DNA of 64,000 bases, from assembly GCF_040802235.1 (NCBI RefSeq), contig NC_133158.1:36212001-36276000 (forward strand), given 5' to 3'. Shown here piece by piece: positions 1 to 64,000 of the stretch. A model generated the notes under the pieces. The model did no database searches and had not been told where the DNA came from. It was given only the letters and a program-made list of their open reading frames with translations. A program made the translations under genes and the position numbers. The stretch comes from Manis javanica (taxonomy: Eukaryota > Chordata > Mammalia > Pholidota > Manidae). How positions within the stretch are numbered: position 1 is the first letter of the stretch; each line of letters starts with the position of its first letter.

Positions 1-3000
1 TCGGGGGTGGGGCCGAAGCCAGGCCCCAGGGATTTGTTTTCCGTGCGCAGATCCCTGTCAGCTGCCGCCTCCGCTGCACGGGGGTTGCGGTGAGGGAAGC
101 TCGGAGAGGATGTTACGTAATGAGCCGCTGCGGGGCTGAGGGGTGCGGAAGTGGACCTCGCCCGGGATAGAAGCCCCAGGGAAGGCATTTCTGCTTTGAA
201 GACTGCTCCTCCTCCCACAAATCCTGGCCAAGCCATCACAGAAGCTCTGAAAAGCCGACCACTGTCTTTGATCTCTGCCTGGGAGGCTGAAAAAACATTC
301 TAGCACCCACCTACGGTCCCTGCCACCTTCAGGCTAGGCCACATCCAATCCTGCCAGAGACCAACTGCTGGTCTACTTAGAGGAGCCCCAGAGGCCCAGC
401 GGCCCAGAGGCCCAGTGGAGGAACCACGAGGATAAAATATACTTACTGGCTAGGCAGGCCTGAAAGCTGACTTCCAGGGTCATCTGAGTGAAAGCTGGCC
501 CAGAGCTGACCTCCTGCAGTGCCAACTAGTAGAGCTGGTTTCCACAGTGACCTTTGAACCACCACTCCACTGACCACTGCATGTAGCAACATTGTTGATG
601 TAACCTTCAATGCCTCTGGAATCCTCATGGCTCCCTGGCTACACTGGACACGGGACCATGCTTCCCAGACTTCTGATTATAAAACCACTGGGGACACATT
701 TACGTGTAGAGCCACCAGGCTCCACAGCTCAGGGCCTATCTTGCCCATGGACCCTGTCCCTCCGTCTGGGATGCTTTTCTATTCAAATTTTGTCCCAGGA
801 AACAGAAAACAAACAAAAAGCCCCCACGTAAAAGCATTATTTTATGTGTCCCAGGGTCCACAAACTCTCAGGCCACCTGGCCAGGTAGGTAATACAAATG
901 AATGAGGTGATGTGTGAGGGACTGGTGACCTGGAGGACACGGTGGACCCATGAGGGGGCAACCGAGGCCAGCCTTCGCAGCCGTGCCAAGCAGAAGGTAG
1001 GCCCAGGGCTGCAAGATATACTGAGAAGTGAGAAACCAGTGTTTTAAAGTATATAATCTCTTTTTTTGTTTTCTAAACATTGCAGTAGTCAAAATGCAGA
1101 TTATAGGAAACACTGCAAGTAACATGGGGCACCTCTGCAGTTCCAGGTTGGCCCATAGCAGCCCCAGACCTCAGTGCAGATTCGACCCTGTCTGCCCAGA
1201 ACCTTATCAAAATTTAAACACGCAGTGTGCAGACCCCTGGTCATCCTTCTTTGCACGTGGCCAGTGCCACAAAGATCCCTCCACGTTCAGGTCCACCTGC
1301 CCTGTGAGTCTGTGAGCACCCCCCTCACTCGGCTCCCTGGTTTTCCCTCATGACTGGTAGAAACCTGCTGCTCTCCAAGAGGCAGCTAGCCAGTAAGACG
1401 TCACCAAACTGCTCCTGGAACCCAGCCTGGAAGGAGATGCCCCATGAGAACAGGGAGCTGGCCCAGGCCCACTTGGTGTCTGGGCCCGCACTGCCCTGTG
1501 CCACTCAGACTGCCAGGCTGACTGCCAGGGGCACTGTCCTCCTACTAACTTTCCGCCTCAGATGGGGAAGCAGACGCTCCTGACAGTCTTCCCAGCACTG
1601 CTGAACCTAGAAGTCAGTGGGGAGAGCGGCAGCCCAGCAGTCTGGACCCCAGGCTGCTCCTGGCAGTCCCCGCAGGCCTGGCTCGCCTTGGCCCTGAGAC
1701 CCCCAAAATCAGTGCCCCAAAGCCATAGCTAATTCCTCAGCTGGCTTTTGGCTGGCTTATGTGCTAACTAGTAACCTGCATTTGTCCATAACCTGGCACC
1801 CTTTGCCCTTTACCTGTGGCCTTCCAGTGGTCAGCTTAGGGGCCACATTGTTTCAGGGAGCCCCAGCCTCCTCTAGATCCAGGTGTGGCTTCTCGAAAGG
1901 ATTTGACAGCCACAGTTTCTCCCAGTCACCATATTCACGTGCATGTAATAAAGGGCATGCGCAGAGAGGTTCCACAGGCTTCAGGCCTTGGTTAAGAAAG
2001 TAGAAGCGTTTCTCTTTTCCTACACAGAAATACGCAGAGCAGGCAGGAATAGAAATAAACCTCTGTGCCCACTAATGCTTGTCTCTTGCCAACCTGTCAT
2101 CTTCCAGGGCCCTGGATGCTGGAACACAAGGATCCCTGGCTCCTTTCCTCATTCTGGAAGGTGCCTTAAGCCAAAGGCCTCACTGATTCATCATCGTGTG
2201 CACGTGCACGTGGTTCTCACTCTGGGCCACACACTCAAATCACCTGGTGAGCTTTGGGAAGCACCAGTGCCTTCTTAGGCCGATTGAATCTGGACGCTGA
2301 AGGTAGGGCCAGGGCATGAATGAGGATGTTTTAAAGCTCTAGCTCTCCCAGGGGGTCTAAGGCATCACCAGAGAAAAGAAAGACCATCTTGGAACATTGG
2401 AGACATTGCCTGGGCAGCTCAGGAGCTCTTGGAGGTCAAAGGGGCCAGCTTCCCGACACCCCAGTTTCTAGAATGGCTGCAGTCTGAGTCACTCCAAAGG
2501 GAGAGAGCAATCTGGAGCTGGGAGGAAAGGTAAGCTGGGGACACCAGGAAGGGAAGGGTGCATGAGTGGCATTCTCTCTACCCCTCTGCTCACCATCCTT
2601 GCAGGAGTAAGGCTGCCAGGTGTTGCTCACAGGCTCTCTTAGAGCATGATGGGTAAAAAAAACTAGGCCTTCCTCGCTCCTCCCCAACACTGGAGAAAAT
2701 CTCACACTGTCTTGGTACAAAGGAGCTGCAGCAGACGGCTAACGCTCAGAACTCAGCGGCTCTCAACCTGGCTGAGAGCTGGGTTTACAGCCCGCGTGGT
2801 GCATGCTGGGGGGGGTTTTGAACGCCCCAGCCAGCCAGCCTTGCAGCCAGAGGACTGATCTCAAATGCTGGCCATTTCGGGGGGCAGGACAGAGCACAGA
2901 GGAAGTTTGCCAGCAGATGAAAATGCAGCTGGGGTTTCTGCAAGGCTCCGACCTATTTTAGGTTCATGGGCTTTAGGCCCAAATGGCCTTGACCTTTTTA

Positions 3001-3010
3001 GATCAGTTTC
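1..3010. other. Intergenic sequence downstream of RAB7A, no gene recognised
   Basis: I find no convincing exon, RNA gene or long open frame. The short open frames on both strands lack recognisable protein motifs and have no splice context. The DNA is moderately GC-rich and mostly looks single-copy, apart from a MER5-like fossil near 2208-2365. Ancient, heavily diverged repeats could be hidden here. Confidence 0.6.
2208..2365. repeat. MER5-like hAT-Charlie DNA transposon fossil
   Basis: The stretch has the usual MER5 layout: a 'ggttctcactctgg' opening, then 'aaatcacctggtgagctt', a central 'gattgaatctgga' (compare the family's 'aatcagaatct') and a falling 'agctct..ccaggg' end. Identity is by eye to the known family pattern and the copy is strongly diverged. 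No autonomous coding capacity is expected. Confidence 0.5.
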
Positions 3011-3014
3011 CTTT

Positions 3015-4445
3015 AAAAGAAAAGTTATACAATGTACATAACAAGATTTACCATTTTAACATTTTTAGGTGTACAATTCAGTGGCATTAAGCATATTCAC
3101 ACTGCTGTGCAACCATCAGCACTATTTATTTCCAGAAATTTTCCAGTGTCCCGAAGAGAAACTGTACCAATAGTAACCTTCCATTTCAACTACCCCCCCA
3201 GCCCACACACTTCCAATTTCTATTTGACTTTCAGCTGCTATGATTTTTACTATTCATATAATTGGAATCATACAACATTTATCCTCCCATATCTGGCTTA
3301 TTTTACTTAGCATAATGTCTCCAAGGTTCATCCAGTTATAGCATGATTGAGAATTGCATTCTTTTTATGGCATAATAGTATTCCATTATATAGAGAGACC
3401 ACATTTCTTATATTCATTCGTCTGGTGGTGGACACTTGCATTGTTTCTCCTCTTTGACTATTGTGAATAGTGCTGCTATGAACATGGTGTGCAAGTAACT
3501 TGAGTCCCAACTTTCAGGTCTTTTCTGTATAGACCTAGTTGTGGAATGGCTGGGTCATATGGTAATTCAACGTTTGACCGTTCGAGGAATGACCGGGCTA
3601 GTTTCCACAGCAGCTGCCCCATTTCACATTCCCTCCAGCAATGCACAAGAGTTCTAATTTCTCCAATTTCTCTTCACATCCTTGTGAAGCTTATTTTGTT
3701 TTGTTTTGAATAATAGCCATACTAAGGGGTATGGAGTGGTTTTGATTTGCATTTCCCAAGTGACTAATGACATCGAGTGTCTTTTTCACATGTGTATTTG
3801 CCACTTGTATATATTCTATGGAACAGTATCTGTTCAAATCCTTTGACCATTTTTGAGTTGCACTGATTTTTTTTTTGTTACTGAGTTGTAGGCGTTCTTT
3901 AGATATTCTAATCATTCCTTATCAGATACATGATTTACAAAAGTTTTTAATTTTCATTAAGTCCAACTTCCCTATTTTGTTTTATTTATTTGTCTGTTTT
4001 TAGTGTCAAATCTAAGAAATCATTGTCAAAGCCAACATCAGGACGCTTTTCCCCCTCTGTTTTCCTCTCAGGATTTTATAGTTTTGGCAATGACCTTTAG
4101 ATCTTTGATCCATTTTGAGTTGTTTTGTATATGGTGCTAGGTAAGGGGACAACTTCATTGTTTTGGGTGTGGCTATCCATTTCTCCCTGCCTGGTTTGTT
4201 GAAAAGACTGTCCATTTCCCACTGAATGGTCTTGGTACCTTTGTTAAAAATTAATTGACCATATATGTGAGGGTTCATTTCTGGTCTTTCTATTCCATTG
4301 GTTCATATGTCCTTATGCCAGTACAATACTGTTACAATTATACTAGTGTTGTATTAAGTTTTGAATCAGGAAGTTAAGTGTGAGACCTCCAACTTTAGCC
4401 TTCTTTTTTTTAAGATTGCTTTGACTTTACAAGGTCCCATGATTT
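3015..4445 (-). repeat. Old L1 (L1M-type), antisense, 3' end and ORF2 C-terminal part
   Basis: The plus strand reads as the reverse complement of an L1 3' UTR and ORF2 end. Landmarks in order are 'gtgtacaattcagtggcatt', 'gcataatgtctccaaggttcatcc', 'ggctgggtcatatgg' and 'cacattccctccagcaatg'. Translated fragments on the minus strand match the ORF2 C-terminus but carry many stops and frameshifts, as expected for an ancient copy. It stops at about 4445, where a younger L1 is inserted, and appears to resume at about 5323 and 5985. Confidence 0.8.
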
Positions 4446-4449
4446 GCTT

Positions 4450-5322
4450 TTTTAACTAAAGTATCATTAATATACAATCTTACCTTGGTTTCAAATGTAC
4501 ATCACAGTGGTTCAACAATCCCTGCAATCAACTGATACTGTGATTGCAAATGATTGTGCCCCTTTATACCCTTCCCCTTCACACCTGCCCCAGCCCCTCC
4601 CCCTTGGTAACCACTAGTCACTTCTCAGTGTCTATGAGCAGACTGCTGTTTTGTTCCCTCTGTTTTGCTTTGTTTTTGTATTTCACAAATAAGTGAAATC
4701 ATACAGTATTTGTCATTCTCCACCTGGTTTATTTCACTGAGCATAATACCCTCTAGCTCCATCCATGTTGTTGCAAATGGGAGGATTTCTCTTCTTCTTA
4801 AGGCTGAATAATATTCCATTGTGTATATGTACCACATCTTCTTTATCCATTCATCTACTGATGGACACTTAGGTTGCTTCCATATCTGGGCTAATGGAAA
4901 TAGTGCTGCGATAAACATAAGGGTGCACGTATCTTTTTGAATCAGGGATTTTGTTTTCTTCAGGTAAATTCCTAGAAGTGGAATTAATGGGTCAAATGGT
5001 ATTTATATTTTTAGTTTTTTGAGGAACCTCCATACTGCTTTCCACAGTGGTTGCATCAATTTACATTCCCACCAGCAGCGTAGGAGAGTTTCCCTTTCTC
5101 CACATCCTCACCAGCATTTGTAGTCTTTGTCTTTTGGATGGTGGCCATCCTAACTGGTGTGAGGTGATATTTCACTGTGGTTTTATTTGCATTTCCTTGA
5201 TGATTAGTAATGTGGAGTGTCTTTTTATGTGCCTGTTGGCCACCTGAATTTCTTCTTTGGAGAAGTGTCTGTTCAGTTTCTCCACTCATTTTTTAATCAG
5301 GTTATTTGTGTTTTCGGGTTCA
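4450..5322 (-). repeat. Younger 5'-truncated L1 inserted antisense into the older L1
   Basis: It starts on the plus strand with 'actaaagtatcattaatata', the reverse complement of the 3' end shared by the lineage-specific L1s in this window (compare 7344 and 62541). It runs through the 3' UTR into the ORF2 C-terminus; minus-strand frames at 4625-4918 and 5056-5289 include the MEYYSALRR and [14 protein letters not shown] motifs. At its far edge the older L1 sequence takes over. I could not assign a target-site duplication with confidence. Confidence 0.75.
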
Positions 5323-5566
5323 ATTTTAGGAAAGGTTCTTCCATTTCTGTAAAAAACATCATGAAATTTTGATAAGGATTGCATTGTATCTGTATATTAT
5401 TTTGGGTAGTATTGTCACCTTACTAATATTAAGACTTCCAATACATGAAGATGGGACATCCTTCCATTTATTTAGGTCTTTAATTTCTTTCAGCAATGTT
5501 TTGTAGTTTTCAACATACAACTGTTTCACCTACCTGGATAAATTTATTCCTAGTATTTTATTCTTT
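5323..5566 (-). repeat. Continuation of the older antisense L1 (ORF2)
   Basis: The sequence resumes ORF2 antisense landmarks ('attttgataaggattgcatt', 'tattcctagtattttattc') at roughly the point reached before 4445. This supports nesting of the 4450-5322 element. It is interrupted again near 5566. Confidence 0.7.
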
Positions 5567-5984
5567 TTTATAATTTACATACAACAAAATGCACAAATCT
5601 TAGTGTACAACTTAATGAATTTTGACGTGTATACACTCATGTAACCATCGCCCAGAGCAAGATACCAGACATTCTAATTTTTTTCCCCTTTACCTATTTT
5701 ACCCATCCCTCCCCCAACCCATGACAACCACTAGTCTATTTTCTGTGTTTGAGTCTATTTCAGTTTTGTTTTTTAGATTCTACATATAAGTGTAATTATA
5801 TGGTATTTGTCTTTCTCATTTCATAGCATGATACCCTATGTCATAAATGGCAAGATTTCATTTTTTATGGCTGAATAATATTCCATTGTATATGTACCAC
5901 CTCTTTTTTTTATTCATTCCTCTATTGATGAACATTTAGGTTGTTAATATGGTATTATTTTTGATGCTATGGTAAATGGAGTTA
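5567..5984 (-). repeat. Another antisense L1 3' end fragment nested in the older L1
   Basis: A new L1 3' terminus begins after 'attctttttt' with 'ataatttacatacaacaaaa'. It continues through 'catagcatgataccctatg' and 'ggctgaataatattccattg', typical of the antisense region just upstream of an L1 3' UTR. It ends near 5984, where ORF2 sequence of the host L1 resumes. Confidence 0.65.
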
Positions 5985-6345
5985 ACTTAATTTACTTTTT
6001 GGATTGTTCATTGATGTATAGAAATGCAACTGATTTTTATGTATTGATTTTGTGTTTTGAAACGCTGAATAAGTTTTTTGTATATGTAGATTCTGTAGCG
6101 TTTTGTACCTACAAATTTGGAGGCCTTTTATTTCTTTTCCTTGCCTAATTGTTCTGGATAGAACTTCCAGTACTATGTTGAAGAGAAGTGGTGAGAGTGG
6201 GAATCTTTGTCTTGTTCCTGATCTGAGGGAAAGGGCTTTTGGTATTTCATCATTTAGTATGGTGTTTGCTGTGGGGTTTTTTTTTATATGGCCTTTATTA
6301 TGTTGAGGAAGTTTGCTTTTATTGCTTGTTTATTCAGTGTTTTTA
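5985..6345 (-). repeat. Continuation of the older antisense L1 (reverse-transcriptase region)
   Basis: The plus strand holds 'ctatgttgaagagaagtggt', 'gagagtgggaatctttgtct' and 'tatatggcctttattatgtt', the reverse complement of L1 ORF2 just after the FADD catalytic motif. Reading-frame breaks are frequent. It ends where another L1 3' terminus begins. Confidence 0.7.
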
Positions 6346-6349
6346 TCAC

Positions 6350-7340
6350 TGAAAATGTTAAATATTTTTGAGGTATAATATAACTGACATATACATATTA
6401 GTTTCAGGTGTGCTACATAATGATTCAATGTTTATATATAGTGTGAAATGATCACCACAGAAAGTATATCCATCAACAGTTACAAAATTTTTTTTCTTAT
6501 AATGGAAACTCAAGATTTACTCTCTTAGCAACTTTTAAATATGTAATACAGTATTAACTATAGTCACTGTGCTGTACATTAAATACATCATGGACTTACT
6601 TGTGGAATTTTGTATTTTTTGACCCACTATACCCATTTTGCCAACCTCTCACCTCTGGCAACTACCAATCTATTCTCTATATGAGTTCAGTTACTTGTTT
6701 TTTTTTGGTTTTTAGATTCTGCACATGTGAGATCATACAGTATTTGTCTTTCTCTCTCTGACTTATTTCATTAAGTATAATACCCACAAGGTCTATCTAT
6801 GCTGTCACAGATGGCAAGATTTTCTTATTATTTATGGCCGAATATCGCATTGTGTGTGTGTGTATCATTACATTTTCTTTATCCATTTATCCATTAAAAG
6901 ACACTTAGGTTTCTTTTGTATCTTGGCTACTGTAAATAATGCTGATTTGAACATGGGGGTGCAGATATTTTTCAACTTAGTATTTTTGTTTCCTTTGGAT
7001 AAATTCCCAGAAATTGAATTTGAATTGCAGGATCATATGGTGATTCTATTTTTAATTTTATGAGGAACTTCCATACTGCTTTCCACAGTGGCTGCATCAA
7101 TTTACATTCCCACCAGCAGGGTAGGAGGCTGCCCCTTTCTCCACATCCTCGCCAGCATTTGTTGTTGCTTGTCTTTTGTATGCTGGCCATCCTTACTGGT
7201 GTGAGGTGATATCTCACTGTGGTTTTAATTTGCATTTTCCTGATGATTAGTGATGCAGAACATCTTTTCATGTGCCGGTTGGCTATCTGAATTTCTTCTT
7301 TGGAGAAGTGTCTGTACATACACTCTGCCCATATTTAAAA
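6350..7340 (-). repeat. Antisense L1 3' end (L1MA-like)
   Basis: It starts with 'tgaggtataatataactgac' and 'gtttcaggtgtgctacataa', the antisense 3' terminus of a mid-age L1. It proceeds to ORF2 C-terminal sequence; a minus-strand frame at 6972-7319 includes the CWRGCGERG and CWWECKL cysteine-region motifs. It ends at the T-tract (7344-7349) of the next, younger L1. Confidence 0.7.
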
Positions 7341-8643
7341 AAATTTTTTATTAGGGTATTATTGATATACACTCTTATGAAAGTTTCACATGAAAAAACA
7401 GTGTGGTTACTACATTTACCCATATTATCAAGTCCCCCCCCCATACTTCAATGCAGTCACTGTCCATCAGCGCAGCAAGATGCCACAGATCCACTATGTG
7501 CCTTCTCTGTGCTACACTCTTCTCCCCGTGATCCCCCACAGCATGTGTACTAAACATAATATCCCTCAGTCCCCTTCTCCCTCTCTCCCCACCCGCCATC
7601 CCCCACCCCTCCTCTACTCCTCCCCGCTGGCAACCACTAGTTCATCCCTGGAGTCTCCGAGTCTGCTGTGACTTTGTTCCTTCAGTCTTGCCTCATTGTT
7701 ATACTCCACAAATGAAGTAAATCATCTGACACTTGTCCTTCTCCACCTGGCTTACTCCACTGAGCATAATGTCCTCCAGCTCCATCCATGTTGCTGCAAA
7801 TGGTAGGATCTGTCTCCTTCCTATGGCTGAATAGTATTCCATTGTGTACATGCCCCACATCTTCTTTATCCATTCATCTACTGATGGACACTTAGGTTGC
7901 TTCCATTTCTTGGCTATTGTAAATAGTGCAGCGATAAACATAGGGGTGCATATGTCTTCTTGAATCTGAGAAATTATATTCTTTGGGTAAATTCCTAGGA
8001 GTGGAATTCCCGGGTCAAATGGTGATTTTATTTTTTAGTTTTTTGAGGAACCTCCATATTGCTTTCCACAATCATTAAACTAGCTTACATTCCCACCAGC
8101 AGTGTAGGAGGGTTCCCCTTTCTCCGTATCCTCGCCAGCATTTGTTGTTTTTAGTCTTTTTGATGCTGGCCATCCTTACTGGTGTGAGGTGATATCTCGT
8201 TGTGGCTTTAATTTGCTTTTCCCTGATGATTAGTGATGTGGAGCATCTTTTCATATGCCTGTTGGTCATCTGAATTACTTCTTCTTTGAAGAAGTGTCTG
8301 TTCATATCCTCTGTCCAAGTTTTAATCATGTTATTTGTTTTTTGGGTGTGAGTTCTTTATATATTTTGGGTGTTAACCCCTTGTCAGATATGTCATTTAC
8401 AAATACATTCTCCCATACTGTAGGATGCCTTTTTGTTCTGTTGATGGTGTCCCTTTGCTGTACAGAAACTTTTTAGATTGATGTAGTCCCATGTGTTCAT
8501 TTTTGCCTTTGTTTTTGTTGTTCAAGGAGATGAGTTCAGGTAGAAGTTGCTCATGCTTATATTCAAGAGATGTGTGCCTATGTTGTCTTCTAAGAGTTTT
8601 ATGGTTTCATGACTTACATTCAGGTCTTCGATCCATTTTGAGT

Positions 8644-9737
8644 TTACTTTTGTGTATGGGTTAAACAATAATCCAGTTTCATTCTCTTGCATGTAGCTGT
8701 CCAGTTTTGCCAACACCAGTTGTTGAAGAGGCTATCATTTCCCCATTGTATGTCCATGGCTCCTTTACTGTATATTAATTGACCATATATGGTTGGGTTT
8801 ATACCTGGGATCTCTAGTTTGTTCCATTTGTCTATGGGTCTGTTCTTGTGCCAGTACCAAATTCTCTTGATTACTGTGGCTTTGTAGTAGAGCTTGAAGT
8901 CAGGGAGCGTAATACCCCCAGCTTTATTCTTCCTTCTCAGGTTTGCTTTGGCTATTTGGGGTCTTTTGTGGTTCCATAGGAATTTTAGAACTATTTGCTC
9001 TAGTTCGTTGAAGAATGCTGTTGGTATTTTGATAGGAATTGCACTGAATCTGTAGATTGCTTTATGCAGGATGGCCATTTTGACAATATTAATTCTTCCT
9101 ATCTGTGAGCATGGGATGTGTTTTCATTTATTGGTATCTTCTTTAATTTCTCTCGTGAGTGTCTTATAGTTTTCAGAGTATAAGTCTTTCACTTCCTTGG
9201 TTATGTTCACTCCTAGGTATTTTATTCTGTTGCTGTAATTGTGAATGGAATTGTTTTCCTGATTTCTCTGTGTGCTAGTTTATTGTTAGTGTATAGGAAT
9301 GCACCAGATTTCTGTGTATTAATTTTGTATTCTGCAACTTTACTGAATTCAGATATTAGATCTGGTAGTTTTGGAGTGGATTCTTTAGGGTTTCTTATGA
9401 ACAATATCATGTCATCTGCAAACAGGGGCAGTTGAACTTCTCCCTTGCCAATCTGGATGCCTTTTATTTCTTTGTGTTGTCTGATTGCTGTGGCGAGGAC
9501 CTCCACAACTATGTTGAATGAAAGTGGGGAGAGTGGGCATCCTTCTCTTCTTCCTGATCTTACCGGAAAAGCTTTCAGCTTCTTGCTGTTAAGTATAATG
9601 TTGGCTGTAGGTTTGTCATATATGGCCTTTATTATAATTAGGTACTTCCCCTCTATACCCATTTTGTTGCGAGTTTTCATCAGGAATGGATGTTGAATTT
9701 TGTCGAATGCTTTTCCAGCATCTATAGAGATGATCAT
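8644..9737 (-). pseudogene. L1 ORF2 reverse-transcriptase fragments (broken)
   Basis: Two minus-strand frames, 9222-9737 and 8644-9078, carry consecutive parts of the L1 ORF2 protein. The first spans the reverse-transcriptase palm with FADD near its C-terminus. The second spans the thumb and following region, beginning [19 protein letters not shown] and running through [15 protein letters not shown]. They are separated by frame disruptions. A functional ORF2 protein has about 1,275 residues and supplies endonuclease and reverse transcriptase for target-primed insertion; these remnants cannot. Confidence 0.8.
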
Positions 9738-10903
9738 GTGGTTTTTCTCCTTTTTGTTGATGTGGTGGATGATGTTGATGGATTTTCGAATGTTCTACCA
9801 TCCTTGCATTCCTGGGATGAATCCTACTTGATCATGATGGATGATCTTTTTGATGTATTTTTGAATTTGGTTTGCTAATATTTTGTTGAGTATTTTTGCA
9901 TCTATGTTCATCAGGAATATTGGTCTAATTTTCTTTGTGGTGTGTTTGCCTGGTTTTTGTATTAGAGTGATGTTGGCCTTGTAGAATGAGTTTGGGAGTA
10001 TTCACTCCTTTTCTACTTTTTGGAAAACTTTAAGGAGGATGGGTATTAGGTCTTCACTAAATGTTTGACAAAATTCAGCAGTGAAACCATCTGGTCCAGG
10101 GATTTTGTTCTTAGGTGGTTTTTTTTATTACCAATTCAATTTCTTTGCTGGTAATTGGTCTATTCCGGTTTTCTGTTTATTCCTGGGTAAGCCTTGGAAA
10201 GTTGTATTTTTCTAGGAAGTTGTCCATTTCTTCTAGGTTATCCAGTTTGTTAGCATTTATTTTTTCTTAGTATTCTCTCATAATTCTTTGTATTTCTATG
10301 GTGTCTGTAGTGATTTTTCCTTTCTCATTTCTGATTCTGTTTATGTGGGTAGACTCTTTTTTTCTTGATAAGTCTGGCTAGAGGTTTATCTCTTTTATTT
10401 ATTTTCTTGAAGAACTAGCTCCTGCTTTCATTGATTCTTTCTATTGTTTAATTCTTCTCAATTTTAGTTATTTCTGCTTTAATCTTTATTATGTCCCTCC
10501 TTCTACTGACTTTGGGCCTCATTTGTTCTTCCTTTTCTAGTTTCATTAATTGTGAATTAGACTGTTCATTTGGGACTGTTCTTCTTTCCTGAGGTAGGCC
10601 TGTATTACAACATCTTTCCCTCTTAGCACGGCCTTCGCTGCATCCCACAGATTTTGCAGTTTTGAATTATTGTTGTCATTTGCCTCCATATATTGCTTGA
10701 TCTCTAGTTTTTATTCGGCCATTGATCCATTGGTTATCTAGGAGCATGTTATTAAGCCTGTGTGTGTGTGTGTTCTTTTTCATTTTCTTTGAGTATTTAA
10801 TTTTATTTTCACACCTTTGTGATCTGAGAAATTGGTTGGTACAATTTCAATCTTTTTGAATTTACTGAGGTTCTTTTTGTGGCCTAGTATATGATATATT
10901 CTT

Positions 10904-10914
10904 AAAAGTGTCCC
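10904..10914 (+). repeat. Left target-site duplication of the tailed L1 (copy A)
   Basis: AAAAGTGTCCC here is repeated directly after the terminal poly(A) at 19303-19313. The top-strand context CTT|AAAA corresponds to a bottom-strand TTTT/AA nick, the preferred L1 endonuclease site. The duplication encloses both the L1 and its non-L1 tail, so both arrived in one event. Confidence 0.9.
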
Positions 10915-12222
10915 GGGGCGGAGCCAAGATGGCGGCATGAGTAGAGCAGTGGAAATCTCCTCCCAAAAACACATAGAATTATGAAAATATAACAAAGAAA
11001 AATCTTCCTAAAATAGAGACCACAGGACACAGGACAACATCCAGACCACATCCACACCTGCAAGAACCCAGCGCCTTGAGAAGGGGGTAAGATACAAGCC
11101 CCGGCCCAGCGGGACCCGAGCACCCCTCCCCCCGGCTCCCGGCGGGTGGAAAGAAACCGGGCGGTTTTTTTTTTTTTTTGGCGAGTGCTTTTTGGAAGCC
11201 TTAAAGGGACAGGGACACCGTTGCTAGGGAGGCAGGGTGGCGGGACCGGCACTTGAGGACGGAGGAAATCGCGTGTTTTTCGCCTTTTTTTTTCTCTTTT
11301 TGGCGAGTGCTTTTTGGAAGCCTTAAAGGGACAGGGACCCGGTGCTAGGGAGGCAGGGCGGCGGGACTGGTGAGCGGGTGCCTGGGACCGGCGCCTGAGG
11401 ACAAAGAATATCCCGCGTTTTTCCCTGCGGGACCGGTGGGCAGGTCCCTGAAACCGGCACCTGAGGACGGAGGAAATCGCGCGTTTTTCCCATTTTTTTT
11501 CTCTTTTTGGCGAGTGCTTTTTGGAAGCCTTAAAGGGACAGGGAACCTGGTGCTAGGGAGGCAGGGCGGCAGGACTGGTGAGCGGGTGCCTGGGACTGGC
11601 ACCTGAGGACAAAGAATATCGCACGTTTTTCCATGCGGGACCGGTGGGCAGGTGCTTTTTGGAAGCCTTGAAGGGACAGGGACCCTGGTGCTAGGGAGGC
11701 AGGGCAGCAGGACCAGTGAGCGGGTGCCTGGGACTGGCACCTGAGGACAAAAAAAAAAAAAAATCATGTGTTTTTTTCCTTTTTTTTTTTTTTTTCTGTT
11801 CCCTCTCTCATTGTTGCTGTTGTTGTTTTGGTTTGGAGAGTGCTTTTTGGAAGTCTTAAAGGGGCAGGACAGGTCACATAAACCAGAGGCAGGGAATCTG
11901 GGGATCCCTGGGAACTCTAACCCCCTGGGCAGCAGGGAGCACAGAGGCCCCTTACGGAGATAAATAGCCTCCCAGCTGCTCCCTCTCCAACCGGGGCTCC
12001 ACCATTTTGGAGGAGCGGCCCCAGCCAGGCCACGCCCACAGCAACAGCAGAGATAAACCCCATAGCAACCGGGCAGGAAGCAGAAGCCCTGTCTGCACAC
12101 AGCTTCCCAGCACAAGCCACTAGAGGTCGCTATTCTCCCAGGTGAGGAAGGCCACAAACCAACAAGAAGGGAAGCTCTTCCAGCGGTCACTTGTACCAGC
12201 TCTGCACACTATCTCTATCACC
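10915..12222 (+). promoter_or_regulatory. L1 5' UTR with tandem repeat units (putative promoter)
   Basis: The L1 5' UTR normally holds an internal RNA polymerase II promoter. This one is GC-rich and repetitive: five occurrences of a 'gagtgctttttggaag' unit begin near 11180, 11302, 11509, 11648 and 11834. Between them a second block, 'gctagggaggcagggc' followed by 'gcctgggac', recurs near 11342, 11551 and 11691, with a related block near 11222. Interspersed T-tracts separate the units. Spacing varies between roughly 120 and 210 bp, so these are irregular tandem duplications. Promoter activity is inferred from position and family; I see no specific factor site I can vouch for. Confidence 0.75.
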
Positions 12223-13100
12223 ATGAAAAGACAAAACTACAGGCAGACAAAGATCACAGAGACAACACCTGAGAAGGAGACAGACCTAACCAGTCCTCCT
12301 GAAAAAGAATTCAAAATAAAAATCATGAACATGCTGACAGAGATGCAGAGAAAAATGCAAGAGCAATGGGATGAGATGCAGAGAAAAATGCAAGAGCAGT
12401 GGGATGAAGTCCGGAGGGAGATCACAGATGTCAGGAAGGAGATCACAGAAGTGAAACAATCCCTGGAAGGATTTATAAGCAGAATGGATAAGATGCAAGA
12501 GGCCATTGAAGGAATAGAAGCCAGAGAACAGGAACATATAGAAGCTGACATAGAGAGAGATAAAAGGATCTCCAGGAATGAAACAACACTAAGAGAACTA
12601 TGTGACCAAGCCAAAAGGAATAATATTCGTATTATAGGGATACCAGAAGAAGAAGAAAGAGGAAAAGGGATAGAAAGTCTCTTTGAAGAAATAATTGCTG
12701 AAAACTTCCCCAAACTGGGGGAGGAAATAATCGAACAGACCATGGAATTACACAGAACCCCCAACAGAAAGGATCCAAGGAGAACAACACCAAGACACAT
12801 AGTAATTAAAACGGCAAGGATCAAGGACAAGGAAAGAGTTTTAAAGGCACCTAGAGAGAAAAAGGAAAACCCATCAGGCTAACATCAGACTTCTCGACAG
12901 AAATCCTACAGGCCAGAAGAGAATGGCATGATATACTTAATGCAATGAAACAGAAGGGCCTTGAACCAAGGATACTGTATCCAGCACGACTATCATTTAA
13001 ATATGATGGCAGGATTAAACAATTCCCAGACAAGCAAAAGCTGAGGGAATTTGCTTCCCACAAACCACCTCTACAGGGCATCCTACAGGGACTGCTCTAG
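12223..13100 (+). pseudogene. L1 ORF1 (RNA-binding chaperone protein), frameshifted
   Basis: The start MKRQNYRQTK at 12223 fits the L1 ORF1 position just after the 5' UTR. The open frame runs to a stop at 12880-12882. Order of parts: basic N-terminus; coiled coil rich in M, Q, E, K with two identical 11-residue units (QRKMQEQWDE type, 12340-12405) and two ITDV/ITEV-type heptads; then the RRM-like core (NNIRIIGIPEEEE). Near 12865 the frame breaks, and C-terminal-domain sequence (ARREWHD-type and PDKQKLREF-type stretches) continues in another frame to a stop at 13098-13100. The protein normally trimerises and coats L1 RNA; without its C-terminal domain this copy would not. Confidence 0.85.
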
Positions 13101-13295
13101 ATGGGAGCACTCCTAAAAAGAGCACAGAACAAAACACACAACATATGAAGAATGGAGGAGGAGGAATAAGAAGGGAGAGAAGAAAAGAATCTCCAGACAG
13201 TGTATATAACAGCTTAATAAGCGAGCTAAGTTAGGCAGTAAGATACTAAAGAAGCTAACCTTGAACCTTTGGTAACCACGAATATAAAGCCTGCA

Positions 13296-16200
13296 ATGGC
13301 AATAAGTACATATCTCTCAATAGTCACCCTAAATGTAAATGGACTTAATGCACCAATCAAAAGACACAGAGTAATAGAATGGATAAAAAAGCAAGACCCA
13401 TCTATATGCTGCTTACAAGAAACTCACCTTAAACCCAAAGATAAGCATAGACTAAAAGTCAAGGGATGGAAAAACATATTTCAGGCAAACAACAGTGAGA
13501 AGAAAGCAGGGGTTGCAGTACTAATATCAGACAAAATAGACTTCAAAACAAAGAAAGTAACAAGAGATAAAGAAGGACACTACATAACGATAAAGGGCTC
13601 AGTCCAACAAGAGGATATAACCATTCTAAATATATCTGCACCCAATACAGGAGCACCAGCATATGTGAAGCAAATACTAACAGAACTAAAGAGGGAAATA
13701 GACTGCAATGCATTCATTTTAGGAGACTTCAACACACCACTCACACCGAAGGACAGATCCACCAGGCAGAAAATAAGTAAGTACACAGAGGCACTGAACA
13801 ACACCCTAGAACAGATGGACCTAATAGACATCTATAGAACTCTACATCCAAAAGGAACAGGATATACATTCTTCTCAAGTGCACATGGAACACTCTCCAG
13901 AATAGACCACATACCAGCTCACAAAAAGAGCCTCAGTAAACTCCAAAATATTGAAATTCTACCAACCAATTTTTCAGACCACAAAGGTATAAAAGTAGAA
14001 ATAAATTCTACAAAGAAAACAAAAAGGCTCACAAACACATGGAGGCTTAACAACATGCTACTAAATAATCAATGGATCAATGAACAAATCAAAATAGAGA
14101 TCAAGGAATATATAGAAACAAATGACAACAACAACACTAAGCCCCAACTTCTGTGGGACGCAGCAAAAGCAGTCTTAAGAGGAAAGTATATAGCAATCCA
14201 GGCACACTTGAAGAAGGAAGAACAATCCCAAATGAATAGTCTAACATCACAATTATCAAAACTGGAAAAAGAAGAACAAATGAGGCCTAAAGTCAGCAGA
14301 AGGAGGGACATAATAAAGATCAGAGAAGAAATAAACAAAATTGAGAAGAAAAAAACAATAGCAAAAATCAACGAAACCAACAGCTGGTTCTTTGAGAAAA
14401 TAAACAAAATAGATAAGCCTCTAGCCCAACTTATTAAGAGAAAAAGAGAATCAACACAAATCAACAGAATCAGAAATGAGAATGGAAAAATCACGACAGA
14501 CTCCACAGAAATACAAAGAATTATTAAAGACTACTATGAAAATCTATATGCCAACAAGCTGGAAAACCTAGAAGAAATGGACAACTTCCTAGAAAAATAC
14601 AACCTCCCAAGACTGACCAAGGAAGAAATGCAAAAGTTAAACAAACCAATTACAAGCAAAGAAATTGAAACGGTAATCAAAAAACTACCCAAGAACAAAA
14701 TCCCGGGGCCGGACGGATTTACCTCGGAATTTTATCAGACACACAGAGAAGACATAATACCCATTCTCCTTAAAGTGTTCCAAAAAATAGAAGAAGAGGG
14801 AATACTCCCAAACTCATTCTATGAAGCCAACATCACCCTAATACCAAAACCAGGCAAAGACCCCACCAAAAAAGAAAATTACAGACCAATATCCCTGATG
14901 AATGTAGATGCAAAAATACTCAATAAAATATTAGCAAACAGAATTCAACAGTATATCAAAAGGATCATACACCATGACCAAGTGGGATTCATCCCAGGGA
15001 TGCAAGGATGGTACAACATTTGAAAATCCATCGACATCATCCACCACATCAACAAAAAGAAAGACAAAAACCACATGATCATCTCCATAGATGCTGAAAA
15101 AGCATTTGACAAAATTCAACATCCATTCATGATAAAAACACTCAGCAAAATGGGAATAGAGGGCAAGTACCTCAACATAATAAAGGCCATATATGATAAA
15201 CCCACAGCCAGCATTATACTGAACAGCGAGAAGCTGAAAGCTTTTCCTCTGAGATCGGGAACCAGACAGGGATGCCCACTCTCCCCACTGTTATTTAACA
15301 TAGTAATGGAGGTCCTAGCCACGGCAATCAGACAAAACAAAGAAATACAAGGAATCCAGATTGGTAAAGAAGAAGTTAAACTGTCACTATTTGCAGATGA
15401 TATGATACTGTACATAAAAAACCCTAAAGACTCCACTCCAAAACTACTAGAACTGATATCGAAATACAGCAAAGTTGCAGGATACAAAATTAACACACAG
15501 AAATCTGTAGCTTTCCTATACACTAACAATGAATCAATAGAAAGAGAAATCAGGAAAACAATTCCATTCACCATTGCATCAAAAAGAATAAAATACCTAG
15601 GAATAAACCTAACCAAAGAAGTGAAAGACTTATACTCTGAAAACTACAAGTCTCTCTTAAGAGAAATTAAAGGGAACACTAATAAATGGAAACTCATCCC
15701 ATGCTCATGGCTAGGAAGAATTAATATCGTCAAAATGGCCATCCTGCCCAAAGCAATATACAGATTTCATGCAATCCCTCTCAAATTACCAGCAACATCC
15801 TTCAATGAATTGGAACAAATAATTCAAAAATTCATATGGAAACATCAAAGACCCCGAATAGCCAAAGCAATCCTGAAAAAGAAGAATAAAGTAGGGGGGA
15901 CCTCACTCCCCAACTTCAAGCTCTACTACAAAGCCATAGTAATCAAGACAATTTGGTACTGGCACAAGAACAGAGCCACAGACCAGTGGAACAGATTAGA
16001 GACTCCAGACATTAACCGAAACATATATGGTCAATTAATATTTGGTAAAGGAGCCATGGACATACAATGGCAAAATGACAGTCTCTTCAACAGATGGTGC
16101 TGGCAAAACTGGACAGCTACATGTAGGAGAATGAAACTGGACCATTGTCTAACCCCATATACAAAGGTAAACTCAAAATGGATCAAAGACCTAAATGTAA

Positions 16201-17112
16201 GTCATGAAACCATTAAACTCTTGGAAAAAAACGTAGGCAAAAACCTCTTAGACATAAACATGAGTGACCTCTTCTTGAACATATTTCCCCGGGCAAGGAA
16301 AACAACAGCAAAAATGAGCAAGTGGGACTACATTAAGCTGAAAAGCTTCTGTACAGCGAAAGACACCATCAATAGAACAAAAAGGAACCCTACAGTATGG
16401 GAGAATATATTTGAAAATGACACATCCGATAAAGGCTTGACGTCCAGAATATATAAAGAGCTCACACGCCTCAACAAAAGAAAAAACAAATAACCCAATT
16501 AAAAAATGGGCAGAGGAACTGAACAGACAGTTCTCTAAAAAAGAAATACAGATGGCCAAGAGACACATGAAAAGATGCTCCACATCGCTAATTATCAGAG
16601 AAATGCAAATTAAAACTACAATGAGGTATCACCTCACACCAGTAAGGATAGCTGCCATCCAAAAGACAAACAACAACAAATGTTGGTGAGGCTGTGGAGA
16701 AAGGGGAACCCTCCTACACTGCTGGTGGGAATGTAAATTAGTTCAACCATTGTGGAAAGCAGTATGGAGATTCATCAAAATGCTCAAAACAGACCTACCA
16801 TTTGACCCAGGAATTCCACTCCTAGGAATTTACCACTCCTAGGAATTTCTCAAGTTTGAGAAAGACACATGCACCCCTATGTTTATCGCAGCACTATTTA
16901 CAATAGCCAAGAATTGGAAGCAACCTAAATGTCCATCAGTATATGAATGGATAAAGAAGATGTGGTACAAATACACAATGGAATACTACTCAGCCATAAG
17001 AAGTGGAAAAATCCAACCATTTGCAGCAACATGGATGGAGCTGGAGAGTATTATGCTCAGTGAAATAAGCCAAGCAGAGAAAGAGAAATACCAAATGATT
17101 TCACTCATCTGA
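13296..17112 (+). pseudogene. L1 ORF2 (endonuclease/reverse transcriptase), broken
   Basis: The likely ATG is at 13296 ([20 protein letters not shown]), the usual position of the endonuclease N-terminus. The endonuclease part shows LQETHL and the C-terminal SDHKG motif. The reverse transcriptase begins around PGPDGF (about 14710). A TGA at 15021-15023 interrupts the frame; the same frame then continues past FADD (about 15390) to a stop at 16491-16493. A one-base length change in an A-rich run near 16480 shifts the remaining frame; a second TGA near 16687 and a short local duplication near 16820-16850 follow. The final piece ends at 17110-17112. The family supplies nicking and reverse transcription for insertion; this copy is inactive. 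Both TGA codons fit CpG decay from CGA. Confidence 0.88.
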
Positions 17113-17471
17113 GGAGTATAGGAACAAAGGAAAAACTGAAGGAACAAAACAGCAGCGAATTACAGAACCCAAAAATGGACTAACAGGTACCAAAGGGAAA
17201 GGAACTGGGGAGGATGGGTGGGCAGGGAGGGATAAGGGGGGGGGTAAGAAGAAGGGGGGTATTAAGATTAGCATGCATGGGGGGGAGGGAGAAAGGGGAG
17301 GGTGGGCTGCACAACACAGAGAGAACAAGTAGTGACTCTACAACATTTTGCTAAGCTGATGGACAGTAACCGTAATGTGGTTGTTAGTGGGGACCTGATA
17401 TAGGGGAGAGCATAGTATACATAGTATTCTTCATGTAAGTGTAGATTAAAAATTAAAAAAAAAAAAAAAAA
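17113..17471 (+). terminator. L1 3' UTR, G-rich tract, ATTAAA signal and first A-tract
   Basis: The 3' UTR has a strongly G-rich polypurine block at about 17195-17310 with several runs of four or more Gs, typical of L1 3' UTRs and capable in principle of forming quadruplexes. ATTAAA at 17445-17450 precedes the A-tract (17455-17471). ATTAAA is a weaker poly(A) signal than AATAAA, consistent with read-through into downstream DNA at the source locus. Confidence 0.75.
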
Positions 17472-17647
17472 GAAAGTAAGAAAGAAAAGGGGGATTACTC
17501 CTTGATAGGATAAAAGTATTGGTAAATCAAAGATTAACGCATGCTTTAAATATCCTTAATGTTGATCACTTAAAGGGTGTCAGATGATCAGCTATGGAGG
17601 TACTCTTTTCTGATAATATTCCTTTCTCTTAATAAAAAAAAAAAAAA
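17472..17647 (+). other. Intermediate transduced segment ending in AATAAA and a second A-tract
   Basis: About 160 bp of non-L1 sequence, beginning with an A/G-rich run and containing 'gttgatcacttaaagggtgt', separates the two A-tracts. It ends with AATAAA at 17631-17636 running straight into As. The same segment, in the same place, is in copy B (58267-58446). I read it as an earlier 3' transduction ending at a cryptic poly(A) site; an A-rich genomic run at the source locus is the alternative. Confidence 0.55.
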
Positions 17648-17885
17648 GCAGTTACTGTGTGCTGACCTCCAATGAGTTCTGCACAGTGGTATAGAGGGCA
17701 TGTCAAAGTGTGGGCAAAGGGGCTGTTTATTTCTATGCAGAAGATCAAGGCCTAGCTTGGATACCCAGAAAATGAACTAAGATACGATATGAGGAGGAGC
17801 TTCCGGCATCAGCACTCTCTGGAGGACTTGTGCCGGGGGATGATCATCAAAAAGCCTCCACAGGGATCCGGGCGATGCTGCGGTC

Positions 17886-18311
17886 GTGGCTGCGTCCACC
17901 CCACCGTCTCCTGGACTTGCCATAGGAATGAGGAGGGAGATGTCTAGGCTGGCATGTGCATACAGTGAGACAAAGAATTTGACCGGATCTGTACTGTTGG
18001 AACTCAACCAGGAGTTGGGAGGGGTGCAAGGTGTAGCACTCCAAAATCTTATGACTATAGACTATCTACGGTTAAAAGAACATATGGGATGTGAACAGAT
18101 CCCAGAAATGGGCTGCTTTAATTTGTCTGATTTCTCTCAGACTGTTCAAGTACAGTTGGACAATATCCATCATATCATAGACAAATTTTCACAAATGCCT
18201 AGGGTGCCTAAATGGTTTTCTTGGCTTCACTGGAAATGGATGGTAATTATAGATTTGCTTTGTTTATGTCACCGTATTCCTATTGTTAATATGTGTGTGC
18301 AAATTAGTTAG
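17886..18311 (+). pseudogene. Endogenous retrovirus env transmembrane-subunit fragment (copy A)
   Basis: This 141-codon open stretch resembles part of a gammaretrovirus-like Env transmembrane subunit. A heptad-like helix (LLELNQELGGVQ) leads into a segment in the position of the immunosuppressive-domain helix (LQNLMTIDYLRLKE). A disulphide-loop-like CEQIPEMGC follows, then FNLSD, an amphipathic stretch, a Trp-rich membrane-proximal segment (PKWFSWLHWKW) and a short hydrophobic run (VIIDLLCLC). The family usually has a third cysteine directly after the loop; here it is F. There is no surface subunit, signal peptide or fusion peptide. It is a remnant carried as 3' tail and unlikely to be translated from the L1 RNA. 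Confidence 0.7.
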
Positions 18312-18960
18312 TAGTTTAAAACCTATACATACTTAAGGTACTCTACAAGATATGTCAAAGAAATAATCCTCCCATGTTTCCTTCCATATGCTACATCTGT
18401 AGCTTTTCTTCTTTCTTCGTAATTACAACCCTTAAATAGAATTCGTGCCTCATATCGAATTTACCGAGTATCATAATTCCTCCAGGTGGTAAAGATACCT
18501 CGAGACAAGTGCTGGGCATAGAAACCACAGGGCATTAATCTGCAAAGAAGTAAAAAGCTAAACATTTCAAACAATATGGCTTCTCTCTCACTTACCAACT
18601 TTACATTTCCCTGTATGGCCCCGGAAGATGACTGGTTAGCCAGAGACGGGTAAGATTCCTCAAGGGAGGAACAACCTAAGACAGGCACAGTCGCAGGGGG
18701 GCCATCAGGTGAGAATTTGGGGATCAACAGAGGTGAGGCTCAGAACCTCACCCCCCCTGCTTTGAGAGAAATCTTCTGCATCTGTGGATGTTTTGCTGCC
18801 CTTGTCTAGCCTGGATTAATACTTAGTCCATAGGCACACACCTGATCATCTGATCATCTACATTTGCCCTCTTACAGCACTAAACTATGTTTTCTACCTT
18901 TATCTTGCATCTACCTACCACTTCAGCATTTTATTAAAAATAAAAATAATAATAATAATA
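18312..18960 (+). other. Non-coding part of the retroviral tail
   Basis: The region between the env fragment and the purine tract has no recognisable coding sequence on the plus strand. It ends in a short AAT repeat (about 18948-18960). The same region occupies the same place in copy B. It probably derives from the retroviral env 3' end and untranslated region; I cannot assign it to a named family. Confidence 0.5.
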
Positions 18961-18970
18961 AAGGGAGAAA
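18961..18970 (+). promoter_or_regulatory. Candidate polypurine tract
   Basis: AAGGGAGAAA directly precedes the TG that opens the LTR-like sequence. In retroviruses this purine run primes plus-strand DNA synthesis at the U3 edge. In copy B the matching tract is shorter (AGGAGAAA at 59767-59774). Confidence 0.6.
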
Positions 18971-19293
18971 TGTGGGATCAACATATAAATCAAGTACAAA
19001 AATCAAACAAATATTCATATTTGACCTGATTGTTTATAGGTCATAATGCGTGATCAAAACCGAAAGTTTCTGTGATGAATGCCCTTGTACTGTTCACCAT
19101 GTAAGAATTTATTCACTATGTAAGAATCCGTTCACCATGTAAGAACTTGTTGGTTATGCTTCAGAAGATTGGAGACTGACGAGAATTAGACTTGAGATGG
19201 ATTAATGATTGTACATTGAGCATTGACCTCCCTATACTGAATTTTATTGTTGTTAACAACCATTTGATCAATAAATATGAGAGATGCCCTCTC
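18971..19293 (+). repeat. Truncated 3' LTR (U3-R) with AATAAA
   Basis: It begins TGTGGGATCAAC and contains three short repeats of a 'caccatgtaagaa'-like unit (about 19096-19146). AATAAA lies at 19270-19275, with cleavage after CCCTCTC at 19293. No U5 follows, exactly as in a polyadenylated retroviral RNA. No matching 5' LTR is present in the element, so it was acquired as RNA 3' sequence. Confidence 0.7.
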
Positions 19294-19302
19294 AAAAAAA
19301 AA

Positions 19303-19313
19303 AAAAGTGTCCC
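19303..19313 (+). repeat. Right target-site duplication of copy A
   Basis: AAAAGTGTCCC, after the poly(A) tail, repeats 10904-10914. Sequence of the interrupted minus-strand L1 resumes at once (ATGTGCATTTGAGAAGAATG). Confidence 0.9.
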
Positions 19314-22088
19314 ATGTGCATTTGAGAAGAATGCGTATTCTGCTGCTTTTGGGTGTAGAGTTCTGTAGATTTCTTTTAGGTCCATGTGTTCTAATGTGTT
19401 GTTCAGTGCCTCTGCCTCCTTACTTATTTTCTGTCTGTCTGGTTGATCTGTCCTTTGTAGTGAGTGGAGTGTTGAAGTCTCCTTGAATGAATGCATTGCA
19501 TTCTATTTCCCCTTTTAATTCTTCTAGTATTTGTTTCATATATGTAGGTGCTCCTGTGTTGGGTGCATAGATATTTATAATGATTATATTTTCTTGTTGG
19601 ATTAACTCCTTTATCATTATGTAATGTCCTTCTTTGTTTCTTTCTTTGTTTTGAAGTCTATTTTGGCTGATACAAGTACTGCAACTCCTGTCTTTTTCTC
19701 CCTATTAGTTGCATGAAATATCTTTTTCCATCCCTTCACTTTTAGTCTGTGTATATCTTTGGGTTTAAAGTGAGTCTCTTGTAGGTAGCATATAGATGGG
19801 TCTTAGGTTTTTATCCATTCAGTGACTCTATGTCTTTTGATTGGTGCATATAGATGGTTTACATTTAGGGTGATTATTGATAGGTATGTACTTATTGCCA
19901 TTGCAGGCTTTAGATTTGTGGTTACCAATGGTTCAAGGGTAATTTCCTTACTCTCTAAGAGTCTAACTTAATGCAGTATGCTATTACAAACACAATCTAA
20001 AGGTTCTTTTTTTCTCCCTTTTCTTCCTCCTCCATTCTTTATATATTAGGTATCATATTCTGTACTCTTTGTCCCTTGATTGACTTTGGGGGTCGCTGAT
20101 TTAATTTTATGTTTGCTTAGTAATTAACTGTTCTACTTTCATTACTGTGTAAAGAAATTAATGTAATTATGTTTTATTACCTTTGGTGACAGCTATTTAA
20201 CCTTGGGAACACTTTCATCTATAGCAGTCCCTCCAAAATACCCTGTAGAGACAGTTTGTGGGAGGTAAATTCTCTCAGCTTTTGCTTATCTGGAAATTGT
20301 TTAATCCCTCCTTCAAATTTAAATGATAATTGTGCCAGATAAAGTATTCTTGGTTCGAGGCCCTTCTGCTTCATTGCATTAAATACATCATGCCACTCCC
20401 TTCTGGCCTGTAAGGTTTCTGCTGAGAAGTCTGATGATAGCCTGATGGGCTTTCCTTTGGATGTGATCTTATTTTTCTCTCTGGCTGCCTTTAATACTCT
20501 GTCCTTGTCTTTGACCTTTGCCATTTTAATTATTATATGTCTTAGTGTTATCTTCCTTGGGTCCCTTGCGTTGGGAGATCTGTGCACCTCCATGGCCTGA
20601 GAGATTATCTCATTCCCAAGACTGGGAAAATTTTCAGCAATTATTTCTTCAGAGAGACTTTCTACCCTTTTTTCCTCTCTTCTTCTTCTGGTACTCCTAT
20701 AATGCGAATATTGTTTTGTTTGGATTGGTCACACAGTTCTCTCAGTATTCTTTCATTCTTAGAGATCCTTTTTCTCTGTTCCTCAGTTGTTTGTTTTCCT
20801 CTTCTCTAATTTCTATTTCATTTATTGTCTCCTCCACCGTATCTAATCTGCTTAAAAAATTTTTTTTTATGGTCATCATTTGTTGAGCCTGGGTTGGTGC
20901 TAATCTGCTTTTAAAACCTTCCATTGTATGTTTCATTTCTGATACTGTGTTCCATAATGATGGGATCTCTGACTGGAATTCATTCCTGAGTTCTTGAATC
21001 TTCTTCTGTACCACCATGAGCATGTTAATGATTTTTATTTTGAAATATCTTTCAGGAAGATTCATGATGTCAATTTCATTTAAATCTTCCTGTGGTGTAT
21101 TCATAATTTTGCTTTGAACCAGGTTCCTTTGGTGTTTCATATTTGTATGTGGCACCCTCTAGTGTCCAGAAGCTCTAGTCTCTGGAGCTGCTCAGTCCCT
21201 GGAGCGATGTTGGGGGTCACAGGGGAATGGTGTTGGTGCCTGGGAGGAGGAAAGAGCTGTTTCCTGCTTCCCAGCTGCTATGCCTGCCTCCACTGCCAGA
21301 ACCAGTGGCAAGCACACTGGTATAAGCCTCTAAGCTTTGCGTTTGTAGCTGCTGTAGGTGGGGCTTCCCTCTGGCTGGCCTAAACCCAGGGTAGGGTTTG
21401 CTATTTTGTGAGCCAGTTGGGGCTGGCCGGAAGGCCCAGCAGGCTGCGTATCATGGAGGGGGGCCTTGAAGTTGTGTAGGCAGCCAGGGGTTGGAGTGCC
21501 TGAAGATTGTAAAAGTTCCCAACCTGCTGAGCAGAGTGTACCCGGACAGTTTTGTCTACCTGTCCTTTCTCCTGAGCAGTAAGGTCTGTGCAATCTTTGC
21601 CCCTTTAGCAGCCCTCTTGCTGTTAGAAAGTCTCTTAGACTGCCCACCTTTGTTTTGTACCAGAGCAGCCAGATATGGATCCTTACTTTCCACAAGCGGC
21701 TGGAGTCTCAGTCTCTCCAGGTTTTCTGCCTGTCTTAGCTTTCCAACCCCCAATTCATGAGAGCACCATGAAATGTAGGTTTGTGCTCCCAGCGAAGATC
21801 TCCAGAGCTAGGTGTTCAGTAGTCCCAGGTCTCCACTCCCTCTCCACTCCATTTCTGTTCCTCCCATTGGTGAGCTGGGGTTGGTGAAGCCTTGGGTCCC
21901 ACTGGACCATGGCTTTGGTATGTTACCCTTTTCCATGAGGTTTATTCTTTTCTCCAGGTGTGTGCAATCTGGCACAGCCCTCTTTCCTGCTGTTCTTTAA
22001 GGATTAGTTGGATTAATTATATTTTCGTATTATATGAGCTTTTAGGAGGAAGCCTCTTTCTCACCTCTCATGCTGCCATCTTTAATCC
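19314..22088 (-). mobile_element. Near-full-length minus-strand L1, 5' half
   Basis: This continues the element interrupted at 10914: ORF2 endonuclease (to about 19925), the inter-ORF region, ORF1 (about 20219-21155) and a 5' UTR ending near 22088. The plus-strand 'ctcatgctgccatctt' there is the reverse complement of the L1 5' terminus AAGATGGC. Its 5' UTR shows none of the tandem units seen in copy A, so the two full-length L1s have different promoters. I could not find convincing target duplications for this copy. Confidence 0.8.
20219..21155 (-). pseudogene. L1 ORF1 fragments on the minus strand
   Basis: Frame 20742-21155 holds the N-terminal and coiled-coil part (QKKIQELRNEFQ, DTVEETINEIEIREEE). 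Frame 20219-20593 holds the C-terminal domain (ARREWHDVFNAMKQKGLEP and PDKQKLREFTSH) ending near 20219. They are separated by a frame disruption around 20600-20740. The coiled coil lacks the duplicated 11-residue unit seen in copy A's ORF1. Confidence 0.8.
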
Positions 22089-22089
22089 T

Positions 22090-25000
22090 CCCACATTTTC
22101 TTTATAAATTCATACATCAATGGGCATGTAGGTTTTTTCCATATTTTGGCTATTGTAAATAATTCTGATAAACATAGGCATGCATGTATCTTTCCAGGTT
22201 AGTAATTCTGCTTTTAGTAAATTCCTAAAAATAGAATTGTTGGGTCATATGGTATTTCTACTTTTAGTCTTTTGAGAAATCTCCATAGTGGCTGCACCAG
22301 TTTACATTCCCACCAGCAGTGTATGACGGTTCCCTTTTTCTCCACATCCTTGCCAACACTTACTATTTTCTTGCCTTGTTGATATTAGCCACTGATTCCT
22401 GCAAGGTGCTATCTCGTTGTGGTTCTGATTTGTATTTCCCTGACGATTATGATGTTGAGCATCATTTTATGTTCTTGTTGGCCATCTGTAGGACCTTGGA
22501 AATATGTCTATTCAGGTCCTCTGCCTATTTTTTGACTGGAATTTTTGTGTTATTTTTTCTTTTTGATGTGGAGTTATATGACTTCTTTATATATTTTTGA
22601 TATTAGTCCCTGATCAGATATATCATTTGTAAGTATTTTCTCCCACTCGGTTTTTTGTTTTGCCTTTTCATTTTGTTGATGGTTTCCTTTGTTGTGCAGA
22701 AGTTTTTAATTTGATGTAGTCTCACTTGTTTATTTTTGCTTTTGTTTCCCTTGTCTGGGTAGACAAATTCAGAAAAAAATTACTAATGTTGATGTTCCAG
22801 AGTTTATTCCTTTGTTTTCTTCTAGAAGTTTTGTTTCAGGTCTTATATTTAGGTATTTAATCCAGTGTGAGTTATTTTTGTGTATGGCATAAGGGAGTGA
22901 TTATTTTTTTTGCATGTAGGTGTCTGGTTTAACCAGCACCATTTATAGAAGAGAATATCTTCTCCCCATTTGTATGTTCTTACTTCCTTTATCTTTTGTT
23001 GACCATATAAATGTGGGTTTATTTCTGGGCTCTCTATTCTGTTCCATTGGTCTATATATGTTTTTGTGGCAGTACCATGCTCTTTTGATCACTGTAGACA
23101 TACTATACTTTGAGATGGGAGTGTGAAAACTCCAGTTCTGATCTTTTTTCTCAAGGTTGCTTTGGCCATTCAGAATTTTTTATGGTTCCATAAAAAATTT
23201 AGGATTATTTTTTATATCTCTCTAAGAAATGTCAATGGTATCTTGATAAGGAATGCATTTGGGTAGAATGGCCGTTTTGACAATATTAATTCTTCCTATC
23301 CATAAACATGGAATAGCTTTCCATTTATTTGTGTCTCCTTCAACTTCTTTCATCAGTGTTTTATTTTTTTTTCAGAGAACAAGTCTTTTACCTCCTTGGT
23401 TAAATTCATTCCTAGGTATTTCATTCTTTTTGATGATTATAAGTGGGATTGATTGCTTAATTTCTATTACTGTTGTTCATTATTTGTATATAGTAATGCA
23501 ACAGACTTCCATATATTGATTTTATATTCTGTGAATTTACTGAATTTATTTATTCTAAGAGTTTTTTGGTGGTGTCTTTAGTGTTTTCTATATATAGCAT
23601 CATGTCATCTGCAAATAGTGACAATTTTCTTTCTTTCTTACCAGTTTGGATATCTTTTCTTTTCCTTGTCTGAATGCTCTGGCTTGGACATCTGGTCCTA
23701 TGTTACATAAGTTGTGAAATTGGGCATCCATGTCTTTTCCTAGTCTTAGAGGAAAAGCTTTCAGGTTTTCACCTTTGAGTATGTTAGATATGGGTTTGTC
23801 ATATATGGTCTTTATTATGTTGAGGTATGTTTCCTCTATACCCACTGTATTGAGAATTTTTATTATGAACGGATATTGAATTTTGTCAAATGCTTTTTCA
23901 GCATCTACTGAGATGACTATATGATTCTTATCCTTTTTATTATGTGGTGTATCACACTGATTGATTTGTGGATATTGAACCATACTTGCATCTCTAGAAT
24001 AAATCCTCCTTGGTTGTGGTGAATGATCTTTTTAATGTACTTTTTAATTTAGTCTGCTAATATTTTGTTGAGTTTTGCATCTCTGTTCATCAGGGATATT
24101 TGTTTGTAATTTTCTTTTTTTTTGTAGTGCCTTTGTCTGGTTTTAGTATTAGGGTAATGCTGGTATCATAGAATGAATTTGGAAGCTTTTCCTTTCATTT
24201 TATTTAAGTTCTCTCTTATATCTTTAGCTAGGCTCATTAAGAAAATATCAATTTTGTTTCTTTTCAAACAACCAGATCCTAAGTTTCATTGATTTTTTGT
24301 ATTGCCCTTTTTTTGGGTCTCTATTTCATTTATTTCTGTTCTGATCTATATTATTTCTTCCTTCTAACTTTGGGCTTTGTTCTTTTTTTAACTACTTTAT
24401 GTGCAGAGTTAGATTATTTGAATATTTCTTGCTTGTTGAGATAGGCCTGTATTGCTATAAACTTCCCTCTTAGGACTGCTTTTACTGCTTTATTTCTGGT
24501 TAAATAATAACCATTTTATTTCTATTTTCATTATTCTTAAAAGTATTTTTTTACTTCATCTTTGATTTCTTTGACCCATTGGTTGGTTAGAGGCATGTTG
24601 TTTAGCCTCCACGTGTTTGTGTTTTTTCCTGTAATTGATTTTCAGTTTCCTGTGTTGTGGTCAGAAAAGATGGTATGGTTTCATTTTCCTAAATTTATTA
24701 TGACTGTTTCATGGCCTAACATGTGATCTGTCCTGGAGAATGTTCCATGTGCACTTCAAAAAATTATCCGAGTGTTTTTGGATATAATGTTCTGAATATA
24801 TCTGTTAGGTCCATTTGATCTAACGTGTGTTCAAAGACACTGTTTCCTCATTAATTATCTGTCTGGGTGAACTATCCATGATGTAAGGGGTATGTTAAAA
24901 ATCCCCTATTATTATATTACTGTCAACTTCATCCTTTATGTCTGTTAATATTTGCTCTATGTATTTAGGTGATTCTCTGTTGGGTGCATACTTACAATTA

Positions 25001-27800
25001 TATCTTCTTGCTTAATCAAGCCCTTAATCATTGCATAGTGTCTTTGTCTCTTTATACAGTGCTAGTTTTAAAGTCAATTTTGTCTAAGTACTGCCACACC
25101 AGCCTTTTTGTTTGTATTTGTACAGACTTTTTCCATCTCTTCAATTTGTCTATGTGCCTAAAAGGTATGAAGTAGGTCTCTTGTAGGCAGTATATAGATG
25201 GTTCTTGTTTATTTTATCTATTCAGTCATCATATGCCTTTGATTGGAGCGTGTAGGCCATTGACATTTAATGTAATTATTGATAGTTATGTACTTATACT
25301 GCCATTTTGTTAAACTTTTTCTGATTATTTTGTCATTCTCTCTTGCTCTTTCCGTGTGTCTGATGACTTTCTTTAGTGTTAGGGCTCGATTAACTTCTCT
25401 TTATTTTTTACGTGTCTATTGTATGTTTTTGGTTTGTAGTTACCATGTAGTTTACATATGATGCCTTACATATATAGCAGCAGCCTATGTTAAGTTGGTA
25501 GTTGCTTATGCTTAAGTTTGAACACATTCTAACAGTACTACAGATTTAACTCCTCTAACACCTTTTATTTAGTGATTCCTTTAATTTTTTGTAGTAGTTG
25601 ATCTTACTAGTTTTGTCTTTTAACCTTTGCACTAGCTTTTAAATGACGGGTGTGTTACCTTTGGTGTTGCTTTTGCCAGTGAAATTTATAATTTCCTTGC
25701 TTCTAGTTATGGTCTTCCTTTTCCTCTTTTTTAACATTTCTTGTAAGGCTGGTTTTGTGGTGGTAAATGCCTTTACACTGTGTTAATCCGAGAAGATCTT
25801 TCTCTCTCCTTAATTCTGAATGATAACCTTGCTGGGTAGAGTATTCTTGGCTGTAGGCTTTTCCCCTTTCAGCACTTCATGTCGCTCCCTTCAGGCCTGT
25901 AGAGTTTCTGCTTAAAAATCAGCTGATAGCCTTATGGGGTTTCCCTCAGAAGTAACTCATTGCCTTTCTCTAACTGCTTTTAAGATTGTCTTTGATCTTT
26001 GACATTTTAATTCTGATGTGTTGGTATGGACCTCCTTGGGTTCATCTTGTATGGGACTCTTTGTGTTTCCTGGACCTGGGTGTCTGTTTCCTTCCCTAGG
26101 TTAGGGAATTTTCCAGCTATTCTCTCTTTAAATAAGTTTTCCACTCCTATTTCTCTTCTCCTTCTGTGTCTCCTATAATACAAACATTAGGACTTTGATA
26201 TTGCTCCAGAGCTCTCTCAACCTATCCTATTTCTCTTTATTCTTTCCTTTATTGTCTAGCTTTCTACTGTTCAGCTTGCTTCCCATTACTGTCTTCCAAA
26301 TGGTTGACCCATTCTTCTGCAGTCTCTAATGCTGTTGATGCCCTCTATTTCTCATTGATTGTATCCCCTATCTCTGGTTCTTTTATATATATTTTTTAAT
26401 CTTTGTAGAATTCTCACCGAGTTCCTCCACTCTTAAATCTAGTGAGCAAACTTTATAACTGTTAAACTCTGTCATTCAAACTACTTGTTTCATTTAGTTA
26501 TGTGAAATTTTGTTTTAAGCATTTTCCTGGGTGTCAGTTTGACTTTATGTTTTTATAAGTTATGTGAAAGGGCAACCTCTATTTTGAAGGAGTGGACTTG
26601 TGTAAGAATGTAATCTTGCTAGGCTGCATTTGTCTGGCAGTTTTGGCTGGCCGGCTGACTGTGGGCTGAGATGTCCTGAGTGGGGCTACCAGGGCATGGG
26701 CCAGGGGTTTCGTGTGGTTGCCAGACGAGATTGTCCTGGCAGGGTGGCTATTGAAAGGGCACAGTCTGGGGCATCTCCTGGGTGGGCAATGAGCTGGGGC
26801 CTCTTTGGCAGGGAGACTGTGGGTGGTAGCGCATGGTCCAGAGTCTACCGGATAGGCACTGGCCTGGCTATGCTAATGGAGCAGCTGGGGATGAATGGTG
26901 AAATCTGGGGGTCTCTCAGGTTTTCACTGGGCTTGGGCTGTGCAGACAGGGCAGTGAGGAATGGAAGGGGTGCAGGCTGGGTGAATCTGCAGTAGTGTTG
27001 CATTAGTACCACCGTGGTGGGCCTGCAGGTCTCTTGACACGCACATTTGGGTGTAGGTGGGAAGCCGCCTTTGTCACGTCTGCTGTTAGTGTCTGTGGGG
27101 AGTGTAAACAGTGTCACGCACCAGCACTTCCAGTCCCAGAGAGTTCCAGCAGTTCCTCTGCTGTTTGGTGGTTGGGTTCAAGTCCTCCAAAAGGCATTTT
27201 CTTTTCTGTACCCCAGGGTAGGTGAGTCTGCACTCCCTCTATTATTGTGCCCCTGTCTCTCCTGCCATATTTTATGTGGTCTTTTCTCCCTTTTTGTGCA
27301 GAAGGTGTTCATTCAGGCTACAGTCCCTCCTCGGGATAAGCTGCTGTGTGTTGACTTGGTGTGTACTTGGGAGGTGATCTCTGGCTCTCCCTGTGCCACC
27401 ATCTCAGACCCATTCTTTTCCGTTGTTTAGCTTGAGTGTTTTCCAATACTCTGTCTTCCAAGTCACTTCTGCATCCTCCATCTGCTGTTCATTCCCTCTA
27501 CTGTATTTTTATTTTATTTTTTGTGTTCATCAGGATTTTCTTTTTATATTTTCTCTTTATTGAAGTCCTCACTGAGCTCCTATATTCTTCTCTCAAGTCC
27601 AGCGAACATCTTTATTAAGCATTGCTTTGAATTCTTTATCAGGGAGATTGGTTAACTCCATTTCAAGTTTTGTCTTGTTCTGTCATTTGGAGCATATTCC
27701 TCTGTCTACTCATATTGTTTGACTTTCTGTTAGTCGAAAGGGATACCTCTCCCAGTCTTGAAGGATTGGCCTTGTGTAGGACAACCCCTGTGTGGACTAT
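22090..27800 (-). repeat. Older antisense L1 sequence, ORF2 to ORF1 and 5' region
   Basis: The plus strand reads in order as reverse complement of the ORF2 C-terminus (22090-22700), reverse transcriptase (about 23250-24150; a minus frame at 23600-23983 includes [18 protein letters not shown]), endonuclease (about 24600-25300), ORF1 (about 25780-26500) and a GC-richer 5' region (26580-27420). A second block resembling an L1 ORF1/5' end follows at 27430-27800, so more than one copy may be joined here. Decay is heavy, with many stops and indels. Confidence 0.65.
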
Positions 27801-28059
27801 TAAGTGCCTGGTGGCTTTAGCTGAGTGAGCATGAATGAATGGGCATGTTCCAGTGCAGGCACTCCCGGAGTGTGGTCTGGGGGGTGTGGTTGGAGGGGCT
27901 CCTGGATGGACACCAGTGAAGACTGTCCTGGGGGCCCGGGATGTGGGCGAGCGGTACACTCCAGGTCACTCCTGGATTGGCATTGGCCAGATCCCTGCTG
28001 GGGGTGCAGTGGCAGGCATAAAGCTCTACTTTGAGGTAATCTACAAGCTCTACTAAAAT

Positions 28060-28330
28060 TGGGATGAGACGTGGTCATAATTAGGATGTGGGTCGGGTTC
28101 AGGATCAAATTAAAAGTCAGGGTGAGACGCGGTCAGGTTTAAGGTGATCAGATTTAAGAGTGTCAAGATCATTTCACAGCCAAGATTCTGTTAAGGGTAA
28201 TGTGAGGTATAGGAAGTTCTTTGGGGTCATGATGAAGGTTAAGTGGTTCAAGTTTCAAGATCAGACAGGGCAAAACCATGGGTCTTTTTTGACTGTCTGG
28301 TGGAGAACCAGGGTCTGGGTCAGGATTTGA
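28060..28330. repeat. Diverged direct repeat, left copy
   Basis: Sequence rich in GTCAAG/GGTTAAG words. Landmarks 'tcaagatcatttca' (28163-28176) and 'caagttt' (28249-28255) recur in the same order about 1,080 bp downstream (29243-29256 and 29330-29336). 'gggttc' at 28095 recurs at 29190. I do not recognise the family; an old LTR pair or a tandem duplication are both possible. Confidence 0.45.
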
Positions 28331-29139
28331 AACAAGAAGAACATAAACTTGGCAATACATATTCACCTCAACAGGAAGCCCTTAGTGAAAGTTTGAGCCA
28401 ACTGGGGTGAGTCTATTTAGTGGCAATGAAAAGAATCTGTGTTAGGGTAAACTGAGGTGGCATAAGCAGTGCTACAGCCATTCTTACTGTAAGAATTAGC
28501 TTCAGTCTTGTATTACTGACATGCACATTGGAGCAAACCAGCTCAGTCTCTCTTCTCAAAGGTAAAACTGCTGGTGTTAACAAAGGCATTGTTTTACTGA
28601 GAGGTAGGAGGAATTATGATCCATCTGAATGGGACCTTGGACAAGAAGTTAAGTTTGTTAGTGCAACGAACTCCATCCCACAGGCCTTAGAGCTTGTGGG
28701 AGTGAACTGAGATGAAAGCAAGCACAGTGACACACCCATACTGCAAGACAGAGTGATTCAGGTCATACTGTGGCAGCAAATTTGTATTATGCCACAAACC
28801 AATTCCCAGACACTCGTTTCAAAAGTAACTTAATTTTTGTTAGAGCAAATGGAGATAAATGTTAAACTCAGCAACATACATTCACCTCAATTCACATTCT
28901 TACTGGGAGGCAGAATAAATTCAAATGAACTTATTGCAGATAATCCACACTAATGCAAAAAAACTGGATCCCATTCTTCTCAAAAGCACATACTTATGGT
29001 CAATCTAAATAAGGCTATGGAAACATACTTTATTAGAGCAGAGTTCAGTCTCAGCCATTATTTTTTACTGTGGATAAACCAAATCTGTATGGACACAGTG
29101 TGTAAGACTTATGTAAGATGAAATCAAGGTCAGCCAGAT
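28331..29139. other. Unassigned sequence between the two direct repeats
   Basis: No gene recognised. There are weak internal echoes: 'cacctcaa' contexts at about 28364 and 28883, and 'cagccatt' contexts at about 28473 and 29053. The interval may itself be built from degenerate repeats. Confidence 0.4.
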
Positions 29140-29410
29140 AAATGGATATTAGACTTAGTTCCAGCTTGGAGAGTAAGGCTGTCATAGTTGGGTTCAAGGT
29201 TAACTCCAAAGTCACGATTATGATTAGTCATATGGGTCAGATTCAAGATCATTTCAACAGGGACAAGGTTTAGGGTGATTGTGACTGACAAGATGAAGGA
29301 GAGGGTCAGAAGCAAAGTCAGCTCAACGTCAAGTTTAAAAGTCAGACAAGCTGTGGCTGGTCACTCTAAAGGTTCAATTCAGACTCATCTCAATATAAGG
29401 CAGGTCTATC
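29140..29410. repeat. Diverged direct repeat, right copy
   Basis: Partner of 28060-28330 at an offset of about 1,080-1,095 bp, with small indels. The shared run around 'tcatttca..agggtga..tgtga' is the clearest block. Confidence 0.45.
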
Positions 29411-30359
29411 TCAGAATGATCATCAGTTTTCGTATGATGGCTGAGACCAGAGGTCAAGATCCATTTCCATGTCACATTCAAGGTTAGGACCAGAAGAACA
29501 TGACTCGAGGAAGAATGAACTGGTTTGCAGAGGTGAGAGTATCACATGGGCCCCACAAGCCATGGCGCAGTCACTGGGCCCCACGTCAAAGAGGACTCTG
29601 CTTCTCTGGAGGCCAAATACAGCACCGAGTAGGCAGCCCGGGCACTGGGATCAGAGTTAAGCCAGCACAGCAGCAATGGTAGAGCTGCAGTTGTGAGTGT
29701 CTATGCAGGTTACTTTTAACACATGAACTGTGAGCCAAGAGCAAGCATGAGGAAAGAGACCAACAGAGGAGGCTGACCAGTGGGGGTGTGGAAAAGCACA
29801 GCTTAATGGGCTCCAAAGCTAGACCTACACTGACCCACTGACTGGAGCATTTTATGTATTTTATAAACTTCAATCTATTTGTCATCTGTTTAGTTGAGCT
29901 GGTGGCTCAGAAATGTCAAACACAGGGCCCCTGCCGCCAAATCTTCCTCTCCTGTGAAAAATCAGAAATCCAGAACTATGTGATATCTTGCCAGGAGGTA
30001 TTATGCCAATTGGAAAACCAAACACAAAGGAAAAACCACCACAGAAAATCCCAACTTGAACCGACAGGCTATGCACAGTGCACAGGCCACCAGCAGTGGT
30101 GGTGACTCCTCCAGAGGGACGATGCTCTCAGCACTCCGGGTTCCTACCCCCAATACCGTGATTAAAAAAACAAAAACGAAAATGCATCTAGGGACAGGTA
30201 GTGCAGGGCTGGCTGCAAGAAGGCCTTGCGGCCTCACAGCCTCACACAGGCCTGGCTATGGAGCTCACCTGCCTGATGAAGCCGTGGCTGGGATTGGCTA
30301 CTATGGGCTCTACTGAGCCAAAGGTCTGGAAGGAGGAAAAAAGACAGAGCAAAGGTGGA
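29411..30359. other. Sequence just downstream of the RAB7A poly(A) site, no gene recognised
   Basis: I see no coding exon or clear repeat. Short open frames on both strands lack motifs. Confidence 0.5.
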
Positions 30360-30380
30360 GGATCTTTGTTCTTGTTACAT

Positions 30381-30386
30381 TTTATT
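30381..30386 (-). terminator. RAB7A: RAB7A poly(A) signal AATAAA
   Basis: TTTATT on the plus strand reads AATAAA on the gene strand at a plausible distance from the stop codon. Other weaker signals exist upstream in the UTR, so alternative polyadenylation is possible. Confidence 0.65.
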
Positions 30387-31520
30387 GGCATCACGTTCAT
30401 CTCTTTACAGAAGAACTCGGCCCACACCCTAGAATGTAGTCCTTTGAAAAAGGGGAGTGCTCCGTGAAGCAAGCTACAATGCAGGGGCAGGTTCTGGGGA
30501 GACTCCAACCAAAGAAACAGGTTAGCTGATGATGGGCGATACTGAGCAGCTGGTGGGGAAAAGGAGAAAAGGTTTGCTAACCTAAGGAGACCACAACCCT
30601 GAAAAGGAGCGCCTTCTAGAACAAAGGTAAAATCACTAGGACATGTCTGTTAGGATTTTCCTTTCCCTCTTAGAAGTAGGATGATGATCTAATGGGAGAG
30701 TTTTGAAGTGTGGAGCATAATGGAAAAAAAAGAGGAAAAACGAGAATTTTAAGTTCTGAAACAACAGCCATTTATCCATTGCACACACCACTGTATTATG
30801 CAAATCAACCTTTTGGAAAATTTAGACACAGAAGGGAACTAGACACTTTTCCTCCTGGTGAGATGAAAAGCTTTTGGCTCTTAAGTCTTTGATAAAAGGC
30901 GCACATAATTCTTGTGTCTACTATACAGAATACTGCCTCTAGCTGGAGTTCTGAATTCTGAGTTGCTAACACTCTGCAATCCAGATAGGGTTCAACCAAC
31001 CCTCCATCTTACATGCCTGCATTACAGGACTTAAACACATAGTCCAAGAATTTCTTACACTAATTTATACATTTTTAATTGGTTGCATATATTAACATGT
31101 ACTATAAGATTCTTTTCTAAGAAGCATTACATAATAAATGGATACTGTAAAAAGATCTGATTAGTTAAAAGTAACAAGCATTAACAGATACATACAAAAC
31201 TCAGCCTGATCAGACCGGGTGTGAGCCTATAACGAAGCACGGGCCATCAGCCTTCCCAAGTGGCAGCCTTCACGGGGTGGGGGTGGGGGGTAAGAAGACC
31301 ACAAGACCGTTAAAAAAAATCAGATAACTAATTCAACACAGATTAACTGTAAACAGTTCTCTCTCTCCAGTGGACAAAAAGAATAAGCTTCTGATGCCGA
31401 CTCCACACCAGAACGATTTCTATAGCTGGCCCGTCCTGCTCCATACGAGGGCTGGTGTGGTGGGTGGGCAGACCCCAGCAGAGCCATCACAGGCCTGGGA
31501 GGGAGTCTGCTTGTGTCAGA

Positions 31521-31572
31521 TGTGTGTGTGTGTGTGTGCGCGTGTGTGTGCGTGTGTGTGTGTGTGTGTGTA
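31521..31572. repeat. (TG/CA)n microsatellite in the RAB7A 3' UTR
   Basis: TG repeat with a few CG interruptions, about 50 bp. On the mRNA strand it is a CA repeat roughly 130-180 nt after the stop codon. Confidence 0.9.
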
Positions 31573-31700
31573 TGTTTCTTTTGGCAGCTGGCTGTGAGAG
31601 AGCACTCTGTGTTTTGTCTGGAAGGGAAGAGGGGCTTGTGTTGGAAGGCCTGGTGTGTTCGTGGTCTGTGAGGGACTCTGCTCCCGCTCTCCCTGCCCCT

Positions 31701-31820
<120 letters not shown>

Positions 31821-32564
31821 TTACTCAGGGCACGGGGATGGGGGGCATGCCTCTGCTCAGCTCTGGCCGTGAAGGGAGGGCTCTGGGAGAAGGTGCTCAG
31901 TCCTCAAAGGCTGAGCAAGAGGATAGGTTTTGTGATGACTCCAGGATGAGGTTGAGAAAGAAACACAGCAGAAAGGGCAGCCTTTGACCCCAGGCAGGCA
32001 GGATAGAGGCTGACTCACGCTCTCCGTCAGATGGCACTCTGGTGGCTTGGGGACTACAGTTAGCTCACAGATGCCTTCTGTATGGTCCACAGAGTCACCA
32101 TCTCTTAGACTTTAACAGGGCCTGGATTTATAGCAACTCATAATTAGCATTTCCACAAGGCAGCAGCAGTGGGCTAGGGCCCAGCACCAGTGTCCTCTCA
32201 GCCCCAAAACATTCCTCCAGGTCCTTATCTGCCACTTTTTTCTGGACTTACGTTATGGGTAGCCTTTTTTCCTTTCAAAGGCTTAGGAGAGTTTTGCCTA
32301 CAAATGCTGCATGCTCAGAAACCAACTGTGGACGAATTTTACCACCATCTGTAGTGCAAGATCACAGGAGATGGCCCGTGGTCATTTAGTAGCCTTTTGC
32401 TGAGTTCATGTTTCTCCTGAGGAGTGGCTTCCTCCTTCCTGGGAGGATAACAACATCCCTTAAACATTGAGCACCTGTGTGCCACAGCGGTCTAGGATTT
32501 GGAGAGAAAGCAGACAATGTTTCCATTCACTAAAAGCTCTCTAGGAAACCTCTAGGAATACATA

Positions 32565-32720
32565 TTTTAAAATAGAAAAGCTTTATTGAGGTATATCACA
32601 GAGTTGACTATTTTGTGGTTTTTAGTATACTCCCAAAGTTGGGCAACTGTCCCCACTAATTCCAGAATACTTTCTTCAACCTGAGAAGAAACCCCTGAAC
32701 CTGTGAGCGGTCACTCCCCA
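32565..32720 (-). repeat. Old L1 3' end fragment, antisense
   Basis: 'agctttattgaggtatatca' followed by 'gtggtttttagtatactccc', 'aagttgggcaactgtcccca' and 'agaaacccctgaacc' is the reverse complement of an ancient L1M-type 3' terminus. It lies in the last RAB7A intron (31797-34405). Confidence 0.65.
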
Positions 32721-34019
32721 TGGCCCCGACCCCTCAATCGAGACGGTCCAGGCAGGGAACACACAGCTCGCCAGAAGAGAGTGGGGAGACCCAACACAGG
32801 TCCCAATACACATGAACATTAATTACAACAAAGGTAATGTTTCAAAGTGGGAAAAATGGTTTACTGAACAATTAATTAGCTACTAGTATTTGAAACAAGT
32901 GGCTATCCCTCTGAAAGGAAAAGGTGAGTCCCTATTTCCTGCCATAAGCTAAAGTAAAGTAACTTCCATCTGAATTGGACATGTAATCTAGACACAGGAA
33001 ACCTAGAAATTTAAAATGACAAACTTGACTAAGAAGTTACTCTTTTTCTATGGCCGAGGAATATATATAAAAGGACAGCAGGGTTGACAAATTCCCCTGC
33101 AACACAGATGAAGTTAGTTTCAATGCACCCAAGCTGGTGAGAGCTGGTAGGGGCCCAGCAAGCGCCATGTCCACAGCAGGGAAAAACCCTGAGGCTGGCG
33201 CTGTGTGCGCAGGGCCTGCCACTGCCATGGGGGGGCCGGCCGGCACCAGCCCTGATGACCTGAGCCCTGACAGGCTCGCTCTAGAAAGGAAAGCCTATGC
33301 TAAGGAAATGGGACAGTTATTCAGAGGGAAAAGCCCAACAGTGCCCAGGCAGCAGGGAATGGGGAAAACAACCCCCAACACCACACCTCTCCAGGCTCGC
33401 GTGCACTTCCATTAGGAAAACCAACACAAGGCCATTCACCCAGGGTGAGGGAAGTGGGGAACGGAGAGGCAACGGGGCCTCAGGCTGTGGCCTGGTTAGG
33501 TCCTTCCCACTACCGAAGTTTCTCCTGGACTTTGGGTGGACCGATTCCTTTTTGGGTAGGACTGTCCCCTGTCATCATGGGACATTCAGCACAGGCCCCC
33601 AACCTGAGTACCTCCCTGCCCACAGGTCTGGAAGCCCTGTCCTGCTCAAACCACCGCCTTCTAGAAAGCCAGTTTCCCGGAGCGAGCAGAACCCACCCTG
33701 CCCCCATGTGCCCCCTTGAATGCTCTCTACACACCCCAACACGTGCACCTCACCTCTGACCAGCCCCCACACAACCCCTGGAGCAACTCCCACAGACAGC
33801 TGATGGTGCCTCATGAACTGCCTTAACTCCCCACCGCAGCAGAGCTGCTCAATCAGCAAGGGCCTTCAACACACACATGCCAACAAGAAGTGACATTTGG
33901 GGGGAACAGTTGGGTAAACAAGACAAAGGCAAAATGCAGGGGAACTTTATTCAAGGCATAAAATTCCTAGGACTCTGGTTAACTTCTCTGGTGATCAAAT
34001 AAAACCATTTTGAGATGAC

Positions 34020-34165
34020 AATACTAAGTCTGTCCTGTTTAATCTTGACAACCAGCCTACAAAGCAGGCATTATCCTTTTACAGATGAGGAGCTGGAAGC
34101 CCAGACATAATAAAAACTAGATCTAATGATGGAGCCGGGATTCAAAGTCAAGTTTATCCCTCCCT
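34020..34165 (+). repeat. MIR SINE fragment
   Basis: 'cattatccttttacagatga', 'ggagctggaagcccagac' and 'atggagccgggattcaaa' match the MIR core and its 3' flank. It is an ancient tRNA-derived SINE shared by all mammals and long inactive. It is intronic in RAB7A. Confidence 0.75.
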
Positions 34166-34369
34166 CACCCAGGAGGAGCAATCTGGCCAGGGATGCCTCG
34201 GTAAGACCAAAGGGAATAAACACGCCCAGGCGAACAAGGGAGGCCCCCACCAAGGTCTTCGCTGCTCCTGCCCTGTTCAGGCTATTCACAAACAAGTGGA
34301 ATTTCTGGAAGCTTTAGCAGAACATGTCATTATGTTCCCAGATAAACACACAGGCTGGGTCACTGGTCA

Positions 34370-34798
<429 letters not shown>

Positions 34799-36040
34799 TT
34801 AAGCTTGTAAAGGGCATGTGCAGCCAGCCCAGGGAGCAATGAGCCCCGGGACCCAGAGATGCCAGCACAGCAAGCACCTGGCGGCTTGGTCTTGAGGTTT
34901 GCAGTCCCCTCCCATTACCACTGATGGTCATCACCTGTGCCATGCATGCACCCAAGTGCCACAGAATTCTGTGCTCTCACCCAGCACCCTCTCCTCTCGT
35001 ACTCCAATTCCTCCCTGGCCCCTAACCCTCAGGCAGGAGAGAAGGACTATGTCACTTAGGAAAGGGAGAGAGATCAGTGGTTAGAAATAAATCTAGCTAT
35101 AATTAAGACAGTCTATGTTCCCAAGAGAAATACTAGTTGAAAATCAACCAGAGCAATTTTACTCAAAGCCCAAAGCAGTCTTCGGCACACGTGGGGCCCA
35201 GGCAGGCCCCCGAGGCACTGGGAGAACACTGGAGAAGTCCCTCCTCTGAAGTGCTGAAGGGGAACCGCGCCTTAGTGCAGAAGCCACAGCCCAAAGCCAC
35301 AGCTGTGGGCAGCATCGTGGGCGTTTCAACCAGGTCTCCTGGGCCCCGGACCTCAAAGGCAGCTGACCTAAACGCAGTTCACACTCCCACACAAACCTTC
35401 CAGAGCATTCCAGGTGTAGAACAGAATCCTCCAAATTCACAAGGCACTAAGGAGCAGGAGTCTCTTGCAGGAGAGGACGGTTACAATGGGCCAACCAGAA
35501 AGCTGCCACTTACCCAGCTCTCCTGGGCACCAGGGCTTTCAGGTCCTGTCTGTTATGGTAAGGGGAGATTTGGACTCCAGGAAGCATTCCCAGCTAAGGA
35601 TGCATGAGCTAAGCTTTCAATGTGAGTCTGCTTTTAAATCCAGGCCACCACTCAGCCTCAGTCATATCACTTCACCAGGGCCAAGATGCACGGCCAGCAT
35701 GGGCAATTCCATGAAGTAGCCTGGCCCCTCTGCTGGGACAACTTCAAAGGCAATACCGCTGCAACTCCCACTGTGCCCACTTCTCCACAGGGAGGCCGCA
35801 CTGGTGCGCCTTCACCAGGTTAGGGAGCAGGGCCCTGTCCCAAGGCCTGGGCAGGTACCAGCTAACTGTCCCTATCCCACCACGGGGACAACACACAGAT
35901 ACACTGGGAATGGGTCCTTGAGGCACGTGGCTTTTTACCAATCAAAGCTTAAAACAGCACTTGTCAGCCACACTTAGTTGCTGCTTTTAAAAGGAACCCT
36001 TTCTGAATCAATAGCCATCACCCTAACGAGGGCAGGCTCA

Positions 36041-36364
<324 letters not shown>

Positions 36365-36499
36365 CTAGATTATGGGGCCACCCAGAGACAAGTGACTTCA
36401 GAATGCAGGAGGCAGATTTCAGTACCAAGACTCCCACACCAACCTGACAAAGAGCATGTGGGATTGTGTGCGTCTATGAAGGATGCTATGGAGTCTGAA

Positions 36500-36745
36500 C
36501 TTGGGGTGCTAGAAAACTTATTTTGATCCAGGTGGTGGTGGCATGGGCAGATACTTATGTAAAATGTGTGCTATGAATTTACAACTTATGTACTCTAGGA
36601 ACTTCCTGTGGATGATGGAAATTTCGGGACGTGGTTACTCTATGAAGTGTACATCTAAATTATGCATTTTACTGTATGTAAAGTTTACGTAAAAATATTA
36701 GTATGTTTTATTTATATTATACCTCAACCAAAAAAATACAAAGCA
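36500..36745 (+). repeat. Old L1 3' end fragment, sense
   Basis: 'gatccaggtggtggtggcat' followed by 'cattttactgtatgtaaagt' and 'atattatacctcaacc', then an A-rich run, is the usual sense-strand layout of an ancient L1 3' UTR end. It lies within a RAB7A intron. Identity is by eye. Confidence 0.5.
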
Positions 36746-39700
36746 AACAAAACACCCTGAGAGAGAGAGGGAGAAAGAGAAGGACGCGAACACACTGTAG
36801 CAGAGTGCAGGTTAAGTCAGTCTTTAAGACACAGTCTACGTTCCCAAGAGAAGGTTAAGTCCGTTTTTAATCAAAAGCAGCCCAGGTACTAATGACCAGC
36901 TCAAAGGACATCATATGATTCACTGCCACACCAAGTTCAAGAGCAAGGACGGATTTCCACACTGCCCCAGGTCCCTAACTGGACCACCCTGGTTAGCCTG
37001 GAGAGATGACTGGTGTTGTGAGGAATGGTTCCAGGGACCCAGCAAGCCGCCTGGTTTAAGAGTGGGCTTGGGTTGAGGCTGCATGCACCCACTTCCAGCT
37101 GACATGGGCCTCCAACTGTCTGTTTGCAGAAAATCACCTGCTTTCAGAAGGTGAGAACCTGGACCATCCTCATAACCCAAATAAATTCCAACTTTATGTC
37201 CAAATCATCAGCCACTAAGTACCCCAAAGGCCCAGGATTTGGGCCACTATTATTCTTCCCAGAACCAGATTTTGCAGGACAGTCAAGCTCCCTAGGCCCT
37301 TCTCAGGCAGTCGGTCCTGAATCCCTGTGGTCAGAACATTGGAGGAACATGTCAACTGCACCTAGGCCAGACACACACTGAGCTCACACTTCAGGGGGCA
37401 AACCTCACCACACAGAACACGGTATGAGGCCTGGGGAAGTAGTAACCAGGCATGAGGGCAATGACGTGGGGTGGGGCAGCACACTAGGGAGTCACAGTTC
37501 TTTAGTACAAGGTAAACAAAGCTCCTGATGGTCTAAACCACACACTACCTCTCAAGATGCTCTCCAGAAGGAGAAAGTATGATCTCCAAATCCAGACAGT
37601 TGATCTGCTCTTGGGGACCAGCTCAAGTTGACACTGTGGCATGCATGAACAGAGCCAGAACTCAAACACTGGCTGGAAGACTGGGAATGGCAGCAATAGG
37701 GCCCCTTAAAGTTAAGTTCCAATAAAGCAGTACAATCACAGGCTAAAATCTGGCCCACAGATAGGTCAGGTACAGTCCAGGCCAACAGCACACTGGAAGA
37801 GGGCTAGTGTGGTCACCAATGTCAGTGCTGGGCAAAGGGTGCTCCCCTCAGTTGTCTGCTGACTGACAATCCCCCAGAGCCAAGGGTTACTCCTATGAGA
37901 AGGGCAGCTCTGAGAAGCCCACCTCAGCCTTTTCCTCTGATGTACACGGCCCTCCACAATCATTACATGACGACATGTGACCGGACTCCCAGCCACACCT
38001 CTGGGAGCAAGGAGCCCCACTTAGGCAGCCTGCTCCGCTCACAGCAGGCCTGGGAAGACCCTTTCTGAAACAGGGCACGCCCTAGCGGCCATGGGCAGTC
38101 GCCTGATGGGGGAGCGGAACTGGGACGCTGTCGTGAGTGTGTGTGGCACAGAAGTGTGCAGACCACTGGGACCCAGAAGGAAGCAATGATGGCTTAGAAG
38201 AGTGAAGGGCAATAAAAACCACCTTGGAGCCAATTTTTCTACCTGCGCCTCATGGTGGGGGCTGAAGGCAGCTCTGCCCCGACGACCACAGGGAGACCGC
38301 GCAGGACCTCTACTGACAGGGGAAACCCAGAGGGGTCAACCGCTAGTGGCGTCGCCTCTGTGCTTTCCCAACTCCCCGCACTCCACACATACCTGAGTGG
38401 AAAAATGAGCCTTTTCTTATAAGAAAAGGTCACCGTGGAGGGGAAATTGAGAACACAGTTATGTAATTAGGGAAGGCAGAAATGGGTAACTACTCCTATA
38501 AAGAGTAACTGGGAAAGAAAAATTTTAAACCAGAACTTAAACCTAGGCTTGGATAAATTAAAAACATTTTCCAATTAGAGAAGTAACATTGTTATTATTA
38601 TGCAAACATTTGGATAAGTAAAGCAAAAGCCAAAAACAAAAAAACACCTGGCACCCTCCCACAGAGACCTTCATCAGCTGTCTTATTCTGGCTCTGCCTT
38701 GTAGGGGTTTGACGTAGCTGAAACCTTACACCACATGCACCTCGCACGCTCTCCCGGGTCACTCCTCAGCCCCCTAGAACGCCATGGCACTCCATCGGGC
38801 GCCAGCTCCCATCTTTACTGCTGCCCGAAAAGCTCTCACTTCATTCCTGTTTTTTAAGAAAACACTGCTGCTGATTTCCCGTGATCCTAAGTAACTCAGT
38901 AATGAACATTAACATAGAGAGCCCTTCTGTGTTTCAGATGCTTCTTTAGGACTGAATTGCAGGCGGAGGATTATGTTAAGAGCCTGTTACTTCTTGGTGG
39001 AACCAAATGGGTGTTTGGAACTCAGACACACAGACAGGGCAAAGTAAGGGAATTAAAAAGAAAAGTTGAAAAACTGGGGGTTCCTCTTATCAAGTTTCCA
39101 AAATTAATTTACCTTCAAACTTAGAAAAGCACAGTCTCTAAGCCAACTGTGGTCTTTTACACTTTGTATATTTTAATTGAAACATTTTCTACATCCAACA
39201 TACACTCATATTATCTTCCCAGTACTCTAATGTGACATACATTAATACTTTCAGCTTTTTTTTTTTTAAAGAAAGAGTTAAGCCTCCCTCACAGCATTCA
39301 TTGTCCTTCCTGCCCAGAAGTGAGGGGCTCCTGGGCATCTGTCTTCCATCAGCAGTAAGAGCCTGTACATTTCTCTGCGACTTGCTTTTTGCCTTCTCCC
39401 AAAGCTAAGGGCCAGAGAGCACCCCGCTGCTTTAACGTACCACCCCTCCTGTGCGGCCGTCCTTGCTGCACCTCTGCACGTGCCCAGGAGCAGCTCCCCT
39501 TGGCTGCATGCCGGGACAGACTGCTGGGCCGCTGGTCTGCACATGTCCAACAGGACAGCAAGATGCTTAGCCTCCACTGTAAAGGAGACATGGGTATATT
39601 CCCACCATCAGCTTGAGCGTATTTTCTGGCCCAAACTCAATTCTGTCAGGTTTTCCCCCCTCACAATTGTACATTTACTGTAAAAATACAATAAGGAGTA

Positions 39701-40900
39701 TCTGTATGGTACATTTAAGCCACTTCCAAGAACTACAAGTTAGTATCTGCATCAAGAGATAGCTAAATAAAATGAGGAATATATGAGAATTAAAATGCTA
39801 TCTGGCGTTCATTTTTTTAAATGATTTAATGTACATAAATTCTCACTTGTAACTTAGTTAGCTTTCTTAATCACGGCTGAGTATTTTCAACATAATGGAC
39901 TCTGCTTCTAAAATGTCATGAGAGGACATCCTTTTTGTTTGATTGACGATTATGCATTTGTTGCCGTTTAGGATCGACGATTTCAAATGGTACTTTATAC
40001 TGAAATAAGACACTTACCCAACACTCATGAGACAAGAGCTGGTGGCACGAGCATCCACCACGTCTACAGCTGTGGCAGCCGGCCCATTAGCCTTTTAAAT
40101 TTTGTGACTCCCTGAAGTCTGCCAAGGGACGTTACGGTTTCCTCTGCAGGCTGGCTGCTGAAGTCCCATGCCCAGCTATCCACTAGGTTGCCTCTTGACT
40201 GAATACAATTATGTGTTATCAACATTGTCCCCTGCCCTTTGTTTTTTGTTACCTGGAAACCATGTCATTCAGACATTGAAGTTAACATGGTCTATCATCT
40301 TTCCTCTTTTCTGATTTGTCCTTTCTCCATTTTAAATGCCTAAAGGTAAAAAGACTGTATTTTTCATTTTTATAGTTTTCATTTTGTGTTTTTTTCCATT
40401 CAGGTCTTGAACCTTTTGGCTACTCCCCACCCAAATGGAGAGCCACAGGCTGGGCCCCACTTACTGTGTGACTCCTCTTTCCCCAGGCTCCTAGGAGTCA
40501 CCTCTCCATCCAGTGTCCAGCTAGATGTGCCCTGTTTCTGTGCCCTCTGATCCCTCCATCGGTGTATCCTTGTGATAGTATCACACTATTTAAACTTCTA
40601 GGGCTTCATAGTGTTATCTTTAAATTTTTCATGCATACTTGATTTCATCTATTATTTAATACTGCATACTTTCTAATTTCTTCCTGAACATTCAGGAACT
40701 CAGAAAAACCTAAAACAATCACTCATCTTTCCCTACATATTAAATTACATTGTTCCAATCCTGGTTTCCTTAATACTAGTTTGGAAGGTACATACTCTTA
40801 ATACTAGGATCATTCTAACAATAGATAAAAGCAAACAATTATTTTACCTCAGACCTTTCCAAATGAAGTCACTTTTCTTCTACCTGAAGTATATCCTTTG
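36746..40900. other. RAB7A intron interior, no gene recognised
   Basis: This part of the 7.4 kb intron (36302-43699) shows no exon-like sequence. Around 38560-38970 there are weak L1/L2-like words ('gaactgaattgcagg'-type and 'aatgaacatt' contexts) that suggest very old LINE remnants, too diverged for me to assign. Confidence 0.4.
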
Positions 40901-40919
40901 GGATTTTCATGAGAATTTA

Positions 40920-42440
40920 AAGGTGTACACTTCAGTTCTTGGAGGGTATTGTCAGTAGGGACAGAATACTATGCTGACAGCTCTTTCAGAGTGTATTCCA
41001 CTGCTTTCTGAGTTCCACTGTTACTGCTGAGAGTCAACTGTCAGCCTTGTTGCTGCTCTTTTCAAAGTCATCTTTTTCCTCTGGCTGCCTTGAAGTTCAT
41101 CTTATTTGTTGTCATTGCTATTTCATTTATGATTCACATGGATTTCTTTTTGATTTATCTTTCTTGGAATTTCGGCTTCCTAAAACTGTGGATTGGTGTC
41201 ACATCAGTCCTGGAAAATTCTCAACAAATATTACCTCTGATCTATTCTCTCTTTTATGAGATGACTAAAAGTAGGTGCAACCTACTGGGCTGAATCCTTT
41301 TTTACCTCTCTCTTATGTCCTACCATTCTTTCCTTCAGCCTTCGTCTGTGTATCCTCCCTGCTGCTAAAAACAGGCTTTTTATTTCCCAGTTTGGGTTAC
41401 TGTATTTCATTTTTAGAAGTTCTACTAACCTATGCCACCTGTTTTGTCTCTGCAGGTATGTAAGACTGCCTTATTTATTTAACTGCAGAGAACACTGAAT
41501 TTTCAGGGGTTTCTGCTGGTTCTTGCTTTGTTTTAGTTGAGCTATCTTTTACTGAAAGCTGCTAAAAGCTCTTGAAAAACGTGAGGATTCCTCAAGATCT
41601 AGGATGATGACAGTTTTAGTTTACTTCTAGTTTTAAACTGGCTTCAAAAGCATGAGGGTCAGACTTTTGTTTCAACCTCTCAGGAACACTTTCTCTTTCC
41701 CACTCTGCCCAGACCCACCTCAGTGACCTCAGTGCTCAGATGGGGTTTACTCTAGGAGTGCAGCACCCCCAAGGGCCCACCTTAGCAGTGTGTGTGGGCT
41801 TTACTATGATAGCCCCTAACCCAGGAGGGGCTGGTCGCTGACTTCTCAATCAGCGCACACGGCTCTCAAAACCACAGCTTCTTGTACAGTTGTTTTTCCT
41901 GGTACCGAACGCAGCTTTCAGTCTGGCTGGCACACGCTTGAAACTGTCAGGAGGTATTTCACTCACAGCATCCTGAAGGAATTCCACCACCTTCTGCTTT
42001 CTGTTACTGCTGAGAAGTCATCTGTCTGTTGTTACTTCATAAGTAATCTCTTTTTTCTCTAGTTGCTCTTCTGACTTTCTTTTTTGGTGTTCTGTAGTTT
42101 TGAGTATCCTAGGTGATCTGCTCTGCTCTTGCAGTTTATTTACTGTTTTCTTCAGTTGTGTTTAATCTGCAATTTACCCATTCAGTTCATTTTTCAATGA
42201 CTATCTTTTCACTTCCTGAAGTTCTAAGTTTTCCATATCCTCATTTTTTATAGTGTCCCTTTTCATCATGGTTTCTATTCCCTTTAAAAAATTTCTAGTC
42301 ATTGTGATCATTTTTTGTGGTACATTATTTCCTCATGTGGCTATGAACTCATCTTCTGTCCTGAGGTTTTAAGTGTCCCTACAGATCGGCCTTATCTTTG
42401 TTTCTGCCAGGTGACAGGGTTTATGTCAAATTCTCCCAGA
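40920..42440 (-). repeat. Ancient HAL1/L1 ORF1-like LINE remnant, antisense
   Basis: Two similar blocks occur, 'gttactgctgagagtcaact' near 41022 and 'gttactgctgagaagtcatc' near 42004. Each is followed by 'cttttttctctagttgctct'-like text resembling the reverse complement of ancient L1 ORF1/HAL1. The two blocks suggest two fragments or an internal duplication. No intact frame remains. Confidence 0.4.
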
Positions 42441-43169
42441 CCAAGACTTCTGTATCATGCAGAATATAAACACAGAATCCACACATGAGCATAGCAGGAC
42501 TGAGCTTCTCTAATGAGGCAGCAAAGAGGCAAAGCCCCAAGCCTCTGTTTCACACGTGACATCTGCCACTTACTTGGGTTGAAGCATTTGGTTCAGTTTT
42601 CACATCTTTCTAAAGCCCTAAACGAGTGTGTGCTACGTCCAAAGGGATTCTCAGTTCTAACTCCCCTGCCTTGTGTAGTCATATCTCCTGCCCCTGATGA
42701 TCAGTAAAGAGTCCCTATTATAAATTCACAAATCACCATGGCAGGAGCCCCTGAGCTTATCATCAGCTTTCAGTTCCTTCTCTTTTCTTGTGATCTGGAC
42801 ATTTCCTTATCTCTCAAGCTTAGCTTATTTAAACTTTAGTTATATTTTGAACATCTCTGTGTATGTCAGGGTGGGGAGAGATGGGGAGGGGTTAACATTA
42901 TTAGCTCTGTCCTGGATGTGTGAGCAGGAAGTGTGGAGAGTCCTTATCTCCTGGGAGTCGATCACAGCTCGAGGTCGACAACAAGATACCATTTAGTACA
43001 GGAAGGAGCAACTGCTGTGGAGGTAGGAATTTCAAAAGACAACACCTGGCTAAAAATTGGAGCCTTTGGATGGGTGCAGATGTGACAAAGGGGCCTTGCT
43101 GGAGGTAGAGACCTGTGCAAGGACAGGTCTGTCAGAGCAGTACATGATTTGGAAGGACGGACAGGAGAC

Positions 43170-43310
43170 AAAAAAGTGAATGGTTTGGGGCCAGAATGTG
43201 AGGGCTTTCAAAAATTGGTATGAAGGGATCTACATTCTATCCCAACTGTTGGAAGGGAAGCCTTTAGAAGATTAAGCTAATAAAGAAAAAAACCAGATTG
43301 GCTTAACAGA
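43170..43310 (+). repeat. Possible L2 3' end fragment
   Basis: 'gagggctttcaaaaattggt' then 'gatctacattctatcccaac' and 'gaagcctttagaagatt' follows the L2 3' end pattern (family words: pulling 'aaggagtttggattttat' and 'gaagccattggaggattt'). Weak, by-eye match. Confidence 0.3.
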
Positions 43311-43603
43311 GACACAACTTTGGTGGCTATAGACAGGACACATTAAAAGAAGCCAGGAAAATTGGGAAACTACTTCAAAGGCTGCTTTAAGAACATAGGA
43401 GACACACAAAGAATTCTGGCCTAGAATACTAGGCAACAATATTAAAAATGGAACACATAGACTTTTGGAAACACAGGACAAATCTGTTCATTGTCAAATT
43501 TAGTAAAAGACAACCAAACCAAATAAAAAACAGGAAGTCCAGTTAAATCAGAACTTTGGAAAAACAATGAAAACATTTTAACAGGCAATCCTACCTGTAG
43601 CTA

Positions 43604-43885
<282 letters not shown>

Positions 43886-44479
43886 CTAGCAGAGTGCTCT
43901 GAAGGAACCTGCCGTCTTGAAGGAGAAGGAACAGCTCTCACAACACAGGGCAGTGCCTGCAAACTCCCCAGCATTACTCATTTGAGGTTGTGCTTTCTTC
44001 AGGGATAAAAATACAGGCTGTAGATGTGGGCCAGATGTTGCAAGGCTGCCTCCAAGTTTTGGTACAGGCAACTCAGTTTCTACTGCATCTAGCATTATTT
44101 TTTTCCTTCCACAAGGAGGCCACCACTCTCCTTCTAAAACAAACTTCAGCACTGAGATTGCTCCACTATTCCAAAAATATCTCTGGTGTCTTGGGTGCCT
44201 CTCCACTTAGTGGTTGCTATCCAGCCTGAAAAAGTAATAGCAGGAGGAAGCCACTGGCTTTGAGCAGACTTACATACCAGTTAGCCAACCTGCTGCTTCA
44301 AAGTTTGAAACCTGAAGCAGAGAAAGCACCAACACTCCACCAAAACAGAATCAACCTCACAATACCACCTCCAGAGATGGTCTTCAGTAAGAAAACTCAG
44401 CAAGAGGCAATGTGTGACTTCGTGGTGAAGAGGTCAATTGGGACAGGCTGAAGATAATGTGAAAAAGCCTTCCTCAAAT

Positions 44480-44650
44480 CAGTAATATCACCTTCCCTTC
44501 CCAGAGGAATACACTGGTTTTCACATGCAGAGGCTATGAGGTACAGACATAGCCTAAAGGCAGTGTTCTCCAGCCCTAGTCTCGTGAATCAGAACTTCCA
44601 GGAGAGAGGTTGGGAAATCTGTGATCTGACAAGGGCCTGGTGATTCTTTG
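44480..44650. repeat. Possible MER5-like fossil
   Basis: 'gttctccagccctagtctcg', 'gaatcagaacttcc' and 'gggcctggtgattct' recall the MER5A layout, but the copy is strongly diverged. Confidence 0.35.
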
Positions 44651-44689
44651 CAGGTAAGTTTGGGTAACAAAGGCCTAAAAGGAGTGTCC

Positions 44690-45170
44690 TTCAATCCTGA
44701 CAGCACAACAGAATCCTAGGGAAAGTGGACATGAAGGAGGGGGGAGGGAGAGGGGATTTAAGTGCAACTGACCCTTAAACAACGTGGGGGCTGAGGCGGC
44801 CACCCAGTGTAGTTGAAAATGTGTGTGTACCTTGTGAATCCCTGAAAACTTAACTACTAATGGCTTGCTGATGACCAGAAAGTATACCGATAAACAGCTA
44901 ATTATCACACTATTTTATATGTTACAGGTTTTACATATATACTGTATTGTTACAGTAAAGCAACCTAGAGAAACAGTTTTTCAAATTGTTGAAAATCTCC
45001 AAAAAAATTTTTCCAACGTGTTTATTGAAAAAAAAAAAAACATGTTAAGTGGACCTGCACAGTTCAAACCCGTGTTGCTCAAGGGCCAACTGTATTGCCA
45101 ACGAGACTCTAACCCACTGGTCTGGGCAAATGCTACTTTAAAAGGCTCCTCAGGTGATTAAAAAAGCCAG
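44690..45170. repeat. MER5A-like fossil split by a MER2 element
   Basis: The left part (44690-44760) has 'cttcaatcctgacagcacaa' and 'cagaatccta'. The right part (45100-45170) has 'ctaacccactggtctggg' and 'ggctcctcaggtgatt'. Together they fit a hAT-type MER5A with the MER2-like block between them. Confidence 0.4.
44763..45092 (+). repeat. MER2-like Tigger-group DNA transposon
   Basis: The element has inverted ends: 'caactgacccttaaacaacg' on the left and 'gttgctcaagggccaactg' on the right, with TA next to the right end, as for the TA-targeting Tigger group. The interior ('ttatatgttacaggttttac', 'taaagcaacctagag') fits MER2. At about 330 bp it is near the usual length and non-autonomous. It lies in the RAB7A intron between the first two coding exons. 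Confidence 0.65.
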
Positions 45171-45239
45171 CCAGGGTAGAAAAATCCCTGCTTTTTTAAA
45201 GGAAGGGCAGGGGCTTTTGGAATAAGGAGGCACACCTGC

Positions 45240-45240
<1 letters not shown>

Positions 45241-45279
<39 letters not shown>

Positions 45280-45280
45280 T
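45241..45280. repeat. (TTA)n microsatellite
   Basis: About 13 uninterrupted TTA units, intronic in RAB7A. Confidence 0.95.
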
Positions 45281-45397
45281 TTCAGTGTAACTTCTAGCTG
45301 GTCTAAGCTCTCCCAGGTCACTTCGGATGCCAACTCTGAAAGGCCTCCCACAGAATCTTAACAGCTACTAGAGAGCTAGTTACTTGGTCAGTGGCAG

Positions 45398-45475
45398 ACC
45401 TTGGACCAGAGCCCAACTCCCCAGGCCAGGCTCTCTGGAATATGGGCCTGAGTCGACCCAGCAGTGGGAGGGCAG
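45398..45475 (+). repeat. Local duplicated block, copy 1
   Basis: A ~78-bp block that recurs at 47011-47088. The core at 45417-45447 is identical to 47030-47060 over 31 bp; the flanks differ at scattered positions. The two copies lie on either side of RAB7A exon 2. Confidence 0.85.
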
Positions 45476-45835
45476 CACCCAACACACCTCAAACCACAGC
45501 TGGCAGGCCTGGTGCCAATGGCAACAGTGCTACAGAAACAGGCCTCCCTTGTCTGGCCAGCTTGGAACCAACAGATTCTATGAACTACCTAGTATTAATT
45601 GAGTTCAAACAGCTTTCCCCAAATCATGCCAAAAATCAGGGAACCAAGGGTTATTCACGTAACAGGGATCATTAAAATTTCTGCTGTGCCCCGCAACAGC
45701 AGGGAGACCAAGGGCCCTAACGCCATCACCATTAGAGAAGAGGTGGCAGAGGTCCGCTTGGAGGGCACAGGCTCCAAGGTGGTGAAGTTTAAATCCAGCC
45801 CAATCTGTTAGCTCACATTTATGAGAAACACTTAC

Positions 45836-45888
45836 CCAGAATCTCCCAGGATGATAACCTTCAGCAACACTTTCTTCCTAGAGGTCAT
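45836..45888 (-). CDS. RAB7A: RAB7A first coding exon (residues 1-18); whole-gene annotation
   Basis: The start ATG (plus-strand CAT at 45886-45888) opens MTSRKKVLLKVIILGDSG; the donor is GG|GTAAGT. Across the four coding exons the joined frame is 624 bp, 207 residues plus stop, the normal Rab7a length. Rab7a is a small GTPase that directs early-to-late endosome maturation, late endosome-lysosome and autophagosome-lysosome fusion, and transport through effectors such as RILP. P-loop (G15-T22), switch I T40, DTAGQE (63-68), NKID (125-128), SAK (155-157) and C-terminal CSC are all present. Coding exons with normal splice sites and introns show this is the functional gene rather than a processed copy. 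The non-coding exon 1 and promoter lie beyond the window's right edge. Confidence 0.98.
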
Positions 45889-45896
45889 CCTTCAAA
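45889..45896 (-). other. RAB7A: RAB7A 5' UTR part of exon 2
   Basis: Eight bases (TTTGAAGG on the gene strand) lie between the TTTAG acceptor and the ATG. The rest of the 5' UTR must be in exon 1, off the window. Confidence 0.8.
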
Positions 45897-47010
45897 CTAA
45901 AGGGAGAAAGGAGAACACACCATGAGCATGAAGGATAAGGCGAGGTGAGCCGCTGCCCTAGGCACAGACTCCTAAGCAGCCCCAAGGGCACCGTGCCCTG
46001 AGCCTTCCTGCTGACCAGTTCTCTGCCACCCAGGCGCCCTGACAGGCAGTTCTCAGTCACCAGAGCTCTGGGCCCAGGAGTGAGGCAATACAGTGGGCAG
46101 GGATGTCTTGCCACTGGCAGTTGTTTGAAACAATGGATTCTACTGCTTGGATGTTGGATCGATTTGGATTATCACTCCAACTGAAGAGCTCAGTCCTGCT
46201 TCATTCAGGTCTCTGCTCAGAGAGGGGGTGGCTTTCTGTAAAGTAGCACACCCTCTATTTGCACTCTGTTCCTTTGCTCTGCCTTCTTTTTCTTCAGAGC
46301 CCTTGCCATGACCTGATATTTTATGTATCATATTTGTCTTCCTCGCTTTCTAATCATCTCCACGAGGACAGTTTTATTCCCCCTGCATCCCCACTGTAAA
46401 GTTGAGAATGATTATCCAACATTTGGTTAGTGTGTGAGTAATACTTGGCCTTGCAGCTCTTGGGCCCACCTTTTCCTAGGAAGGCTTCCAGACAGCCTTC
46501 TCTACCCTAACCAGACAATATGTAAGATGCCTAATTTTTGCTCAAATCTCGTCCAGACCTTGCCACATCACGGTCTCTTTACTTACCAAGCTAGGGCTCT
46601 GGTCTTAACCTGTGTACAGAACCTGACTCTGACTTTCAGAAAACGAGTAGCTCTCAGAAAAGTAGGTGACCCCAATGTTGGTGATTTATATAAGACTGCT
46701 GGAGGAACACCCCTCAGACAGCTAAACTCCCCAGTAGGAGGCCTGCATTCTCCTCTAGAACCAGGAATTGAAACGAGAATGGGAGCACCCTCAAAAGTGA
46801 CAAACTACCCCTGCTGAGAAGCCCTAGCTTTGGCCCATTATCCTCAGCAGACACGGAGTACCAGGGCAGGTGACTTCAGTAACAAAACAAGGGTCAACAC
46901 CCCCCTCGTGCTTTCAGTGGAGCAGGGGAAGATGGTGTTTATACATAAAGTAGGCAAGGAGGTGGGTTCAATAAAGCCTGCTGTCAGTCTTCTATAGATG
47001 GGACAGTAAG

Positions 47011-47088
47011 ACCTCGGGCCAGAGGCCAGCTCCCCAGGCCAGGCTCTCTGGAATATGGGCCCAAGTCCACCCAGCAGTGGGAGAGCTG
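47011..47088 (+). repeat. Local duplicated block, copy 2
   Basis: Partner of 45398-45475, offset about 1,613 bp, same orientation. Confidence 0.85.
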
Positions 47089-47199
47089 GTCTCAAAAAAG
47101 CTACTTTCTAGTTTCATCTTTCACCAACCTGGCTTTCTAAAGGCTGAGGCCGACAGTACTATCTACAGTGGGTGTGACTTTAGATGCAAATACCAATCC

Positions 47200-47400
47200 T
47201 AGACTACCTAGACTTCTATCCTGGCTCTGCCATGTATTAAGCTGTGTGAGCCCGGGCAAGTCATATAACCATTCTGTTCAAACAGAGATATAGGGATAAT
47301 ACTTATGTCCTGGGGATGCTGTGAGGCCTGAATGAGTAAAACGCTCAGGACAGTGACAAGAATACAGTAAGTGCTTAGTAAATGCTGGCTGCTAGCATTT
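47200..47400 (+). repeat. MIR SINE, long copy
   Basis: Near-complete MIR layout: 'cctggctctgccatgtatta', 'agctgtgtgagcccgggcaa', 'gtcatataac', 'gggataatacttatgtcc', 'gtgaggcctgaatgag', 'agtaagtgcttagtaaatgc'. Ancient and inactive. Confidence 0.9.
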
Positions 47401-50400
47401 TAATGTGTGTCAAGTACAGAGCAGGATAAGTAACAGAACCAAGTCCAGAAGGCAATGACAGAGCAAAAGAGTCACACAGCCCAGGCAAGGTAATCAGGCC
47501 ACATTCCCGTTTCCAGATACTGGTTGTCAACTGTTCTCTTTCAACAGGTGGTGTTGCACCAAAGACCACAAACTGAAAGGAAGTATTAGAACTGAAGACA
47601 GCCCACAGGGCAGGATTAGATACCAAGTCCTCAGCTTCTGAAAGTGGTTTTCCATGGCTTCATGAACAGCGTGGAGACAGGATGCAGACCAGAGAGAGAG
47701 CTCGCTGACGCTTCCACCAGGTCTCGTGATCTACACCAGGTCAGTGGTCTTATGCCCGATGCCTGGTGCCCATGCAGGTGTGTGAGGACCTGGTATCTCA
47801 GCTCTGCCAGAATTTGTCTATAAAGCTTTCACTGGTGCTGCTTAGGTGGCAGGATAGGATGAGCTGGAACCAAACCCGTTCCCTTTAGTCTCCATCCTAC
47901 TCAGGGCTTTTCTTCCTATCAAGCAATGAGAGGTGTATTATGAAATCACTCATCTGTGGAGCCCTGCTAGCCCACCTCCTTGCTCTCCACAGCCAAGGTT
48001 TAGAGTCCTCATCCCAAGGTCTGGTACTACATTTGGGGCTACAGATGACAGCTGAGACAAGTTTCAAATCCAAAGGGCAAATTAAGGGAAGAGATGAAAA
48101 CATGAGAAGCTTTGCAAAGAAATTCTGGAATATTTAAGAAGTTCACTGACTTTGAGAATGAAAAAAGGGATTTCCATAACTTGGTTTAGTAAATTTCACT
48201 AGTGTACCAACCATTATTTTACAGTATTAAAAAAAAACAAAAAAAAAACAAGAAATACAGTGCAACCTCCCTGCTCCCCCGTGGTGGTTCCTTTCCTGTT
48301 TCTGCCCTCACAGGCTGTAGGTCTGCCTGTGCACCACCTTGTGTGGCTGACCCTCCTGGGCGCAATGCCCTTGAGCCTCTTACCACATCTGCAAACCCCA
48401 GTCACAGTGATCCCCGAAACTGCCTGCGAACAGTCCGGAGGTCCCCGAGGTGCCACCTGGGCAGGCGCACATCCCCAGCATGCAGTCTGCTGGTGTGTTG
48501 CTCCTGCATTATTTATTCTTGTTTCCAGTACCTGTTTCCATTATAGTCTTTTAATGTTTAACATTCCTGTGAGTAAAGTAAGCATTTAAATAGCCATTCC
48601 TGCCTTTTATTTAATACATGAAAAATGGGAGAAAAGTAATGCCGTGAAGGACATGTTTGAACGTTTTGTGGGATCATTTCCTTGGGACACAGCAATACCC
48701 ATGGGGGAGGCCTCTCGGATCCAGACTCACAAGACTACCACTGGCCGCACCTTGCTGGCTGTTTGTGCAACAGTCCCTGTGGCAGGCAGTTCGGGTACAG
48801 AGACAGAGCAGACTCAACACACTGACTTAGAACCTCCCTCCTGAGAGGAGCCAGGTTTCTCTTGGCAGCTTCCTTGGCCCCCGCACAAGAGCCACTGTGC
48901 TCCGGGAGGCCCAAGCACAGGGCCCACCGATACTGACCGCCCCCTCCCCGTCCAGACGCAATTACCAACCAGGAGACACTTTACGTAAGCAACACTGCCC
49001 AGCGACACAGGTGGGGTCTGCCTTGATCAGGCTCCCAGGGAAACAGCTAGAAACTTACCTAACAAAGGTCAAATTCTCACGCAATGGAAAGGGCTCTGTC
49101 AGTCCTAACTCATAGATACTACTCAGGATGGGGATACTGAGTCAAAGTATCAACCTTTTCATGGCATTCACTAATTCACTTTCCTGAAGGATTTCCCAAA
49201 TTTATATTGCAACCACGGTTAACAGCAATATGGGACCTGAATGAGAAAAATGACACTTTTACTGAGACAAAGAAAACTAGAATAAATGAGGAGTTATTTC
49301 TATTAGGAAGCATTAATGTAAAGATGTGAATTCTCCCCTATTTAAACAATTTCATGAATTTTTTTGGAATTTGATGAAATAATTCTAACTTTATTCATAA
49401 AAATGAATATATGAGAGTCCCACCCATTCCTCCCCCAGAATGAGTAATGGCAGGGGAGCTGCCTTAACAGCCTTAGAGAGTATGTTACGACAATACAGAT
49501 TTAACAGTGTGGAGCTGGAAGGACTAAACAGAGACTCCAGAACTCAATAATTTGGACAAACAGAGCATTATAAAATTCAGTGGCAAAAGGAAGAAGAACA
49601 ATTAACTAAGTGGTGGGAGCTGGAAGAATTCTGATGAGAATTAAGGTATTTACACTTCACCTTCCAAAACAGATGCCCAAAAGAGTAACAACTGAAATAT
49701 AAAAATGGCTGTATGTGAACCTGAAAGGGATACATGCAATATCAGCAGGCGTCTCCTGGGTGGTGGGCTTACAAATGGCTGTTTTCTTTATACTTAGTAT
49801 GGTGACCTTCAGAGGAACACATGACCTTTAAACTAAAAAAATAAGTTACATTTTGTTGAAAAATATTAATTTTGACTTGACAAATAAGTTTTCTGATTAC
49901 ACAAATTTTCCTCAATCATTATAAAAGACAAACTACACATGAACACAGATTTTCATCTTCACTTAGGACTTGCTGAACACTGCAGGGGTTGCTGCAAATG
50001 ATACTCCACAGCTGCCCCAGAGGAATCCCACATCTGGTTTCACTAGGATGGTGATGGCTTTAACCTGTCAAAAAGCTAAAAGCTATGTGTTTTACTTAGG
50101 ATCAAGAACTGGACACTTGTTTCTAGAAAAGAGCTAGTAAACAAAACAAAACAAACACAAGTTTTGCCTAAGAAGCTGCCTAACAGCAGGGAGCAGCTTT
50201 AAAAATCCCCACAGGCAGTTTCTGCTTGATACCCATTTCCCGATCACCACCCTCCCAGATTGCTGAGGACTAAAATTTTTTTCAGATACTGCGAAGTTAC
50301 AGAAAACAGTTTTCTAAGGTAGAGACGACTTCCTTTAAAGACAGAAGAAACTGAAGCAGGCAAAGCAAAAAGAGAGAGAGGTATACAAGGTCCCTGACTT

Positions 50401-51774
50401 ATGTTCCTCAGAAATGAACACTTTAGAGAACATTACGAACAGCTTCTAAAACCTTTCTAGAGTAAAGCATATTCAGAACACATTTTCTTCCTACTGCTAT
50501 CAAACCAGGCCTCATCTGTGTGTTTTGCAATTACTTCTGTGGAAGAACGAGCAATTTCTGAGCAAACACAAATAGTATTCTATATGCTGAAGTGATTCTT
50601 TGCCTCAAGTATGTTTTTTGTGTAATAAATCAAAAGCTAGGATTATCCTCTATTAGCCTGGAGCTATTGCTTTCTTCATGTCTGAAGTATAGCAGCCAAC
50701 GGGCTATAAAGGCAGATCAACAAGCAAACCCCAGGTAGCTACAAAGACCAGGAAAACTCATTCCATCTGCATTTCTCAGATTAGCAGAGTCATGTATTTC
50801 AGCCTTCTCTCTCTCTCAGCTGTCTGATGGTTTCTGCCTACTTTACCTACTAGGATGTGATTTACCACACACAGTCTAAATATAGTATTGAGAAGGAAGC
50901 ATCGTGGAGACACAGATTTCAGACGCTGGAGGTTTCTGAACAGATTCCGAAGTCCAATTCTAAACTGAACACAGCACACATCTCCATCTCACTTTCTTGC
51001 AAGACTCTGCTCTGTACCTGACCAGCAGAGGACCCAGCAGTCATCCTGCCCTCAGAGCTGATGGGCTTCAGGCTCAGAGTGAGGCAGGCCAGTGACATTT
51101 GCTGATAGGGTTTTGGAAGAAGTTACAGGGGAGAAACCAGGAAGGCACTTGGAGTCATCTAAGCTGGAGTCATCTAACACAACAAGCTGAACAGTAGTGT
51201 CTGTTGTAGGCCGACTCTTTAACTTTCCAATCGGAGGAACTGGAATAGGGCCTTGCCAGCAGAAGGGCACAGCCTGTACACAGCAAGAAACACTACTTGC
51301 TGAGAGCAGAGTACAAACTGCAGTGAGTTAGGGCAGGACGGGCATTTAGAAAGTTTCTTCCCCTCTTTGACTAACTACTAGGTGAAAGGCATATATAGCC
51401 CAACTGTAACCAAAAGAGGCAAAATGCTTCCACAACAATCTCAAGGAAAAGTACTGCAAGTGACAGCAGTAGCTGTTGTAACGGGTTCCAAAGGAAAGGG
51501 TGGACAGAGTCAACCAGTTAGTGGGAAAGTTGGAGACGAAATTCTCCAGGATAGGGAGCCATCAAAGTCGTTCTAGATGACAAAGATTATTTCTTATTTA
51601 GAGATGATGACATTCTTGGACAGTATGTAGACTGAAATAAATCACTACCAAAATGGCATCAGATGAAGCTGCCCATTCCAGTGAAGTTCTGAAATCTTTC
51701 ATTATGTAAATAATTTCCAGGTCTCTCTCTTATGATAAACTAAATACAAAAAATACAAATAGAAACACCATTTG

Positions 51775-51870
51775 CTAAACACACACTGTGCTAGGCAGGG
51801 CACTAAGGTCAATTGTTTAATCCTATTTATTCATTAATTCAACAGATGAGGACATATAAGCTCGTAGGTG
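51775..51870 (+). repeat. MIR fragment
   Basis: 'cactgtgctaggcagggcac' and 'aattcaacagatgaggac' match the middle of a MIR; the rest is lost. Confidence 0.55.
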
Positions 51871-53734
51871 GTCGCTGCATTTCTAAAAATATTCAGATGT
51901 CAGATTGGAGCCAAGGACTGATTACAAAAACCTTTGTGTCACTAAATTGGGATGATCACCAAGGCAAGAAGGCATCTCATGCTTCAGAATGATCCAGAGG
52001 GTGAGGTGGAGTGCACATCTGAGACTGGCATGAGTGGGTAACTGTGGCTGAGCACCAGGCACATGGGGGTTCATAGCACTGCTCTCACTTGGATATAACT
52101 GAGATTTTCTATAATAAAAACTGTAAATCCAACTCATAAACTAGGAATATCTGTAAGAAAAAGCAAGAATATATAAATTTAATTTCATTAATAAAAGTAC
52201 TTCGACAAACTTTATGGCATAAGTATCCCAGACTAAGGCTTGATATCAGCCCTGGTTATCTGTAATAATCTAAAAAGCCTTTGCCACCACAGAAATCTGA
52301 GGTGAGGAGTAACTAGCATGTGCATTTTAAAAAGGTCATGCTATGGTTTTGATAGGATCATATAACTTCTTTTAAGATTAATTTGAGAGATAATAGGGAT
52401 TATTATATGAATTTATATGAATAAACATATTCATTGATATGAAATATATAAAAAGATAGTATGGATGTGAATTTGTATTCCCATCACAGAGCAGTTTACA
52501 TAACAAGTCATAATAAGAGCAAACTTTTCAACCAACAGCATCACTCAGCCAATTGCAGTGGCTAACAGACACTGCGCAAGCATTCTCAGTAGCAGGAGAC
52601 AGCTGTACACTGTCACCTGGCAAATAACCACGGCTCTCAACAGCACTTCCAAGCCAGCAGGTGGAAGGAAGGAAACTGTGCTGGTCGCAGAAGGTAGGTT
52701 TGCTTGATGGGCAAAGGGAACAGATTCCCAGTAAGTAAAGGAAGATGAGCTTCACAGAGGCCTGGGCTCAAGCAGACTGCTGGGAGGCATGGAGGTCCTC
52801 ATCACTGACTGTTCTTCTGGAATGATCCCTATGTGCCACTTGAATGCTCCAACTTACTGCTATGAATGGGACAGGTGAAGGGTGTTCAGCGAGTCCTGTG
52901 GGGACGGAAGCTGAAATGTGGCCATTTAAAAAATCCAAGGGTTACCAAATCTAAGAAATATTTCACTACAAGAAAGCGGTAAAAGGATGTGTGTGAGACT
53001 GGCTGAGTTAAAAAATAAAAATGGCTTCAAAGTTCTAAGCCTAGGGAAGAGGCAGGAGAACTGATATTGAATAATATTTTGAAAGCTGCAGAATTAAAAT
53101 TGAAGCCATAATTTCCAACAGTAGCAAAAATGTCCCACGAGTAAGAAAAGGAGAAAGACAGAAACTGGAAATGTTTGGAAGCTCCATGATGAGATGGTAC
53201 AGAATCCAAAAAAGTAATGGGAAAGTGAAGGAGAGAATATAATACACAACATAGGAGGCCTTAGCCATACACTTCCTGAAGTACACTAGGGGAGGGCACC
53301 CCGGCCTGGGTAGGCGCCAGGGTGGGAAGACCCAATCTGGTGAGGAGAGGAGAGGATGACAGATGGCCTTGACAAAAGCCCTTTCTACGGAATCACAAAG
53401 TCATTTTTAGCAGGATACTGGTGTTCTAAGAATCAGGACAATGGGATCAGACTGGGAAGCAGAATTTAGCAACTGGACAGGACAGGACTATCACTACCTC
53501 TGAATGCACAGCAGGCATTTAGGCAATTAAGACACTGTTTTCCTTTCACTAGTCATTGCTCCATTTTTATTATTCTGCTCTCCCCTAAGTTCCCTGCTTG
53601 GCCTAGAGAACCTTCCTTGCCCTTCAATCGGTCATCCCTTATTTCTCATTATTCAACAATTATTTCAAAATAATCCCAAAGCCTTCAATCTAGGTTCTGT
53701 ACTCCCAAGCGCCAGGGTGTGTCTGTAGCTGGTT

Positions 53735-53835
53735 TTTTCCTCTCCCCTACAGGTCAAATGCTGCCTTTACTGAGAAGCCTCCTCTGACTTCCCCAGAGCC
53801 CAAGGTACCCTTCAAGCCTTCCACCAGTTTCTGTA
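53735..53835. repeat. L2 LINE fragment
   Basis: 'caaatgctgcctttactgag' and 'aagcctcctctgacttcccc' match the well-known L2 3' region motif of the type 'ggaagccttccctgac'. Short and diverged. Confidence 0.5.
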
Positions 53836-54639
53836 AAGCTCTCCTGCACTTCCTGGGGCAGCTGGGGCTCCCCAAAGCCCTCCCATTCCTCTTGCTCGGT
53901 GGAAGAGGTGGGGCAGGAGTTGAAGGGGTCCTGCAGGGCTGTCCTTCTGACCACACAGAAGCCCGCGGAGCCACGCAGAACAGTAAGAGAGCCTCCTGCA
54001 AGTCTGTCTCCACGTCCACCATCCCTGAAGGAACCCCTCCACCGAACCATGGTCCTCTAACGGGGCCTGGTTTCTACCTTTGCTAATTTATAGGGTTGCT
54101 CCACTTTTTGAGACACTGGAATTTATACAACTTGAAATACATGGCCTACTGATAATGCCTAACTTGAATCTTCCAAGTAAGACTTTAACTGTAAGGATAT
54201 TACTGAACAGGCTGCATTGTTCCACTTAGAACTACAAGCTCCTGGGGGAAAACTGAGTAGAAAAAGTTATTACAAGCCTTCAAAATACACACTGAGGGCC
54301 CAGATAGGGTTAGACAGTCTGTCATTACAATAAAAATATCTAGTGAGAGAAGCATGTTAAGGAGTTGTCCTTAATATTTTACAGAAATATACTGATCCTA
54401 CTCTCTCTGCTATAACGTCAAGAAACTTTAATATTTGGTTTCTGATCACACAGTGAATAGAAGACTCTTAAGCCCCAGGACTATCAATCAGTGTCATATT
54501 AATCTTACTACATTCATTCATTAAATAAATATCAAGGGCAAGAACAAACACTAGACTATAAGCAGAAATCTTATGAAATGCAAAAATAACATACTAGTGT
54601 GATCAAGACATGCTAAGCTTATTTTAAGGGTAACTCCAT

Positions 54640-55130
54640 TAGTTGGGAGAAAGGAAAAGATTCCTCCAAGAAGAACCGACTGAACTAGACCTGAAGGAGG
54701 GAAAGACAGCAAAGTGTTTTCCTGGCAGAATGAACAGAACAGGCAAAGGTCTTACTGCAGAAGAAACAAAAATCTGGAGGTGCATGGCCAGATCACGTGG
54801 GACCTAGCAGCCCATGGCAAGGCCCTTAAGCCAGAGCAATTAGAGGCCCACCTTCAGAGGAGTTTTACACAGTCGCGTTCACACTGAAAAGCCATCAGCA
54901 CCCTGCCATGGGTAGGGGGGTTGGTGCTGGAGCAGAAGGACCCCCTAGGCGGGACCTGTAAAGAGCAGTTGCAAACTTGAGGCAAGGATGACTACACTGG
55001 GGTGGTGGTGAAAGTGGGAAGAAATGGAGGCCTTTTAGAGGGTTTGAAATAAAGATGGAAGCATTTAGTGACAGACTGGACTGGGAAGGGTGCAGGAAAT
55101 GAAGGAAATGCCATGGAAGTCATCTAGTTT
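54640..55130 (+). repeat. L2 LINE 3' end fragment
   Basis: 'gaactagacctgaaggaggg', 'gtgttttcctggcagaatga' and 'acagaacaggcaaaggtctt', with later 'cccatggcaaggccctt', follow the L2 3' end order. Diverged and non-coding. Confidence 0.55.
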
Positions 55131-56865
55131 ATGCCTAAATCAACCAAAAGGATCTTGGGTCAGGGAACCTGGAAAAAGAGCTAGGCTGACTCTGGAAAGG
55201 AATCATGCTTGATGTAGACATGCTGAATGTGAGGTGACCTTGGCACACACAGAGATGGTCTTTACTCAATTAAGTATTCATGTTATTTGGCTAATTACCA
55301 CATGTCTTTAAATGGTAAATGAATAATGAAGCGGAGGACAGACATGGACCAAAATCAAACATGATGATGGATCTGAACAACAGTTACTTTTCACTGCAGA
55401 AAAAAAACAATAAAAGCAGAGTTAATCGTAGGTGGGACTAGACTGTAACCAGTCCAGAGCGGAACCTATCAAAAGAGGGAGCCCATACCTGGGACACCGA
55501 TGGCTGGGGGCAGTGAGCAGGGCCTGTGGAATTCCTTGCCTTGCTGAGGCAGTTTGGAAAGTTCAAGAGCCCACTGCTTTAAGAGACTTAAGGATCTGGC
55601 AAGGAACAGCTATTTTGAAATTCACATTCAATTTCTTCCACATTATAGCTCACAAGAATTTCCAAGACCAGGAAAAATGTCAGCTCAACTGAATTTTCTT
55701 ATTCCCTTTTCCTACTAGCAGGCCTGGAGTAATCTTGCAATCAAATCTATGAAAAGATACGGTTGTATTTAGTTATATCTTAGGTTTCACTGTTAACTGA
55801 GGGAATGTCTGTGCTAGGATGTTGACCAAAGTCTACATGCCTGTGCTAAAATGGGAACGTCAGAGTTCACGGGACCCAGAGGGCAGTACAAATAACAGAC
55901 AGCTGGCCTTGCCTTCTAGAGATTTGTTGTCTGGAAGGCAAGAAGACATAATCATTACACAGGGCGGTATAAATACAGTCCTTTAGGAACAGCACAGCAA
56001 GGGGAAGAACACTACCAGAATATGGAACATCTTCAAAAGCAAGGCTGAACAGCTGTACACACAATGCCTCCAAAGGAGCATTCAGTGTGTCAGAACGAAT
56101 TGCTCAGTCTGTTTTTCTCGTTTTCAATCCCTTACAAGCTTCAGAGAAATTCCCAGGAAGCTGGGGCCAAAGCTGAGCCCAGGCTACTGGGGGCACTCCA
56201 GATGACCACGTGAGGGAGTTGACTAGTCTATCTTTGTAATATTTCTTCAGCATACAATTCATTTCCACCCCACATGTCCTGTCTCAGGTGAGTTGCCTCT
56301 GTGCCCACAGGGTCCCATCCCCTTGATGCCCTTTGTACCCAGGATCCTGCTCATCTGGGAGGGGTGATGTCTAGGCAGTCTTGTGAGCCTGTCTTCTGCA
56401 CACCACTCCCCAGACCCAAGATCATCTGGGTACTGGGGTCCCCTTTTATATGACTACCTGTGTGTCTGCCTGTCTCCAGCTGGGGGTGGAGGAAGAGGCA
56501 AGCTCTCCCTGAAGGCAGCCTCTTCTCCATCTGTACATCGCGATTTCAGCAGGGCAACACACACAAAGGCCTGATAAACAGTAACTGCTCAGGTAGAGCA
56601 CATGCCCAGAGGCCACCTGATTTAGATATACAGTTCCAGGCTGCTGCCCCGGTAAGTGTCTTCTTCTAGGCTAACCCACGACTGATGATTCTAAGTTTCT
56701 TAGCACAAGAGCTAGCTCTTACTCACATGAAGACTTTGAGCCTCCTGCCCATCCATATACTTACAGGTACACGTATCACTGAGCAGGAAAGGGTGGGCTG
56801 AGAACCCTGGGTGGGCCAGTTCTCTGAAGTAGCAGTGGTATTAAGGGTTGTCTGTACTCTCCCTT

Positions 56866-56881
56866 AAAAAGTAGAGACTAC
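56866..56881 (+). repeat. Left target-site duplication of the tailed L1 (copy B)
   Basis: AAAAAGTAGAGACTAC, 16 bp, is repeated at 60132-60147 after the poly(A). The CCTT|AAAAA context corresponds to a TTTT/AA-type nick on the other strand. Confidence 0.92.
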
Positions 56882-57910
56882 CTCTTCAACAGATGGTGCT
56901 GGCAAAACTGGACAGCTACATGTAGGAGAATGAAACTGGACCATTGTCTAACCCCATATACAAAGGTAAACTCAAAATGGATCAAAGACCTGAATGTAAG
57001 TCACGAAACCATTAAACTCTTGGAAAAAAACATAGGCAAAAACCTCTTAGACATAAACATGAGTGATCTCTTCTTGAACATATCTCCCCGGGCAAGGAAA
57101 ACAACAGCAAAAATGAGCAAGTGGGACTACATTAAGCTGAAAAGCTTCTGTACAGCGAAAGACACCATCAATAGAACAAAAAGGAACCCTACAGTATGGG
57201 AGAATATATTTGAAAATGACAGATCTGATAAAGGCTTGACGTCCAGAATATATAAAGAGCTCACACGCCTCAACAAACAAAAAACAAATAACCCAATTAA
57301 AAAATGGGCAGAGGAACTGAACAGACAGTTCTCCAAAAAAGAAATACAGATGGCCAAGAGACACATGAAAAGATGCTCCACATCGCTAATTATCAGAGAA
57401 ATGCAAATTAAAACTACAATGAGGTATCACCTCACACCAGTAAGGATAGCTGCCATCCAAAAGACAAACAACAACAAATGTTGGCGAGGCTGTGGAGAAA
57501 GGGGAACCCTCCTACACTGCTGGTGGGAATGTAAATTAGTTCAACCATTGTGGAAAGCAGTATGGAGGTGCATCAAAATGCTCAAAACAGACCTACCATT
57601 TGACCCAGGAATTCCACTCCTAGGAATTTACCCTAAGAACGCAGCAATCAAGTTTGAGAAAGACAGATGCACTCCTATGTTTATCGCAGCACTATTTACA
57701 ATAGCCAAGAATTGGAAGCAACCTAAATGTCCATCTGTAGATGAATGGATAAAGAAGATGTGGTACATATACACAATGGAATACTACTCAGCCATAAGAA
57801 GTGGAAAAATCCAACCATTTGCAGCAACATGGATGGAGCTGGAGAGTATTATGCTCAGTGAAATAAGCCAAGCGGAGAAAGAGAAATACCAAATGATTTC
57901 ACTCATCTGA
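56882..57910 (+). pseudogene. L1 ORF2 C-terminal fragment, frame open to its natural stop
   Basis: The frame is open from the truncation point to the stop at 57908-57910, about 342 codons (326 from the first ATG at 56930). It includes the ORF2 C-terminal cysteine region ([20 protein letters not shown]) and ends EKYQMISLI. It lacks endonuclease and reverse transcriptase, so it cannot act alone. Comparison with copy A places copy A's frameshift near 16480 and its second TGA near 16687, where copy B has an intact arginine codon. Confidence 0.9.
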
Positions 57911-58266
57911 GGAGTATAGGAACAAAGGAAAAACTGAAGGAACAAAACAGCAGCAGAATTACAGAACCCAAAAATGGACTAACAGGTACCAAAGGGAAAG
58001 GAACTGGGGAGGATGGGTGGGCAGGGAGGGATAAGGGGGGGGAAGAAGAAGGGGGGTATTAAGATTAGCATGCATGGGGGGGAGGGAGAAAGGGGAGGGT
58101 GGGCTGCACAACACAGAGAGGACAAGTAGTGACTCTACAACATTCTGCTAAGCTGAAGGACAGTAACCGTAATGTGGTTGTTAGGGGGGACCTGATATAG
58201 GGGAGAGCATAGTAAACATAGTATTCTTCAGGTAAGTGTAGATTAAAAATTTAAAAAAAAAAAAAA
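57911..58266 (+). terminator. L1 3' UTR, G-rich tract and first A-tract (copy B)
   Basis: Same layout as in copy A: G-rich block at about 58000-58105, an ATTAAA context, then an A-tract ending near 58266 and continuing into GAAAGAAAGAAAG. Confidence 0.75.
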
Positions 58267-58446
58267 GAAAGAAAGAAAGAAAAGGGGGATTACTCCTTAA
58301 CAGGATAAAACTATTGGTAAATCAAAGATCAACGCATGCTTTAAATATCCTTAATGTTGATCACTTAAAGGGTGTCAGATGATCAGCTATGGAGGTACTC
58401 TTTTCTGATAATATTCCTTTCTCTTAATTAAAAAAAAAAAAAAAAA
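58267..58446 (+). other. Intermediate segment and second A-tract (copy B)
   Basis: Same ~160 bp as 17472-17647. Here the pre-tract sequence reads AATTAAA instead of AATAAA, and the A-tract is slightly longer. Confidence 0.55.
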
Positions 58447-58684
58447 GCAGTTACTGTGTGCTGACCTCCAATGAGTTCTGCACAGTGGTATAGAGGGCAT
58501 GTCAAAGTGTGGGCAAAGGGTCTGTTTGTTTCTACGCAGAAGATCAAGGCCTAGCTTGGATACCCAGAAAATGAACTAAGATACGATATGAGGAGGAGCT
58601 TCCGGCATCAGCACTCTCTGGAGGACTCGTGCCGGGGGATGATCATCAAAAAGCCTCCACAGGGATCCGGACGATGCTGCGGTT

Positions 58685-59137
58685 GTGGCTGCATCCAGCC
58701 CACCATCTCCTGGACTTGCCATGAGAAGGAGGAGGGAGATGTCTAGGCTGGCATGTGCATACAGTGAGACAACGAATTTGACTGGATCTGTACTGTTGGA
58801 ACTCAACCAGGAGTTGGGAGGGGTGCAAGTTGTAGCACCCCAAAATCTCATGACTATAGACTATCTATGGTTAAAAGAACATATGGGATGTGAACAGATC
58901 CCAGAAATGGGCTGCTTTAATTTGTCTGATTTCTCTCAGACTGTTCAAGTACAGTCGGACAATATCCATCATATCATAGATAAATTTTCACAAATGCCTA
59001 GGGTACCTAAATGGTTTTCTTGGCTTCACTGGAGATGGCTGGTAATTATAGATTTGCTTTGTTTATGTCACCGTATTCCTATTATGTCAATATGTGTGTG
59101 CAAATTAGTTAGTAGTTTAAAACCTATACATACTTAA
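58685..59137 (+). pseudogene. Endogenous retrovirus env transmembrane-subunit fragment (copy B)
   Basis: 150 open codons covering the same Env piece as in copy A: the helix, the CEQIPEMGC loop with F in place of the following cysteine, the Trp-rich membrane-proximal segment and the short hydrophobic run. A two-base difference near 59083 changes the last residues relative to copy A and extends the frame. The loss of the third loop cysteine is shared by both copies, so it predates their separation. No signal peptide, surface subunit or fusion peptide is present. Confidence 0.7.
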
Positions 59138-59774
59138 GGTACTATACAAGAAGATATGTCAAAGAAATAATCAATCCTCCCAAGTTTCCTTCATATGCTA
59201 CATCTATAGCTTTTCTTCTTCCTTCCTAATTACAAACTTTAAATAGAATTCGTGCCTCATATCGAATTTACCGAGTATCATAATTCCTCCAGGTGGTAAA
59301 GATACCTCGAGACAAGTGCTGGGCATAGAAGCCACAGGGCATAAATCTGCAAAGAAGTAAAAAGCTAACCTTTGCAAACAATATGGCTTCTCTCTCACTT
59401 ACCAACTTTACATTTCCCTGTATGGCCCCGGAAGATGACTGGTTAGCCAGAGACGGGTAAGATTCCTCAAGGGAGGAACAACCTAAGACAGGCACAGTCG
59501 CAGGGGGGCCATCAGGTGAGAATTTGGGGATCAACAGAGGTGAGGCTCAGAACCTCACCCCCCCTGCTTTGAGAGAAATCTTCTGCATCCGTGGATGTTT
59601 TGCTGCCCTTGTCTAGCCTGGATTAATACTTAGTCCATAGGCACACACCTGATCATCTGATCATCTACATTTGCCTTCTTACAGCACTAAACTATGTTTT
59701 CTACCTTTATCTTGCATCTACCTACCACTTCAGCATTTTATTAAAAATAAAAATAATAATAATAATAGGAGAAA

Positions 59775-60096
59775 TGTGGGATCAACATATAAATCAAGTA
59801 CAAAAATCAAATGAATATTCATATTTGACCTGATGGTTTATAGGTCATATTGCATGATCAAAACCGAAAGTTTCTGTGATGACTGCCCTTGTACTGTTCA
59901 CCATGTAAGAATTTATTCACTCTGTAAGAATTCGTTCACCATGTAAGAACTTGTTCGTTATGCTTCAGAAGATTGGAGACTGACGAGAATTAGGCTTGAG
60001 ATGGATTAATGATTGTACATTGAGCATTGACCCCCCTATACTGAATTTTATTGTTGTTAACAACCATTTGATCAATAAATATGAGAGATGCCCTCT

Positions 60097-60097
<1 letters not shown>
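59775..60097 (+). repeat. Truncated 3' LTR (U3-R), copy B
   Basis: It begins TGTGGGATCAAC after a shortened purine tract. AATAAA lies at 60074-60079. Same three 'caccatgtaagaa'-type units as copy A. Confidence 0.7.

Positions 60098-60136
<39 letters not shown>
60098..60136 (+). repeat. Terminal poly(A) tail of copy B
   Basis: A run of 39 As, uninterrupted as printed, directly after the LTR cleavage site and overlapping the start of the right target duplication. Confidence 0.95.
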
Positions 60137-60139
<3 letters not shown>

Positions 60140-60147
60140 GAGACTAC
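60132..60147 (+). repeat. Right target-site duplication of copy B
   Basis: Repeats 56866-56881 exactly, and is followed by the unrelated flank TTCCTGTGTATAG. Confidence 0.92.
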
Positions 60148-61420
60148 TTCCTGTGTATAGTCATCTGTGAGCCTTCAGCAGTAAAAGTTGGAGGGATCTA
60201 GGAGTATATAAGACCTAAAAAAGTACCGTGGCACCCCCCTTTCCTCCCAAGTTCCAGTAGGTTTTGTGGACAGCCCTGCCATGTCACTGGAGTCTCCCAT
60301 AGGCAACAGAGGCAAACTGGCCCGTGTTCACACCAAAGAGCAGAAAGACATTAGAATGCACAGTTGCTCTTGCTGCTATTTAGCAGAAGCAGACCTTAAC
60401 AGCCATGAAAACAGTTTCTGTCCCTTGCTCTAGCCTGGATAGATTATGGGGATTATCAGGGGTGACCTTCTTGCACACTGATTACAAGGCAGGTGAAAGG
60501 GTGCAGGAGGCAGGCAGCAAGCTTCCCCACCCATCTGCACATCAGCCCGGCCACATGAGAGAATCGTTCTGCCTGATATGCAGCGTTTGTCTGTTCAGCT
60601 AGGCTTAAGTTGGCAGCCTCTTCTTTAGAACTGCTTTCACAAGAAAAATGAAGCTCCTCTACAGACGAGATAATGCAGAGAAAGTTCCTAGCATTTCATC
60701 TGACACATGAGATATCTTTAGTAAGTCGCTCTTACGTGAGGAGTTTTCTGTGATGAAACACTTACACCTCATCAATGACTAGTATTTCATGTAAGTTTAT
60801 GACTTTAACTATAGCTACATCAATGCACTGAAACTGTCTGAAGTCCTAGTTATATTTATAATACATATCAACCACGCATGACCTGAAATCATGATGCTTA
60901 TCAGCATGGATGTTTTGTATCATATATTAGCAAACACTGCCATGGAGTCATATTTAGTATAAGACTCTTGTCATTAAAGAAAGATACATGGCCAATGTCA
61001 ATAGAAAAAGCAGAACTGAGAAGTGGGCAGTGGGTTGGTTACTAAGTGACTCACTCCCAGATACCAATCTGCATTCTTGCCTTTGCTTCCGCTGTGCAGA
61101 AATGGTGTAGGCACAGGAGCCCTAGGATGTGAACTGCTCACAAAACCCTAGCCCACGTTGGTTGGACCACCCCACACCAAAATACTCTATGCCTTGACAT
61201 GCTTCCTCTGAGCCTCATTTAATCATACTTAAACAAGTACAATCATGTGTCTCCATTTATTCACTAACCATGACCCACAGGATACACAACCTAGTTCAGT
61301 TCAGATACTTGCTGAGTGCCCATTACATGTCGGTCACTGGGCTGGATGGATGTTGGGGGTAACCTACAGGAAACTGTAAATGTTTTCTTTGACCTCCTTT
61401 CTAAAGGAGGTCATCATAAT
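60148..61420. other. Intronic sequence, no gene recognised
   Basis: No exon-like sequence seen. A possible MIR remnant lies near 61300-61350 ('ttgctgagtgcccattacat', 'tcactgggctgg'). A perfect 10-bp inverted repeat sits at 61391-61412. Confidence 0.45.
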
Positions 61421-61424
61421 TCTC

Positions 61425-62540
61425 TATAAGGTGATAAGCCATCTTCAAGACATCAAAGTACCAGGTGAAACAGCAGGTGCTGATGGAGAAGCTGCAGCAA
61501 GTTATCCAGAAGAGCTGGTTCAGATCAGTAACAGGTGGCTACAGTAAACAAATTTCAGTGTAGAGGAGCAGCTTTCTACTGGATGAAGATGCCATCCAGG
61601 ACTTCCATAGCTAAGGAGGAGAAGTCAAGGCCTGGCTTCACAGCTTCAAAGGACAGGTTGACTCCCTTGTTAGGGGCTAATGCAGCTGGTGACCCTTAAG
61701 TTGAGGTCAGTATTCACTGACCATTAGGATATTCCTAAGGTCTTAAGAATTGTGCTGAATGTACATCCATTTACAGAGCTCTGCGTGTGCTCTGTAAATG
61801 GAACAACACAGCCTGGCTGACACTACATCTGTTTACCACAGGGTTCACTGAATATTTTAAGCCCACAATTAAGGCCTACTACTCAGAAAAAAAGATTCTT
61901 TTCAAAACATTACTGCTCACTGACAATGCATCTGGTAACCTCAGAGCTCCAATGGAGATGGACAAGGAGGCTAATGTTGTTTTTGTGCCTGCTAACACAG
62001 CATCCACACTGCAGACTATGGACCAAGGAGGCATTTCGACTTTCATGTTTCATTATTTAATACATTTCCTAAGGCTATCACTGTCATGGACAGTGATTCC
62101 TCTGATGGATCTAGGCAAAGTAAAAGGAGAATCTTCTGGAAAGGACTCACCATTCTAAATGTCATTAAGAAATTCATGGGAAGAGGTCAAAATGTCAACA
62201 TTAACAGGAATGTGGAAGAAGTTGATTCCAATCCACATGGGTAACTGTTAAGGGGCTCAAAACTTCAGTGGAGGAAGTCACTGTAAATGTGGTGGAAATG
62301 GCAAAAATCTAGAATTAGAACTGTAAGGAGTGGAGCCTGAAGGTGTGACTGAATTGCTGCATCACATGATAAAACTTGAGTGGAAAAGGAGCTGCTTCTT
62401 ATGGATAAGTAAAAAAAACTTATGGTTTCTTGAAAGGCAATCTCCTCCTGGTGAAGATGCTACTGTCAACAAAAGATTTAGAATATTATATAAACTTAGT
62501 TGATAAAGCAGAGGCAGGGTTTGAGAAGATTGACTTCAAA
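61425..62540 (+). mobile_element. Tigger1 (pogo/mariner-type) DNA transposon fossil
   Basis: Transposase coding sequence is recognisable in order: 'caagacatcaaagtaccagg', 'gatgccatccaggacttcca', 'gttaggggctaatgcagctg', 'actgacaatgcatctggtaa', 'cctgctaacacagcatccac', 'tttagaatattatataaact'. One open piece (61787-62158) carries the DDE-domain part with LLTDNASGN, which holds the second catalytic Asp position of the family, and [10 protein letters not shown]. Frameshifts elsewhere break it. Terminal inverted repeats are not visible; the 3' end is cut by an L1 insertion at 62541. Tigger1 was active in early mammals and is extinct. Confidence 0.88.
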
Positions 62541-64000
62541 TTTTTTTTGTATCATTAATGTACAACTACATGAGCGACATTATGGTTACTAGATTCCCCC
62601 CATCATCAAGTCCCCACCACATACCCCATTACAGTCAATTTCCATCAGTGTAGTAAGATGCTAGAGTCACTACTTGTCTTGTGTTGTACAGCCCTCCCTG
62701 TGCGCCCCCTACATTATGTGTGCTAATCGTAATGCTCTCCTTTCTCCCTTACCCCTCCCTTCCCACCCATCCTACCCAAACACTTTCCCTTTAGTAACTG
62801 TTAGTCCATTCCTGGGTTCTGTGAGTCTGCTGCTGTTTTGTTCCTGCAGTTTTTTTCTTTGTTCTTGTACTCCACAGATGAGTGAAATCATTTGATACTT
62901 GTCTTATCTGCCTGGCTTATTTCACTGAGCATAATACCCTTTAGCTCCATCCATGTTACTGCAAATGGTAGGATTTGTTTCTTTTTATGGCTGAATAATA
63001 TTCCATTGTGTATATGTACCACATCTTCTTTAGCCATTCATCTACTTAAGGATACTTAGGTTGCTTCCATTTCTTGGCTATTGTAAAAAGTGCTGCAATA
63101 AACATAGGGGTGCATATGCCTTTTTCAAACATTGGCTGTTATATTCTTAGGGTAAATTCCTAGAAGTGGGATTCCTGGGTCAAATGGTATTTCTATTTTG
63201 AGCTTTTTGAGGAACCTCCATACTGCTTTCCACAATGGTTGAACTGATTTACATTCCCACCAGCAGTGTAGGATGGTTCCCCTTTCTCCACAACCTCGCC
63301 AACATTTGTTGTTGTCTGTCTTTTGGATGGTAGCCATCCTTACTGGTGTGAGGTGATATCTCATTGTGGTTTTAATTTGCATTTCTCTGTTAACTAGCGA
63401 TGTGGAGCATCTTTCCATGTGTCTGTTGGCCATCTGAATTTCTTCTTTGCAGAACTGTCTGTTCAGCTCCTCTGCCCATTTTTTAATTGGATTATTTGCT
63501 TTTTGTTCATTGAGGTGTGTGAGCTCTTTATATATTTTGGAAGTAAAGCCTTTTCGGCTCTGTCATTTACGAAAACGTTCTCCCATACTGTAGGGTACCT
63601 TTTTGTACTATTGATGGTGTCCTTTGCTGTACAGAAGCTTTTCAGCTTGATATAGTCCCACTTGTTCATTTTTGCTTTTGTTTTCCTTGCCAGGGGAGAT
63701 ATGTTCATGAAGAAGTCACTCATGTTTATGTCCAAGAGATTTTTGCCTATGTTTTTTTCTAAGAGTTTTATGATCTCATGACTTACATTCAAGTCTTTGA
63801 TACATTTTGAATTTACTTTTGTGTATGGGGTTAGACAGTGATCCAGTTTCATCCTCTTACATGTAGCTGTCCAGTTTTGCCAGCACCATCTGTTGAAGAG
63901 ACTGTCATTTCCCCATTGTATGTCCATTGCTCCTTTATCGTATATTAATTGACCATATATGCTTGGGTTAATGTCTGAAGTCTCTAATCTGTTCCACTGG
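62541..64000 (-). mobile_element. L1, minus strand, 3' end to ORF2 (runs off the window)
   Basis: A T-tract at 62541-62548 followed by GTATCATTAATGTACAAC is the antisense 3' end of a lineage-specific L1. Minus-strand frames 63125-63433 and 63463-63927 hold the ORF2 C-terminal part ([40 protein letters not shown]). A frame break separates them. Its 3' terminus carries no retroviral tail, in contrast to copies A and B. It lies in the same orientation as RAB7A and interrupts Tigger1. Confidence 0.85.

Follow-up and report, generated by a model that had tools for sequence, protein, structure and literature searches.

An L1 lineage of Manis javanica with a retroviral env–LTR 3' end, probably acquired by read-through

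An L1 lineage of Manis javanica ends in a 1.8-kb, mostly retroviral 3' RNA module with putative export and poly(A) functions, and we consider it probable (roughly four chances in five) that this module was taken over through one read-through capture. The window analysed, a stretch of 64,000 nucleotides, holds two copies of the composite (Table 1). Copy 1 proved to be built as the preliminary description had it, with one target duplication around an L1 (10915 to ~17454), an A-tract and a tail (17472–19293) of a middle segment, an env transmembrane (TM) fragment, a purine tract and an LTR cut at its poly(A) site, followed by poly(A).

Results

Two independent insertions in the window

The sequence of copy 1 has the features that define L1, namely an RBD-like domain in ORF1 and endonuclease and reverse transcriptase domains in ORF2, and the insertions have those of L1 retrotransposition: target duplication, TT/AAAA-type site, poly(A) end and 5' truncation. 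In copy 1 TCTT precedes the 5' duplication, which gives an L1-endonuclease-like TT/AAAA site, and 13 A follow the tail end at 19293. It lies within an older L1 in antisense orientation, which it interrupts at a single point and whose pieces end at L1 coordinates 2978 and 2985. Judged from its frames, the L1 of copy 1 reads as dead, with a broken ORF1 frame, an in-frame stop in ORF2 (15021–15023) and further frame breaks downstream.

The second copy that had been placed at 56866–60147, with the same tail and a target duplication of its own, was borne out; the duplication, AAAAAGTAGAGACTAC, lies at 56866–56881 and 60132–60147, and ~39 A close the tail. The L1 parts of the two copies are 97.0% identical across 1,392 nt, and stretch 17430–19293 of copy 1 is matched in copy 2 at 96.0% over 1,877 nt. 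The flanks of the two copies differ, and segmental duplication is therefore ruled out as their origin.

Table 1. Features of the two composite insertions; positions are those of the window, and a slash within a sequence marks a splice boundary.
Feature	Position	Strand	Details
5' target-site duplication, copy 1	10904–10914	+	AAAAGTGTCCC
L1 5' UTR, copy 1	10915–12213	+	208-nt unit repeated twice (11245–11653)
L1 ORF1 remnant	12214–13100	+	PF02994, 1.5e-17; frame broken near 12860
L1 ORF2 remnant	13242–17112	+	endonuclease PF03372, 2.4e-21; RT PF00078, 4.9e-33; 3' limit set by eye from the frame list
L1 3' UTR, G-rich	17113–17454	+	splice donor CTAACAG/GTACC at 17186/17187
First internal A-tract, former L1 poly(A) end	17455–17471	+	GAAA repeats next in most copies compared
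Segment 1 of captured tail, non-L1, no ERV assigned	17472–17632	+	161 nt between A-tracts
Second A-tract and splice acceptor 1	17633–17651	+	A-tract itself ~17633–17647; TTCCTTTCTCTTAATA(n)GCAG/, exon from 17652
Segment upstream of TM	17652–17950	+	splice acceptor 2, TTTCTATGCAG/ at 17740/17741
env TM homology (ASLV TM)	17961–18161	+	within open frame 17844–18311
Constrained block	18510–18715	+	206 nt
Predicted CTE-like hairpin	18614–18706	+	internal loop AGAGAC (18642–18647) / AAGACA (18678–18683)
Polypurine tract, 5' of LTR	18960–18970	+	by eye
LTR U3-R, without U5	18971–19293	+	AATAAA 19270–19275; limits by eye
Poly(A) and 3' target-site duplication, copy 1	19294–19313	+	duplication AAAAGTGTCCC at 19303–19313
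Copy 2	56866–60147	+	target duplication, L1 5'-truncated from 56882, tail to 60097, poly(A), target duplication
CTE-like core, copy 2	59451–59492	+	

A large and old family

From these two copies an L1 lineage that propagates its composite 3' end had been proposed; the lineage stands, the two-copy scale does not, as the family is large and old and occupies thousands of places. An 18-mer from the tail start matches the host genome exactly at 7,896 places and the exact LTR end followed by A5 occurs at 17,604 places, with no match to reversed controls in either case, whereas the LTR end runs into another base at only 182 places. Even there, an A-rich run begins within ~6 nt in 15 of the 16 inspected, and nearly all examined copies stop at the same LTR base and continue as poly(A). 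The tail is not always in single-copy context and the two loci are not parts of a segmental duplication with shared flanks, the two outcomes that the preliminary description had named as counting against it. L1 lies directly upstream of the tail in 28 of the 30 best-match loci (the window copy counted among the 30), and a scripted comparison of the 11 insertions with their 5' end in the available sequence found an exact duplication of at least 8 nt in seven (the shortest, at L016, is A-rich and weak). In L019 and L023, the two best-match loci that lack an upstream L1, the 5' truncation falls inside the tail, and both have duplications.

Conversely, a 23-mer of one young form of the L1 3' end led to the tail in 24 of 24 cases on contig C1 (up to 25.68 Mb), with the tail start at most 70 nt away in 23 and a tail with a small insertion in the remaining one (L057). 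An exact LTR end was present within 2.4 kb for 37 of the 67 tail starts listed, 35 of them at 1,774–1,816 nt; the tail is thus a fixed unit. The L1/tail seams are the same in young copies (97–98% alike) and in old ones (~83–90%), which indicates that the capture is old. A young set of 33 copies was used with two old sets, A (six loci chosen by exact LTR end) and B (13 loci chosen by likeness to L036); copies with too little tail, L001 (a repeat of the window copy) and L058 (a repeat of L036) were left out of the counts. Matches starting at tail position 445 were considered as a shorter element and rejected, since L1 is present there too. A search of IMG/VR contigs for relatives returned none.

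Splicing across the seam

The junction 17186^17652 has 46 genome matches and 17186^17741 has 194 (at most one mismatch; reversed controls 0), so that 240 places join the L1 3' UTR donor to either tail acceptor; three of them, L071 included, were inspected in context. Some copies lack precisely a GT–AG intron from the L1 3' UTR to either tail site, and thus L1 and tail have been transcribed as one RNA. Among the first 30 matches listed for 17186^17741, 16 are of young and 14 of old type, which indicates that splicing recurred.

Origin of the tail

The env remnant derives from TM and has sequence homology to the TM ectodomain of avian alpharetroviruses (ASLV; 4jpr_A, E 2.9e-8; 5h9c_A, 3.4e-8), and a Pfam profile search of this part gave no family over its cut-off. 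The LTR is cut at CTCTC, 18 nt past AATAAA. Extra sequence between the L1 A-tract and the terminal poly(A), within one duplication, is the arrangement of a 3' transduction. A mechanism is proposed where an L1 landed upstream of a provirus or of the 3' remnant of one, and its transcripts would have passed the weak L1 poly(A) site to be cleaved at that of the LTR; reverse transcription of this read-through RNA would have yielded a composite that became a master. The tail was likely captured once in this way and then copied with L1 into thousands of places. A source provirus, or an LTR with U5, did not turn up at the near-exact matches to the LTR that were inspected (16 of 182 places in one search, 4 of 4 in another), and a diverged source is possible. 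The four places are loci where the LTR start lacks the purine tract (L047–L050), all with a poly(A) end; L048–L050 start with the first part of the LTR, and duplications are visible at two of these three, while L047 has a short duplication ahead of the LTR. From 2,335 candidate ERVs with an integrase C-terminal domain, 150 were scored and two pieces taken (L072 and L073), neither of which matched the composite in blastn at E 0.01.

Template switching, in which the L1 reverse transcriptase jumped from L1 RNA to polyadenylated ERV RNA at A-rich stretches, would also place A-tracts at both internal seams, as is seen, and in L054 segment 1 is missing and the two A-tracts adjoin. We nevertheless hold such a jump to be quite improbable: segment 1 is neither L1 nor assignable to an ERV, and a genomic stretch transcribed by read-through would be expected to leave the order L1, A-tract, segment 1, A-tract, ERV; these are points of argument. 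It is scarcely credible that the tail represents a separate ERV family, a deleted provirus or an SVA-like element beside which L1s lie by chance. The TM, purine tract and LTR are indeed present, and insertions of the tail by itself are known (L019, L023 and L048–L050); these read as 5' truncations, however, and L1-type duplications and cut sites enclose L1 and tail together, with poly(A) in place of U5. The ratio of LTR ends given above is not that of paired U3-R-U5 LTRs, and the missing U5 rules out a solo LTR or provirus as the identity of the tail.

Constraint on part of the tail

The rate of change varies strongly along the tail. The TM part has 9.4 (set A) and 12.6 (set B) fixed changes per 100 sites and 17734–17950 has 16.0–19.4, compared with 0 and 0.5 in the constrained block, where no lineage-fixed change (A) and one (B) were found; private mutations are about as frequent in the block as elsewhere. 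With the split branch excluded, the ratio of internal to terminal changes is 12/108 in the block versus 207/695 in reference regions (P 4e-4). The young clade by itself gives 6/44 versus 74/333, which is not significant (P 0.19). The LTR and 18716–18919 are likewise depleted of internal changes. These data bear on passive hitchhiking, where the tail would be a 3' transduction that gives only a poly(A) site and rides on an L1 master successful for its promoter or ORF2. Such transductions are ordinary and much of the tail evolves fast, so this reading is possible but doubtful; it is opposed by a block that is nearly unchanged between subfamilies under normal private mutation, and by the depletion of internal changes there.

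In the TM frame synonymous changes are in excess (dN/dS ~0.4, P 0.004–0.012), a signal that is absent in the other two frames and persists without CpG sites, and a role in RNA only does not account for it. The frame is open in 24 of the 33 young copies and in 12 of the 19 old ones. These observations favour retention of the tail for a protein, a TM-derived third ORF under selection. Against this, another frame upstream (from 17738) gives the same synonymous signal, for which reason no protein is claimed; moreover, the overall rate of change in the TM part is close to that at the end of the L1 3' UTR, and its synonymous divergence is higher than in segment 1, possibly through later exchange with another ERV copy. 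We therefore regard selection for a protein as unlikely. Equally tentative is the wider idea that an autonomous LINE took over the late RNA programme of a retrovirus, with a single promoter giving both unspliced L1 RNA, exported by a captured constitutive transport element (CTE), and an mRNA spliced across the L1/ERV seam for a selected TM-derived protein, which would be a third gene of L1.

A predicted CTE-like hairpin

In the favoured account of a captured RNA module, the tail is predicted to aid both the nuclear exit and the clean ending of L1 RNA. It would have been retained for its strong poly(A) site and for a retroviral CTE recruiting NXF1/NXT1, through which unspliced full-length L1 RNA would exit the nucleus despite the spliceable seam, as in a type D retrovirus. 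The predicted hairpin between env remnant and purine tract contains the motifs of both strands of the half-CTE that binds NXF1 in type D retroviruses; the pattern AGACGGGTAA..ACCTAAGACAGG occurs twice in the window, once in each copy, with 0 expected. Both cores occur in the SRV-1 half-CTE primers given in PMC4330393, where the loop is named AAGACA and is flanked by AGACGGGTAA / AACCTAAGACAGG strands; in the fold predicted here AAGACA likewise lies in an internal loop, and AGACGGGTAA is on the opposite strand. PMC4330393 describes the CTE as two symmetrical units, whereas the tail has a single recognisable half-CTE without two-fold symmetry, set within an L1. The ERV piece L072 of the same genome has two CTE-like units just 5' of its purine tract and LTR, so that in L072 and tail alike the unit sits between env and purine tract; a more permissive comparison found the units of L072 74.5% alike to that of the tail across 51 nt (E 3e-4).

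Compared ungapped, whole SRV-1 primer strands match the tail at 17/27 and 14/21 positions; 17 and 14 are also reached elsewhere in the window, and shuffled tails give up to 18 and 16. The case for a CTE rests on the exact cores, their order, the fold and the place. Of 57 loci, 29 have the two-core pattern exactly; in the other 28 a letter is altered or that part is absent. Of two Rfam searches for a transport element here, one returned 0 rows and the other three, below the family cut-offs. The fold has a z-score of -2.05 (4 of 200 shuffles fold as well), and at least 90% of hairpin pairs are kept in 32 of 44 copies, across which conservation is no higher at paired than at unpaired sites. L025, L036, L038 and L044 are predicted to fold differently.

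Discussion

Human L1 3' transductions are ordinary and usually private or of few copies. Flanking sequence up to another poly(A) site lies within one target duplication in those as here, but here the transduced end has become the standing 3' end of a family of thousands of copies. SINE-R is the env–LTR of HERV-K, and SVA/SINE-R also comprises a 3' env-end and LTR module cut at the poly(A) site and mobilised by L1 machinery. SVA is non-autonomous and noncoding, however, with Alu-like and VNTR parts next to SINE-R, whereas the present carrier is an L1 with ORF1 and ORF2 remnants. Lindtner reportedly found an NXF1-binding element in the human L1 3' UTR in 2002; this export element, too, lies on L1 RNA, but is native L1 sequence.

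The inclusion of LTR sequence in SVA is described in PMC13174262. Mammalian L1 is reported to recruit novel 5' UTRs (PMC5872511, PMC3600994), so that lineages are renewed by unrelated sequence as here, where instead the 3' end is replaced by a retroviral module. The SERV-K/MER11 transport element, as presented in PMC11379458, resembles the tail in that it consists of the end of env and an LTR-derived region ahead of the purine tract, was captured by another element and works as a CTE; its captor is a retrovirus, no NXF1-loop motif is reported for it, and its CTE activity was tested in cells, whereas the present element is a prediction from sequence. In ERV-Gamma.b9-Mpen a pangolin L1 also adjoins a 3' env–LTR, lying between env and the 3' LTR, but this is a single gammaretroviral element, and PMC12584738 describes the L1 as having inserted into a provirus. 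A chimeric mouse L1 (PMC6500023) was set aside as, from its description there, a different matter.

The retroviral end, present on every young-form end checked, would represent a lasting renewal of the L1 3' end by a route distinct from 5' renewal, and offers a testable case of an L1 limited by export and 3'-end formation. Scattered env and LTR pieces in this genome need not be proviruses, and repeat annotation may count such tails as ERVs. If the CTE reading is true, NXF1-type transport elements move between element classes.

Composite Insertions and Their Abundance

The preliminary description proposed an L1 with a composite env-LTR 3' end, and the window does contain one: copy 1 lies as a whole inside one target duplication, and copy 2, which differs from it in both duplication and flanks, is an independent insertion, as had been suggested. 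In both copies, the L1 3' end is followed by an A-tract, segment 1 (a non-L1 stretch), a second A-tract and a segment with an env transmembrane (TM) remnant, and then by a purine tract, an LTR cut at CTCTC and poly(A). The host site of copy 1 is an older L1, antisense to it, beyond the 3' end of a gene whose exons, from their protein letters, we take to be those of RAB7A. The L1 5' UTR of copy 1 holds a monomer-like 208-nt unit twice (94% alike). Another L1 in the window, 85% alike to copy 1, is of an older lineage without the tail; the match stops at a plain L1 poly(A) end.

Positions of features in the window
Feature	Position	Strand	Remarks
Copy 1	10915 to poly(A) after 19293		single insertion, flanked on both sides by AAAAGTGTCCC
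208-nt units	11245-11653
Putative ORF2 stretch	16200-17000
Tail of copy 1	17472-19293
Segment 1	17472-17632
Second frame	17738-17951
CTE-like block	18510-18715
RAB7A exons (presumed)	31700-36300	-
Copy 2	56882-60097		own target duplication, flanks unlike those of copy 1
Tail-less L1	62541-64000	-

Exact matches were counted genome-wide (2,559,957,944 bases, 63 contigs; the window spans C3:36212001–36276000). The tail start, AAAGGGGGATTACTCCTT, occurs 7,896 times and the LTR end with five A 17,604 times, which bears out the suggested propagating lineage and makes it larger; the original observation stands, and its interpretation stands and grows. LTR ends followed by non-A number 182 (reversed control 0 for all three patterns), and 15 of 16 that were fetched show an A-rich run no more than about 6 nt away, the exception being locus L033, so that, almost without exception, LTRs of this form mark a poly(A) end and do not belong to proviruses. 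Tail identity is 97–98% in the 40 scored of 4,849 candidates, the window copy itself aside. The genome search with the tail found L1 directly upstream in 28 of the 30 best loci fetched (window copy included), and the remaining two are truncated inside the tail. These loci were chosen by similarity, and position-ordered lists were therefore examined as well. On C1, a contig of 241,980,339 bases, the tail is present on all 24 L1 3' ends up to 25.68 Mb that belong to the one young form counted, recognized by a 23-mer with 2,251 matches genome-wide. An exact LTR end follows within 2.4 kb downstream in 37 of the 67 listed tail starts, at a spacing of 1,774–1,816 nt in 35 of these; mutation can explain its absence at the other 30.

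In some copies the LTR part appears to be doubled or tripled in tandem, with LTR ends about 370–380 nt apart on one strand (C1:2241790, 2242160 and 2242532; C1:6426336 and 6426714; locus L011).

Probable Capture and Splicing

Of 31 sequences, 26 show the motif of the first seam and 25 that of the second, the remaining ones being truncated or altered in the motif. The end falls exactly at CTCTC before the A-run in 29 of 31 and is off by a base or two in L017 and L029; L064 ends early, at about 19145. The alignment is continuous across both seams in four old copies (L052, L053, L055 and L056), the L1 A-tract of L054, where segment 1 is missing, runs directly into the second one, and the segment 1 region of L051 shows a larger gap. 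Since old and young subfamilies share these seams, the plain reading of the alignments is a single capture that preceded their split. We infer an origin of the tail by read-through, as well as the age of the capture.

Three loci (L064, L068 and L071) are missing the sequence from CTAACAG/GTACC of the L1 3' UTR to GCAG/T (17651/17652) or ATGCAG/A (17740/17741) of the tail. With at most one mismatch, the junction to 17652 has 46 matches genome-wide and that to 17741 has 194 (reversed controls 0), which beyond these three loci are pattern matches only. Among the first 30 places listed for the junction to 17741 are 16 tails of young and 14 of old sequence. A single deletion, considered as the source of the junctions, would not yield two acceptors in two subfamilies. 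The best reading of the junction copies is that spliced RNA was inserted, which shows that L1 and tail once formed one transcript.

Earlier work describes recruitment of 5' UTRs by L1 (PMC5872511, PMC3600994) and a chimera search on the 5' side (PMC13174262). A pangolin ERV survey describes a lineage of alpha-like ERVs and a single gamma ERV in which an L1 lies between env and LTR; no L1 family of the present kind was found in the part consulted (PMC12584738). A full-text literature search, which reached few subscription papers, turned up no account of an L1 family whose 3' end is retroviral.

Constraint on the Tail

The TM frame matches ASLV TM; 24 of 33 young copies and 12 of 19 old ones keep it open. 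Of the three frames of the stretch, it alone shows a synonymous excess (dN/dS about 0.4). Because synonymous sites of TM have diverged more than segment 1, the stretch may instead have been exchanged with another ERV copy. A second frame with synonymous excess coincides with the fastest-changing part of the tail (16.0–19.4 fixed changes per 100).

Two sets of old copies, set A with 6 and set B with 13, were compared with the 33 young copies. Fixed changes per 100 are 9.4 (A) and 12.6 (B) in TM, 5.0 (A) and 6.5 (B) in the LTR, and 0 (A) and 0.5 (B) in the CTE-like block. Private changes, counted per copy and per 100 sites, are 2.5 and 1.2 in the block, and 0.5–2.5 and 1.3–1.9 in other regions. 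On a tree of the tails, outside CpG and with the old/young split left out, internal/terminal changes are 12/108 in the block versus 207/695 in reference regions (P 4e-4); the old clade gives 6/64 versus 133/362 (P 3e-4) and the young clade 6/44 versus 74/333 (P 0.19). Constraint is weaker in the LTR (34/213) and in 18716–18919 (26/130). In a stretch read as L1 ORF2 coding sequence, where part of the sites is missing, like sets differ by 0–3.4 fixed changes per 100, and the block is thus about as constrained as this putative coding sequence.

The block contains CCAGAGACGGGTAAGATTCC..GGAACAACCTAAGACAGGC between TM and the purine tract. In PMC4330393, SRV-1 half-CTE primers contain AACCTAAGACAGG as well as, in reverse complement, AAGACGGGTAA; AAGACA is given there as conserved in the internal loop of every unit that binds Tap(NXF1). 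The predicted fold of the tail (GCC/GGC, loop AGAGAC/AAGACA, GGGU/ACCU) likewise places AAGACA in an internal loop; comparison of the whole SRV-1 primers with the tail was not above background. L072, an ERV of the same genome, has two CTE-like units directly before the purine tract (AATAAAGGGGGAGA) and apparent LTR, whereas the tail has one clear unit. This ERV was among the matches to the integrase C-terminal domain; many of the 150 scored of 2,335 candidates have the same 144-aa open frame, perhaps that of a short, repeated class II ERV.

Given the constraint on the block, L1 masters appear to depend on some feature of its RNA, and the CTE-like motif points to NXF1 export as the role that the tail RNA may serve.
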